Source: Clostridia bacterium (GTDB taxonomy: Bacteria > Bacillota > Clostridia > Oscillospirales > Acutalibacteraceae). From it: a DNA stretch of 48,672 nucleotides. A program made the translations under genes and the position numbers. The DNA is taken from assembly GCA_017403265.1 (NCBI GenBank), contig JAFQOJ010000024.1, forward strand, positions 1 through 48,672, read 5' to 3'. Under the pieces are notes generated by a model. The model had not been told where the DNA came from. It did no database searches and worked only from the letters and a program-made list of their open reading frames with translations. Positions within the stretch are counted from its first letter, which is position 1. The number at the start of each line of letters is the position of its first letter. Positions 1 to 48,672 of this stretch are shown piece after piece.

Positions 1-2119
1 AGTCGGTTAAAAGGTTTATGAGTAACAACTGAGCAGCCGCTATAATAGGTGCTTTAAAAAGGCATGCACCTAAGAAAAGCGCTATAAGCTCAGCAAAATT
101 ACAACTGCACAAATAATAAAGTGTCTTCTTTATATTACCGAAAAATCCGCGGCTTTCTTTAATAGCGGTAACCACCGAACCAAAATTGTTTTTAGGAATA
201 ATAATATCCGCATTACCCTTTGCAACATCAGTACCGTTTTGTCCTAAAGCGCAACCAACATCAGCAGCGGCTAAGCTTTCGGCATCGCTTAAACTGTCAC
301 CCGTAACGGTAACTATTGCCTTACGTGCTTGCCAAGCCTTAACTATACGAAGCTTGTCTTCGGGTGAAACACGCGCAAAAACACAGTATTTATCAATAAT
401 GGCTACTAACTCTTCATCAGACATTTCTTTGATTTCAGCGCCGGTAATAGCTTCGTCATCGTCTTTTAATAGCCCAATTTTTGAAGCAATTGCTTTAGCG
501 GTATATAGGTTATCACCCGTTACCATAACTGTTTTTATATTTGCTTTGTTGCAAATTTCAATTTCAGCTATAACACTATTTCTGATAGGCTCATTCAATA
601 TAAGAAGCCCCACAAATGTAAGATTTTGCTCTATTTCATCGGCTTGCGGATTTGCGGGTATTTCGTCTAAAGGCTTCATTGCAATACAAACTATGCGGTA
701 TGCATCTTCTGCAAGCGACTTATTTAAATTTAAAATCTGTTCTTTATTACAGTTTAGGCATTTAGGTATAAGCATTTCGGGTGCGCCCTTTACAATGGCA
801 AACGGGCGCTCGTTTATCATAGTTATAACCGACATTGATTTTCGCACCGAATCAAAAGGAATCTCCCCTATTTTAGGCATCAGATTTACAAGGTCGGTAT
901 TTGTAAGTGAGTTATAAGTAAGGCACGCTTTTTTAATAGCTTCTTCGGTAGCGTCGTTTTGAAGCGTTGAACAAACCGCACCAAGTCTTAAAAGAACCGA
1001 AGCATTTTCAGTTAGCGTATCGGTTTCTAAATCAATTAGCGTTTTACCGTCAAAAACCGAAGAAAGCACCATGTTTTTATGAGTGAAAACACCTGTTTTA
1101 TCGGCTATAATAACATTTGTTTTACCTATGGTTTCAAAGGCGTTGCTTTCTTTGATAATAATTTTATCGTTTAAAATTCTGCCCATACCGATTGCAATAA
1201 CTATTGTAGCAATAGCGGGAAGGCTTTTAGGCATTGTAGCAACCGCAAGCGCCAAGGAGTTTAAAATTACACCGAAAAAATTAACCGCAAACGGTTGTGA
1301 AGAAGATAAATTTTTAAAAAGGCTTATGAAAAAAACTAACAAACAAACTACAAGTATTGATATATTAACAAATTTGCCTATAGCATCAAGCTCGGACTCA
1401 ATGGGCAAGCGCTTTGTACCCATTTGCTCGTTAATTAGGATTGTCTTACCGTTTTCGGTAGCAACACCTGTTGCAACAACAACCGCCTTCGCAGTTCCGT
1501 GCACTACAGTTGAGCCCGCAAAGACCATATTAGCACGCTTCTCTAAAGGAATAATATCTTCAAAAACAGCTTTAGCATCCTTTTCAATAGGTACTTCATC
1601 GTCTGTTAAGGCAGATTCGTTACAACGAAACTCATTACTTTCGATAAGCCTTGCGTCAGCACAGATATAGTCACCCTCAGATAAGAATACAATATCGCCT
1701 TTAACCAAGTCATCGGCAGATATAACCTTTTCTATACCGTCACGCAAAACCTTTACTGTGGGGTGTGAAACACTTTTAATATCGTCCATAGTGCTATCGC
1801 AAGAGTAAAGATGAAAAGCGCTTATGACAGCATTTATTAAAAGAATAGCTATAAGTATCAGCGGTGCGTAGGAATTTTCCTGTGAATAGGCTAAATTTAT
1901 AACAAAAGAAATAATACTTATAATAATTAACGCAATTAAGGTTTTACTCTTAAGCTGTGCTACAAAACGCTTTAAAAGGGAAACCTTTGGAGCGGTTTTA
2001 ATTTCATTTTTGCCGTAGGCTTCAAGACGTTCTTCGGCAACACCGTTAGCAAGACCTGAAGCTTCGTTAACCGAAAGTTCAGCTAAAACCTCTTCTATGG
2101 AAGTGCTATGCCAAATCAT
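1..2119 (-). CDS. P-type (P2-like) cation ATPase, C-terminus cut by window edge; signature motifs altered
   Basis: About 706 codons are present, read from the ATG at 2119 off the left edge. The fold follows the Ca2+/P2 ATPase family: two membrane helices near residues 50-90, actuator domain, TM3-TM4, P-domain with DKTG (D340), N-domain with KGAPE (about 444), DKLRIV, then TM5-TM6. Four normally near-invariant motifs differ. TGES reads TDDE (172-175), PEGLP in TM4 reads PKSLP (297-301), DKTGTLT reads DKTGVFT, and GDGxNDAP reads GDSLSDAE (607-614). TM5 (SCNFAE) and TM6 (NLLTD) keep the Asn, Glu and Asp typical of cation sites. The frame is open throughout, so this is not simple decay. It overlaps the upstream endonuclease IV gene by 4 bases (ATGA), implying translational coupling. 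Membership of the P-type fold is certain; ion specificity and activity are unknown. Confidence 0.9.
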   Translation of the reverse strand, partial: MIWHSTSIEEVLAELSVNEASGLANGVAEERLEAYGKNEIKTAPKVSLLKRFVAQLKSKTLIALIIISIISFVINLAYSQENSYAPLILIAILLINAVISAFHLYSCDSTMDDIKSVSHPTVKVLRDGIEKVISADDLVKGDIVFLSEGDYICADARLIESNEFRCNESALTDDEVPIEKDAKAVFEDIIPLEKRANMVFAGSTVVHGTAKAVVVATGVATENGKTILINEQMGTKRLPIESELDAIGKFVNISILVVCLLVFFISLFKNLSSSQPFAVNFFGVILNSLALAVATMPKSLPAIATIVIAIGMGRILNDKIIIKESNAFETIGKTNVIIADKTGVFTHKNMVLSSVFDGKTLIDLETDTLTENASVLLRLGAVCSTLQNDATEEAIKKACLTYNSLTNTDLVNLMPKIGEIPFDSVRKSMSVITMINERPFAIVKGAPEMLIPKCLNCNKEQILNLNKSLAEDAYRIVCIAMKPLDEIPANPQADEIEQNLTFVGLLILNEPIRNSVIAEIEICNKANIKTVMVTGDNLYTAKAIASKIGLLKDDDEAITGAEIKEMSDEELVAIIDKYCVFARVSPEDKLRIVKAWQARKAIVTVTGDSLSDAESLAAADVGCALGQNGTDVAKGNADIIIPKNNFGSVVTAIKESRGFFGNIKKTLYYLCSCNFAELIALFLGACLFKAPIIAAAQLLLINLLTD

Positions 2120-2970
2120 AACAACACCCTTTCGTAATAATCTTTCATTTGTTTAGAGTCTATTGCCTGTGTACCTGCAGATTCGCAGATAAATGTAGGC
2201 GAACAGGCATATTTTACCACTAAATCAAGCATAGGTTCATATTCGGGACCGAAAACAGTATCCTCAAATGTTAAATGCTTTTTTTCACCGCCCGTGGTAT
2301 ATTCAATCTTAGAAAAATGCGAATGGAATGTTTTAAGACGGTCTGTACCCAAAGCATTACGAATATCGGTAAAAATATTATCAAAATCTTCTTTAGTTTT
2401 TAAAATTCCTAAATCGCGAGCATTTAGATGGCCAAAATCTATACAAGGTATCAATCTTTCATCTAATTTGCAAAGCTCTAAAACCTCGTAAAGAGTACCC
2501 AATTGGTTGACCTTGCCCATAGTTTCAGGACAAATATGAATCTCAGAAAGACCTTCTTCATCTAAAGCCTTAATAGCAAGCTTCATAGTATCTTTAGCAA
2601 GCTCCAAAGCGTGCTCGCGGGTAATTTTACCGCAAGAACCTGTATGAACAATAATTCTATTACCGCCCATAGCATTAATCGCACGTGCAGAAGACAGAAT
2701 GTAATTAACAGAATTCAAACGCTTTTCTTCTTCCACTGAAGACATAGAAATATAATAAGGCGCGTGAAGAGATAGGCTTATACCCGCTTCCTTTGCCTTT
2801 TCACCTAAAAGCTTAGCTTTATCTTCCCCTATATTTACACCGCGTCCGCATTGGTACTCAAAGCAGTCCAAACCCATTTTGGTAACATATTCGGGAATAT
2901 CTAGGCTATTTTTATAGCCTAATGCTTTAAAATTATCATCAGTACCGGCAGGACCAAAAATAGCAGACAT
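2116..2970 (-). CDS. nfo: Endonuclease IV family TIM-barrel AP endonuclease (Nfo-like)
   Basis: The 284-residue protein has the size and metal-ligand pattern of endonuclease IV. These enzymes cut DNA 5' of abasic sites in base excision repair using three zinc ions. Visible motifs in order: HAPY (about 69), IVHTGS, ICPETMGK, CIDFGHLNAR, FHSHFSKIEY, a His-Leu-Thr-Phe-Glu-Asp segment and CES near the end. These supply the His/Glu/Asp zinc ligands. The ribosome site GGAGG lies inside the last codons of yqeG, and the stop overlaps the start of the P-type ATPase. It could also be a sugar-phosphate isomerase-type TIM barrel of the same superfamily, but the motif set favours Nfo. Confidence 0.85.
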   Translation of the reverse strand: MSAIFGPAGTDDNFKALGYKNSLDIPEYVTKMGLDCFEYQCGRGVNIGEDKAKLLGEKAKEAGISLSLHAPYYISMSSVEEEKRLNSVNYILSSARAINAMGGNRIIVHTGSCGKITREHALELAKDTMKLAIKALDEEGLSEIHICPETMGKVNQLGTLYEVLELCKLDERLIPCIDFGHLNARDLGILKTKEDFDNIFTDIRNALGTDRLKTFHSHFSKIEYTTGGEKKHLTFEDTVFGPEYEPMLDLVVKYACSPTFICESAGTQAIDSKQMKDYYERVLL

Positions 2971-2971
2971 A

Positions 2972-3469
2972 CTATACCTCCGTATTGGTAATATTGAGCT
3001 TTTTAATTAAAAAAGCTTCAACCTTTCGTTTCATACGAAATCTCAAAGAAGTCTCAGGCTTAATTGGTGTTAGTAAAATAGTTTTAAGTCCCACTAAGTT
3101 ACCGCCTAAAACGTCGGTAAAAAGCTGGTCACCCACAATTGCGGTTTCATATCTTTTACTATTTAACCGCCTTAAAGCACGCAAATACCCAAACGGCAAC
3201 GGCTTTAATCCTAAGCTAATATACTTAAGACCTATTTTTTTAGCAAACGGCTCTAAGCGTTTAGAGGTAGAATTAGATAAAACAGTCAGTTTAATTCTGT
3301 TTTCATTCATTTTTTTAAGCCAAGCTTCAAGGCCGTCAGTCAGAACTTGTCCATGATGGGTGGAAAGTGTATTATCAACATCCAAAATAAGCGATGTAAT
3401 TTTATATTTTTTTAAAAGCTCTAAAGTGATATCGGTTACCCTTTCAAGCTTAATATTTGGTTTAAACAT
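2972..3469 (-). CDS. yqeG: YqeG family HAD-IIIA phosphatase
   Basis: A HAD-superfamily phosphatase of about 165 residues. Motif I is LDVDNTL (nucleophile Asp plus second Asp), motif II LSNST, and the acidic motif GDQLFTDVLGGN. Small class-III HAD proteins of this type are widespread in Firmicutes, and B. subtilis YqeG is the namesake; the physiological substrate is not settled. An upstream in-frame extension to 3505 exists. The ATG at 3469 is preferred because GAGGA stands just before it and because the extension would run through the rpsU terminator hairpin. First gene of the yqeG-nfo-ATPase run. Confidence 0.88.
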   Translation of the reverse strand: MFKPNIKLERVTDITLELLKKYKITSLILDVDNTLSTHHGQVLTDGLEAWLKKMNENRIKLTVLSNSTSKRLEPFAKKIGLKYISLGLKPLPFGYLRALRRLNSKRYETAIVGDQLFTDVLGGNLVGLKTILLTPIKPETSLRFRMKRKVEAFLIKKLNITNTEV

Positions 3470-3486
3470 ATTTTTATCCTCAAATA

Positions 3487-3513
3487 AAAAAGCGGTTGCA
3501 CGCAACCGCTTTT
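3487..3513 (-). terminator. Rho-independent terminator after rpsU
   Basis: Read on the minus strand, a 9-bp perfect stem (AGCGGTTGC with GCAACCGCT, 2-base loop) is followed by a run of Ts. It lies 13 bases past the rpsU stop and in front of the yqeG ribosome site, so yqeG depends on readthrough or its own promoter. Confidence 0.85.
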
Positions 3514-3525
3514 CGAACGAAAATA

Positions 3526-3702
3526 TTAGCGGAACTTTCTTTTACGAGCAGCTTCCGACTTCTTTTTACGCTTTACAGAGGGCTTTTCATAGTGCTCTCT
3601 CTTACGAACTTCCTGAATAACACCGTCTTTAGCAGTTTGTCTTTTAAAGCGGCGTAAAGCGTTATCAAGAGATTCATTTTCTTTAATTCTAACTTGACTC
3701 AT
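3526..3702 (-). CDS. rpsU: 30S ribosomal protein S21
   Basis: A 58-residue protein of the usual S21 length. It begins [10 protein letters not shown] and has the family core [10 protein letters not shown] followed by a very basic tail ending RKRKFR. S21 binds the 30S platform near the anti-Shine-Dalgarno helix. A long purine-rich ribosome site (GGAGGGAGGGA) stands 5 bases before the ATG. It is followed by a strong terminator and then yqeG. No other reading of this ORF is plausible. Confidence 0.96.
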
Positions 3703-3739
3703 TATATTCCCTCCCTCCGCAAAAAATGCAGGGGTTTAT

Positions 3740-3777
3740 TAAGTATTTTTTGGGGTAACCCCCATACTTTAAAAAGA
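3740..3777 (-). other. GC-rich hairpin between secG and rpsU
   Basis: On the minus strand, after the secG stop, a short stem GGGG-GTTA-CCCC sits inside a longer AAGTA...TACTT pairing. There is no convincing T-run, so it is either a weak terminator or part of the rpsU leader. No clear promoter was found in this gap. Confidence 0.4.
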
Positions 3778-4026
3778 TTAACCCTTTAAAGCAAATATGT
3801 TAGCAACGATAGCCAACACGAAGAAAAGTATAGCAATATACTTTGTCCAACGAGCTAATTGAGCATCTACAGTTCTTGCTTTTGTTTTTGAAAGAAATGT
3901 ATCGGCACCGCCTGAAATCGCACCGTTAATACCGGCACGGCGTCCTTGTTGAAAAAGAACAGCAAATATAATAGCAAGCGAAACGAGTATTACAAAAGCA
4001 CCTAAAATATATCCAACTACGCCCAC
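3778..4026 (-). CDS. secG: Preprotein translocase subunit SecG
   Basis: An 82-residue protein with two membrane helices (about 4-27 and 62-80) and the SecG loop between them (LFQQGRR, ISGGADTFLSK). It is the small subunit of the SecYEG export channel. The GTG at 4026 is chosen because a perfect GGAGGTG lies 6 bases before it and the resulting length fits the family; a longer ORF to 4095 would add 23 unrelated residues. It has its own promoter (4067-4095). The preceding leuS operon shows no obvious terminator. Confidence 0.93.
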   Translation of the reverse strand: MGVVGYILGAFVILVSLAIIFAVLFQQGRRAGINGAISGGADTFLSKTKARTVDAQLARWTKYIAILFFVLAIVANIFALKG

Positions 4027-4066
4027 CTGTTTCACCTCCGAATTTAATAACAAATAACCAAAATAT

Positions 4067-4095
4067 ATAATAACACAGATATTCGGTTTTTGCAA
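4067..4095 (-). promoter_or_regulatory. Sigma-A type promoter for secG
   Basis: TTGCAA (4095-4090) and TATTAT (4072-4067) on the minus strand with a 17-base spacer, ending about 40 bases before the GTG start. Confidence 0.65.
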
Positions 4096-4112
4096 CTGTT
4101 TTTTTAATTTTT

Positions 4113-6527
4113 TTATTTTACAACAATATTTACAAGCTTTTTGGGAACATAAAGCTCTTTAATAACCGTTTTTGAAGAGATTTCAGTCTTGATAGCATCC
4201 TGTTCCTTTGCGAGAGCAATTGCATCATTAGCAGTTATATCAGCAGGGACATTAAGACGGGCTCTGATTTTACCATTTACCTGCACAACTATTTCCACAG
4301 TGGCATCAACGCATTTAGACTCGTCATAAGTGGGCCAAGTAGTTTCATTTAACATACCAGTGAATCCACATAATTCCCAAATTTCTTCGGTGACATGAGG
4401 TGCAAAGGGATTAAGAAGAGTAATAAAGGTTTTATACTCATCCCTTGTTATTTTTCCTGTAGCAGAAATAGAGTTCATAAGTGACATCAAAGCCGCAATC
4501 GCAGTGTTCATTTTAAGAGTTTCAATGTCTTCTGTCACCTTTTTAATTGTACGGTGGAATTCGGCTTCTAATTCTTTTTGGTAGCCCTCTTCATCACAAA
4601 GAATATCACCTAAAGCCCATACCTTATCTAAGAAACGCTTACTACCTTTGATAGAAGACTGACTCCAGGGTGCTGCCTTTTCAAAGTCACCGATAAACAT
4701 TTCATAAACACGCATTGTATCTGCACCGTAGTCGTTAACAATCTCATCAGGATTGATAACGTTACCGCGTGACTTAGACATTTTTTCGCCGTTTTCACCC
4801 AATATCATACCATGGCTTGTACGCTTAGCGTAAGGCTCTGGATTAGGAACAGCTGCAATATCATAAAGGAATTTATGCCAGAAACGGCTATAAAGTAAGT
4901 GAAGTGTGGTGTGCTCCATACCGCCGTTGTACCAGTCAACCGGACACCAATATTCCAAAGCTTCTTTTGAAGCAAATTCCTTATCGTTATGCGGGTCGCA
5001 ATAGCGCAAGAAATACCACGAAGAACCTGCCCACTGAGGCATAGTATCGGTTTCGCGCTTAGCAGGCGCACCACAATGTGGACAAGTAGTATTTACCCAA
5101 TCGGTCATTTTAGCTAGGGGTGACTCACCTGTATCAGTTGGCTCATAAGATTCAACATTAGGAAGTACCAGAGGTAATTCACTTTCATCTAAAGGTACCC
5201 AACCGCACTTTTCACAGTAAACCATAGGAATAGGCTCGCCCCAATATCTCTGGCGTGAGAATACCCAGTCGCGAAGCTTGTAGTTGGTTTTAACACTGCC
5301 AATGCCCTTTTCGGTAAGCCATTGTTGAATAGCCTTTTTAGCATCTTCTACAGATAATCCATCAAGGAAGTCAGAGTTTACAAGTACACCTGTTGCGCAA
5401 TCGGTGAAGGCTTCTATTTGTACATCTTCCCCACCCTTTACAACCTCGATAATTGGAAGACCAAATTTCTTTGCAAACTCCCAGTCGCGTGTATCGTGTG
5501 CAGGAACAGCCATAATAGCGCCTGTACCGTAGGAAATAAGAACATAGTCTGAAATAAAAATTGGTATTTCTTTGTTATTAACTGGGTTAATAGCCATAAC
5601 ACCGTCTAATTTAACACCTGTTTTATCCTTAGCAAGCTCGGTTCTTTCAAAATCAGACTTTTTAGCCGACTGCTCCTGATAAGCAACAACATCCGCATAG
5701 TTATTTATCTTATCAGCCCATTTTGAGAGCAAAGGATGTTCGGGCGACATTACCATATATGTAGCGCCGAAAAGGGTGTCTGCGCGGGTTGTGAATATTT
5801 CAAAGGTATCGCCTAAGGTTGTATTAAATGTAACCTGTGTACCGTAAGAACGGCCAATCCAGTTTCTTTGTTGAGTTTTAACACGGTCAATAAAATCTAT
5901 GCCTTCAAGACCGTTTAAAAGCTTTTCGGCATACTCGGTAATTTTAAGCATCCATTGGCTTTTTTCCTTTTGAATAACTTCACTGCCGCAACGCTCACAA
6001 ACGCCGTTTACAACTTCTTCATTTGCCAAAACACACTTACAAGAAGTACACCAGTTAACCGACATTTCCTTTTTATACGCTAAGCCCTGTTTGAAAAGCT
6101 GCAGGAAAATCCACTGAGTCCACTTGTAGTACTCGGGGTCGGTAGTATTTATTTCACGGCTCCAGTCAAAAGAAAAGCCTAAAGACTTTAATTGACGCTT
6201 AAAATTAGCAATATTATTTTCGGTAACAATTGATGGATGAATATGATTCTTTATAGCAAAATTCTCGGTAGGAAGACCGAAAGCATCCCAACCCATAGGA
6301 TAAAGCACATTAAAGCCTTGTAATCTCTTTTTACGGGCTACAATATCAATAGCGGTATATGAACGGGGATGTCCTACATGAAGTCCCTGTCCCGAAGGAT
6401 AAGGGAACTCAACAAGACCAAAAAACTTAGGAAGTGTATAATCGTTCTTTGCTTCAAAGGTATGCTTTTCATCCCAAATTTTTTGCCACTTTTTTTCGAT
6501 TTCTGCATAATTATAATTATTTTTCAT
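4113..6527 (-). CDS. leuS: Leucine--tRNA ligase
   Basis: An 804-residue class I aminoacyl-tRNA synthetase that charges tRNA-Leu. The HIGH-type motif is HVGHP at residue 50 and the KMSKS loop begins at 582 (KMSKSRGN). Between them lie zinc-type CxxC pairs (WCTSCKC..CERCG) and the CP1 editing domain with the [11 protein letters not shown] threonine-rich signature. A GTG in the same frame at 6536 overlaps rsfS. The ATG at 6527 is preferred because AGGTGA stands 5 bases upstream and the start then follows the rsfS stop by one base. It is the last gene of the 16-gene run. No T-box is seen in front of it. Confidence 0.97.
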
Positions 6528-6528
6528 C

Positions 6529-6894
6529 TTAGTCACCTATAGTTTCCTCTAATATAGTTTGTAACTCTACTTGCGGGGCATCTGCCCACATTTTATCTAA
6601 AGCGTAAAATTCACGCTCTTTATATCCAAAAACATGAACTATAACCGAGCCATAATCAAGTGCTATCCAACCCGAAGCCTTACCCTCTATATGATGGGGC
6701 ATAACTCCTGCTTCTTTTAGCTTTGCTTCAACCTCATCAGCTAATGCTCTAACTTGGGTAGAAGAACCGCCCGAACAAATAAGAAAATATTCGCATAAAA
6801 CGGTTAAATCTTCAACCTTTACTGCGTTAATATTCTTACCTTTTTTACTGTTAATTGCATTTGCGGCAATTTTTAAAATCTCAAATGAACTCAA
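6529..6894 (-). CDS. rsfS: Ribosomal silencing factor RsfS (Iojap/YbeB)
   Basis: About 121 residues with the DUF143/RsfS core: [24 protein letters not shown] and [15 protein letters not shown]. RsfS binds uL14 on the 50S subunit and blocks subunit joining when nutrients are scarce. A TTG at 6894 is the likely start: GGAGGA lies 8 bases ahead, it falls one base after the yqeK stop, and it gives the normal family N-terminus. The only upstream alternative reads back into yqeK. The yqeK-rsfS-leuS order and the nadD neighbour are common in Clostridia. Confidence 0.92.
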
Positions 6895-6895
6895 A

Positions 6896-7462
6896 TTATT
6901 TATCCTCCAAATAAACCGCCTCATTAAAGGCTTTTAAAGTATCAAAATGTATTGCGCGTGTTTGGTCAACCAAATCCTTTATAGTGTACTGCAAAGCATA
7001 AACAAGCGCCTTATTAAAAGAAATATCAACTAAGCTTCGCATAACATCTACATCAGGATAATCGCGGTCAGATGATGTAAAATCCGCCAAATAAAGCACC
7101 AAGCATAACGGCGACATATTTTCTTTAGCTGTTGTATGATAGCGTATAGCATCAACAATTTCATTATCATTAATGCCCAATATATGCTCTACATAAAGCG
7201 AGCCCGAAATTGCGTGCCAAAGCTTTAAAGCATTTTTTTCAACATCGTCTAAAATTATACCAAACCTTGCGAAAATTTGCAAGTGTTCTTCTTTCGGTGC
7301 GTTTTTTGTAATATCGTGAAGCAATCCCGCAAGATAAGCCTTTTCGGTATTAACACCTATTTTCTCAGCTAAACGCTTTGCTTCATCGGCAACACAAAGG
7401 GAATGAAAATAACGCTTTTCATCCAAACGCTCTTTTAAAATTTTCTTATATTCACTATACAC
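6896..7462 (-). CDS. yqeK: YqeK family HD-domain phosphohydrolase
   Basis: A 188-residue HD-superfamily protein. Metal-binding residues are visible in HSLCVADEA, LLHDITKN (the HD pair) and AIRYHTTA, followed by LADFTSSDRDYPDV. In characterised relatives YqeK is a symmetrical Ap4A hydrolase acting on dinucleoside tetraphosphates. The GTG at 7462 overlaps the last codons of nadD, consistent with translational coupling. It is adjacent to nadD, as in most Firmicutes. The start codon is less certain than the function class. Confidence 0.9.
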   Translation of the reverse strand: MYSEYKKILKERLDEKRYFHSLCVADEAKRLAEKIGVNTEKAYLAGLLHDITKNAPKEEHLQIFARFGIILDDVEKNALKLWHAISGSLYVEHILGINDNEIVDAIRYHTTAKENMSPLCLVLYLADFTSSDRDYPDVDVMRSLVDISFNKALVYALQYTIKDLVDQTRAIHFDTLKAFNEAVYLEDK

Positions 7463-8042
7463 TGTAAAGACCTCGCTCGGAAATATAACCGTATATTGTT
7501 TCAGGCAGCAAGGAACTGTCCTTGGTCGTTCTAAACTGTGTAGAAGAAATATTGGGTATTTCGGTATTATTTAAAAGGATTTTCATTCCAAAAGCTTTAA
7601 ATTCTTTTACACAAGCATCAAACTCTTCAACACTTGTACCAACGCGTGAAAAAACATAAAACGGAATTAATTTCATTAAATCTAAATAACGGTACCATTT
7701 TGGAAAATATACAAACATATCTCCCCCACAAACAAAAATAAAATTTTTGTCTTTGTGTTTTTCTTTTAGTTCTACTACCGTATCGTATGAATAGCTTTTG
7801 CCTTCGCGCTCAAATTCCACTAAACAAACGCTTGCTTTTGGAAAATCCTTTGCAACAAGCTCACACATAGAAATACGGTCGTCATCACTAGGTAAATAAT
7901 CGTAATCCTTATGGGGTGGAATTCTATCAGGCATTAACCAAATTTCATCTATATTACTGTCATTTTGGAGTGCCTTAAGCATTTCGTAATGACCGTTATG
8001 AAACGGATTAAAAGTTCCGCCAAAAAGTGCCGTAAAGCCCAT
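7455..8042 (-). CDS. nadD: Nicotinate-nucleotide adenylyltransferase
   Basis: A 195-residue NadD. It transfers AMP from ATP to nicotinate mononucleotide, making deamido-NAD on the way to NAD. The nucleotidyltransferase motif GGTFNPFHNGH is at the N-terminus, the substrate motif MPDRIPPHKD near residue 40, and ISSTQFR near 165 (the family ISSTxIR motif). It starts 2 bases after yhbY and overlaps yqeK by 8 bases. Length and motifs are normal. Confidence 0.95.
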   Translation of the reverse strand: MGFTALFGGTFNPFHNGHYEMLKALQNDSNIDEIWLMPDRIPPHKDYDYLPSDDDRISMCELVAKDFPKASVCLVEFEREGKSYSYDTVVELKEKHKDKNFIFVCGGDMFVYFPKWYRYLDLMKLIPFYVFSRVGTSVEEFDACVKEFKAFGMKILLNNTEIPNISSTQFRTTKDSSLLPETIYGYISERGLYSV

Positions 8043-8043
8043 A

Positions 8044-8337
8044 TTACTTCACCAATTTAATAGTTTTATTATTTTTGCTTTCGCGATAAAGTATAAATTT
8101 TCTACCGATTACCTGTACAACATCCGCCTTAACCTTTTGGGCTAATTCATCAGCGGCTTGACGGGAAGTTATTGGGCAAGTCTCTAAAACCGACATTTTT
8201 ATAAGTTCTCTTGCCTCTAATGCATCATCTACCTGTTTTTCTGTATTTTCACTAATACCCATTTTGCCAACCTGTAGTATGGTTTCAAAATCATTTGCCA
8301 TACCGCGAAGCTGTGCTCTTTGTCTGCTGTTTAACAT
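8044..8337 (-). CDS. yhbY: YhbY/CRS1 family RNA-binding protein
   Basis: A 97-residue single CRM domain protein. Its core is LRGMANDFETILQVGKMGISE, then LIKMSVLETC and a VQVIGRKFILYR strand, matching YhbY/YqeI. The domain has an IF3-C-like fold and is linked to assembly of the large ribosomal subunit. Start and the rdgB stop overlap (TAATG), so the two are probably coupled. Its placement beside nadD-yqeK-rsfS matches the B. subtilis order. Confidence 0.93.
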   Translation of the reverse strand: MLNSRQRAQLRGMANDFETILQVGKMGISENTEKQVDDALEARELIKMSVLETCPITSRQAADELAQKVKADVVQVIGRKFILYRESKNNKTIKLVK

Positions 8338-8936
8338 TATTTTACCTCTAAATATTCTGTAAGTTTTTCTTTAAATTTAATTAAAGCGCGTCCTCTATGA
8401 CTTACTGCATCCTTCTGTGCGTCAGTCACCTGTGAGAAAGGACCTATTTCACTAATAAAGAGTGGGTCATAACCAAAGCCGCCCTCACCCTCTTGCTCGC
8501 AAAAAGCAATATGTCCGTGACATTCACCACGTACTGTAAACTCTCTGCCATCGGGAAAAACACAAGCTATAGCCGCAACATAATAAGCGGTACGCTTTTC
8601 CATGGGAACGTTTTCTAATTCCTTTAATAGCTTTTTGTTATTTTCCTTATCGTTACCGTGACCACCCGAATATCTTGCAGAATATATACCGGGTGCGCCG
8701 TTTAGATAATCTACGCATATACCCGAATCATCGGCAACCGAAATACAACCTGTTTGCGCAAGACCTGATTTTGCTTTTATAATAGCATTCTCTTCAAAGG
8801 TAGTTCCGTCTTCCACTGCGTCCAAAAAAGGCTTATCTAAATCCTTTTCGGAAATAACCTCAAAACCCATTGGCTCCAAAATACGCTTAAGCTCTTTAAG
8901 CTTTTTAGCGTTTTTACTTGCTATAAATATTTTCAT
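8337..8936 (-). CDS. rdgB: XTP/dITP diphosphatase (RdgB/HAM1)
   Basis: A 199-residue nucleotide sanitiser that hydrolyses dITP, ITP and XTP to monophosphates, keeping deaminated purines out of nucleic acids. Motifs in order: IASKNAKKLKELKRIL at the N-terminus, SVADDSGICVDYLNGAPGIYSARYSGGHG (catalytic Asp near 68), EGEGGFGYDPLF and VSHRGRAL near the C-terminus. The start overlaps the ftsY stop by 4 bases. Typical length and a complete motif set. Confidence 0.95.
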   Translation of the reverse strand: MKIFIASKNAKKLKELKRILEPMGFEVISEKDLDKPFLDAVEDGTTFEENAIIKAKSGLAQTGCISVADDSGICVDYLNGAPGIYSARYSGGHGNDKENNKKLLKELENVPMEKRTAYYVAAIACVFPDGREFTVRGECHGHIAFCEQEGEGGFGYDPLFISEIGPFSQVTDAQKDAVSHRGRALIKFKEKLTEYLEVK

Positions 8937-9853
8937 TTTTCTTCACCGTTTTCAAAAATTCCGTCAACAAATTCTTGAGCATTAAATGGTTGTAAATCAT
9001 CAATTCCCTCACCTACGCCAATATATTTAACAGGAATAGAAAGCTCGTTACGAATAGGTATTACAATACCGCCTTTTGCGGTGCCATCAAGCTTAGTAAG
9101 CACAATACCTGTAATATCTGCAACATTTTTAAATTCTCTTGCTTGATTAACCGCGTTTTGACCTGTAGCGGCATCCAAAACCAATAGTGTTTCAAGCGAA
9201 GCATCCGGTAATTCGCGACCGATTACACGGTAAATTTTTGCAAGCTCATCCATTAAGTTTTTCTTATTATGAAGTCTGCCTGCGGTATCGCATATAATAA
9301 CATCTGCACCTTTAGATTTTGCCGAAGCAATAGTATCAAACACAACTGATGCAGGGTCGGTGCCCTCAACACTTTTAACCATTGTAACCCCCGCGCGTTC
9401 TGCCCAAATACCCAATTGGTCAATTGCGGCAGCACGAAATGTATCTGCAGCGCCTAAAACAACATTTTTACCCTCAGCCTTAAGCTGAGCCGATAATTTG
9501 CCTATAGTAGTAGTTTTGCCTACACCGTTAACACCTATAACCAGAATTATTGAAGGCGAGGTCTCAAGGTGAAGCTCAGAATCTCCATTTACCATATCGG
9601 CAATTATTTCCTTTAAAAGTTCTTTTATAACAGTTGGGTCTTTAATTCCCTGTTCCTTAATTTTTTTGCGCAAAATATTGCAAATTTCAGTAGCGGTTGT
9701 AACACCGATATCTGCCATAACTAATATTTCTTCAAGCTCTTCAAAAAGATCTTCATCAATTTTAGTAAAAGAATTAATAATACTGTTTACACTGTTTGAT
9801 AAAGATGCTCTTGTTTTTTGAAGACCTTGTTTAATCTTGTTAAAAAATCCCAT
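8933..9853 (-). CDS. ftsY: Signal recognition particle receptor FtsY
   Basis: A 306-residue SRP-family GTPase that docks ribosome-SRP complexes at the membrane for co-translational insertion. It has a short N helix bundle, GVNGVGKTTTIGKL (P-loop near 108), DTFRAAAIDQL, DTAGRLHN, TKLDGTAKGG and the closing GVGEGIDDLQPF. It lacks the long acidic A-domain of E. coli FtsY, as usual in Firmicutes. AGGTGA precedes the ATG. Ffh is not adjacent; the upstream neighbour is a PHP-domain gene. Confidence 0.96.
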   Translation of the reverse strand: MGFFNKIKQGLQKTRASLSNSVNSIINSFTKIDEDLFEELEEILVMADIGVTTATEICNILRKKIKEQGIKDPTVIKELLKEIIADMVNGDSELHLETSPSIILVIGVNGVGKTTTIGKLSAQLKAEGKNVVLGAADTFRAAAIDQLGIWAERAGVTMVKSVEGTDPASVVFDTIASAKSKGADVIICDTAGRLHNKKNLMDELAKIYRVIGRELPDASLETLLVLDAATGQNAVNQAREFKNVADITGIVLTKLDGTAKGGIVIPIRNELSIPVKYIGVGEGIDDLQPFNAQEFVDGIFENGEEK

Positions 9854-9868
9854 TAAATCACCTAAAAT

Positions 9869-10870
9869 TTAAATCTCATCTAAAAAATAAGCTTGTGAAT
9901 CGGCACGGTGACCATATTCATCCACAACCGAAATTCTAAAGTAAATATCGGTATCAAATATTTCAAAGGTTGCGGTATTAAGGTATTCGCCATGCTCTGC
10001 AGTAACACTCTTAGCGTGTCTGCCATAAGTAGTATAATAAATATTCTGAGCTTTAGAACAAACAACCGTAACCTTATTACCGTTTACCGAAATTTTTTCG
10101 ATACAAGGGCCGGTTGTAGTATAAAAATCACCGTTTAGTAGACCGTCGATAATTTTCGAATATTCAAGGCTTTCGGCTTCAACCATCAAAGCGGTACCGA
10201 AAGAATCGTTTATATGGTTATGGTTATCATCACCTGAAGTTGCGAAAACCCTTTTACCGTCACGCAAAAAATCATCGTGAACATTTAAATCGTACTCATA
10301 ATGACCTGCTCTATTACAGCTTGTGTTAAATATTTCAACACCCCATAAACCTTCATACTTAGAGTATTCGCGATAATTTTCAAGCGACCAACGCGGATGA
10401 TTATATGCTACAAAAAATCCATTTTCGTTAGCTGCCTTAATTAATTCGTTAATACCGTCGCCACCGTAGACTCTTTCCATTTCGGCAGACGGTTTGTTTA
10501 ATTTTGCCTTTTGTTCGAATGAAGAAAAATGGTCAGCAACACTGTTATAGAAAAAATTATAATCGTTATCTTGCTCTTTTGCATAAAAGTTTAAATGACA
10601 AACCTTCATATCAAAATTTTTAAGGGTTGAAAGCTTTGGGAATTCCTTAATAGCAATCTCGCAGCTTGTTATGGTAATAAAATCTTCATCATCAAGATAA
10701 GAATTATTTTTTAAAAATTCGTGGTCGGTTATTGCAAGAAAGCTATAACCGTGCGATTTATAATAATCCTTTAACTCTTCGGGGGTTAAACAACCGTCCG
10801 ACAAAGTACTGTGACAATGCATATTACCCTTATATACATTTTTCTTAGCGCCGAATAAAATCTTCTCCAT
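9869..10870 (-). CDS. PHP-domain phosphoesterase-like protein
   Basis: About 333 residues. The N-terminal PHP motifs are NMHCHSTLSDG and AITDHE, then YNHPRWS and SGDDNHNH near residue 220, giving the His/Asp metal cluster of PHP phosphoesterases. The C-terminal ~80 residues look like a small beta domain (SVNGNKVTVV, YFRISVVDEYGHRADSQAYF), a layout found in PHP proteins with an Ig-like tail. The substrate is unknown. An ATG at 10882 overlaps the smc stop region, but the ATG at 10870 has GGTG 6 bases before it and is preferred. Its place between smc and ftsY is unusual; these are commonly neighbours. Confidence 0.82.
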   Translation of the reverse strand: MEKILFGAKKNVYKGNMHCHSTLSDGCLTPEELKDYYKSHGYSFLAITDHEFLKNNSYLDDEDFITITSCEIAIKEFPKLSTLKNFDMKVCHLNFYAKEQDNDYNFFYNSVADHFSSFEQKAKLNKPSAEMERVYGGDGINELIKAANENGFFVAYNHPRWSLENYREYSKYEGLWGVEIFNTSCNRAGHYEYDLNVHDDFLRDGKRVFATSGDDNHNHINDSFGTALMVEAESLEYSKIIDGLLNGDFYTTTGPCIEKISVNGNKVTVVCSKAQNIYYTTYGRHAKSVTAEHGEYLNTATFEIFDTDIYFRISVVDEYGHRADSQAYFLDEI

Positions 10871-10871
10871 T

Positions 10872-13800
10872 TTATACACCATGACTGTCTAACTGTAATT
10901 TCTTTTCAAGCTCAGATACATTAAGCTCTAAAAGCTTTGTTATACCATTTTCCTGCATTGTAACACCGTAAAGCATATCTGCTGCTTCCATAGTACCGCG
11001 TCTGTGAGTAACACAAATAAACTGTGTTGCAAACTCTGAAGAGCGCATATAGTCGGCAAAGCGTTCTACGTTGATATCGTCAAGCGCGGTGTCAACCTCA
11101 TCCAAGAAGCAGAAAGGCGGAGCGTTAACACGCATAATTGCAAAGTAAATTGAAAGGGCAATAAGCGCCTTTTCACCACCTGAAAGACCATCAAGACTAG
11201 GGACGTTTTTACCGGGTAACTTAACATTGATATCAATACCGCTTTCAAGAATATTATCGGGGTCGGAAAGGCTTAATGAAGCAGTACCGCCGCCGAAAAG
11301 CTCGGTAAAGGTTTTAGAGAAGTTTTGACTAATCTTCTGAAAGCCTTCGGTAAAGATTTCCTGCATTTGAACGGTAAGCTGATTAATAAGCTTGTAAAGC
11401 TGACTGCGTGAGGCTTCAAGATCTTCTATCTGCGAAGATAAGAAGTTATAGCGTTCGCTTACTTCCTTGTATTCTTCGATTGCAGAAACGTTAACGTTAC
11501 CAAGTGAACGAATTTTGTTCTTAATATCTGCTAAATCCTTTTTAGCGGTAGTCGGGTTTTCAATTTCGATACCAATTTTCTCAGCTTCGCTTCGGGTAAG
11601 CTCGTATTCGTCATAAAGCTTGCGAATAACGTCATCATATTCGCGCATCATAGCTTCTTTACGCTCGGTAAGTCTTGCTAATTCACCACCGATTTTCTCA
11701 CGCATCAAGGTGTTTTCGCGTTCACTGTTTCTTAGCTCTACACCCGATTTTTCGGTAAGATTGCGTTTTTCAATATAGTCTTGAATAGACTTTTCACTGT
11801 CAACAATCTTATTTTTAAATTCCTCAATACCGTCATAAGCTACGGCAATTTCATTTTCTAAATTTTCATTTTTAAACTGCAAAGCCGCAAGCTCGCTATC
11901 AATAGCGGCGCTTCTTATAGTTCTTTCAGCAATGCTTTTATTAAGATTTTCAGCAGAAAGATTTATACTTTCTATATCCTTACCGATTTCGATAAGCGAA
12001 AGCTTAAGCTCAGTAATATTAGAAGTTAATGCTTCGCGTGACTCATTAAGGTTGTCCCTACCGCCTGTCATACTGTCAATTTCGGCTTGGATTACTGCCT
12101 TTAATGACTCAATTTCTGCAATTTCGCTTGCCGATTTTAGTGACTCAGCCTTAAGCTCTTCCACCTTATTAGCATTTGCAGTTTGCTCTGCTTTAGCGCT
12201 ATTTAAAAGCTCTAATGCTTTCTTACGCATATCATCAATACGCTTCATTTCAGCAAGTGCTCTAATTTTATCTTCATTAGCGGTTGTGTAATCAGCCTTT
12301 AAGGCTTCTATATCCGCTAAAACAAGATTAACTTCTTGCTCAGCAACGGCATAATCTTTTGAAATCTTTTCGCTCTTAAGTTTAAGACTTTCAATTTGGG
12401 CTTCAATAGCCTTAATATCATTAGAACGGCTTAAAAGTCCCGAATTTTTACCTACAGAACCGCCTGTAAGCGAACCGCCAACATTAACAACCTGACCGTC
12501 GAGCGTTACTACCTTCACTCTATAGCCTTGCTTTTTGGCAATAGCGGTAGCATAGTCAATATCTTCAGCTACAATAACTGCGCCTAAAAGGTATTTTACA
12601 ATCTCTTTATACTTATTATCGCATTTAACAAGATCGCTCGCAATACCTATGTAGCCATCCATATCCTCAAAGCCGCTTTCTTTAAACTCGCGTGCTTTTA
12701 TGGTGTTAACAGGTAAAAATGTTGCCCTACCACCCTTATTGTTTTTAAGGAAGCTAATAGCCTGTTTGGCGTTGCTTTCGGTATCGGTAACAATATTCTG
12801 AATGGCGTTTGCAAGCGCTGCTTCAATAGCCATACTGTACTTTTTGTCAACATCAATAAGCTTTGATACAGGGCCTAAAATACCGCGAAGTAAACCTGTT
12901 TCGGCCTTAGACATTAAAAATTTAACCGAATGTGCAAAACCATCCATATTATTTTCAAGGTCGCGTAAAATTTGTACGCGGCGAAGCTTTGCTTCAATAT
13001 CAAGGTTAGTGCGGTCTAGTTCTTCTTTAAGTGCATTTTCGGCTTCCTTTTTACTATTTAAGCGTAACTCATAACCTTTTAGAGAATTTTCAATGCTTAA
13101 AGCATTTTCTTCTAACGCTTTAAGCATAGCATCAGTTTCACTATACTCTTTATCTAATGAAGATATTTCATTTTCGCGTGAAGTAATAATATCCTTCAAA
13201 GCATTTTCGCGAGCAGTTAGTTCTTCAATAGAGGTATCTGCAGTAACAAGAGTTACACGCTTATCTGCGCTTTTTGCCGATAAAACATTTAATTCTCTAA
13301 TTTGGTTTTCAATCTTTTTGCTTATACTGTCAGAATCGGTAAGTAATTCCGATAATTCTCTTTCGAGCGCGTAAAGCTTTTCTTCTAAATCCTTTTTTTC
13401 GGTTTGTTTATCAGCTGCCTTAGCATTTAAGTTTTCAATTTCCGCTAAAGCAGTACTGTCTGTCGCCGACAAGCTGTTCTTTTCTTCGTTTAAGCGGTTA
13501 ACAGATTCATTATTGTGCGCTATATCGTTTTGTAAAACAGTAATAACACCCTCTGCCTTAACGATTTCTTCATTATAGGAAGATATGTTTAAGCGCTCGC
13601 CTTCAATATCTGAAGTGAGTTTTGCAAAAAGTGATGTGTTTTGCTCGGTTTTGCGGTCAAATTCTTCTAAAGACTTTTCAATTTCACGGTATGAAAGCTG
13701 AGCGGCGGCAATTTTACTTTCCTGCGCGCGTAAAAGCTCTTTAGAATTATTTAAAGCATAAAGCCATAAGCCTATTTCGAGCTCCTTTTTCTGAGCGGCA

Positions 13801-14453
13801 AGCTCTAAAAACTTTTCGGCTTTTTTGCTTTGTTCGGCAAGTGGGCCCACGCGTGACTCTAACTCGTTAACAATATCGTGAAGTCTAAGCAAATTATCTT
13901 CTGCCGCAGTAAGCTTTCTTTCAGCCTCAAGCTTACGGTAACGGTATTTAGAAATACCTGCCGCCTCTTCAAAAATATCGCGTCGCTCGCCCGATTTAGA
14001 GCTTATAATATTGTCAATTTTACCTTGACCTATCATAGAATAACCGTCTCTGCCGAGACCTGTATCCATAAATAACTCGTGAATATCTTTAAGACGTACA
14101 GAAACATTATTTATAGCATACTCGCTTTCGTGCGAGCGGTAGTATCTACGGGTAATGGCAACAAAATCGTTATCAAAATTTAAAGAACGGTCGGTGTTAT
14201 TTATATTTAAAGTAACTTCGCAAAATCCATGCGGACGGCGTGATTCGGTACCGCCAAAAATAACATCTTCCATCGATTGTCCGCGTAAACTTTTGGTAGA
14301 TTGCTCACCCAAAACCCAACGCACTGCATCGGATATATTACTCTTACCGCTTCCGTTAGGACCTACAACTGCAGTAATACCCTTACCGAATTTTAAAACA
14401 GTCTTGTCCGCAAAGGATTTAAAGCCTTGAATTTCAATAGAACTTAAGAGCAA
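10872..14453 (-). CDS. smc: Chromosome segregation protein SMC
   Basis: A 1193-residue SMC ATPase, the core of the SMC-ScpAB condensin. It has an N-terminal Walker A (GPNGSGKSN, K37), a Q-loop region (GQGKIDNI) and long heptad-rich coiled coils. The hinge is near residues 510-670 with a glycine-rich GGSLTGGS stretch. The C-terminal head has LSGGEKALIAL and the Walker B FCFLDEVDTALDD. Normal length for Firmicutes. It starts one base after the radical SAM stop and lies in the rnc-smc-ftsY neighbourhood typical of the phylum. Confidence 0.97.
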   Translation of the reverse strand: MLLSSIEIQGFKSFADKTVLKFGKGITAVVGPNGSGKSNISDAVRWVLGEQSTKSLRGQSMEDVIFGGTESRRPHGFCEVTLNINNTDRSLNFDNDFVAITRRYYRSHESEYAINNVSVRLKDIHELFMDTGLGRDGYSMIGQGKIDNIISSKSGERRDIFEEAAGISKYRYRKLEAERKLTAAEDNLLRLHDIVNELESRVGPLAEQSKKAEKFLELAAQKKELEIGLWLYALNNSKELLRAQESKIAAAQLSYREIEKSLEEFDRKTEQNTSLFAKLTSDIEGERLNISSYNEEIVKAEGVITVLQNDIAHNNESVNRLNEEKNSLSATDSTALAEIENLNAKAADKQTEKKDLEEKLYALERELSELLTDSDSISKKIENQIRELNVLSAKSADKRVTLVTADTSIEELTARENALKDIITSRENEISSLDKEYSETDAMLKALEENALSIENSLKGYELRLNSKKEAENALKEELDRTNLDIEAKLRRVQILRDLENNMDGFAHSVKFLMSKAETGLLRGILGPVSKLIDVDKKYSMAIEAALANAIQNIVTDTESNAKQAISFLKNNKGGRATFLPVNTIKAREFKESGFEDMDGYIGIASDLVKCDNKYKEIVKYLLGAVIVAEDIDYATAIAKKQGYRVKVVTLDGQVVNVGGSLTGGSVGKNSGLLSRSNDIKAIEAQIESLKLKSEKISKDYAVAEQEVNLVLADIEALKADYTTANEDKIRALAEMKRIDDMRKKALELLNSAKAEQTANANKVEELKAESLKSASEIAEIESLKAVIQAEIDSMTGGRDNLNESREALTSNITELKLSLIEIGKDIESINLSAENLNKSIAERTIRSAAIDSELAALQFKNENLENEIAVAYDGIEEFKNKIVDSEKSIQDYIEKRNLTEKSGVELRNSERENTLMREKIGGELARLTERKEAMMREYDDVIRKLYDEYELTRSEAEKIGIEIENPTTAKKDLADIKNKIRSLGNVNVSAIEEYKEVSERYNFLSSQIEDLEASRSQLYKLINQLTVQMQEIFTEGFQKISQNFSKTFTELFGGGTASLSLSDPDNILESGIDINVKLPGKNVPSLDGLSGGEKALIALSIYFAIMRVNAPPFCFLDEVDTALDDINVERFADYMRSSEFATQFICVTHRRGTMEAADMLYGVTMQENGITKLLELNVSELEKKLQLDSHGV

Positions 14454-15452
14454 TTATAACACTTTCCTTTCTATTCTGAATTTTAAGTTACCTAAACTTT
14501 CATCAATCTTAACCTTACAGTTAAAACCACGCGATTTTAGATACTTAATGTTAGATTTTCGCTGTCCTGTCATTTTTGAAACATCAGATTTACCTACATA
14601 AATTATATAGTCGCCCTTATCGAAAAGGTGCGTGAGTACCTTTGTAAGCATTATTTGGGATTGGCATAATTCGCTGAAGGCGGGGTGCCAAGGACCCGCA
14701 ATATAAGCACCGTCTTCAATAGAATGAAGACCTAGTCTAATAACATTTATTCCTTCTTTAGTAAGCGTTAAATAAAGCTTAGAGCAAATTTTAATCGCTT
14801 CAGCAAGTGTTTGCGGTTTATATGCACCGTCGATATAAAGCGCCGCCAAATCTGTATCGGCTAAAACAACAGTAGGATAAATGCGTACAGTATCAGGCTT
14901 TATTTCAATAACCTTTTTTAAAGTACGCTCAAGCGATTCATTATCGTCTGCATAAAGGCCTGTCATAATTTGAAGACCCAATTCAAAGCCGTGCTTTCTT
15001 ATAAGCCTTGCCGCAACCTCGGTATCTTGTGCAGTATGACCACGGTTATTCATTTTTAAAACATAATTGTTGAATGACTGTGCGCCAAGTTCGATTGCAG
15101 TTACATTGTGTTCTTTTAAAAGCAGTAAAATTTCATCATCAATAGCATCTGGTCTTGTAGAAATTCTAATTCCTTTCACAAGACCTATTCTCACAAAGGA
15201 GGATGCTGCCTCTAAAAGAGAAAGCATATAATTACGGTTAATCGCTGTAAAGCTACCGCCGAAAAAGGCTATTTCGGTGGTTTTAGGGTCATATTTTTTA
15301 GACTTAACCGCCGTTATAACCGCTTTTTCAACATCGGCGGCGTTAGGTGCCTTGCAGGTGCCTGTAATATAACGCTGATTGCAAAAGCTACACTTGTTAG
15401 GACAACCGATATGAGGCACAAAAATCGAAATATTAGAATGTATATTACTCAT
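14454..15452 (-). CDS. Elp3-like radical SAM protein without acetyltransferase domain
   Basis: A 332-residue radical SAM enzyme. The 4Fe-4S motif is CPNKCSFC at about residues 17-24 (CxxxCxxC). FFGGSFTAI follows as the glycine-rich SAM site, then ISTRPDAID and ELGAQSFNNYVL, as in Elp3/COG1243 and TIGR01212-type proteins. The GNAT domain of Elp3 is missing, so tRNA acetylation cannot be assumed. The C-terminal ~80 residues are basic. Homologues between rnc and smc occur in many Clostridia, suggesting a conserved but unassigned role. It overlaps rnc by 4 bases. Confidence 0.85.
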   Translation of the reverse strand: MSNIHSNISIFVPHIGCPNKCSFCNQRYITGTCKAPNAADVEKAVITAVKSKKYDPKTTEIAFFGGSFTAINRNYMLSLLEAASSFVRIGLVKGIRISTRPDAIDDEILLLLKEHNVTAIELGAQSFNNYVLKMNNRGHTAQDTEVAARLIRKHGFELGLQIMTGLYADDNESLERTLKKVIEIKPDTVRIYPTVVLADTDLAALYIDGAYKPQTLAEAIKICSKLYLTLTKEGINVIRLGLHSIEDGAYIAGPWHPAFSELCQSQIMLTKVLTHLFDKGDYIIYVGKSDVSKMTGQRKSNIKYLKSRGFNCKVKIDESLGNLKFRIERKVL

Positions 15453-16129
15453 ATTTCAGCACCCATAAGTTCAAGTGCCTGTTTAGCCGCCATCTGTTCA
15501 GCACGCTTTTTGTTTTTACCCTTGCCTACACCTATAACATTTGAGTTAAGGTGAACTTCAACCTCAAAAATCTTATTGTGGTCAGGTCCGCTCTCACCTG
15601 TCAAAATATAAGTTACGCTTTCTTCGGGATTGCGCTGTATAATCTCCTGTAAAGCGGTTTTGTAATCTTTAAAGCCTTCGGTATCGTGATGCTCTAGCTC
15701 AGGGAGAATAAAACGCATAACAAATTCTCTCGCACTTTCCATACCGCCGTCAAGATAAATTGCCGCTAAAACTGCTTTAAAAGCATCAGCTAAAATAGAG
15801 TCGCGTTCTCTACCGCCACCCTTTTCTTCACCCCTACCTAAGAGCAAAAAGTCGCCTAAATCAATTGAACGTGAAAAAGCGCAAAGTGTATTTTCACATA
15901 CAAGTGATGCACGAAGCTTTGTAAGCTCACCTTCAGGTATTTGCTTAAAGCTTTTATAAAGGTAGTCGGCAACAATAACCGACAATACCGAATCACCCAA
16001 AAACTCCAAGCGCTCATTAGAGGTCATACCGTTTCTAACTTCATTTGCATAAGAAGAATGAGTTAAAGAGTTTTTGAGTAAATTTATATTATTAAATTTG
16101 TAACCAAGTTTTTTTTGTAAAACTTCCAT
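15449..16129 (-). CDS. rnc: Ribonuclease III
   Basis: A 226-residue double-strand RNA endonuclease for rRNA and mRNA processing. The catalytic signature NERLEFLGDSVLS is near residue 40, the second acidic cluster DAFKAVLAAIYLDGG near 115, and the C-terminal dsRNA-binding domain covers about 155-222 (GKGKNKKRAEQMAAKQAL). It follows plsX by only 13 bases: the acpP gene often found between them is absent here. The stop overlaps the radical SAM start. Confidence 0.96.
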   Translation of the reverse strand: MEVLQKKLGYKFNNINLLKNSLTHSSYANEVRNGMTSNERLEFLGDSVLSVIVADYLYKSFKQIPEGELTKLRASLVCENTLCAFSRSIDLGDFLLLGRGEEKGGGRERDSILADAFKAVLAAIYLDGGMESAREFVMRFILPELEHHDTEGFKDYKTALQEIIQRNPEESVTYILTGESGPDHNKIFEVEVHLNSNVIGVGKGKNKKRAEQMAAKQALELMGAEI

Positions 16130-16142
16130 TATAAATTATTCC

Positions 16143-17141
16143 TTACTCTTTAATATCCGAAAGTGCAGCAGTAATATTATCAATAACACCTGTTTTGGTA
16201 AATACCACTGCCTGCCTAATAGCATTTTTAATAGCCTTAGCATCAGAATTACCGTGAGCCTTAATAACGGTTTTTCTAACGCCCAAAAGTGGTGCGCCGC
16301 CCACTTCACTGCTATCCATCATACTCTTTAATGAATATAAATCCTTTTTAATAACCAAAGCCGCAAGCTTATTTTTAAGGCTTTTATATAAAGCATTTTT
16401 AACTAATTTAAAGAATGTAATTGCAGTACCCTCAATAAGCTTTAAAGCTATGTTACCTGTAAATCCGTCAGTAATAATAGCATCAGCTATACCCTTAGGC
16501 ATTTCGCGTGACTCAACATTGCCGATAAAGTTAATCGGTACTTCGCTTAAAAGCTTATAAGCTTCTTTTTGAAGTTCGGTACCCTTTGTATCTTCAGTGC
16601 CAATATTTAAAAGACCAATTGTGGCATTTTCTTTACCTTCAACACCCTTTAAATAAGCGCTTGCCATAATACCAAACTGACAAAGCATTTCGGGACGGCA
16701 TTCGGCATTAGCACCCATATCCATAAGCATATAGTGTCCTGTAGGAGAAGGTATCATACCTGCGAGCGCTGGGCGTTTTATACCCTTAATACGCTTAACT
16801 ATAAGCGTACCGCCTACAACAACCGCGCCTGTAGAGCCTGCAGAAACAAATGCATCTGCCTTATCTTCACTAAGCTCTTTAAAAGCTAACGCCATAGAAG
16901 ACTCATTATGAGCCTTTAAAAGCGTTGTGGGGTCATCATGCATATCAATAACATCGGTAGTATGCACAAGCTTTAAGTGGCCGTAAAACTCTAAATTATT
17001 TTCTTTAATAATTTCTTCAATTTTATCCTTGTCACCTGTTAAGGTGATTTCGGTTTCATATTCGACAGAAGCAAGACTTGCACCCTTTACAATTTCTAAA
17101 GGTGCATTATCTCCGCCAAAAGCATCTACTACTACACGCAT
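16143..17141 (-). CDS. plsX: Phosphate acyltransferase PlsX
   Basis: A 332-residue PlsX, which converts acyl-ACP and phosphate to acyl-phosphate, the acyl donor for PlsY in phospholipid synthesis. It begins VVVDAFGGDNAP, the family N-terminus, and carries VSAGSTGAVVVG, LMDMGANAECRP and DGFTGNIALK. AGGAG lies 8 bases before the ATG. The fapR and fabD/fabG companions often found with it are absent, and the upstream neighbour is trmFO. Confidence 0.96.
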   Translation of the reverse strand: MRVVVDAFGGDNAPLEIVKGASLASVEYETEITLTGDKDKIEEIIKENNLEFYGHLKLVHTTDVIDMHDDPTTLLKAHNESSMALAFKELSEDKADAFVSAGSTGAVVVGGTLIVKRIKGIKRPALAGMIPSPTGHYMLMDMGANAECRPEMLCQFGIMASAYLKGVEGKENATIGLLNIGTEDTKGTELQKEAYKLLSEVPINFIGNVESREMPKGIADAIITDGFTGNIALKLIEGTAITFFKLVKNALYKSLKNKLAALVIKKDLYSLKSMMDSSEVGGAPLLGVRKTVIKAHGNSDAKAIKNAIRQAVVFTKTGVIDNITAALSDIKE

Positions 17142-17146
17142 TTTTT

Positions 17147-18442
17147 CTACTCCTTATTAAACCAATCTATAGAACGCTGAGCGTAAGCCATATAACGTTC
17201 TCGTTTGTCCTTTATTTTTTCTTCTAAGGTAGGCAAAATTCCGATATTAGCGCCCATAGGTTGAAAGTTTTCTACCGTACTGTCTGTAATATAACCGAGC
17301 AAAGCGCCAATCATTGTAATTTTAGGTAATACTAAGCCATCTAATCCTTTTAATCGGTTAGCCGCATTTATACCTGCTATAATACCCGATGCCGCTGATT
17401 CCATATACCCTTCAACTCCCGAAAGCTGACCCGCAAAAAACACATTTGGGTATTTTTTCAAAGATAAATCGGGATTTAAAAGCTTGGGTGAATTTATAAA
17501 GCTATTGCGGTGCATAACACCAAAGCGCATAAACTCGGCATTTTTAAGTGCGGGAATTAGAGAAAACACCCTTTTTTGTTCGGGAAACTTTAAATTTGTT
17601 TGAAAACCCACAAGGTTATAAAGTGTACCCTCGGCATTTTCACGCCGTAGCTGTACTACCGCCCAAGGTCTATGCCCTGTTTTAGGGTCGCGTAGTCCTA
17701 CAGGCTTCATAGGACCAAAACGAATGGAATCCTCACCACGCTTTGCCAAAATTTCAATAGGCATACAACCCTCATAAACTGTAACGGGCTTATCAAATTC
17801 TGATAAAATAACACCCTCGGCATTTACAAGTTCGTTGTGAAAACGTTCATATTCTTCTTTATTTAAGGGACAATTTATATAATCATCTGTTCCTTTTCCG
17901 TAACGAGAAGCTTCAAAGGCTGAGTCAAAATCAATACTTTCTTTTGTAACTATAGGGGCTGCTGCATCATAAAAGCTTAGGTTTTGACTGTTACACATTT
18001 TAGCAATGCTTTCTGCTAAATCGCCCTCGGTTAAAGGACCTGTAGCCACAACGGTTATACCGTTTGTATCAATATCTTTTACAATTTCGCTTTTAACCGT
18101 AATATTTGGGTGATTTTTTACTACCTTAGTAATAAACTCCGAAAACTTATCGCGGTCAACTGCCAATGCACCGCCTGCCGCAACCGAGCAACACTCTGCC
18201 GCTTTCATACAAACCGAGCCAAAATGCCGCATTTCTTCCTTTAAAAGACCTGCAGCAGAATCAATACGGGAAGCCTTTAAAGAGTTAGAGCATACAAGCT
18301 CGGCAAAATTATCACTTTTATGGGCGGGGGACCTTTTTATAGGCTTCATTTCTATTAAGTCAACCTTTATTCCCCTTTCGGCGATTTGCAAAGCCGCTTC
18401 CGTTCCTGCAAGACCACCGCCTATAACCGTAATTTTTTCCAT
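17147..18442 (-). CDS. trmFO: Methylenetetrahydrofolate--tRNA-(uracil-54-C5)-methyltransferase TrmFO
   Basis: A 431-residue FAD protein that makes ribothymidine at position 54 in the T-loop of tRNA, using methylene-THF. The FAD-binding [10 protein letters not shown] is at the N-terminus. The family signatures [37 protein letters not shown] and [14 protein letters not shown] are all present. It sits directly after topA (stop and start one base apart), the same topA-trmFO order seen in B. subtilis. Confidence 0.96.
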
Positions 18443-18443
18443 T

Positions 18444-20522
18444 TTATTTTTCCTTTTTATTTTTCCTTGAAGGGCATTCGGAATTCATACAGTATTTTCT
18501 GCCGCGAATACCGTTTATAATATAACTACCGCATTCCTTACAAACCTCACCCGTAGGAACACCGGGAGATGCAAAATCACAGTTAGGATAGTTAGAGCAG
18601 CCATAGAACTTTTTACCCTTTTTGGAAAGACGCTTTACAAGCTTGGCACCACACTTAGGACAAGGTTGTGTAACTTCGTCTTCTGGTACAGGCTTGGTGT
18701 TTTTACATTCGGGATAACCTGGGCATGCTAAAAACTTACCGAAACGGCTTGATTTTATAACCATTTTTCTGCCGCATTTTTCACAAACAACATCTGTTTC
18801 AACATCTGGCACCTTAACCTTTTGACCGTTAAGGCTCTTTTCGGCTTTACTGTAATAGTTATCAAAATCCTTATAGAAATCAGCAATAGTTTTGGTCCAA
18901 TTAAGGTCACCCGCGCCGATTTTATCAAGCTTTTCCTCTAAGTTTGCAGTAAACTTAACATCAAAAATTTTATCAAAGAATTTAACCATTAAATCAGAGA
19001 CAACCTTGCCGAGTTCAGACGGTTTAAAGGTCTTTTTCTCTTTTTCAATATAATCCCTATTCATAATGTTAGAGAGAATCGGCGCATAGGTAGAAGGTCT
19101 GCCAATACCGTTTTCCTCTAACGCTTTGATAAGGGTAGGTTCAGTATAGCGTGCTGGGGGTTGAGTAAAGTGCTGATTAGGCGATAAATCTCTTAACTTT
19201 AGAACATCGCCCACATTCATTTCGGGCAAACTGCTTTCCTTGTCCTCTTCTTCGTCCTTACCTTCAACATAAAGTGCGGTAAAGCCGTCAAATTTAACCG
19301 AATAACCGCTTGCTTTAAATAAATAGCCATTAGCAGTAATATCAACATTAACTGTATCCTGTACACAAGCCGACATTAAAGATGCAATAAAGCGCTCCCA
19401 AATAAGCTTATAAAGTTTATATTGCTCAGAAGTTAATGAGTTTTTGATGCTATCGGGAGTAATAAATACGTCTGTCGGACGGATAGCTTCGTGAGCATCC
19501 TGTGCACCGCTTTTTGTTTTAAAATAGCGCGGTTTTGAAGGTAAATACTTATCGCCGTAAGTACCTATAATATATTTGTTAGCTGCCGCTCTCGCCTCTT
19601 CCGAAATACGCAAAGAGTCGGTACGCATATAGGTTATAAGACCGGTAGCGCCTATGCCTGCAAGCTCAATACCTTCATAAAGCTGTTGAGCAATACGCAT
19701 TGTGCGCTGACCAGTAAAGCCAAGCTTGCGGGATGCTTCCTGTTGCAAGGTTGAAGTAATAAAAGGCGGTGCAGGTTGTTTATTGCGCTTACCCTTTTTA
19801 ATATCGGTTACTTTATATTCTGCATTTTCAAGGTTTACTAAAATATCATTAGCAGTCTTTTCGTCAGGTATTAAATCAATCTTACCGTTTTTATCGCCGT
19901 AAAGCTTTGAAATAAAGGTTTTTCTACCTGCGGCAAGCTTTGCTTCAACAGACCAATATTCAGTAGCTACAAATTTTTCAATTTCGCGTTCGCGGTCAAC
20001 AATAAGGCGAAGCGCTACTGTTTGAACACGGCCTGCGGACAAACCGCTTTTAACCTTTTTCCATAGAAAAGGACTTAACTTATAACCGACAATGCGGTCA
20101 AGCACACGTCGAGCCTGTTGCGCATCAACTAAATCCATATCAATCTTACGCGGCACCTTAATGCCCGCCTGAACTGCAGACTTTGTGATTTCGTTAAAGG
20201 TTACACGGTTAGCGGTTTCCATATCAAGCGCTAAAATCTGCGCTAAGTGCCAAGAAATCGCCTCACCCTCTCTATCAGGGTCGGTAGCTAAAAAAACTTC
20301 ATCGCTGTCTGCGGCGGCTTGCTTTAAGGATTTAATTAAATCCTTTTTATCGCTCATATTTATATACTGCGGCGCAAAGCCGTTTTCTATATCAACGCCA
20401 AGCTTTGATTTTGGTAAATCGCGAATATGCCCTGCTGAAGCCATTACTTCATAATCTGAGCCTAAATATTTCTTTATAGGCTTTATTTTAGACGGTGACT
20501 CCACTATTAAAAGCTTTGACAT
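18444..20522 (-). CDS. topA: DNA topoisomerase I
   Basis: A 692-residue type IA topoisomerase that relaxes negative supercoils. The TOPRIM domain begins [10 protein letters not shown] and includes [16 protein letters not shown]. The active-site tyrosine is Y298 in [10 protein letters not shown]. The C-terminus has three four-cysteine zinc ribbons ([35 protein letters not shown]), normal for the Firmicutes enzyme. It is followed by trmFO and preceded by dprA, matching the common dprA-topA-trmFO cluster. Confidence 0.97.
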
Positions 20523-20534
20523 AAATTACCTCCG

Positions 20535-21656
20535 TTATTTGCAAATTTCATACTGACCACCTGGTAACGCTCTAATGATAAATTCCATTTCAAGCTCGGT
20601 TAAAGCCGATAATAGCTTAGAACCGTCTAGTCCTGTATCAAGCTGGTCAGGATAAAATTTTTGTGTATCTAAACAATTATATACTATTTTTGCTTCATTT
20701 GAAAGAGTTTCGTTCAATATTTTTTTATTTTTTTGTGCAGTTACAGGTTTTGGCTCTTTCTCATAAGCTTTTTCTATATTGATTTTTTGGGGAAACAAGT
20801 GTATATATTCATTGAAAATATCACTAGCATCCAAAAGCGGCTTTGCGCCGTCACGCAAAAGTGCGTTAGAGCCTTTGTATTCTGACCTTTCGGGTGAACC
20901 AGGGACTACGAAAACATCCCTACCCTGTTCAATTGCGTGGTTGGCGGTAATTAAAGCGCCGCTACGCTTACCTGCTTCAACCACAATAGTACCCAAGGAC
21001 AAAGCCGAGATTAGTCGGTTTCTTACAGGGAATGTGTAACAAGTTATAGGCGTATCGGGCGGATATTCACTAATAAGACAGCCGCATTTTTCAATATGCT
21101 CTCGCAAAGGGCGGTTTTCTTCTAAGTAGCTAACATTAAATCCGCAACCCATAATAAGCACGGTTTTGGTATTGGCTTTGAGTGCACCGATATGAGCATA
21201 GGTATCACTACCAACAGCGCCTCCGCTTACAATCGTAAATCCCGCTTTGCCAAGACGGTAACCCAAAGAGTAAGCCGCCTTTTTGCCAAATTCCGACACC
21301 TTGCGCGGTCCCACTATTGAAATAACAGGAGTATTATCAAAATCGGGCATTCTTCCCTTTACATACAAAACCATAGGTGGAGTAGATATTGATTTTAAAG
21401 TTGCAGGATAATTATCATCATCATAACTAACAAGCTTAATGCCCATACGCTCACACTGTTCAATGATTTTAACAGCATCATCAATAAGTGTGTTTGATAA
21501 TTTTTCAAGCTCCCCTTTTGAAAAATAGCCAAGCTTTTTACGTTCGTCGTGAGACATTGAATAAATATCTTTGGGTAAAAGCGCAGCTTCCAAAAGTCGC
21601 TCAAATGTTTTGCTACCTTGCCCTAAGCATAGTTGAAGCCAAATATAATAAATCAT
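20535..21656 (-). CDS. dprA: DNA-processing protein DprA (Smf)
   Basis: About 373 residues. DprA protects incoming single-stranded DNA and loads RecA during transformation. The Rossmann-like core shows SIVGPRKVSEFG, SGGAVGSDTYAHIGAL, VLIMGCGFNVSYLEENR, FPVRNRLISALS and VVEAGKRSGALITANHA. The C-terminal region fits the winged-helix tail. The ATG at 21656 overlaps the upstream methyltransferase stop (ATGA); a TTG at 21671 is possible. Its presence alone does not prove competence, since dprA is common in non-competent bacteria. Confidence 0.94.
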   Translation of the reverse strand: MIYYIWLQLCLGQGSKTFERLLEAALLPKDIYSMSHDERKKLGYFSKGELEKLSNTLIDDAVKIIEQCERMGIKLVSYDDDNYPATLKSISTPPMVLYVKGRMPDFDNTPVISIVGPRKVSEFGKKAAYSLGYRLGKAGFTIVSGGAVGSDTYAHIGALKANTKTVLIMGCGFNVSYLEENRPLREHIEKCGCLISEYPPDTPITCYTFPVRNRLISALSLGTIVVEAGKRSGALITANHAIEQGRDVFVVPGSPERSEYKGSNALLRDGAKPLLDASDIFNEYIHLFPQKINIEKAYEKEPKPVTAQKNKKILNETLSNEAKIVYNCLDTQKFYPDQLDTGLDGSKLLSALTELEMEFIIRALPGGQYEICK

Positions 21657-22432
21657 TTCATCATTTCCCAAATAGAAATTGCCGCCGCAACCGAAGCATT
21701 TAAGGACTCTGCCTTACCGCTCATTTTAATAGTAATTTTACTATCAGCGAGTGCCTTTGTATTTTCTGTTAAGCCATTAGCTTCATTACCTATCATAACA
21801 ACTGTACCGTCAGTAAAGGTTACGTCGGTAATCGAAGTAGCATCTCTTTCTACAACACAAGCATAAACCCTTAAACCACTGTTTTTAATGTCTTCACAAA
21901 AGTTTTCAACTACAATTAGCGGCATGCGTAAAAGTGTACCCATAGATGCCCTTAGTGACTTAGGTGAATATGGGTCAACAGAACCTTTTGACAAAATTAT
22001 ACCGCTAACGCCTAAAGCTTCTGCGGTACGGCTGATAGCCCCAAGATTAGACGGGTCGTTTATATTTTCAAGCGCAATATAGCGCCCATTTTTTTTAATT
22101 TCAGTATTTCTTTGTGGCATTTTTGCCAACGCAATTATACCCTGTGGCGACATTGTATCGCTAATTTTAGTGAAAAGCTTATCGGGTATTTTGTAACATT
22201 CTTTAGAAAATTCACTAAAGTTTTCAATTGAATTACTATACTTATTGTAAGCGGTTTCGCTTACAATAAGGCTTTCAAAAATAACGCCGCTGCTTATTGC
22301 GTCGTCGCAAATACGAAGACCTTCTAGCACAAATAAATTGTGCTCTTTGCGAGCGTTTGCTGAGCCTTGCAAACTTGCGGCAAGCTTTATAAGTTGGTTA
22401 TCTTTGCTTGTAATTATCTTAAAGTTTTTCAT
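21653..22432 (-). CDS. TrmH/SpoU family rRNA/tRNA 2'-O-methyltransferase
   Basis: A 259-residue SPOUT-class methyltransferase. The N-terminal substrate-binding region begins ITSKDNQLIKLAASLQ and contains FVLEGLRICDDA. The knotted SAM domain has ALENINDPSNLGAISRTAEALG (motif 1), VVMIGNEANGL (motif 2) and SLNASVAAAISIWE (motif 3). These methylate the 2'-OH of a nucleotide in rRNA or tRNA; the exact target cannot be read from sequence. The ATG at 22432 has AGAAGGTG before it; a longer frame to 22480 would run through the rplT terminator. First gene of the 16-gene run. Confidence 0.9.
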   Translation of the reverse strand: MKNFKIITSKDNQLIKLAASLQGSANARKEHNLFVLEGLRICDDAISSGVIFESLIVSETAYNKYSNSIENFSEFSKECYKIPDKLFTKISDTMSPQGIIALAKMPQRNTEIKKNGRYIALENINDPSNLGAISRTAEALGVSGIILSKGSVDPYSPKSLRASMGTLLRMPLIVVENFCEDIKNSGLRVYACVVERDATSITDVTFTDGTVVMIGNEANGLTENTKALADSKITIKMSGKAESLNASVAAAISIWEMMK

Positions 22433-22456
22433 CTTTTCACCTTCTTTAAAAATGAA

Positions 22457-22495
22457 AAAGTCGCCCGAGAGAGCTTTCACTCGGGCGAAAAAAAT
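22457..22495 (-). terminator. Terminator after rplT
   Basis: An 8-bp perfect GC-rich stem (CGCCCGAG with CTCGGGCG) carries T-runs on both sides, so it may act in both directions. It separates the infC operon from the trmH-dprA run. No separate promoter is obvious between it and the trmH-like gene, so partial readthrough is likely. Confidence 0.85.
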
Positions 22496-22854
22496 TACTT
22501 ATCAAGAGCTTTTTTAGCAGCCTTTACAAGTGTTGTAAAACCTTTTGCATCATTTACTGCAAGGTCAGCTAACATCTTGCGATTGATTTCAATACCTGCT
22601 TTGTTAAGACCGTTGATAAATGAAGAATAGTTTATATCATTCATTTTGCAAGCAGCGGAAATACGGGTAATCCAAAGACGACGGAAATCGCGCTTTTTAA
22701 GTCTTCTGCCGATGTAGGCATAGTTACCGGATTTCATAACTGCTTCTTTAGCAGTTTTAAAAAGCTTAGATTTAGCGCCAAAGTAACCTTTAGCAAGCTT
22801 TAATACTTTATTTCTTCTTTTGCGTGTTGCTAACGCACCTTTAATACGTGCCAT
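22495..22854 (-). CDS. rplT: 50S ribosomal protein L20
   Basis: A 119-residue L20 with the canonical basic N-terminus ([26 protein letters not shown] shortened here to its first part, [13 protein letters not shown]) and core [17 protein letters not shown]20 nucleates 50S assembly and in Firmicutes also represses its own operon by binding the leader RNA. It is the last gene of infC-rpmI-rplT and is followed by a strong terminator. A good AGGAGG-type ribosome site precedes it. Confidence 0.97.
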
Positions 22855-22881
22855 TTACTTTTCCTCCTTTAAAGTCTTTCC

Positions 22882-23079
22882 TTATTTATAAGGAATCAAT
22901 TTCTTGATTGTTGCGGTATTTGTTACATCTGCAACAACAGTCTTGCGAAGATTTCTCTTACGCTTTGTGGTTTTCTTGTTAAGGATGTGCGACTTAAAAG
23001 CATGAGCACGTTTAACATTACCGTTTTTTGTGAGTTTGAAGCGCTTTTTTGCGCCACTGTGTGTTTTAATTTTAGGCAT
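22882..23079 (-). CDS. rpmI: 50S ribosomal protein L35
   Basis: A 65-residue L35: [20 protein letters not shown], then a histidine-lysine-rich middle and ending KKLIPYK. Normal length and complete. It is the middle gene of infC-rpmI-rplT, 27 bases after infC, with AGGAGG before the ATG. Confidence 0.97.
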
Positions 23080-23106
23080 AGCTAATTCCTCCTGTTTTAA
23101 CTTACA

Positions 23107-23625
23107 TTATTTTCCCGATTTCGGGGCTAGGAACATAAGCATATTACGTCCCTCCATCTTAGCAGCTTTTTCAACCGAAGCATGCTCGCTACAGTATTCA
23201 GCAAAGCGGTTCATATTATCAAGACCGATTTCAGGATGGCCGAGCTCACGACCGCGAAAACGGATAGAAACCTTTACCTTGTTGCCTGCATTTAAAAATT
23301 TAATAGCTTGCTTACCTTTGGTTTCAAAATCGTGCACGTCGATACTAAGACCTAAGCGAATTTCCTTTACTTCAACAACCTTTTGGTTTTTCTTGGCTTC
23401 TTTTTCACGCTTGGTTTGCTCGAAACGGAACTTACCGTAATCCATAATCTTGCAAACGGGCGGTTCGGCATTGGGAGAAATGCATACTAAGTCTAAATCC
23501 TTAGCGTAAGCGGCTTCCAAAGCCTTTTCAACAGGAATAATACCTATCTGTGAGCCATCGTTCGAAATAACGCGGACTTCCTTAAATTTAATACCTTCGT
23601 TAATTGCGAGTTCTTTACTGCTGAT
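23107..23625 (-). CDS. infC: Translation initiation factor IF-3, putative AUC start codon
   Basis: A 172-residue IF-3, which stops premature 30S-50S joining and proofreads the start codon. The N-domain reads ELAINEGIKFKEVRVI and DLVCISPNAEPPVCKIMDYGKF; the C-domain includes IRLGLSIDVHDFETK and VSIRFRGRELGHPE. No ATG, GTG or TTG lies near the expected start. An ATC at 23625 stands 7 bases after a perfect GGAGGTG and gives the normal N-terminus. IF-3 genes often use AUU/AUC-type starts so that IF-3 limits its own translation (known for E. coli infC). Upstream of it the frame is open to 23760, but that part is leader RNA. Confidence 0.93.
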   Translation of the reverse strand: MSSKELAINEGIKFKEVRVISNDGSQIGIIPVEKALEAAYAKDLDLVCISPNAEPPVCKIMDYGKFRFEQTKREKEAKKNQKVVEVKEIRLGLSIDVHDFETKGKQAIKFLNAGNKVKVSIRFRGRELGHPEIGLDNMNRFAEYCSEHASVEKAAKMEGRNMLMFLAPKSGK

Positions 23626-23780
23626 GTGAATACACCTCCGAAAAAGATTAAAAACAATACAAAAGCGTGGACGCAAAAACGCCCACGCATAAGAATACCA
23701 AAGAGTAAAATTTGGAAACTTATTAACCCTTTCAAACAAAATTTTAGGGTGAGGACGCAATGCGCACTACTTTGTTGTCA
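23626..23780 (-). promoter_or_regulatory. infC operon leader with attenuator (probable L20-type leader)
   Basis: About 150 bases of leader precede infC. A terminator-like hairpin (23665-23688: GCGTGGGCG with CGTCCACGC, one G-U pair) is followed by a T-rich stretch. The 8 bases TTGCGTCC in its 3' arm also occur upstream at 23760-23753, where they could pair with the same 5' arm and prevent the terminator. A CCCT...AGGG stem lies between. This two-state layout fits the L20 autoregulatory leaders known upstream of infC in low-GC Firmicutes; the exact class is inferred. Confidence 0.7.
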
Positions 23781-23785
23781 TATCA

Positions 23786-23813
23786 ATTATACACGATTTT
23801 ACGCATTTGTCAA
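23786..23813 (-). promoter_or_regulatory. infC promoter, -35 inside metK coding end
   Basis: Consensus TTGACA (23813-23808) and TATAAT (23791-23786) with a 16-base spacer. The -35 box is formed by two of the last metK codons (Leu-Thr), and the metK stop lies in the spacer. Confidence 0.88.
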
Positions 23814-24986
23814 GTGTTTTTTTAATTCCTCTGTTTTATCGGTCTTTTCCCAAGGTAAATCTATATCAGTTCTGCCCACATGACCGTAAGCGGCAACCTG
23901 CTTATAAATGGGACGTCGCAAATTTAAAGTATCAATAATAGCGGAAGGTCTTAAATCGAACACCTTGTTAACCGCATCAGAGATTTCTGAATCGCTATAT
24001 TTACCTGTCGAGAAGGTATCAACCATAACAGATACAGGCTTTGCAACACCTATAGCGTAAGCTAGCTGAATTTCGCACTTTCGGGCTATCCCTGCCGCTA
24101 CAATATTCTTAGCAACATATCTTGCCGCATAAGCCGCACTTCTGTCAACTTTTGTTGGGTCCTTACCCGAAAAAGCACCGCCGCCGTGACGGGCATAACC
24201 GCCGTATGTATCAACAATAATTTTTCTTCCTGTAAGACCTGTATCCCCCTGCGGTCCTCCTACAACAAAACGGCCTGTGGGATTGATATAAATCTTTGTA
24301 TTTTCGCCAAATAGTTCTTTTGGGATAATGGGCTTAATAACCTTTTCTAAAATATCCTTACGTAAAGTTTCTAAGGCAACATCTTCTGTGTGTTGGCTTG
24401 AAACTACTACTGCATCAATTCTCTTTGGCTTGTCGTTTTCGTATTCAACAGTTACCTGTGTTTTTCCGTCGGGGTTAAGGTATTCTAATTCGCCCGATTT
24501 TCTAACATCTGTAAGGCGCTTAGCCATTTTATGCGCTAATGAGATTGCCAAAGGCATAAGCTCCTCGGTTTCATCGCAAGCGTAACCGAACATCATACCC
24601 TGGTCGCCCGCACCATGAAGATTATAACTGTCTTCCAAGCCATCTTTTAATTCAAGTGATTTATCAACGCCCATTGCAATATCGGGTGACTGTTTATCAA
24701 GCGAAGTCATAACAGCGCAGGTGTTACCGTCGAAGCCTGCTTTTGCGCAGTTATAACCTATATCGCAAACAGTCTTACGAACAATTGCGGGAATATCAAT
24801 TTTCGCAGTTGTAGTAATTTCACCCATTACGGTTACAACACCTGTTGTACAAAAGGTTTCACAAGCAACACGGGCATTTTTGTCCTGTGCTAAAATTGCA
24901 TCTAATACGGCATCAGAAATATTGTCGCACACCTTGTCGGGATGACCTTCTGTAACCGATTCGGAAGTAAATAAATAGTTTTCCAT
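23799..24986 (-). CDS. metK: S-adenosylmethionine synthetase
   Basis: A 395-residue MetK, which makes SAM from methionine and ATP. Visible motifs: [20 protein letters not shown] at the N-terminus, [12 protein letters not shown] near 118, and [19 protein letters not shown] near 255 (the phosphate-binding P-loop). The ATG at 24986 has AAAGGA ahead; the frame extends to 25049 but that part is the hairpin-containing leader. Expression is very likely controlled by the SAM-I riboswitch upstream. No terminator follows it; the infC promoter overlaps its end. Confidence 0.97.
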
Positions 24987-25015
24987 CTTTAAAATTCCTT
25001 TCTTTTTATTCCTTA

Positions 25016-25043
25016 GGCTGACGAGAGTCGAACCCGTCACGCC
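25016..25043 (-). other. T-arm-like hairpin between S-box terminator and metK
   Basis: On the minus strand this 28-base sequence folds into GGC-(G)-TGACGGG / TTCGACT loop / CTCGTCAGCC. The loop and closing pairs match a tRNA T-arm (5-bp stem, 7-base TTCGACT loop). No D-arm, anticodon arm or CCA is present, so it is not a tRNA. It lies just upstream of the metK ribosome site. Confidence 0.55.
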
Positions 25044-25052
25044 TGACAAATA

Positions 25053-25185
25053 AAACCGCTCTCGAAAGAGCGGTTTAAAGTTTAATTAAAACCTCATCTT
25101 CCGGTTAAACCGACGGATTTAGCACCTTGAAAAACAGGTTGCCGGGCTTCAACGGGCCGTGTCCCTCCACCACTCTTGATAAGGA
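25053..25185 (-). promoter_or_regulatory. SAM-I (S-box) riboswitch controlling metK
   Basis: The minus strand reads CTTATCAAGAG, GGTGGAGGGA, GGCCCGTTGAAGCCCGGCAAC and a P4/P1 return ending GATGAGG, which are S-box core signatures. P1 pairs CCTTATC with GATGAGG. The aptamer spans about 25185-25092. It is followed by an 8-bp terminator stem (AAACCGCT with AGCGGTTT, 25076-25053) and a T-run. A GGTTTTAATTAAAC segment in between can pair alternatively with the stem. SAM binding should therefore stop transcription before metK. Confidence 0.95.
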
Positions 25186-25205
25186 AATATTCAGTTTGCT
25201 TTGAT

Positions 25206-25233
25206 ATTATATCACATTTTTATAGTTTGTCAA
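25206..25233 (-). promoter_or_regulatory. Promoter of the metK S-box leader
   Basis: TTGACA (25233-25228), a 16-base spacer and TATAAT (25211-25206) on the minus strand, about 20 bases before the aptamer. Confidence 0.85.
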
Positions 25234-25241
25234 TATATTTT

Positions 25242-25763
25242 TTAATATCTACCTTCTATAATTATCGTAACAAAAACTAATGCTGAAATTATACATATTG
25301 CAACCGAAAAAGTATAAAACAAAATTTTTGCAAATTTGCCGTTGCATATTTTTGCATATTGAAAAACGCGAATTCCAATGCAAAAGAATAAAAGTGCAAA
25401 AAACAAGAACAAAAAACACGCCGCAGAACATTCATTTAAAGTGTCTAGGCTGATACTGCTGTTTTCTGTTTCAATAATCCAGGTTTCGACTTTTCTTTTG
25501 GGAACAAAGATATAACTTAAAACTGCTAATAGTGCTGAAATTGCAGCATAAATATAAAGAACTATTCCTACAATGGAAATCTTGTTTATATCTTTTTTTC
25601 GGCGGTCAGTTTTTTCAAAATAATTAGATTTGTCAATTAAAAGTACTCGTAGTATTGAGTTATTTATATAATAATATTTTTCATTCATATAGCGGCTATC
25701 ATAAGCGGCAAAAAAACGAACAAACCAAATCATAAGAATGAATATAAGCCACATTCCAAGCAT
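25242..25763 (-). CDS. Unrecognised membrane protein
   Basis: 173 residues, family not recognised. Four hydrophobic segments are visible: about 3-18, 65-88, 112-130 and 143-167. A charged loop (KSNYFEKTDRRKKDIN) follows the first helix, and a soluble stretch rich in Glu/Ser (ETENSSISLDTLNE) follows the second. An AGGTGG-like ribosome site precedes the ATG. It lies alone between a repeat-like intergenic region and the S-box promoter, with no terminator seen at its end. Base composition is more AT-rich than its neighbours. Role unknown. Confidence 0.6.
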   Translation of the reverse strand: MLGMWLIFILMIWFVRFFAAYDSRYMNEKYYYINNSILRVLLIDKSNYFEKTDRRKKDINKISIVGIVLYIYAAISALLAVLSYIFVPKRKVETWIIETENSSISLDTLNECSAACFLFLFFALLFFCIGIRVFQYAKICNGKFAKILFYTFSVAICIISALVFVTIIIEGRY

Positions 25764-25779
25764 ATTTAACCACCTTTCA

Positions 25780-25893
25780 CAAAACGCTCATAAATAATTA
25801 TGAATTAATATTTTAACGGTGTGAGCAAGCCCACACCCTACAATGTGTCTATTTGGATTTTGCAAAAAATAATTCAGAATTACGCATTACGAA
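25780..25893. repeat. REP-like intergenic palindrome with AT-rich flanks
   Basis: GGTGTGAGC-AA-GCCCACACC forms a near-perfect hairpin (one A-C mismatch). It is flanked by imperfect AATTA-type repeats (TAATTCGTAATGCGTAATTC on one side, ATTAATTCATAATTAT on the other). The arrangement resembles the short palindromic intergenic repeats common in gut Clostridia. No second copy occurs in this window, so repeat status is inferred. Confidence 0.45.
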
Positions 25894-27657
25894 TTATTCA
25901 AGCTCGCTTGCCATTTGGTTAAATTTAGCGTAAATTCCGTTAAGCTTTAACAGTTCTGCATGGCTTCCCTGCTCTACAATACCGTCTTCGGTAAGCACCA
26001 TAATTCTATCGGCATTTCTAATGGTAGAAAGCCTATGCGCTATAGTAATAGTAGTTCTGCCAATAGACAGCTTATTGAGTGACTTTGCAACCTCAAACTC
26101 GCTTTCATTATCAAGCGCGCTTGTTGCTTCGTCAAGAATAATTATAGGTGGATTTTTAAGGAAAACGCGTGCAATACTTATTCTTTGCTTTTGACCGCCC
26201 GAAAGCTTTACACCGCGCTCACCTACATAGGTATCGTAACCGTCTTTTAAGGCGGTTACAAACTCGTGTGCGCCCGCTTTTTTAGCCGCTTCAATAACTT
26301 CTTCACGACTAGCCCCCTGACGTCCGTAGGCAATATTTTCGTACACTGTGCCCGAGAATAAATATACATCCTGTTGCACCATACCTATACTTTTTCTAAG
26401 GCTTTTTAAGGTATACGCTTTAACATTTTTTCCGTCTAAGAAGATTTCACCGTCTGTAACATCATAAAAACGGGGAATCAAATTACAAAGTGTAGTTTTA
26501 CCACCGCCCGAAGGACCTACAAATGCTACCTTTTCGCCTTCCTTAATAGAGAAGTTTAAGTCCTTAAATACATGGTTATGGTCATCGGGATACTCAAACG
26601 AAACATTTTTAAATTCAATATCACCCTTAGGATTAGCGATATCGGTAGCATCGGGCTCATCAAAAATTTCAATATCAGCGTCAATTATTTCCACAAAGCG
26701 CTCTATACCAGTCATACCGCGCTGAAACTGCTCTGAAAATTCGATAATACGGCGAACTGTGGCAATAAATGTAGTAACATAAAGCAAATAAGCAATTAAG
26801 TCGCCTATTGTTATACTTCCCTTTATTAAAAATATGGTACCCGCAATTACAACCGCACTGTACATAATACCGTCAAACATACGGGTTGTGGTTGAAAATG
26901 CGCCCATATACTTGTATGAAAGCTTTTTTATGGAAAAATAATTTTTATTGTCTACTTCAAACTTTGCTTTTTCCACTTCTTCGTTGGCAAAGGCTTTTAC
27001 AACCTTTTGTCCTAAAAGCGAATCTTCTATTCTGGCATTCAGTTCACCTATTAACTGCCGTTGTTTGCGGAAGGTTGAGCGCATTCTTTTATTGAGTTTT
27101 CTGCAAACCACAAACATTATAGGAATAATAAGAAAAATTATTACTGTAAGCGGCACATTTATACTCATTAAAATTATGAACGAAACAATCCCCTTAAGCC
27201 CCGCAATTAAAAATTCTTCGGGACAGTGGTGTGAAAATTCAGTAACATCAAAAAGGTCGTTAGTAATTCGGCCCATAATTTGACCTACTTTTGTGTTGTT
27301 AAAGTATGTATTAGAAAGCTCCTGCAAATGCGCATAAGCGTCCCGCCGCATATCAGTTTCAATTTTTGTACCCATTACGTGACCTGTATAAGCCATATAG
27401 TAATACGCGGCAGAATCAATAATACGCAAAACAAAATAAAGTAAGCCAACTCTTAACACAAAGCTTATTGTCAAAGCGGCTAAATTGCTCTGGGCAGTGT
27501 TGGTGATTTCACGCATTATAAGAGGTAAAACAATCTCACAAACAGTAGTTAAAGACGCACAAAACAAATCCAAGCACAAGGTTTTCCAATATTTTTTATA
27601 ATAAGGTAAAAAACGCTTTATTAAAGCCGAAGATTTTAATTTTCTTTTTTCTTCCAT
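25894..27657 (-). CDS. ABC exporter, fused permease and ATPase (MsbA/MDR type)
   Basis: A 587-residue half-transporter that should work as a homodimer. Six membrane helices lie in residues 1-310. The nucleotide-binding domain follows from about 335: Walker A GPSGGGKTTL, Q-loop MVQQDVYLF, signature LSGGQKQRIS, Walker B IIILDEATSALD and H-loop IAHRLST. The substrate (drug, lipid or peptide) cannot be told from sequence. The ATG at 27657 has AGGAAGTG ahead. It is transcribed from a promoter (27680-27708) divergent from the small membrane protein at 27772. No partner half-transporter is adjacent. Confidence 0.93.
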   Translation of the reverse strand: MEEKRKLKSSALIKRFLPYYKKYWKTLCLDLFCASLTTVCEIVLPLIMREITNTAQSNLAALTISFVLRVGLLYFVLRIIDSAAYYYMAYTGHVMGTKIETDMRRDAYAHLQELSNTYFNNTKVGQIMGRITNDLFDVTEFSHHCPEEFLIAGLKGIVSFIILMSINVPLTVIIFLIIPIMFVVCRKLNKRMRSTFRKQRQLIGELNARIEDSLLGQKVVKAFANEEVEKAKFEVDNKNYFSIKKLSYKYMGAFSTTTRMFDGIMYSAVVIAGTIFLIKGSITIGDLIAYLLYVTTFIATVRRIIEFSEQFQRGMTGIERFVEIIDADIEIFDEPDATDIANPKGDIEFKNVSFEYPDDHNHVFKDLNFSIKEGEKVAFVGPSGGGKTTLCNLIPRFYDVTDGEIFLDGKNVKAYTLKSLRKSIGMVQQDVYLFSGTVYENIAYGRQGASREEVIEAAKKAGAHEFVTALKDGYDTYVGERGVKLSGGQKQRISIARVFLKNPPIIILDEATSALDNESEFEVAKSLNKLSIGRTTITIAHRLSTIRNADRIMVLTEDGIVEQGSHAELLKLNGIYAKFNQMASELE

Positions 27658-27679
27658 AAGAACACTTCCTATCATTTAA

Positions 27680-27708
27680 ATTATATACAACCAGGTTTCA
27701 AAAATCAA
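27680..27708 (-). promoter_or_regulatory. Promoter of the ABC exporter
   Basis: TTGATT (27708-27703), a 17-base spacer and TATAAT (27685-27680) on the minus strand. Confidence 0.6.
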
Positions 27709-27712
27709 TATG

Positions 27713-27741
27713 TTGCAATTATTTTTTCAATATGTTACTAT
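27713..27741 (+). promoter_or_regulatory. Promoter of the 27772 membrane protein gene
   Basis: TTGCAA (27713-27718), a 17-base spacer and TACTAT (27736-27741). It diverges from the exporter promoter with only a few bases between the two -35 boxes. Confidence 0.6.
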
Positions 27742-27771
27742 AATAACAGTAATAACTTGGAGTGTTGAAAA

Positions 27772-28311
27772 ATGAAATTAAAGCCGATAGAAAAAAATCA
27801 ACTTATCCCATTTATTTTAGCGGTATTTGGCTCTCTTTTAATGATAATTACTTTATTTTTGCCTTTTTCTACCGCTACTGAGGATTTTAAAGCAGAGATA
27901 AACAAAAACCCAGAGTATGTAATATATGAAGATATAGACCTAAAAGCAAAAGATGTTGTTAATCGCTCTATGGTTGACTATGCACAGGTTTACAGCACTA
28001 TGACAAGCCGCCTTTTTGCCGGCAACGAAGGTGTTATATATGTAGGAATAGTTGGTGCCATAGGCATTTTTGCGCTAATCGGACTTATATCTGCCCTATT
28101 TAGAAAAGCAACACCCACAATTATTTTTACAATTCTTTCGTTTTTTGTTTTTGCATTTTTAGGCTTTGATTTTTACCACCGCGGCGAAATCCCAAGTGAA
28201 AGCTACAACTGGGGATTTGGTTATTACATATTCTATGTTGCTACCGTTATTACCGTAATCGGTGCAATATGGTTGTTTGCGATGAAACATAAAAATAAAA
28301 CACACGAATAA
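27772..28311 (+). CDS. Small membrane protein, unrecognised
   Basis: 179 residues, family not recognised. Hydrophobic segments at about 12-33, 87-108, 114-131 and 152-169 indicate four membrane helices. A 50-residue polar loop after the first (EDFKAEINKNPEYVIYEDID) is probably extracytoplasmic. The tail is short and basic (MKHKNKTHE). Start context: TTGG AGTG 9 bases before the ATG. It is divergent from the ABC exporter, so a shared role in transport is possible but unproven. Its stop codon coincides with the left end of the TGAAAT repeat element. Confidence 0.65.
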   Translation: MKLKPIEKNQLIPFILAVFGSLLMIITLFLPFSTATEDFKAEINKNPEYVIYEDIDLKAKDVVNRSMVDYAQVYSTMTSRLFAGNEGVIYVGIVGAIGIFALIGLISALFRKATPTIIFTILSFFVFAFLGFDFYHRGEIPSESYNWGFGYYIFYVATVITVIGAIWLFAMKHKNKTHE

Positions 28312-28488
28312 TGAAATCGTTTCGATTACGCTCACGGTGAAATAATTTACTCCGTAAATTGTGAAATTTGTTGCTTACGCATCAAGTGAAATAAAATTCG
28401 CCTCTTAACATTTGCGAAGCAAATATTTCATACTCGACAGTGTATTTCACAGCGAAGCTATTTAACTCGCCTTAAGGCGAATTTCATT
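28310..28488. repeat. MITE-like element built of TGAAAT-spaced palindromes
   Basis: 179 bases bounded by near-inverted termini (AATGAAAT-CG left, CGAATTTCATT right). Inside, TGAAAT or its reverse ATTTCA recurs about every 24 bases. It separates short palindromes: AATTTAC-TCC-GTAAATT, ATTTGC-GAA-GCAAAT and CGCC-TTAA-GGCG. It has no coding capacity of note. It begins on the stop codon of the 27772 gene. The form suggests a non-autonomous mobile or REP-type repeat; only one copy is in this window. Confidence 0.65.
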
Positions 28489-28520
28489 GAAAAAAGCAAG
28501 TCTTATGACTTGCTTTTTTC
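28489..28520. terminator. Bidirectional hairpin terminator
   Basis: AAAAAAGCAAGTC-TTAT-GACTTGCTTTTTT: a perfect stem with A/T runs on both sides, between the TGAAAT element and the tRNA-end repeat. Confidence 0.8.
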
Positions 28521-28673
28521 TTGGCTGGGGTGGCAGGATTCGCCGTCTGCTTCGCATACTGTTCCGTTTGTCGACCCAATGCTACGCATTCGGTACCCGA
28601 CTGCACGCTCTTCCCTAAAAACAGTCCACCGGACTGTTTTTTAACGCTTCAGACCTTCTCAGGTTCGAATCCT
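28521..28673. repeat. tRNA-Gln 3'-end duplicate followed by a tRNA-bounded repeat module
   Basis: The first 22 bases (28521-28542) are identical to 28725-28746, the 3' end of tRNA-Gln including CCA and half of the T-arm. After that the sequence departs from the tRNA for about 120 bases and ends in AGGTTCGAATCCT (28661-28673), a T-arm sequence in the opposite orientation. AGGATTCG (28535-28542) and CGAATCCT (28666-28673) are thus inverted termini. Inside lies a perfect hairpin AACAGTCC-ACC-GGACTGTT at 28617-28642. It looks like a small element using tRNA T-arm sequence as its ends, or an att-type remnant. The plus-strand reading frame across it is not a gene. Confidence 0.65.
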
Positions 28674-28681
28674 TTTTTACT

Positions 28682-28725
28682 AAATCAATTTAAAAGAGCC
28701 GACTATTTGGTCGGCTCTTTTAAAT
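28682..28725 (-). terminator. Terminator of tRNA-Gln
   Basis: A long perfect inverted repeat, AATTTAAAAGAGCCGAC with GTCGGCTCTTTTAAATT, begins immediately after the tRNA CCA end on the minus strand. Confidence 0.85.
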
Positions 28726-28800
28726 TGGCTGGGGTGGCAGGATTCGAACCTACGAATGCAGCAGTCAAAGTGCTGTGTCTTACCACTTGACGACACCCCA
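28726..28800 (-). tRNA. tRNA-Gln (anticodon TTG)
   Basis: A 75-base gene with encoded CCA. Acceptor TGGGGTG pairs with CACCCCA and the discriminator is G. The D-arm is GTC/GAC, the anticodon stem CAGCA/TGCTG with loop CTTTGAC (anticodon TTG), and the T-arm GTAGG-TTCGAAT-CCTGC. All stems pair perfectly. It lies downstream of tRNA-His on the same strand, with a hairpin between them. Confidence 0.97.
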
Positions 28801-28818
28801 ATATTAAGTTTTATTAGA

Positions 28819-28850
28819 TTTTACGGTACGCCTTAGCGTACCGTAAAATG
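28819..28850 (-). terminator. Hairpin between tRNA-His and tRNA-Gln
   Basis: TTTTACGGTACGC with GCGTACCGTAAAA, 4-base loop, directly after the tRNA-His CCA. There is no long T-run, so it may be a processing hairpin or weak terminator. No separate promoter is visible for tRNA-Gln, which favours co-transcription. Confidence 0.6.
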
Positions 28851-28928
28851 TGGGGTGGAAGATGGGACTCGAACCCACGGTCTCCAGTGCCACAAACTGG
28901 CGCTTTAACCAACTAAGCTACATCCACC
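28851..28928 (-). tRNA. tRNA-His (anticodon GTG)
   Basis: 78 bases including the extra G(-1) typical of tRNA-His and an encoded CCA. The anticodon stem is CCAGT/ACTGG with loop TTGTGGC (anticodon GTG); the T-arm is GTGGG-TTCGAGT-CCCAT. The acceptor stem GTGGATG against CTTCCAC has one T-T mismatch at position 6-67, otherwise normal. A consensus promoter lies just upstream. Confidence 0.96.
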
Positions 28929-28942
28929 ATAGAACAAAAACC

Positions 28943-28970
28943 ATTATACCATAATAATTTGTTTTGTCAA
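28943..28970 (-). promoter_or_regulatory. Promoter of the tRNA-His/tRNA-Gln unit
   Basis: TTGACA (28970-28965), a 16-base spacer and TATAAT (28948-28943) on the minus strand, starting transcription a few bases before tRNA-His. Confidence 0.88.
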
Positions 28971-28998
28971 CAAAAATTTTAGAAAATTTGGAGAAAAG

Positions 28999-29030
28999 TT
29001 TTAACGGACGGTTTTTACCGCCCGTTAAAT
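28999..29030 (-). terminator. Terminator after the aminotransferase
   Basis: AACGGGCGG-TAAAAA-CCGTCCGTT stem (one G-T pair) followed by AAAACTTTTC, directly past the aminotransferase stop. Confidence 0.7.
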
Positions 29031-29032
29031 TG

Positions 29033-30202
29033 TTATATTTCCTTTAAAAACTCTTCAATTCTGCTAAGCGCTTCTTTTATATGCTCTACCGAATAGCAAT
29101 AAGATGCGCGAACAAAGCCTTCTCCACTCTCGCCAAATGCAGTACCGGGAACAACAGCAACTTTTTTTGAGTGCAATAGCTTTTCGCAAAATTCGTCACT
29201 GCTCATTCCTGTGGATTTAATTGACGGAAAGGCATAAAACGCACCCTTAGGCTCGCGGCAGGTAAGTCCAATCTTATTAAAGCCTGAAACTATCATACGC
29301 CTACGCATATCGTACTGCTTTAGCATATACTGTACATCCTCGTCACAGTTTTTTAGCGCCTCAATAGCCGCGTACTGACTTGTTGTAGGTGAAGACATTA
29401 TCGCATATTGGTGTATTTTAACAATTTCATCCATAACAGGCTTTGGTCCGCAAGCATAGCCTAAGCGCCAGCCCGTCATAGAAAATGCCTTAGAGAAGCC
29501 GTTTACAGTGATTGTGCGTTCCCACATTCCTGGGATTGAAGCGGGTGAAATATGCGATTTACCCGAAAAAGTAAGCTCGGCATATATTTCGTCCGAAATC
29601 ACCATAATATTTGTATCTTTTAAAACCTTTGCTATAGTTACAAGGTCATGCTCCTCCATTATGGCGCCTGTAGGGTTAGAGGGATATGGCAAAATAACTG
29701 CCTTAGTTTTATCGGTAATGGCAGATTTTAATTCTTCTGCCGTAAGCTTAAAATCGTTTTCTGCCTTAGTATTAATTATTACCGGAACTCCGCCTGTAAT
29801 AGCGGTTATAGGCTCATAACAAACATAACTTGGTTGTGGAATAATAACCTCATCCCCAACACCAATTAAAGCGCGCAAAGCTAAATCTATAGCTTCACTT
29901 CCGCCTACCGTTACTAAAATTTCGTCCTTTGGGTCATAATTAATATTGAACTTACGATTTAGATAATTAGAAATCTCTTCTCTTAGTTCAACTAAGCCCC
30001 AATTAGAAGTATACTTTGTTTTTCCGCGTTGTAATGATTCAATACCTGCTTTTCTTATTACCCAAGGGGTTTGAAAATCAGGTTCACCAACACCCAAAGA
30101 AATTACATCCTTCATAGTAGCGGCAACATCAAAAAACTTACGTATACCCGATGGTTTAATATCGGTTACGGTTTTATTTAATACCTTGCCGTAATCTATC
30201 AT
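29033..30202 (-). CDS. Class I/II PLP-dependent aminotransferase
   Basis: A 389-residue fold-type I aminotransferase. Visible: GVGEPDFQTPWVIR near residue 38, TVGGSEAIDLALRAL, YPSNPTGA, VISDEIYAEL, the PLP lysine in NGFSKAFSMTGWRLGY, and RASYCYSVEHI with the substrate-carboxylate arginine. It resembles aspartate/aromatic or PatA-type enzymes; the amino acid substrate cannot be fixed. Its start overlaps the stop of an Lrp/AsnC regulator by 4 bases, so the two are one transcription unit, which fits an amino-acid-responsive role. Confidence 0.92.
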   Translation of the reverse strand: MIDYGKVLNKTVTDIKPSGIRKFFDVAATMKDVISLGVGEPDFQTPWVIRKAGIESLQRGKTKYTSNWGLVELREEISNYLNRKFNINYDPKDEILVTVGGSEAIDLALRALIGVGDEVIIPQPSYVCYEPITAITGGVPVIINTKAENDFKLTAEELKSAITDKTKAVILPYPSNPTGAIMEEHDLVTIAKVLKDTNIMVISDEIYAELTFSGKSHISPASIPGMWERTITVNGFSKAFSMTGWRLGYACGPKPVMDEIVKIHQYAIMSSPTTSQYAAIEALKNCDEDVQYMLKQYDMRRRMIVSGFNKIGLTCREPKGAFYAFPSIKSTGMSSDEFCEKLLHSKKVAVVPGTAFGESGEGFVRASYCYSVEHIKEALSRIEEFLKEI

Positions 30203-30681
30203 AGGAAGAATTGCCCCCTATCGTCTTCATCGCCTGAAACCAGTTCAACATCCATCTCTTTATAGCGGCGCATTACAAAATGGGTTGCGGTAGAAGTTAC
30301 AGAATCAATAGTAGCAAGCTCTTTAGCAACAAACCACGCGATATCCTTTAAGGTTTTGCCCTTTACGATAAGGTTAAGGTCATAGTCGCCCGACATTAAA
30401 TAAACCGCCTCAACCTCACGGTAGCTCATAACCTTTTCGGCAACCTCTTCAAAGCCTAAGCCCGCTTTGGGAACTACATTAAGCTCAACAATAGCCGAAA
30501 CATAGGTACCGTCAATCTTTTCCCAGTCTACAACTGCTTTATATCCACGGATAATATTTTCTTTTTCAAGCTCTTCTATATACTGCTCTACTTCGCTTTG
30601 TGCTATGCCAAGCATTACAGCAATATCCTCTGCGGTATATTTTGCGTTTTTTGATAAAAGTTTTAATACTTCATATTTCAT
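30199..30681 (-). CDS. Lrp/AsnC family transcriptional regulator
   Basis: 160 residues. The N-terminal winged helix-turn-helix covers about 1-60 (YTAEDIAVMLGIAQSEVEQYIEELEKENII), followed by GYKAVVDWEKI and a C-terminal RAM ligand domain (YLMSGDYDLNLIVKG). Such proteins sense amino acids and often control their neighbour. Here that would be the overlapping aminotransferase, and probably the regulator itself. A consensus promoter (30706-30734) precedes it. Confidence 0.93.
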   Translation of the reverse strand: MKYEVLKLLSKNAKYTAEDIAVMLGIAQSEVEQYIEELEKENIIRGYKAVVDWEKIDGTYVSAIVELNVVPKAGLGFEEVAEKVMSYREVEAVYLMSGDYDLNLIVKGKTLKDIAWFVAKELATIDSVTSTATHFVMRRYKEMDVELVSGDEDDRGQFFL

Positions 30682-30705
30682 AAATAATCACCTTACCTTA
30701 TTAAA

Positions 30706-30734
30706 ATTATATTTTATAATGTATTTTATGTCAA
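30706..30734 (-). promoter_or_regulatory. Promoter of the Lrp-aminotransferase unit, -35 on upstream stop codon
   Basis: TTGACA (30734-30729), a 17-base spacer and TATAAT (30711-30706). The -35 hexamer contains the TGA stop of the upstream TIGR01440 gene. Confidence 0.85.
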
Positions 30735-31276
30735 GCAAGATTTTGGTCATAAAAAGCTCTTTCACCGCCTATATACTTAGGACGGCTTCGTGCAGCTAAA
30801 ACAGTAGCGCTACCGATTTTGTTATTACGGAGTCTTACAGGAACCGCAACCTTTTTTATATGCATGCCAATCATAGTAAAGCCTATATCAATTCCCGCGT
30901 CAGCCTTAATCTCTTCAACTGCTACAGGATTTTCAAAAGCGGCAAAGGCAGCAGTTGCAAACGAGCCGCCCGCTTTAGACTTTGGCACAACATTTACAAT
31001 ATCCAAAGTCGGTACGGCACTTTTTTCAATAATAATAGCGCGGTTTAAATGCTCACAACATTGTGCCGCTATAAAAACACCATATTCCTTCGCCGCTTTA
31101 TATATACCCGAAAATACTGCTTTTGCAGCATCAGGTGAAGATGCGGTGCCTATTTTTTCGCCCAAAACTTCACTGGTAGAACAACCTACAACCAAAATAG
31201 CGCCCTTAGTAAGCTTTGCAATTTTTATGATTTCTAAAGCTGAATTATAGCTTTCTCTTTCTAATTTTTCTAACAT
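30731..31276 (-). CDS. ywlG: TIGR01440 / UPF0340 family protein (YwlG-like)
   Basis: A 181-residue conserved Firmicutes protein of unknown function (DUF436). Recognisable segments are VVGCSTSEVLGEKIG, QCCEHLNRAI and DAGIDIGFTMIGMHIKKVAVPVR. The paired cysteine-histidine (CCEH) suggests a metal or thiol function, but none is established. The gene stands alone, with its stop codon overlapping the next promoter. Length is normal for the family. Confidence 0.9.
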   Translation of the reverse strand: MLEKLERESYNSALEIIKIAKLTKGAILVVGCSTSEVLGEKIGTASSPDAAKAVFSGIYKAAKEYGVFIAAQCCEHLNRAIIIEKSAVPTLDIVNVVPKSKAGGSFATAAFAAFENPVAVEEIKADAGIDIGFTMIGMHIKKVAVPVRLRNNKIGSATVLAARSRPKYIGGERAFYDQNLA

Positions 31277-31344
31277 TTTTATCCCTTTTTACTTTAATTT
31301 TCTATATTGTACCACATTTTTACCCAAATTAAAAGAAAAAATGC

Positions 31345-31373
31345 TTGCAAAACACAAAAAAAGATGTTATTAT
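31345..31373 (+). promoter_or_regulatory. Promoter of the pheST T-box leader
   Basis: TTGCAA (31345-31350), a 17-base spacer and TATTAT (31368-31373), just before the T-box leader. Confidence 0.75.
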
Positions 31374-31384
31374 ATTGCTTGTAA

Positions 31385-31640
31385 ATGCATTGACGAAGGA
31401 AAGTAGGGTTCTACCTCCTTTCAGAGAGTGTCCGCCTTGGCTGAAAACGGGCATAAGTGTTTTGGTTTTATCTGAAGTTCCCTTCCGAGCAGCAGTGCTG
31501 AAAACTGTAGTAGGCACTGACGGAAAACTCCGTTATCGGTTACAAGAGTGTTTGCTTTTGCAAAAATACGGGTGGTACCGCGGAGATTTTTATGCTTCGT
31601 CCTGTTTTATTGGGACGGAGTTTATTTTATTTTTTGGAGG
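31385..31640 (+). promoter_or_regulatory. T-box leader, Phe specifier (TTC)
   Basis: A tRNA-sensing leader. Stem I carries the AGAGAG motif (31423-31428) and a specifier region TCTGAAG-TTC-CC with the Phe codon at 31478-31480. The T-box proper, GGGTGGTACCGCGG, is at 31570-31583. A terminator follows (CTTCGTCC with GGGACGGAG, then T-rich). Uncharged tRNA-Phe should bind the specifier and the T-box bulge, stabilise the antiterminator and turn on pheS-pheT. Confidence 0.95.
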
Positions 31641-31646
31641 TTTTTT

Positions 31647-32666
31647 ATGAAAACACAGCTCGAAGCAATTAAAACTCAAGCAATAACTGAGCTTGAAAAC
31701 GCACAAAATGGCACGGAAATTGAAGCCTTGCGTGTAAAATACTTAGGTAAAAAGGGTGAGCTTACTGCTATACTTAAGCAGATGGGCGGTTTATCCCCTG
31801 AAGAACGCCCCATTATGGGACAGCTTGTAAACCAAGCTAAAGCCGAGCTTGAAACACTTATTGCCGAAAAGACCGAGCTTATGAAAAAAGCCGCTTTAGA
31901 GCAAAAGCTTAAGGATGAAACTATTGATATTACCCTACCTGCAAAGGAAATAAACAAAGGTAAATTACATCCGTTAAATACCGTTTTAGACGATATGATT
32001 GATATTTTCACATCTATGGGCTTTGATGTTGTAGACGGTCCTGAGGTTGAAACCGACCACTATAACTTTGAGTGCTTAAACGTACCGCAAGACCACCCTG
32101 CACGCGATATGCAGGACACCTTCTATTTAGCCGAAAATTTATTACTTAGAACCCAAACCTCTGCTGCACAAATCAGAACTATGGAAAACCGCAAGCCACC
32201 TATTCGCGTTATCTGCCCGGGCCGTGTTTTCCGTGCTGACGAGGTTGACGCAACCCACTCCCCTGTTTTCCATCAAATTGAAGGTCTTGTTGTTGACAAG
32301 GGCATTACCATGTGTGACCTTAAGGGTGTTTTGGAAGAATTCGCACACGAAATTTACGGCAAGGATACTGCCGTAAAATTCCGTCCCTCCTTCTTCCCGT
32401 TTACAGAGCCTTCAGTTGAGGTTGACGTTACCTGTTCTGAATGTGGCGGTAAAGGCTGCCGCGTATGTAAAGGTAGCGGTTGGATTGAAATATTAGGCGC
32501 AGGTATGGTGCATCCTAACGTACTTCGTAGTTGCGGTATCGACCCTGAAGAATATTCAGGCTTTGCGTTCGGTATTGGTCTTGACCGCTTAACCACCACA
32601 CGCTACAAAATAAGCGATATTCGTCTTTTATTCGAAAACGATAAACGCTTCTTAGAGCAGTTTTAG
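31647..32666 (+). CDS. pheS: Phenylalanine--tRNA ligase alpha subunit
   Basis: 339 residues, the catalytic alpha chain of the alpha2-beta2 enzyme that charges tRNA-Phe. It has an N-terminal coiled-coil tRNA-binding arm (residues 1-90), class II motif 2 near [27 protein letters not shown], and motif 3 [16 protein letters not shown]. The ATG at 31647 has GGAGG 6 bases before it; the open frame upstream is T-box leader. pheT starts 14 bases after the stop, and the two subunits should be made together. Confidence 0.97.
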
Positions 32667-32679
32667 GAGGTTTAAATAG

Positions 32680-35070
32680 ATGAAAATTTCACTTAACACT
32701 TTAAAATACTATGTAGATATAAATGTTCCTGTTGAAGAGCTTTGCGATAAAATGGTTATGGCGGGCTTCGAGGTTGAAAGCATTGAAAAAGAGGGCGAAA
32801 ACCTACAAAATGTTGTTGTTGCCCGTATTGAAAAAATCGCTCCCCACGAAAACAGCGACCATTTACAAATTTGCCAAATGAACATTGGCAAGGATGAGCT
32901 TGTTCAAATTGTTACCGGTGCGCAAAACATTAGCGAAGGTGATTTAGTTCCTGCCGCTTTGGACGACAGTTATTTACCTAACGGTATGCACATTGTAAAG
33001 GGTAAGCTTCGCGGTGTAGAATCTAACGGTATGCTTTGCTCGGGTGAAGAACTCTGCCTTACCGAAAGTGATTATGAAGGTGCCAGCGTAAACGGTATTT
33101 TAATACTCAAGGAATCGGAAGTTATCGGTACAGATATGCGCGATGTATTAGGCCTTAACGACTATATTATCGACTTTAAGATTACCGCAAACCGTCCCGA
33201 TTGCAACTGCTTTTTAGGTGTTGCAAAGGAAATTGGTGTAGTTTTAGGCACGAAGTTTAAGGCTCCCGTTCCCGAATACAAGACTGTTGGCGGCAATATT
33301 AAAGAATATATTGATATAGAGGTTGAAAACTTTGACCTCTGCCCACGCTATATTGGTCGTGTTGTTAAAAACCTTAGAATCAAGGAAAGTCCTGTTTGGA
33401 TGCAAAAAGCTATTATGGCTTCGGGTATGCGCCCCATCAATAACATCGTTGATATTACCAACTTCGTTATGCTTGAAACGGGTCAACCTATGCATGCTTT
33501 CAACTATAACGATTTAAGCGATAAAAAAATTATAGTAAGAACTGCTAAAGAAGGCGAAACCATCACCACCTTAGATGGCAAGGATTATAATCTTAATACA
33601 GATATGCTTGTTATTGCAGACGGTCAAAAGCCATCTTGCCTTGCAGGTATTATGGGCGGTAAGGAAAGCGAAATTGAAAGCGACACCACCGATTTATTCT
33701 TAGAATCAGCTAAATTCCGCCGTGATAATGTTCGCCATACAGGACGTACATTAGGTATCCGTACCGAATCAAGCGGACGCTTTGAAAAAGGTGTTGATAT
33801 TGTCAATGTAGAATACGCTATGGAGCGTGCTTTACAATTAATTTCCGACCTCGATGCAGGCGACATCATAGATGGTGCAATTGACCGCAACAACGGTTTA
33901 CCTGAAGAAAGAATATTAAATGTTACTACCGACAGTATTATTGAGCTTTTAGGTGTAGAAATACCTAAGGAAAAAATTGTTGAAATATTAAATCTTTTAC
34001 AGTTACCCACCACTATTGACGGCAATATGCTTACAACAAAGGTACCTTCTATTCGTGATGATATTGAAGGCAGAGCCGATTTAGCCGAAGAGGTTATGCG
34101 AATTTACGGTTGCGACCATATTGTTGGTACAAAAATGAAGGGTGCCGTTGTTCGCGGTACTAAGCTACCTGAAAGAGTTAAGACCGATAAAATAAAGGCA
34201 TTAATGCTAGGCGCAGGCGCTTATGAAATTGCAACCTACTCGTTTATTGCAAGCAAGGCTATTGATACACTTTTACTAGATGAAAATGACGAGAGAAGAA
34301 ATCAAATTAAAATTATCAATCCGTTGGGTGACGAGTACTCCACAATGCGTACTCAGCTTACAACAAGCTTACTTACTGTACTTGCAACAAATATAAACAA
34401 AAAGATTGAAAGCGGTAGATTCTTTGAAATTAGTAAACGCTTTATTCCAAAGGCTCTCCCCCTTACTGAACAACCGCTTGAAATACCCACAATGTCAATT
34501 GGTATTTATGGTGATAATGAAGATTTCTTCACCTTAAAGGGCATTATTGAAGCTATCTGCAATACCTTAGGCGGTCATACACAGTATGAAAGAAGCGCCG
34601 AGCCATATCTCCACCCAGGTAGACAAGCTCTTGTAAAAGCCAATAATAAGGCATGTGCTGTTTTCGGTCAAGTACACCCTGCCGTTGCCGAAAGCTACGG
34701 TATTGACTGCCCCGTTTTCGTAGCAGAAATCAAGCTTGATGTACTTCTCGCTATTGAAAAGCGTAAAACTGTTTACAAGCCGTTACCCAAGTTCCCTGCT
34801 GTTGAGCGTGACTTTGCAGTTTTAGTTGACAAAGAAATCCCTGTAGGAACACTTGAAAGAGCAATTTCTTCGGGTGCAGGTAGACTGCTTGAGAAAATCG
34901 AATTATTTGATATTTATGAGGGTGCGCAAATCCCCGAAGGTAAAAAGAGTGTTGCATTTAGTGTATATCTCCGCTCTGCTGATAGTACCCTTACTGATAA
35001 GGAAATTGAAGAAATAAGCGGTAAGATTATCAAGAAGCTTGAAGCCGTAGGTGCCGAGCTTAGAAAATAA
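32680..35070 (+). CDS. pheT: Phenylalanine--tRNA ligase beta subunit
   Basis: 796 residues, full-length bacterial PheT. Domains in order: N-terminal tRNA-binding OB fold (about 40-155, NSDHLQICQMNIG), the B3/B4 editing region (about 215-385, WMQKAIMASGMRPINNIVDITN), B5 (about 400-470), the catalytic-like core, and the C-terminal anticodon-binding domain (about 700-795, FPAVERDFAVLVD). AGGAGG precedes the ATG. It is co-transcribed with pheS under the T-box. Confidence 0.97.
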   Translation: MKISLNTLKYYVDINVPVEELCDKMVMAGFEVESIEKEGENLQNVVVARIEKIAPHENSDHLQICQMNIGKDELVQIVTGAQNISEGDLVPAALDDSYLPNGMHIVKGKLRGVESNGMLCSGEELCLTESDYEGASVNGILILKESEVIGTDMRDVLGLNDYIIDFKITANRPDCNCFLGVAKEIGVVLGTKFKAPVPEYKTVGGNIKEYIDIEVENFDLCPRYIGRVVKNLRIKESPVWMQKAIMASGMRPINNIVDITNFVMLETGQPMHAFNYNDLSDKKIIVRTAKEGETITTLDGKDYNLNTDMLVIADGQKPSCLAGIMGGKESEIESDTTDLFLESAKFRRDNVRHTGRTLGIRTESSGRFEKGVDIVNVEYAMERALQLISDLDAGDIIDGAIDRNNGLPEERILNVTTDSIIELLGVEIPKEKIVEILNLLQLPTTIDGNMLTTKVPSIRDDIEGRADLAEEVMRIYGCDHIVGTKMKGAVVRGTKLPERVKTDKIKALMLGAGAYEIATYSFIASKAIDTLLLDENDERRNQIKIINPLGDEYSTMRTQLTTSLLTVLATNINKKIESGRFFEISKRFIPKALPLTEQPLEIPTMSIGIYGDNEDFFTLKGIIEAICNTLGGHTQYERSAEPYLHPGRQALVKANNKACAVFGQVHPAVAESYGIDCPVFVAEIKLDVLLAIEKRKTVYKPLPKFPAVERDFAVLVDKEIPVGTLERAISSGAGRLLEKIELFDIYEGAQIPEGKKSVAFSVYLRSADSTLTDKEIEEISGKIIKKLEAVGAELRK

Positions 35071-35134
35071 TGCTTGAATTTTTGAAAGATTTGTTATAAT
35101 ATAAACATATAATAGTTTAAAAGAGGTGTTATTT

Positions 35135-35380
35135 ATGAATGATAAGACTATGACCTTTTCGGTAGGTGACCAAACCGAGCAACAAATTCGTATGATTTTA
35201 GTAAGCGTTTATGATGCTTTAAAGGAAAAGGGCTACAATCCAATAAATCAGCTTGTAGGTTATATACTGTCCGAAGACCCGACATATATTACCACACATA
35301 ATAATGCCCGAAACCTTATTCGTAAAATCGACCGCGATACACTCTTACAGTCGCTTGTAAAGTATTATATTTCTAACTAA
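35135..35380 (+). CDS. IreB family regulatory phosphoprotein (UPF0297)
   Basis: 81 residues with the family core [31 protein letters not shown] given here only as [19 protein letters not shown] and [16 protein letters not shown]. In Enterococcus, IreB is a substrate of the Ser/Thr kinase IreK and affects cephalosporin resistance; threonines near the N-terminus (NDKTMTF) are the natural phosphosites to suspect here. The ATG at 35135 has AGAGGTG ahead. RuvX (yqgF), its usual next gene, is not adjacent, because LRR genes follow a terminator. Confidence 0.93.
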
Positions 35381-35398
35381 TAGTAAAACTTCAGTTTA

Positions 35399-35432
35399 TG
35401 GCACACTTTTGAAGTGTGCCATTTTTTTATTT
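35399..35432 (+). terminator. Terminator after the IreB gene
   Basis: GGCACACTT-TTG-AAGTGTGCC perfect stem followed by ATTTTTTTA. Confidence 0.9.
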
Positions 35433-35535
35433 TTTAAAAAAATTTTATTTTTTGCAATAAAATACGGCTTAAATGCATTATTGTTATGAAAGCGGAAAAT
35501 ATAACCGTTTTAGTAAACAATAAGAGGTGTTTTTT

Positions 35536-36885
35536 ATGAAAAAAGTTTTATCAATCATTTTTTGTTTAATTTTGGTATTACCTATTATATCGGTAACTGC
35601 CGAAACCGATGAAAATATTAAAACTCTTGGTGTTTTAAGTTATGTGATCGAAAACGGTGAAGTTACTATAACAGACTGTGACACATCAGCAACGGGCACA
35701 GTAGAAGTCCCCCAAGAAATTGAAGGCCTACCTGTTACTGTTATAGGAGATGAAGCTTTTTACGGATGTGAACTTATAGAAAACTTTGTCATTCCAAGCA
35801 CTATTAAACAAATTGGAAGATATGCATTTTCTCAATGCAACAAGCTTGAAAGCATCACTATACCTGATAGTGTTACATATATTGATATTTGTCTTTTCCA
35901 TAGATGTGACTCACTTAAAACGGTTACTTTTTCAAAAAATATTACTTCTATTCCCTATTTAACCTTTTTTGAATGCCATAAATTAGAGCGAATAACCATC
36001 CCCGAAGGAGTTACCGAAATTGGCATAGGTGCATTTAGTTGGAGTTCCATTCAAAGTGTAGATATACCAAGCACACTCAAAAATATGGAAAGAAATGCAT
36101 TTCTAGAATGCAGTAAGCTTAAAAGCATAACCCTTCCTGAAGGCTTAACCAAAATTAACTCCAGCACATTTCAATATTGCGACTCACTCGAAAGCGTAAC
36201 TTTACCCCAAAGCCTTGAAAAAATTGAAAAGAACGCATTCTTTTTTTGCAAAAAGATTACAAGCATAACTTTACCTAAAAATCTTAAAAGTATTGGCGAC
36301 AAAGCCTTTGATAATATAGGTGTTGAAGAAATTGTAGTTCCCGAAGGCGTAACTTACATAGGTAAAGGCGCGTTTTCGCTTTGTGAGAATTTAAAAAAAT
36401 TCACCTTACCCAAAAGTATAAAAACAATTAGACAACAAGTTTTTAAAAATTGTGATTCACTTACCGAAATAAACTACAACGGCTCTAAGGCAGATAGAGA
36501 AAAGATTGAAATTTTTGGTGATAATGAAAAACTAGAATCGATGAAATGGATTTATGCTATTAAATCCCCCGAAAAGCCCGCATCCTCAAAAAAAGAAACC
36601 GCTTCGAAACAAGAAAAACCTAAAAAAGAAAATAATTCTTCTAAAAAAAGCAAAATCACTTCGAGTGAAGAAAGCGTTTCGAAAGAGGAAACAATTTCAA
36701 GTGAAAAATTAGTTTCAAATGAAGAAACCGCCAACGAATCTCAAACCGCCACAACAGGAGAAGAAACAATGAAAAACAAGAAAGAGAACAAAAACAAGCT
36801 TTGGATAGTTATTACCGCCTTTGGCGTTTTAGTTTTGTCGGGCGGAGCTACCTTCTTAATATTAACAAAATTTAAGAAACGCTGA
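35536..36885 (+). CDS. BspA-type leucine-rich repeat surface protein, membrane anchored (first of tandem pair)
   Basis: 449 residues. A Sec signal peptide (MKKVLSIIFCLILVLP...) covers about 1-22. From about 45 to 320 there are some ten LRR_5/BspA repeats of the form C-x-L-x-x-I-x-(I/L)-P-x-x-(L/V)-x-x-I-x-x-x-A-F (for example IPDSVTYID, LPEGLTKIN, LPKNLKSIG). A Ser/Lys/Glu-rich low-complexity linker spans about 330-410, then a membrane helix (LWIVITAFGVLVLSGG) and a basic tail KFKKR. There is no LPxTG, so anchoring is by the helix. Family members mediate adhesion or protein contacts. It shares its plan with the next gene and is probably co-transcribed with it (14-base gap). Confidence 0.9.
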   Translation: MKKVLSIIFCLILVLPIISVTAETDENIKTLGVLSYVIENGEVTITDCDTSATGTVEVPQEIEGLPVTVIGDEAFYGCELIENFVIPSTIKQIGRYAFSQCNKLESITIPDSVTYIDICLFHRCDSLKTVTFSKNITSIPYLTFFECHKLERITIPEGVTEIGIGAFSWSSIQSVDIPSTLKNMERNAFLECSKLKSITLPEGLTKINSSTFQYCDSLESVTLPQSLEKIEKNAFFFCKKITSITLPKNLKSIGDKAFDNIGVEEIVVPEGVTYIGKGAFSLCENLKKFTLPKSIKTIRQQVFKNCDSLTEINYNGSKADREKIEIFGDNEKLESMKWIYAIKSPEKPASSKKETASKQEKPKKENNSSKKSKITSSEESVSKEETISSEKLVSNEETANESQTATTGEETMKNKKENKNKLWIVITAFGVLVLSGGATFLILTKFKKR

Positions 36886-36899
36886 AATGAGGTGTTATT

Positions 36900-38834
36900 A
36901 TGAAAAAATCAATATCTGTTTTTTTAGCAACCGTTCTTTTACTTTGCATATTTTCAGCAAATTTATTAAGCGTAAGCGCCAAAGAAGGTGTTTCAAAATA
37001 TTACGAATATTCTGTTACAAACGGAGAAGCGTGTATTTACCAAATTCATTTAACCGGTGAGGTGAAAATTCCTAAAAAAATTGACGGTTATCCCGTAACG
37101 GCCATTGATGCCGAGCCTGATATAAATCGCGGAATCACATCAATTGTAATCCCCGAAGGCGTTAAAAAAATAGCTCTTTGTTCTTTTGAAAACTGTGATG
37201 AGCTTACAGATATCACCCTGCCTGATAGCTTGGAAAGCATAGGAACAGATGCTTTTAAAGGAACAGGATATTACAACGATAAATCCAACTGGAAAAAGGG
37301 TGTTTTATATATTGGCAATCATTTACTTGCTGCCAAAAGCAGTCTTTCAGGTGAATATAAAATTAAAGAAGGTACTCTTACTATTGCTGATAAAGCCTTT
37401 TATAGCTGCACCGACCTTACCGACCTTACAATCCCAAAAAGCGTAAAAAATGTAGGTAAGCTTTTATTTACTAACTGCGCCCAACTTGAAAACATATCAG
37501 TTTCAAAGGATAACAAGTATTTATCCGCTAAAGATGCAATATTATATAACAAAAACAAAACCGAAGTTCTTACTGCAAGCGGCGGTATAAGCGGAAATAT
37601 AACTCTTCCGAAAACCGTTAAAAGCATCCGTGATAGCGCATTCCAACAGTGCAGCTGTTTTACTGGTATAAAGCTTCCCGAAGGTCTTGAAAAAATTGGG
37701 GATGAAGCCTTTTATGCCTGTACTTCGCTTAAGAAAATCAACATTCCCGACAGCGTAAAAGAAGTAGGTAACTCTATTCTACACGCCACCGAATATTACG
37801 ACACTCAAAGTAATTGGGACAACTATGTACTTTATGTAGACAAGCATCTTGTTGATTCAGACGATATGAATCAGCTAAATGGCGAATACACTGTAAAAGA
37901 CGGAACCTTAACTATCGCTAACGGTAGTTTTTGTTATAGTCAAAAGCTCAAAAAATTAAATATGCCTGATAGTGTTATCTACTTAGGGGCAGAAGCTTTT
38001 TGGGAGTGCACAAAACTTAAAAACATAAAGCTTTCAAAAAATCTTACAAGGTTAAATGCTGCTACTTTTTGGAATTGTGTAAGCTTAGAAAAAGTAAAAT
38101 TGTATAACGGCATTACTGAAATTGGAGCCTCCGCTTTTCGTGACTGTGGCGAGCTTAAAGAAACAAATATACCAAAAAGCGTGAAAAAAATTGGAAATGG
38201 CGCCTATGCAAACTGCCGCTTGATAAGTGAAATAACAATCCCAAAAGGAGTAAAAACAATAGAAGGCGGTGCCTTTAGCGGTTGCCGAGCAATTAAAGAA
38301 ATAGTTGTGCCTAAAACAGTTACCGAAATTGGCAATCGCGCTTTTGCAGAATGCATCTCACTAAAAAAGCTCACCCTGCCGAAAAGCCTAAAAATAATCG
38401 GTAAAAGTGCTTTTCAAGACTGTGGCAAAATTGTAAAGGTGATTTATAAGGGCACAAAAGAAGACCATAAAAAAATAGATATTGGAAAAGATAACTACGG
38501 CTTAACCACTGTACCGTGGACATATAAGCCCGAAAAAACCACTACCTCAAAAAAAGAAACTACTTCTAAAAAGCCTGTAAGTCAGATTTCTAGTAGCAAT
38601 CCCGTTTCAAGTAAAGAAACCGCTACAAGTAAAGAAATAGTTTCAAACGAAGATTTCACTTCGAGCGAGATAACCCCCACCCCGTCACAAACCGAGAATA
38701 ACTCTCAAGCCGATACAAAACCCGAGAATAAGCAAAAAAGTATTTTAGTTATATGGATTTTTGTTGCGGCTATAATACTCGGTGCGGCGAGCGGATTTAT
38801 GGCATTTTCACTTACTAACAAAAAGAAAAATTAA
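36900..38834 (+). CDS. BspA-type leucine-rich repeat surface protein, membrane anchored (second of tandem pair)
   Basis: 644 residues with the same plan as the preceding gene but a longer repeat region. Signal peptide about 1-26, LRR_5 repeats about 60-520 (LPDSLESIG, IPKSVKNVG, LPEGLEKIG, IPKGVKTIE), a Ser/Thr/Lys linker about 545-610 (TTSKKETTSKKP), a membrane helix about 616-637 and a lysine-rich tail NKKKN. Two interspersed blocks (YYNDKSNWKKGVLYIGNHLL and YYDTQSNWDNYVLYVDKHLV) are near copies about 170 residues apart, showing internal duplication. Function is likely surface binding. The gene ends at a convergent terminator shared with uvrA. Confidence 0.9.
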   Translation: MKKSISVFLATVLLLCIFSANLLSVSAKEGVSKYYEYSVTNGEACIYQIHLTGEVKIPKKIDGYPVTAIDAEPDINRGITSIVIPEGVKKIALCSFENCDELTDITLPDSLESIGTDAFKGTGYYNDKSNWKKGVLYIGNHLLAAKSSLSGEYKIKEGTLTIADKAFYSCTDLTDLTIPKSVKNVGKLLFTNCAQLENISVSKDNKYLSAKDAILYNKNKTEVLTASGGISGNITLPKTVKSIRDSAFQQCSCFTGIKLPEGLEKIGDEAFYACTSLKKINIPDSVKEVGNSILHATEYYDTQSNWDNYVLYVDKHLVDSDDMNQLNGEYTVKDGTLTIANGSFCYSQKLKKLNMPDSVIYLGAEAFWECTKLKNIKLSKNLTRLNAATFWNCVSLEKVKLYNGITEIGASAFRDCGELKETNIPKSVKKIGNGAYANCRLISEITIPKGVKTIEGGAFSGCRAIKEIVVPKTVTEIGNRAFAECISLKKLTLPKSLKIIGKSAFQDCGKIVKVIYKGTKEDHKKIDIGKDNYGLTTVPWTYKPEKTTTSKKETTSKKPVSQISSSNPVSSKETATSKEIVSNEDFTSSEITPTPSQTENNSQADTKPENKQKSILVIWIFVAAIILGAASGFMAFSLTNKKKN

Positions 38835-38839
38835 CCTGT

Positions 38840-38880
38840 AAAGCACAAACCCCGTGGATTCCACGGGGTTTGTGCTTTAT
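38840..38880. terminator. Convergent terminator between LRR gene and uvrA
   Basis: An 18-bp perfect inverted repeat (AAAGCACAAACCCCGTGG with its complement, 3-base loop ATT). The uvrA stop codon lies at the edge of the stem, so it serves both strands. Confidence 0.92.
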
Positions 38881-41717
38881 TTTAATACTTTTTTGAGAAA
38901 CTGCCCTGTATATGATTTTTCACACTCTGCAACCTTTTCAGGTGTGCCTGTGCACACAACAGTACCGCCTTTATCTCCACCTTCGGGGCCTAAATCAACA
39001 ATATAGTCAGCAGTCTTAATAACATCAAGATTATGCTCTATCACAAGCACTGTATTGCCTGCATCAACAAACCTTTGAAGCACATCAATAAGCTTGTGAA
39101 CATCAGCAGTATGCAGTCCCGTAGTTGGCTCATCAAGAATATAAATAGTCTTACCCGTACTACGTTTAGAAAGCTCTGTCGCAAGCTTTACGCGCTGAGC
39201 TTCACCGCCCGAAAGGGTTGTTGCGGGCTGACCTATTTTAATATAGCCAAGACCTACATCATAAAGTGTTTTTAGCTTACGGTGAATTTTGGGTATGCTT
39301 TCAAAGAAGTACATACCCTCCTCTACCGTCATTTCAAGCACATCGTAAATACTTTTACCCTTGTATTTTACACTCAAGGTTTCGCGGTTATAGCGCTTGC
39401 CCTCGCACACTTCACATGGAACATAAATGTCGGGTAAAAAGTGCATTTCTATCTTTAAAATACCATCACCCTGACAGGCTTCACAGCGGCCGCCCTTAAC
39501 ATTAAAAGAAAAACGACCTGCACTGTATCCGTGCATTTTAGCATCCTTAGTTGCGGCAAATAATTCACGGATATCACCAAAAACTCCCGTATAGGTTGCA
39601 GGGTTGGAACGCGGTGTTCTTCCTATGGGTGCTTGGTCAATATTTATAACCTTATCTAAGCTTTCAATACCATCAATTGACTTGTATTTGCCCGCAAAGG
39701 TTTTAGCTTTGTTTAGCTTATTGGCTAAAACATTATACAAAATATCATTTACAAGTGAAGATTTACCGCTTCCCGAAACACCTGTAATACACGAAAAAGT
39801 ACCAAGCGGAATTTTAACATTTATATTCTTAAGGTTATTTTCAGCGGCACCTTTCACAGTAAGGCTATTGCCATTACCCTTACGGCGATTTTTTGGAATT
39901 GGTATTTGTTTTCTACCGTAAAGATAATCAGATGTAATAGATTCGGTACAGCTTTCTAAATCTTCAAGCTCGCCCGAAAACACAACTTCACCGCCGTGAA
40001 TACCCGCACCCGGACCAATATCCAAAACATAATCCGCTGCACGCATTGTATCTTCATCGTGTTCAACTACAATTACGGTATTGCCAAGGTCACGCAATCT
40101 TTTTAAGGTTGCAATAAGGCGGTCATTATCCCTTTGGTGAAGACCGATACTTGGCTCGTCAAGGATATATAAAACACCCATTAACGAAGAGCCTATTTGG
40201 GTAGCTAAGCGTATCCTCTGACTTTCTCCTCCCGACAAAGTACCAGAAGAACGCGAAAGGTTAAGGTAATCAAGTCCCACACTTTGCAAAAAGGTTAATC
40301 TTTCCCTTATTTCCTTTAAAATTGGCTTTGCTATCATACTGTCGCGGGCTGAAAACTCGAGCGAATTTATAAAATCCAATTCGGCACTTACCGACATATC
40401 GCAAAATTCCATAATATTTTTGCCGCCAACAGTCACCGCCAAATATTCACGCTTTAGTCTGTCACCGTAGCAGTCGGGACAGGGCGACTCGGTCATATAG
40501 CTTTCAATCTCGTTACGCGCATAATCACTTGTAGTGTTTTTATAACGGCGTTCAAGGTTATTTATAACACCTTCAAACTCGGCATAATAGGTGCCGCCAC
40601 CAAAATCGGTATTGCGTATAAGCTTGATTTTCTGACCGTTTGTACCGTATAAAACCGCATTTTTAGCTTCTTTTGGTAAATCCTTATAAGGTGAGTTTAT
40701 ATCAAATTCGTAAAATTCCGCAAGACCACGGTAGTACATTTCGGCAATAGAAGATGCATCAGGATTAAACCAAGTGTTTACACCCCAACCCGATGCCTTA
40801 ATAGCACCGTCAAGCAAGGATTTTTCTTCATCATAAATTACAAGCTCGGGATTCACTTTCATAAACATACCAAGTCCCGTACAGGTAGGACAGGCACCAA
40901 AAGGACTGTTAAATGAGAACATTGTAGGTGTCAATTCGGGTATGCTTATACCGTGCTCATCACATGCATAGGTTTGAGAAAACTGTATCTCTTCCCCGCC
41001 TATAACATCAACAGCAATAAGACCGCCCGAAAGGTTTACAGCGGTTTCAATACTATCGGTAAGGCGCGACACAATATCCGCCTTAATAACAAGACGGTCT
41101 ACTATAACTTCAATCCAATGCTTTTTGTTTTTCTCAAGCTTAATTTCATCAGCCAAATCAAAAATATTGCCGTCAATTCGCGCTCTTACATATCCTTGCT
41201 TTTTAATGTTTTCAAGCTCTTTTTTATATTCGCCCTTTCTCCCCTTTACAATGGGCGATAAAATTTGAATTTTACTGCCTTCCTGCAGTTTCATAACCAC
41301 ATCTACAATCTGGTCGGTAGTTTGTTGGGAAATTTCCTTACCGCAAATTGGACAGTGCGGTACACCCACACGTGCGTATAAAAGACGCAAATAGTCGTAA
41401 ATTTCGGTAACAGTACCTACCGTTGACCGCGGATTTTTGGATGTTGTCTTCTGGTCGATAGATATTGCGGGCGAAAGACCTTCAATAACCTCTACATTAG
41501 GCTTTTCCATTTGCCCTAAAAATTGGCGCGCATAGGAAGACAGCGATTCAACATACCGCCTTTGACCTTCGGCATAAATGGTATCGAATGCTAATGAAGA
41601 TTTACCGCTGCCTGATAGACCTGTAAAAACCACAAGCTTATCGCGCGGAATTTCTACATCAATATTTTTTAAATTGTGCTCGTTAGCACCTTTTATAACA
41701 ATCTTTTCGTTAGCCAA
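38877..41717 (-). CDS. uvrA: Excinuclease ABC subunit A
   Basis: 946 residues, the damage-recognition ATPase of nucleotide excision repair. ABC domain I has Walker [10 protein letters not shown] (K39), with a zinc module CPICGKE and another [15 protein letters not shown], plus signature LSGGESQRI and [12 protein letters not shown]. Domain II has GVSGSGKSS near 645, a [16 protein letters not shown] zinc finger, LSGGEAQRV and [12 protein letters not shown]. Full length. It follows uvrB by 3 bases, an operon. Confidence 0.97.
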
Positions 41718-41720
41718 TTA

Positions 41721-43676
41721 CTAACCCTTCCTTAGCTTGTTAATTTTATCTCGCAAAGTTGCGGCATACTCAAATTCAAGTATCTTTGCCGCCGCTTTCA
41801 TTTCTGCCGTTAAGCGCTTAATTTCGGCTTCGCGCTCAATTTTAGACATTTTAGAAACGGTTTTATCCTTAACCTTTGTACCAATTTCAAGCACTTCGTG
41901 AACGCCCTTTGTAATTGTCTTTGGAACTATACCGTTTTGCTCGTTATATTTCATTTGAATAGCGCGTCGGCGCTCGGTTTCCCTTATGGCATTTTCCATT
42001 GAACGCGTAACACTGTCGGCATACATTATAACCTGACCATTAGCGTTGCGCGCGGCACGGCCTATAGTCTGCACAAGTGAAGTTTCACTGCGTAAAAAAC
42101 CTTCCTTATCGGCATCAAGTATTGCCACAAGCGATACTTCAGGTATATCCAACCCTTCGCGCAAAAGGTTAATACCTACCAAAACATCAAATTCCCCTAA
42201 GCGCAAATCGCGGATAATTTCCATTCGCTCAATGGTATCAATATCATAATGCATATACTTAACCTTAATATCAAGTTCAGACAAGAAATCGGTTAAATCT
42301 TCAGCCATTTTTTTGGTTAAGGTGGTTATTAAAACGCGTTCTTTGCGCTCAATACGAATATTGATTTCGCCTACCAAATCATCAATTTGTCCATCAGATG
42401 GGCGCACAGATACTTCGGGGTCTAAAAGACCTGTAGGACGGATAACCTGTTCGGTAATCTGCGCCGCTTTTTCTTTTTCAAAATCACCAGGGGTTGCCGA
42501 TACAAACACTGCTTGATTTATGTGACTGTAAAATTCCTCAAAATTTAAAGGGCGGTTATCAAAAGCCGAAGGCAAACGGAAACCGTATTCTACAAGATTT
42601 TCTTTTCTGGCTCTGTCACCGCCATACATACCCCTAACCTGCGGTAATGTAACGTGCGATTCGTCGACAAAAAGCAAAAAATCATCAGGGAAATAGTCTA
42701 AAAGTGTAGACGGTGTACTACCTTTAGGACGGCGAGATAATACACGCGAATAGTTTTCTATACCCTTACAGGTGCCGATTTCTCGTAGCATTTCTATATC
42801 ATACTCTGTACGTTGACGTATGCGCTGAGCCTCTAAAAGTTTTTGGTTATCAATAAAAAAGCGTTCACGCTCTTCCATCTCTTGCTTTAACTCCGCCAAA
42901 GCTTCTTCAAGCTTGTCTTGCGGGACAATATAATGCGATGCAGGATAAATCGCAATATGAGAAAGTAAGGCTTTCACTTCACCAGTTACGATGTTTATTT
43001 CGCATATTCGGTCAATTTCATCGCCAAAAAATTCAATTCTTACCGCATTTTCCATTGAATAAGCAGGAAAAATTTCTACAGTATCACCGCGAACACGGAA
43101 CTTATTGCGAACAAAGTTTATATCGTTACGCTCGTACTGTAAATCTACTAATTTTAGTATTAACTCATCACGCGATTTTACCATACCCTGACGTAAGGAT
43201 ATTACCATATTTCTATAATCAATAGGGTTACCAAGCGAATATATACACGAAACCGAAGCAACGATTATAACATCGCGCCTTTCGGATAAAGCACAGGTTG
43301 CGCTATGGCGAAGCTTGTCTATTTCGTCATTTATAGAAGAATCCTTTTCAATATAGGTGTCACTTCCGGGTATATACGCTTCAGGCTGATAATAATCGTA
43401 ATAGGAAACAAAATATTCCACCGCATTTTCGGGGAAGAATTCGCGGAACTCACTACAAAGTTGTGCGGCAAGAGTTTTGTTGTGAGCAAGAACAAGGGTT
43501 GGACGGTTTACTTTTTCAATAATATTCGCCATTGTAAAGGTTTTACCCGAACCGGTAACACCCAAGAGTACCTGTTCTCTATCGCCACGGTTAATACCTT
43601 CAACCAATTCGGCAATTGCTTTCGGTTGGTCACCGGTTGGCTTATAATTCGAATGTAAAATGAACTTATCCGGCAC
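41721..43676 (-). CDS. uvrB: Excinuclease ABC subunit B (intact copy)
   Basis: 651 residues, the helicase-like damage verifier of nucleotide excision repair. P-loop GVTGSGKT (K45), beta-hairpin region [15 protein letters not shown] near residue 92, DESH Walker B near 335, helicase motif [20 protein letters not shown] near 505, QTIGRAARN, and a C-terminal UVR motif ([17 protein letters not shown]) for UvrC contact. GTG start with AGGAGGTG 5 bases ahead. A truncated second 5' end lies at 47.4-47.65 kb and shares 120 identical bases with 43398-43517. Confidence 0.97.
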
Positions 43677-43774
43677 GCTCTCACCTCCTCATTATGCTTA
43701 TTATAGGCACGATACAAACTCAAAATTCGTGTAATTTTTCTTTGAATTTTTACTCTTTTTTTGCTCGAAAATGC

Positions 43775-43803
43775 CATTACACGAATTTTGGTCACAAATT
43801 TAT
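43775..43803 (+). repeat. 29-bp direct repeat, left copy
   Basis: Matches 47261-47289 in the same orientation with one mismatch. It begins CATTACACGAATTT and ends GGTCACAAATTTAT. The two copies flank about 3.46 kb of unrecognised genes. Confidence 0.85.
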
Positions 43804-43900
43804 ATGAAATCAGCACAATAAACTCATATAAAATATGATAAAACTACACAACAAAATTCATGTAATTTGAGTACATTATAACACATAAATTTCAATAAGT

Positions 43901-43936
43901 AAATAAAAGAGCAGATACTTTTTTTGCATCCACTCT
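43901..43936 (-). terminator. Possible terminator of a decayed minus-strand gene
   Basis: AGAGTGGAT with ATCTGCTCT (two G-T pairs) followed by TTTTATTT on the minus strand, just past the remnant reading frame at 43944-44051. Confidence 0.5.
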
Positions 43937-43943
43937 CCTATTT

Positions 43944-44051
43944 TTACATCAAATTTTCAAAGGCTTCCCTAACATCAAAATCACTAAGGTCAAGTATATT
44001 GCCTTCTTTAATAAATTTATCCGTTTCTTTACACACAAAATTAAAATGCGT
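43944..44051 (-). pseudogene. C-terminal remnant of an unrecognised gene
   Basis: An open stretch of about 35 codons ending in TAA, with no start codon, that translates as a plausible acidic protein tail (KEGNILDLSDFDVREAFENL). It is followed by a terminator-like hairpin. Family not recognised. It may be chance, but the terminator placement suggests a truncated gene. Confidence 0.3.
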
Positions 44052-44102
44052 TCAAACAAACATAATCTACTTATATCTATTGTAAAGCGTTTATATTTCC
44101 TC

Positions 44103-44130
44103 TTGAATATTATGGTATATATGATATAAT
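44103..44130 (+). promoter_or_regulatory. Promoter of the lipoprotein gene
   Basis: TTGAAT (44103-44108), a 16-base spacer and TATAAT (44125-44130). Downstream, ATATTCGAT and TTCGATATA form a loose inverted repeat before the ribosome site. Confidence 0.7.
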
Positions 44131-44191
44131 AAAATCAAGATATTCGATCCTATATATTTGAATTTGTTCGATATAAGAAAGGGGTACCATT

Positions 44192-45040
44192 ATGAAAAAA
44201 TCGATTATATCATTAATTCTTATTTTCGCGCTTTCGTTCGTTTGTGTTGGATGTAAAGAATCAAATGTATCTTCTCAAAAGGAAGATTCAACTTCTGTAC
44301 CTATCATTAAAAAGACGCAATATATGACACACACCGAAGAGCAAACCTTTGAATGGAAGTGCGATATAGCCCCCTCCAATATAAAAGATTACACCGGTAG
44401 TCCTATAGAAGGCTTTTTTATTACCAATGGCGGTGAACTGTACGAGTACGACATATCCAAGACCTTCCTGGAAACAAAAAAATGCTACCGAAAAATCGAA
44501 ACGGACCTAAAAATCCAGTATATATATTATCATTTTCAGTTTGATAGGTTTTCCGTTCTTACCGAAGATTTTAAAACCTATATCTATAACTCAGAAAATA
44601 AAACCTTTACAAACGTAAATACAGGTTTTGAGGACGTAATAAAAACTTTCGACACGCAAGGCACAATATTCAACTGGTCAAACACCAATTTTGACACTTC
44701 GTATTTTTGGTTTATCGACCGCGAAGGAAACGTATACACAGTTGACCAAACCGAAGCTTATCAATCCAAAAGCGAAAAGTATGAAAAAATTTTAAAATGT
44801 AAATTGCCTTTTGATGAAGAAATTGTATCTGCCAATTTAGGGGTTATAAAAACCAAAAACAGCTACTATATATTCAATTCAAAAGAAAACTGCTATAATT
44901 TAAGTACTGAAGCCACCGCAGCATATGATAACATTGCTTTTTTAAACGACTATCTTGTTATGTATAAAGACGACCCAGTTCATATTTATGATCATCTTCT
45001 TGTGAATACAGTCACACTGGATTATTATTACGAGCCTTAA
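44192..45040 (+). CDS. Unrecognised lipoprotein
   Basis: 282 residues. The N-terminus is a lipoprotein signal (MKKSIISLILIFALSFVCVGC) with the lipidation cysteine at 21. The mature protein is rich in aromatic residues and has repeated beta-like segments (GGELYEYDISKTF, FKTYIYNSENKTF, REGNVYTVDQTE, NSYYIFNSKENCYN). These suggest a small beta-propeller or sheet repeat domain, though no family is recognised. AAAGGGG precedes the ATG. It is the first gene of the accessory island and has its own promoter. Function unknown. Confidence 0.75.
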   Translation: MKKSIISLILIFALSFVCVGCKESNVSSQKEDSTSVPIIKKTQYMTHTEEQTFEWKCDIAPSNIKDYTGSPIEGFFITNGGELYEYDISKTFLETKKCYRKIETDLKIQYIYYHFQFDRFSVLTEDFKTYIYNSENKTFTNVNTGFEDVIKTFDTQGTIFNWSNTNFDTSYFWFIDREGNVYTVDQTEAYQSKSEKYEKILKCKLPFDEEIVSANLGVIKTKNSYYIFNSKENCYNLSTEATAAYDNIAFLNDYLVMYKDDPVHIYDHLLVNTVTLDYYYEP

Positions 45041-45158
45041 AATAATATCTATATAAATCATAAAAGGAAAACCAACATACAATGTCACAACATAAGACAC
45101 AAATAAACAAAACCATCCTCTGCATTCTATTTTGTGCCATTTAATAGGAGATATTACT

Positions 45159-45719
45159 GTGAAATCGAATATATTTAGAAAAGTTATTAACGAAGAATAT
45201 ATCGAAATTAATAAAAGTGTATCTAAAACCATAGAACAATTATGCGAGTTATATGGCACCGTTAGAGAATCGCTGCCATTTGATGCCAAAGTAATCTTTG
45301 ATTGTTCAAAAAAAGGCAAAATCAAACTTAGAACGTATATGATGCCCGGTTTGTCGCATCGAAGACCCGATCGCTACTTTCCGTTACATAAAATATACGG
45401 ACGCGTCATTTCAAAAGATAATAAAACATACGTAAAAATCATCTCTGTATACAACAGATTAAATTTATGTTTCCAATATCTTCTTTTATCTTCAGGTGTT
45501 TTACTTGACTTGATATACATTTTGATAACAATACCCAAAGAAAGATTTGTTCCTGCGTTTTTTATTCCTTTCACAATACTCATTACTATCGGCACTATCG
45601 CCACTTTATGTAGGTATACACCTAAATCGCAACAAAAAAAGAGGGATTTAGTGTTATTGTCCGCTATGAGAGATGAGATTATAAAGCGCATAAAAATGAT
45701 CGAAGCGTGGCCTGATTAA
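45159..45719 (+). CDS. Unrecognised two-helix membrane protein
   Basis: 186 residues from a GTG at 45159 with AGGAG 8 bases ahead (no ATG option gives a ribosome site). The first ~100 residues are soluble and basic, with a strand-rich segment (KIYGRVISKDNKTYVKIISVYN). Two membrane helices follow, at about 106-126 and 132-152, and then a lysine/arginine-rich tail (KSQQKKRDLVLL). No family is recognised. The order of domains is the reverse of the other island membrane protein (45973), where the helices come before the soluble domain. Confidence 0.65.
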   Translation: MKSNIFRKVINEEYIEINKSVSKTIEQLCELYGTVRESLPFDAKVIFDCSKKGKIKLRTYMMPGLSHRRPDRYFPLHKIYGRVISKDNKTYVKIISVYNRLNLCFQYLLLSSGVLLDLIYILITIPKERFVPAFFIPFTILITIGTIATLCRYTPKSQQKKRDLVLLSAMRDEIIKRIKMIEAWPD

Positions 45720-45747
45720 TAAATGCATTCTACTCATCATTAAAATA

Positions 45748-45787
45748 TATTTAATAATATATAACCCCGACAATTTAAGTCAGGGTT
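45748..45787 (+). terminator. Hairpin after the 45159 gene
   Basis: ATATAACCCCGAC-AATTTAA-GTCAGGGTTATAT, a stem with one C-A mismatch and no T-run. Terminator function is uncertain. Confidence 0.45.
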
Positions 45788-45964
45788 ATATACCAAAAAT
45801 ATCCGAATGTTAATTGTGTTGAACACGCCTATTTCTTAGGCGATGCGCCCGAATTCGGCAAAAAGCCTTTTGGAGAAAGTAAAGTCACCATTCACTACAA
45901 AAATGGTGCTAAAGGCTGGGATAAAACCGGTCTAGAAGAATGGTATACACTTGTAGAGGAGTAA
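45776..45964 (+). pseudogene. C-terminal remnant of a BspA-type LRR protein
   Basis: An open frame of about 60 codons with no usable start. It translates as AYFLGDAPEFGKKPFGES, then VTIHYKNGAKGWDKTGLEEW, and stops. This is the characteristic end of LRR_5/BspA-type surface proteins, where the last repeat reads A-Y-F-x-G-x-A-P and is followed by an I-x-Y-x-x-G-x-x-G-W element. The rest of that gene is absent. It shows that the island once held, or took up, a surface protein gene unlike the two intact ones, which lack this ending. Confidence 0.7.
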
Positions 45965-45972
45965 AAAACGAT

Positions 45973-46530
45973 ATGCCTATAGAAAAAGAAATTATTACTA
46001 CAGAAAACATAATAATAGACTGCAAAAAACAATTTTGGAAAGTTGCCCGCAATTCGTTTATTATTGCACCCATAACATTATTATTATCAGTTTGGTTGAT
46101 TTCTAATTTAATTACTACCGATAAACTTGAGCACAAAATAATAATATGGATTGTATTACCCATTTCGTTGTTACTTTCTTACATATTTATAGGTGTTTTT
46201 ATTTCCGGGTTAAAAAAATACCTAGTTGTCGTTCAAAAAAAGTTTGTAATAAAGAAAGATAAATTAGTTCATAAAATAGATGAGGTAAAATCACCTCCTG
46301 GTAAAACAATGAATAAAAACACAAGACCCTGTTCTTTAGAATTCAGTAAATATGGTAAATTCAATATTTTTGACGGCACAAATTATCATTCCTCGAAAAA
46401 ATTCAAAATGTGGTACGATGAGCTTTTTCGTTCGTCAAAAATAGATGATGAATTTTATTTGGTAATGGACGATAGAAAAAATATCCTTATTGTTTACAAC
46501 ACAAAATTCTTTGAACTACAAAAACAATAG
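45973..46530 (+). CDS. Unrecognised membrane protein with C-terminal soluble domain
   Basis: 185 residues from the ATG at 45973 (GAGGAG upstream, overlapping the end of the LRR remnant). Two membrane helices at about 25-45 and 58-80 are followed by a basic linker. A soluble domain of about 90 residues ends in an alternating strand pattern (DEFYLVMDDRKNILIVYNTKFFEL). This resembles the tail of YcxB-like membrane proteins, but I cannot assign the family with confidence. It ends in a perfect bidirectional terminator. Confidence 0.65.
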   Translation: MPIEKEIITTENIIIDCKKQFWKVARNSFIIAPITLLLSVWLISNLITTDKLEHKIIIWIVLPISLLLSYIFIGVFISGLKKYLVVVQKKFVIKKDKLVHKIDEVKSPPGKTMNKNTRPCSLEFSKYGKFNIFDGTNYHSSKKFKMWYDELFRSSKIDDEFYLVMDDRKNILIVYNTKFFELQKQ

Positions 46531-46531
46531 T

Positions 46532-46573
46532 AAAACGCTGTTTCACTACTAAAGTGAAACAGCGTTTTACTTA
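46532..46573. terminator. Bidirectional terminator
   Basis: GTAAAACGCTGTTTCACT-ACTAA-AGTGAAACAGCGTTTTAC, an 18-bp perfect stem between convergent genes. Confidence 0.92.
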
Positions 46574-47122
46574 TTCTCTCAATTCCAAAGCTTCTCGAAT
46601 TCTTTCAAGTTCGCACGTTTCTCCATTTAAAAATTCTATATTTATGTCATAATTCAAATTATCAATATAATAATCGAAAATTTGAGGATAACAATTTGGA
46701 GTCGAATTTGTCTCAGACAAAAATTCCATCAAGTTCATATAATTTGCAACAAGTATATTTGCCCAACTTAACGGTGTGCCAGCGAGTTCTTCTGGAGAAT
46801 AAGCGTCTACTGTACTAGAAACTATTCCATCTGAAAGTGTACCAAAAATGAAACTAAAAACCTTCAGAACATTATCAAATGTTTTGTGAGTATCAAGCCA
46901 AGACGATATTGAATTGAATTGCGGAACTACTGATAAAACTATGTCAACAACAGCTATAAGTTCTTCTAAAGCTTGTAAAAATGCGTAATCATCCCAAATC
47001 CTATGTCCACCAAATAGTATTTCGGATTCAGACAATACGTCATCTATTTCTATATATCCGCTAACTTCTCCCCATTCGCCATTAAGATTGCGGCCAAAGT
47101 ATTTGGGTTCTCTATTGAACAA
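46571..47122 (-). CDS. Unrecognised protein, start doubtful, possibly 5'-truncated
   Basis: 183 residues if a TTG at 47122 is used. No ATG or GTG start with a ribosome site is present. The frame stays open upstream to 47209 (YNRYADTKETTLQKV...), right up to a terminator hairpin, so this may be the surviving end of a longer gene. The protein is acidic, with an all-alpha-looking core (ALEELIAVVDIVLSVVP, NILVANYMNLMEFLSE). No family recognised. An immunity-type protein or a toxin C-terminus is conceivable from its accessory setting, but nothing in the sequence proves it. Confidence 0.5.
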   Translation of the reverse strand: MFNREPKYFGRNLNGEWGEVSGYIEIDDVLSESEILFGGHRIWDDYAFLQALEELIAVVDIVLSVVPQFNSISSWLDTHKTFDNVLKVFSFIFGTLSDGIVSSTVDAYSPEELAGTPLSWANILVANYMNLMEFLSETNSTPNCYPQIFDYYIDNLNYDINIEFLNGETCELERIREALELRE

Positions 47123-47198
47123 AAGTCTAAATTTATCATCCTTGTATAGAACCTTCTGTAAAGTCGTTTCTTTAGTATCAGCATATCTATTATATAAA

Positions 47199-47235
47199 TA
47201 AAAAAGCCCCTAACTTGAATTAACGAATTAGGAGC
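47199..47235 (-). terminator. Minus-strand terminator between uvrB fragment and the 46571 ORF
   Basis: GCTCCTAA with TTAGGGGC (one T-G pair) and then TTTTTTATTT on the minus strand. It would stop transcripts entering from the truncated uvrB. Confidence 0.7.
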
Positions 47236-47260
47236 AACAGTTTAAATTTATTCATTTTTT

Positions 47261-47289
47261 CATTACACGAATTTAGGTCACAAATTTAT
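47261..47289 (+). repeat. 29-bp direct repeat, right copy
   Basis: Same orientation as 43775-43803, one mismatch (A for T at the fifteenth base). It lies about 85 bases from the broken end of the uvrB fragment. Confidence 0.85.
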
Positions 47290-47324
47290 TTGGTTTGTAT
47301 AGTGTTATTGCGTGTTATGTTGTG

Positions 47325-47651
47325 TTAAAAAACTCCTAAAAACGGCATTTTATCACGGGTTTTGGTGCGATTTATGTAATAGGAAACAAAATATTCCACC
47401 GCATTTTCGGGGAAGAATTCGCGGAACTCACTACAAAGTTGTGCGGCAAGAGTTTTGTTGTGAGCAAGAACAAGGGTTGGACGGTTTACTTTTTCGATAA
47501 TATTCGCCATAGTAAAGGTTTTACCCGAACCTGTAACACCCAGCAAAACCTGCTCTTTTAAGCCATTTTTGATGCCTTCGGCCAGTTTTTCTATCGCTTG
47601 AGGTTGGTCTCCGGTTGGTTTGTAATCTGAATGTAAAATAAACTTATCCAT
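47325..47651 (-). pseudogene. uvrB: Truncated uvrB (N-terminal ~93 residues plus foreign tail)
   Basis: It starts [20 protein letters not shown] with a GGTGGTGAG-like ribosome site and matches UvrB through the P-loop to FVSYY. It then leaves the family and ends after 16 unrelated residues ([16 protein letters not shown]). All helicase motifs beyond the P-loop are lost. 47376-47495 is identical to 43398-43517 of the intact gene (120 of 120 bases). Toward the 5' end the two differ at many bases and several residues ([17 protein letters not shown] versus [17 protein letters not shown]). So it is a mosaic with an uneven level of divergence, not a simple recent copy. Confidence 0.9.
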
Positions 47652-47775
47652 CACTCTCACCACCTAGAATATTATTTACACGCTATAACTTTTATATTAT
47701 AACACAAAATCCCTTAACTGTAAACCGCAATAAATGTTAAAAATGTTGAAATGATAATTTTTTAACAGATTTTTC

Positions 47776-47803
47776 TTGCATTTTTTAAATTTTGTGGTAT
47801 AAT
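47776..47803 (+). promoter_or_regulatory. Promoter of hppA
   Basis: TTGCAT (47776-47781), a 16-base spacer and TATAAT (47798-47803). The untranslated leader is about 60 bases. Confidence 0.75.
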
Positions 47804-47869
47804 AATCGTTACCCTATTTAATAGGCAAATATACATATTTTCACAAACAATGCTAAAGAAGGAGTAGTT

Positions 47870-48672
47870 ATGGAAAAAATTATTGTATCTTTGACATTTG
47901 CAGGTTCAATACTGGCCCTTTTGTTTGCGCTTTTAATGTCACGCAAAGTTTTAAAGTTTTCAGAAGGCACAGACCTTATGAAAAAAATATCTTTGTCAAT
48001 TAGAAAAGGTGCCAATGCTTATTTAAAACGCCAGTATAAAATTGTTTTAATTTTCTTTATTGTGATGTTTTTAATTTTAGCAGTTATGGCGGCATTTAAC
48101 CTTTTAACCCCCTATGTTCCCTTTGCGTTTATAACGGGTGGTTTTTTCTCAGCACTTTCAGGCTTTATAGGCATGAAAATTGCAACCCTTGCTAACGCAA
48201 GAACCGCTAATGCTTGCCGTGAAGGTCTTAACAGAGGTCTTCGCATTGCCTTTTCAGCAGGTAGCGTTATGGGCTTTACGGTTGTAGGTCTTGGTCTTTT
48301 AGACATTTCGGTTTGGTTTTTCCTTTTAAAATTTGTTTTTAAATTGAGTGCCGAATCCATTACAAGCGCAATGCTTACCTTTGGTATGGGTGCTTCTTCA
48401 ATGGCTTTATTTGCTCGTGTTGGTGGCGGTATCTTTACAAAGGCTGCCGACGTGGGTGCCGACCTTGTAGGTAAGGTTGAAGCAGGTATCCCCGAAGATG
48501 ACCCACGTAATCCTGCTGTTATTGCCGATAATGTTGGTGATAATGTTGGTGACGTTGCAGGTATGGGCGCCGACCTATATGAATCATATGTAGGCTCCGT
48601 TATTTCAGCCTGTGCTTTAGGTGTTGCGGCATTCCACACTATTGAAGCAATGGCACTACCTATGCTTTTAGC
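47870..48672 (+). CDS. hppA: Membrane-bound, ion-pumping inorganic pyrophosphatase, cut by window edge
   Basis: The first 267 residues of an H+/Na+-translocating pyrophosphatase, which couples PPi hydrolysis to ion export. N-terminal membrane helices occupy about 5-25, 55-78 and 80-103. The catalytic loop is complete: GGGIFTKAADVGADLVGKVE and DDPRNPAVIADNVGDNVGD, then GMGADLYESYVGS. The aspartates bind Mg-PPi. The residue that separates K+-dependent from independent types lies beyond the window, so ion type is open. AGGAG precedes the ATG. Confidence 0.96.
   Translation, partial: MEKIIVSLTFAGSILALLFALLMSRKVLKFSEGTDLMKKISLSIRKGANAYLKRQYKIVLIFFIVMFLILAVMAAFNLLTPYVPFAFITGGFFSALSGFIGMKIATLANARTANACREGLNRGLRIAFSAGSVMGFTVVGLGLLDISVWFFLLKFVFKLSAESITSAMLTFGMGASSMALFARVGGGIFTKAADVGADLVGKVEAGIPEDDPRNPAVIADNVGDNVGDVAGMGADLYESYVGSVISACALGVAAFHTIEAMALPMLL

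Follow-up and report, generated by a model that had tools for sequence, protein, structure and literature searches.

Can a P-type ATPase whose signature motifs are altered at four places still pump ions, or does it persist in some other role? The question is raised by an open reading frame at one end of the DNA analyzed here (the window, 48,672 nucleotides, which is the entire contig), beginning with an ATG at base 2119 of the minus strand and running without a stop until the contig ends at base 2.

A P2A-type ATPase with altered motifs

The window protein is of the P2A type (Ca2+-ATPase-like), and 706 of its ~865 residues are present, the last ~156 (TM7-TM10) being absent because the contig end truncates the frame. 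A first-pass annotation singled out four altered motifs, TDDE, PKSLP, DKTGVFT, and GDSLSDAE, all of which are present letter for letter in the open frame, and it was equally right that the phospho-Asp, KGAPE, DKxRIV (here an intact DKLRIV), and the Asn, Glu, and Asp of TM5 and TM6 are kept. One correction concerns the Mg2+-binding aspartates of GDGxND, which are not lost: both remain (D608 and D612), the changes being confined to G, N, P, and V (which becomes L). Together with the phospho-Asp, five of the six ion-ligand positions are present, the TM4 position being occupied by Lys. Residue names and roles are those that we take to apply to SERCA, except where a paper is cited.

Table 1. Features of the window, with nucleotide coordinates
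Feature	Coordinates	Strand	Basis
ORF of the divergent P2A-type ATPase, cut short at 706 aa where the contig stops; orthologues ~865 aa long	2..2119	-	
TDDE replacing TGES, residues 172-175, A-domain dephosphorylation loop	1595..1606	-	
T226, equivalent of LMCA1 Ile218, A-P domain hydrophobic contact	1442..1444	-	Alignment; contact per available text of PMC11977196
T295, hydroxyl residue accompanying the TM4 lysine	1235..1237	-	
PKSLP replacing PEGLP, residues 297-301; K298 = LMCA1 E292 = SERCA E309; codon AAA	1217..1231	-	
DKTGVFT, phosphorylation motif, residues 340-346; phospho-Asp D340 kept, T355 position = V	1082..1102	-	
KGAPE, nucleotide-binding motif, kept; K444 = SERCA K515	776..790	-	
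TGD, residues 534-536, P domain, kept; clade 66, 65, and 66 of 66	512..520	-	
GDSLSDAE at residues 607-614, replacing GDGVNDAP; retains the two Asp but not the Asn	278..301	-	
TM5 CNFAE: N674, E677 (SERCA N768, E771) kept	89..103	-	
TM6 NLLTD: N702, T705, D706 (SERCA N796, T799, D800) kept; contig stops here	2..16	-	
Upstream gene, AP_endonuc_2 TIM barrel (nfo-like); stop overlaps ATPase start (ATGA)	2116..2970	-	
YqeG-like HAD phosphatase (Pfam PGP_phosphatase), same putative operon	2972..3505	-	

Profile searches confirm the P-type superfamily core (TIGR01494, 213.7 bits; cut-off, 62.3), and the Pfam models E1-E2_ATPase, Cation_ATPase_N, Hydrolase, Cation_ATPase, and Hydrolase_3 all exceed their cut-offs. 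The truncated protein scores below the NCBIfam cut-offs for TIGR01522 (378/798 bits), TIGR01116 (335/703), and TIGR01517 (326/507), as does the full-length L033 (434, 392, and 338 bits), although this test is weak for the order because canonical L139 and L138 pass TIGR01517 alone of the three equivalogs (516 and 511 bits; cut-off, 507). Mean pLDDT is 70.4 for the AlphaFold model of the window protein and 71.1 for that of L033, with most of the A domain below 50, and at such low confidence the models give no usable geometry for the TGES loop.

The nfo-like gene lies directly upstream in 31/66 loci of the clade described below (a tally that omits L007), and gene order recurs across these loci. 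The neighbors (nfo-like, yqeG, glyA, purB, and, in one subclade, a convergent mgtE) give no decisive functional hint.

Distribution, phylogeny, and residue conservation

Orthologues of the divergent ATPase are present in 64/70 genomes of the genus (gut bacteria), one of which (G605) was counted from the hit table as pieces of 50% and 63% identity with motifs unread; some of the six genomes lacking the gene are incomplete. After duplicates, fragments (L040, L045, and L055), and a far paralogue (L044) were dropped, 66 rows were classed as divergent by having a motif IV other than GDGVNDAP, GDGINDAP, or GDGVNDSP; the tree later put all of the rows so chosen on one side of a branch. In a tree with 34 canonical rows, they form one clade nested among canonical P2A-like pumps (SH-aLRT 100), adjoining canonical L139 (= L120) and L121, and a smaller tree of 44 divergent and 33 canonical rows recovers the same clade. 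These trees, which are quick LG+G4 searches with SH-aLRT as the sole support measure and ten rows flagged for unusual letter make-up, indicate a single origin for the divergent ATPases by descent from P2A pumps. Spread in viral contigs is rejected, as 26 pattern matches there included no relative.

The motifs had been described as changed at once, but the tree shows stepwise change, and a single coordinated event is rejected. Much of the 66-member clade has V/I for T355, S for G704, and D/E for P709 and lacks N706; the change from E to K in TM4 (3/66) and that from G to D in TGES (1/64) are local. The altered homologues that the annotation anticipated exist as one clade; the PKSLP-type Lys is found in 3/66.

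Canonical hits number 16 in the genus (13 read and three, in G603, G619, and G615, taken from the hit table). A canonical P2A hit is present in 13/64 genomes carrying the divergent protein, which rejects a canonical back-up pump in every genome; none is listed in 51/64, an upper bound because many of these genomes are incomplete. The ordinary P2 ATPase sought elsewhere in the window's own genome did not appear: the assembly (74 contigs, 87% complete) shows one other PF00122 protein, which we read as a CopA-like P1B pump.

As judged from the alignment, the ATP-binding and aspartyl-phosphate (E1P) parts are kept almost without exception, with D351 (the phospho-Asp) in 65/66 members and K352, T353, G354, T357, K515, T625, D627, T701, G702, and D707 each in 66/66. 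In contrast, the positions by which the actuator domain docks onto the phosphorylated P domain and E2P is hydrolyzed hold a wide variety of residues: E183 (the TGES Glu) is found in 28/64, with Asp in 16 more, N706 and T355 in 4/66 each, and P709 in 3/66. The same sites are invariant in 79 canonical rows, for motif IV partly by construction because rows were selected on that motif. D703 is kept in 46/66 clade rows. Ile occupies the position of LMCA1 I218 in 79/79 canonical rows versus 4/65 clade rows, and the A-P contacts I218, V625, P629, and L222, four of the six given for LMCA1 [Ca]E2P in the available text of PMC11977196, are mostly replaced in the clade; P601, another contact, is kept in 37/44, and L221 is variable in canonical rows too. 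At the ion site, TM4 Glu (E309) is kept in 59/66 and TM6 Asp in 62/65 clade rows, and all five of E309, N768, E771, N796, and D800 are present in 55/65 members.

Over eight dephosphorylation-side sites (a grouping defined after the data were seen, three of the eight being A-P contacts named in the available text of PMC11977196), mean retention in clade members is 16%, compared with a median of 89% over 165 sites that are >=97% conserved in canonical rows; by this measure, loss on the dephosphorylation side exceeds chance. Clade-specific conserved residues that might mark a partner site amount to three weak positions and no new motif.

Switch, slow pump, or decaying gene

Five members should, by textbook rules, be unable to pump. 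At E309/N768/E771/N796/T799/D800, L135 reads ACINAN and L167 reads ASVNLN, both in full frames, and L163 (TNVNID) and L118 (TNVNIN) likewise have intact frames; in L158, known from one metagenome-assembled genome, the phospho-Asp is replaced by Asn (NKTG), again with the frame intact. Between L135 and L167, in which all acidic ion ligands are gone, dN is low in the head (0.063 in A, 0.074 in N, and 0.070 in P) and 0.276 from M5 to the C terminus. Absolute dN/dS is unreliable above a dS of about 1.4, so that the value for this pair (0.058 at a dS of 2.3) is rough, and the domain contrast in dN was used instead. The pair appears to combine loss of essential residues with purifying selection on the gene, as a pseudo-pump should, and in G079 (99% complete), L135 is the sole full-length P2A-like hit. 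By ratios worked out by hand, dN from M5 to the end is clearly faster only in L135/L167 (about 4x head) and L010/L146 (about 3x); two pairs with one ligand-less member reach about 2x, within the 0.6-2.2 of ligand-intact pairs.

The clade may well, though far from assuredly, have left the ordinary pump cycle to act as a pseudo-pump or as a switch that is gated by cations and ATP and resets slowly. Cation binding would still trigger autophosphorylation in most members, the phosphoenzyme would then be reset slowly or via another route, and selection would preserve the cytosolic head of such a conformational switch rather than net ion transport; the window's TM4 lysine would be a tethered cation holding the input "loaded," and ligand-less members would have lost that input. 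Pointing this way are the retention of phosphorylation and nucleotide residues beside dispersed dephosphorylation residues and mostly replaced A-P contacts, the low dN/dS, and the full frames of members without ion ligands or phospho-Asp. The TGES loop catalyzes dephosphorylation in Ca2+-ATPases, and E161Q at the TGES Glu of KdpB abolishes ATPase activity (available text of PMC7535926 and PMC11977196). Against a switch, however, 55/65 members keep all five ligands, which a protein making no use of ions would not need, and with Glu or Asp at 183, many members may still hydrolyze E2P. Variation at the TGES Ser is known across P-type ATPases (Chan et al. 2010, cited in the available text of PMC7535926), and loss of this Ser therefore carries little meaning. 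The single-genome basis of L158, the restriction of clearly fast M5-to-end dN to two pairs, and the want of a new partner motif or a hint from the neighbors also count against it. GD[SN]xxD and DxxG[VI] are found in other HAD-type enzymes, and P-domain changes alone therefore need not stop turnover. The first-pass suggestion of a slow or regulatory pseudo-pump stands as the leading class of explanation, shorn of the idea that the changes arose together.

Extended to the whole history of the clade, and possible rather than probable, is a scenario in which a P2A pump was turned into a non-pumping, ATP-binding membrane switch that almost all species retain: the dephosphorylation half would have been dismantled at the clade base, after which individual lineages would have given up either ion input, by losing ligands or gaining a cation-mimicking lysine, or phosphate output, by Asp-to-Asn replacement. 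If true, these would be natural pseudo-P-type ATPases on a family scale in bacteria, with canonical relatives available for comparison. The clade is itself a natural mutational series for separating phosphorylation, ion binding, and dephosphorylation. As P-type pseudo-pumps, its members may be the first set from bacteria, as we found no report of one in open-licence full text.

The main rival, about which we are somewhat doubtful, is a working but retuned and slower cation pump, perhaps for a different cation, in which dephosphorylation would proceed by Asp/Glu at 183 or an acid at 184 together with a generic HAD-like Mg site (GDSxxD). It gains from the acidic residue found at 183 or 184 in 40/43 rows, from the ion ligands complete in 55/65 members, from the up to 51/64 genomes with no canonical P2A listed, and from a report of Mg2+ transport by ERMA, which has neither TGES nor GDGVND (available text of PMC13322241). 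Yet acids at 183 and 184 show no significant link (Fisher p 0.098), leaving a compensating shift from E183 to 184 without support, and 3/43 rows have neither; a slow pump must also accommodate the altered A-P contacts and the retention of members without ion ligands or phospho-Asp.

A role for the TM4 lysine in altering ion handling, as a tethered cation or built-in counter-ion, seems unlikely, and it concerns only the window protein and two relatives, L004 and L143; at 3/66, the lysine cannot explain the clade. It arose at least three times on the tree, each time with Ser/Thr three residues before (3/3 Lys members versus 1/63 others; Fisher p 9e-5 with relatedness ignored, although the three independent pairs, all agreeing, give a sign-test p of 0.25), and this repetition makes a built-in cation plausible in those three. 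Positive built-in counter-ions have precedent in P1A, P1B-2, P3A, and P4A ATPases, located either in TM5 or at the canonical ion site and, in the text available, not in TM4 (PMC10654040). On the other side, E to K is one transition, and in L005, the sister of L004, E309 is present with Gln at 771, a pattern resembling an overall loosening of the site. The built-in lysine counter-ion first proposed for the window protein fails for the clade and stays plausible in three members.

Decay toward pseudogenes is very improbable. Catalytic motifs are variable, L029 (G014) and L040 (G017) each have one in-frame TAG, and the gene is missing from 6/70 genomes, but dN/dS ranges from 0.035 to 0.090 across the eight divergent pairs whose dS is <1.4, similar to that of four canonical pairs (0.033-0.101), which argues that the gene is not decaying; the codon comparison shows strong purifying selection. 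Moreover, 60/65 clade ORFs (window excluded) are 858-893 aa long, and the remaining five are shortened by contig ends (four) or an in-frame TAG (one). The initial preference for selection over decay is borne out by these values, by presence in 64/70 genomes, and by the recurring gene order; rather than absent homologues and neutral dN/dS, we found a 66-member clade and low dN/dS. A sequencing or assembly artifact is a negligible prospect, even with the gene at a contig end in a fragmented genome, given similar motif changes in dozens of other assemblies and TM4 Lys in three species (codons AAA and AAG), and is refuted for the clade as a whole, the window's G to D in TGES being a 1/64 case.

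Comparison with known systems

The best solved-structure match, nearly full length, is LMCA1 (lmo0841), a Listeria P2A Ca2+-ATPase (E 2.8e-116 for the window protein and 4.3e-129 for L033). The phospho-Asp, KG.P, TM5 Asn, and TM6 Asn/Asp align with it, whereas TGES, DKTGTLT, GDGVNDAP, and the A-P contacts I218, V625, and P629 are altered in the clade, and the window has Lys at LMCA1 Glu292. P6 ATPases (CtpE) resemble Ca2+ pumps, too, and have PEGL along with an unusual ion site, but lack the TM6 Asp in the available text of PMC10654040; because the window protein and 62/65 clade rows have that residue, P6 membership is rejected. Another of the closest known systems, Caenorhabditis elegans CATP-1, differs in being a Na,K-type animal pump. 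Apicomplexan guanylate cyclases (PfGC-beta) carry fused P4-ATPase-like domains with degenerate signature motifs, likewise retained in evolution (available text of PMC6592433); those domains are of P4 type and joined to a cyclase, whereas the bacterial protein stands alone.

The closest analogue is human TMEM94/ERMA, which has P-type architecture without TGES or GDGVND and carries DKQGI for DKTGT, where the clade has DKTG[IV]. It differs in being a eukaryotic ER protein with GSSANL at motif IV and an occluded nucleotide pocket; in the clade, D707 is kept in all members and D703 in most, the nucleotide-site residues are retained and, for the most part, so are the Ca2+ ligands, and canonical relatives exist within the genus. 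For TMEM94/ERMA itself, the ability of a P-type ATPase to pump when TGES and GDGxND are missing is disputed: ATPase activity was not detected according to the available text of PMC12134183, and Mg2+ transport requiring the Asp is reported in that of PMC13322241.

Identity, intact frames and distribution of the divergent ATPase

Pfam and NCBIfam profiles both place the ATPase ORF at the contig end among P-type ATPases, and among solved structures LMCA1, a Ca2+-ATPase from Listeria, is the closest, aligned over residues 8 to 706. All four motif changes claimed in the first-pass annotation are present (TDDE for TGES, PKSLP for PEGLP, DKTGVFT for DKTGTLT, GDSLSDAE for GDGVNDAP); the loss of the motif IV aspartates that its wording implied is not borne out, both being kept. 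D340 aligns with the catalytic Asp of LMCA1 (D334), and K298 aligns with E292, equivalent to SERCA E309 in the accessible text of PMC11977196. The ATPase start and the stop codon of the gene before it overlap as ATGA.

Coordinates and loci of features discussed
Feature	Locus	Coordinates	Strand	Remark
Divergent P-type ATPase ORF, 706 residues open	window	2-2119	minus	runs off contig
ATPase with single in-frame TAG	L029 (G014)	301-2898		frame open either side
ATPase with single in-frame TAG	L040 (G017)	3-2207		frame open either side
Protein of ~242 aa adjoining ATPase	L038	6613-7338		also in L031, L054, L135, L166, L167
ATPase adjoining mgtE	L016, L020, L022, L023, L024, L160, L161, L162			

Orthologues at 45-72% identity were found by searching 60 relatives and then all 70 available genomes of the genus, mostly metagenome assemblies. 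By our reading of the hit table, the divergent protein occurs in 64 of the 70 (only as pieces in G030, G601 and G605) and was not found in G024, G025, G029, G031, G611 (57% complete) and G620; a canonical P2A match occurs in 16, and both types in 13. The family records that carry a name are metagenome-assembled Clostridia, and several were sampled from buffalo, deer, goat, cattle or horse gut or faeces. The search that gave these records also yielded a further divergent member, L042; it and L045 (both JAFPBM, one assembly) are divergent ATPase pieces with THSD on different contigs. Their sequences share part of the A domain, so the pair may represent two copies or the ends of one gene. In 394 genomes of the order and 200 of the family, each drawn from a larger group, some of the best-scoring matches were read, and these were canonical except L100, L118 (genus g228), L116 and L119 (g210); other genera may hold more divergent members.

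In a quick tree, the 66 divergent rows fall on one side of a branch from 34 canonical rows (SH-aLRT 100), a split repeated in a smaller row set. The nearest canonical rows, L139 (= L120, genus g178) and L121, retain TGES, PEGLP, DKTGTLT and GDGVNDAP.

Frames are largely intact: ORF length is 858-893 aa in 60 of the 65 members other than the window's, and the five shorter ORFs are cut by contig ends (four) or follow a TAG (one). Within the genus, interrupted copies were seen twice (L029 and L040), and either may reflect decay, assembly error or TAG read-through. Nei-Gojobori dN/dS is 0.041, 0.055, 0.035, 0.051, 0.086, 0.065, 0.060 and 0.090 in eight divergent pairs with dS <1.4; 0.083, 0.033, 0.034 and 0.101 in four canonical pairs with dS <1; and 0.026-0.139, where finite, in the neighbor genes of those pairs. 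Saturation affects the more distant pairs (rough values of 0.056-0.126 where finite).

Residues kept and lost

Residue counts (SERCA numbering) cover 79 canonical rows and 66 clade rows, or fewer at positions missing from truncated clade rows. The phosphorylation site is kept (D351 in 65/66; K352, T353, G354 and T357 in 66/66), as are P-domain residues (T625, D627, T701, G702 and D707 in 66/66), K684 (63/66), the nucleotide-binding K515 (66/66), F487 (65/66), R560 (64/66) and most ion ligands (E309 in 59/66, N768 in 62/65, E771 in 59/65, N796 in 63/65, D800 in 62/65). Lost or dispersed are T355 (retained in 4/66, with Ile/Val in 61), residues of motif IV (N706 in 4/66, G704 in 16/66, P709 in 3/66, D703 in 46/66) and residues of the TGES loop (E183 in 28/64, with Asp in 16; S184 in 3/64), TGES itself surviving in L016, L158 and L159. 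Minimum state changes on the tree number 10 for Glu183, 6 for Glu309 (3 to Lys), 6 for Glu771, 4 for Asn706, 3 for Asp703, 2 each for Asp800 and Thr355, and 1 for Asp351.

For the 165 sites that canonical rows conserve at 97% or more, median retention in the clade is 89%. By functional groups chosen post hoc, after looking at the data, average retention is 16% on the dephosphorylation side (eight sites), 99% for E1P (twelve), 98% for nucleotide (five) and 93% for ion ligands (six); canonical-invariant sites with no role known to us were also lost (48 of 177 retained in less than half of the rows of the smaller set). An outside anchor is the list of A-P contacts in LMCA1 [Ca]E2P, given in the accessible text of PMC11977196 as I218, L221 and L222 with P601, V625 and P629. 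Canonical versus clade rows have Ile at I218 in 71/71 versus 4/44, Pro at P629 in 71/71 versus 3/44 (Asp/Glu in 36/44), Val at V625 in 70/71 versus 12/44 and Leu at L222 in 65/71 versus 13/44; P601 is retained in 37/44 clade rows, and L221 varies in both. Structure models are weak in the A domain.

The TM4 lysine occurs in the window (AAA), L004 (AAG) and L143 (AAA). Position 295 holds Ser/Thr in all three versus 1 of 63 other members (L016), and Ala in eight Glu-bearing members of the Lys subclade; three independent pairs agree on this pairing, too few for significance (sign test, p = 0.25). Several P-type families are described as carrying a built-in positive charge in TM5 (accessible text of PMC10654040); in the literature searched, which takes in few subscription journals, we found no report of one in TM4.

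Members without ligands and gene neighborhood

At E309, N768, E771, N796, T799 and D800, the sisters L135 (G079) and L167 (G616) carry A, C/S, I/V, N, A/L and N; L163 (G622) has TNVNID and L118 (G585) TNVNIN, and the site is partly changed in L146 (EGKKID) and L010 (ENEKVD). L158 (G613) has NKTG (codon AAC) while TGES and all six ligands are intact. By textbook rules, L135, L167, L163, L118 and L158 would be unable to pump, and G079 (99% complete) gave no full-length P2A-like match besides L135. Genus g228 also encodes a second P2A-like protein with another unusual ion site (TGEV, PEALS, Ala at the TM5 Glu position): L174 (G585) and L175 (G489), in the genomes holding L118 and L100.

Between L135 and L167, dN is 0.063 (A), 0.074 (N), 0.070 (P), 0.184 (M3-M4) and 0.276 (M5 to end). 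The ratio of M5-to-end dN to mean head dN, worked out by hand, is ~4 for this pair, ~3 for L010/L146, ~2 for L118/L100 and L135/L054 (one member without ligands), 0.8 for window/L004 (cut, with Lys) and 0.6 to 2.2 in ligand-intact pairs, the 2.2 being L030/L029, whose A domain is incomplete. In the two clearest pairs, L135/L167 and L010/L146, the cytosolic head stayed constrained and the membrane part loosened. With few pairs behind it, this is the main argument that, at least in those pairs, something other than transport may be selected.

Across the 66 loci, the gene directly upstream of the ATPase is nfo-like (AP_endonuc_2) in 31, glyA in 17 and purB in 4, in a tally that misses L007 and includes some short flanks; yqeG precedes nfo wherever the flank is long enough. 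A convergent mgtE Mg2+ transporter gene lies just downstream in eight loci of one subclade. In L031, L038 and L135, the reading frame of the ~242-aa protein, a possible partner, begins with the final base of the ATPase stop codon; the L038 copy has no Pfam match.

Switch or pump

Judged from sequence, the clade pattern combines fixed E1P chemistry and ATP binding, a mostly fixed ion site, dispersed reset machinery, constraint on the whole protein and side branches that have lost input or output. It would fit a switch gated by cations and ATP better than it would fit a pump or a gene in decay. A slow pump would also be compatible with the pattern: an acid stands at 183 and/or 184 in 40 of 43 rows, the five ion ligands counted are complete in 55 of 65, and no canonical P2A is listed in 51 of the 64 genomes with the divergent protein, many genomes being incomplete.

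How difficult it is to call pump versus non-pump is shown by opposed results on TMEM94/ERMA, for which, in the accessible parts of the reports, one group describes no ATPase activity and no TGES (PMC12134183) and another Mg2+ transport requiring the Asp (PMC13322241). Its DKQGI resembles the DKTG[IV] of the clade at the same position, a parallel rather than homology.
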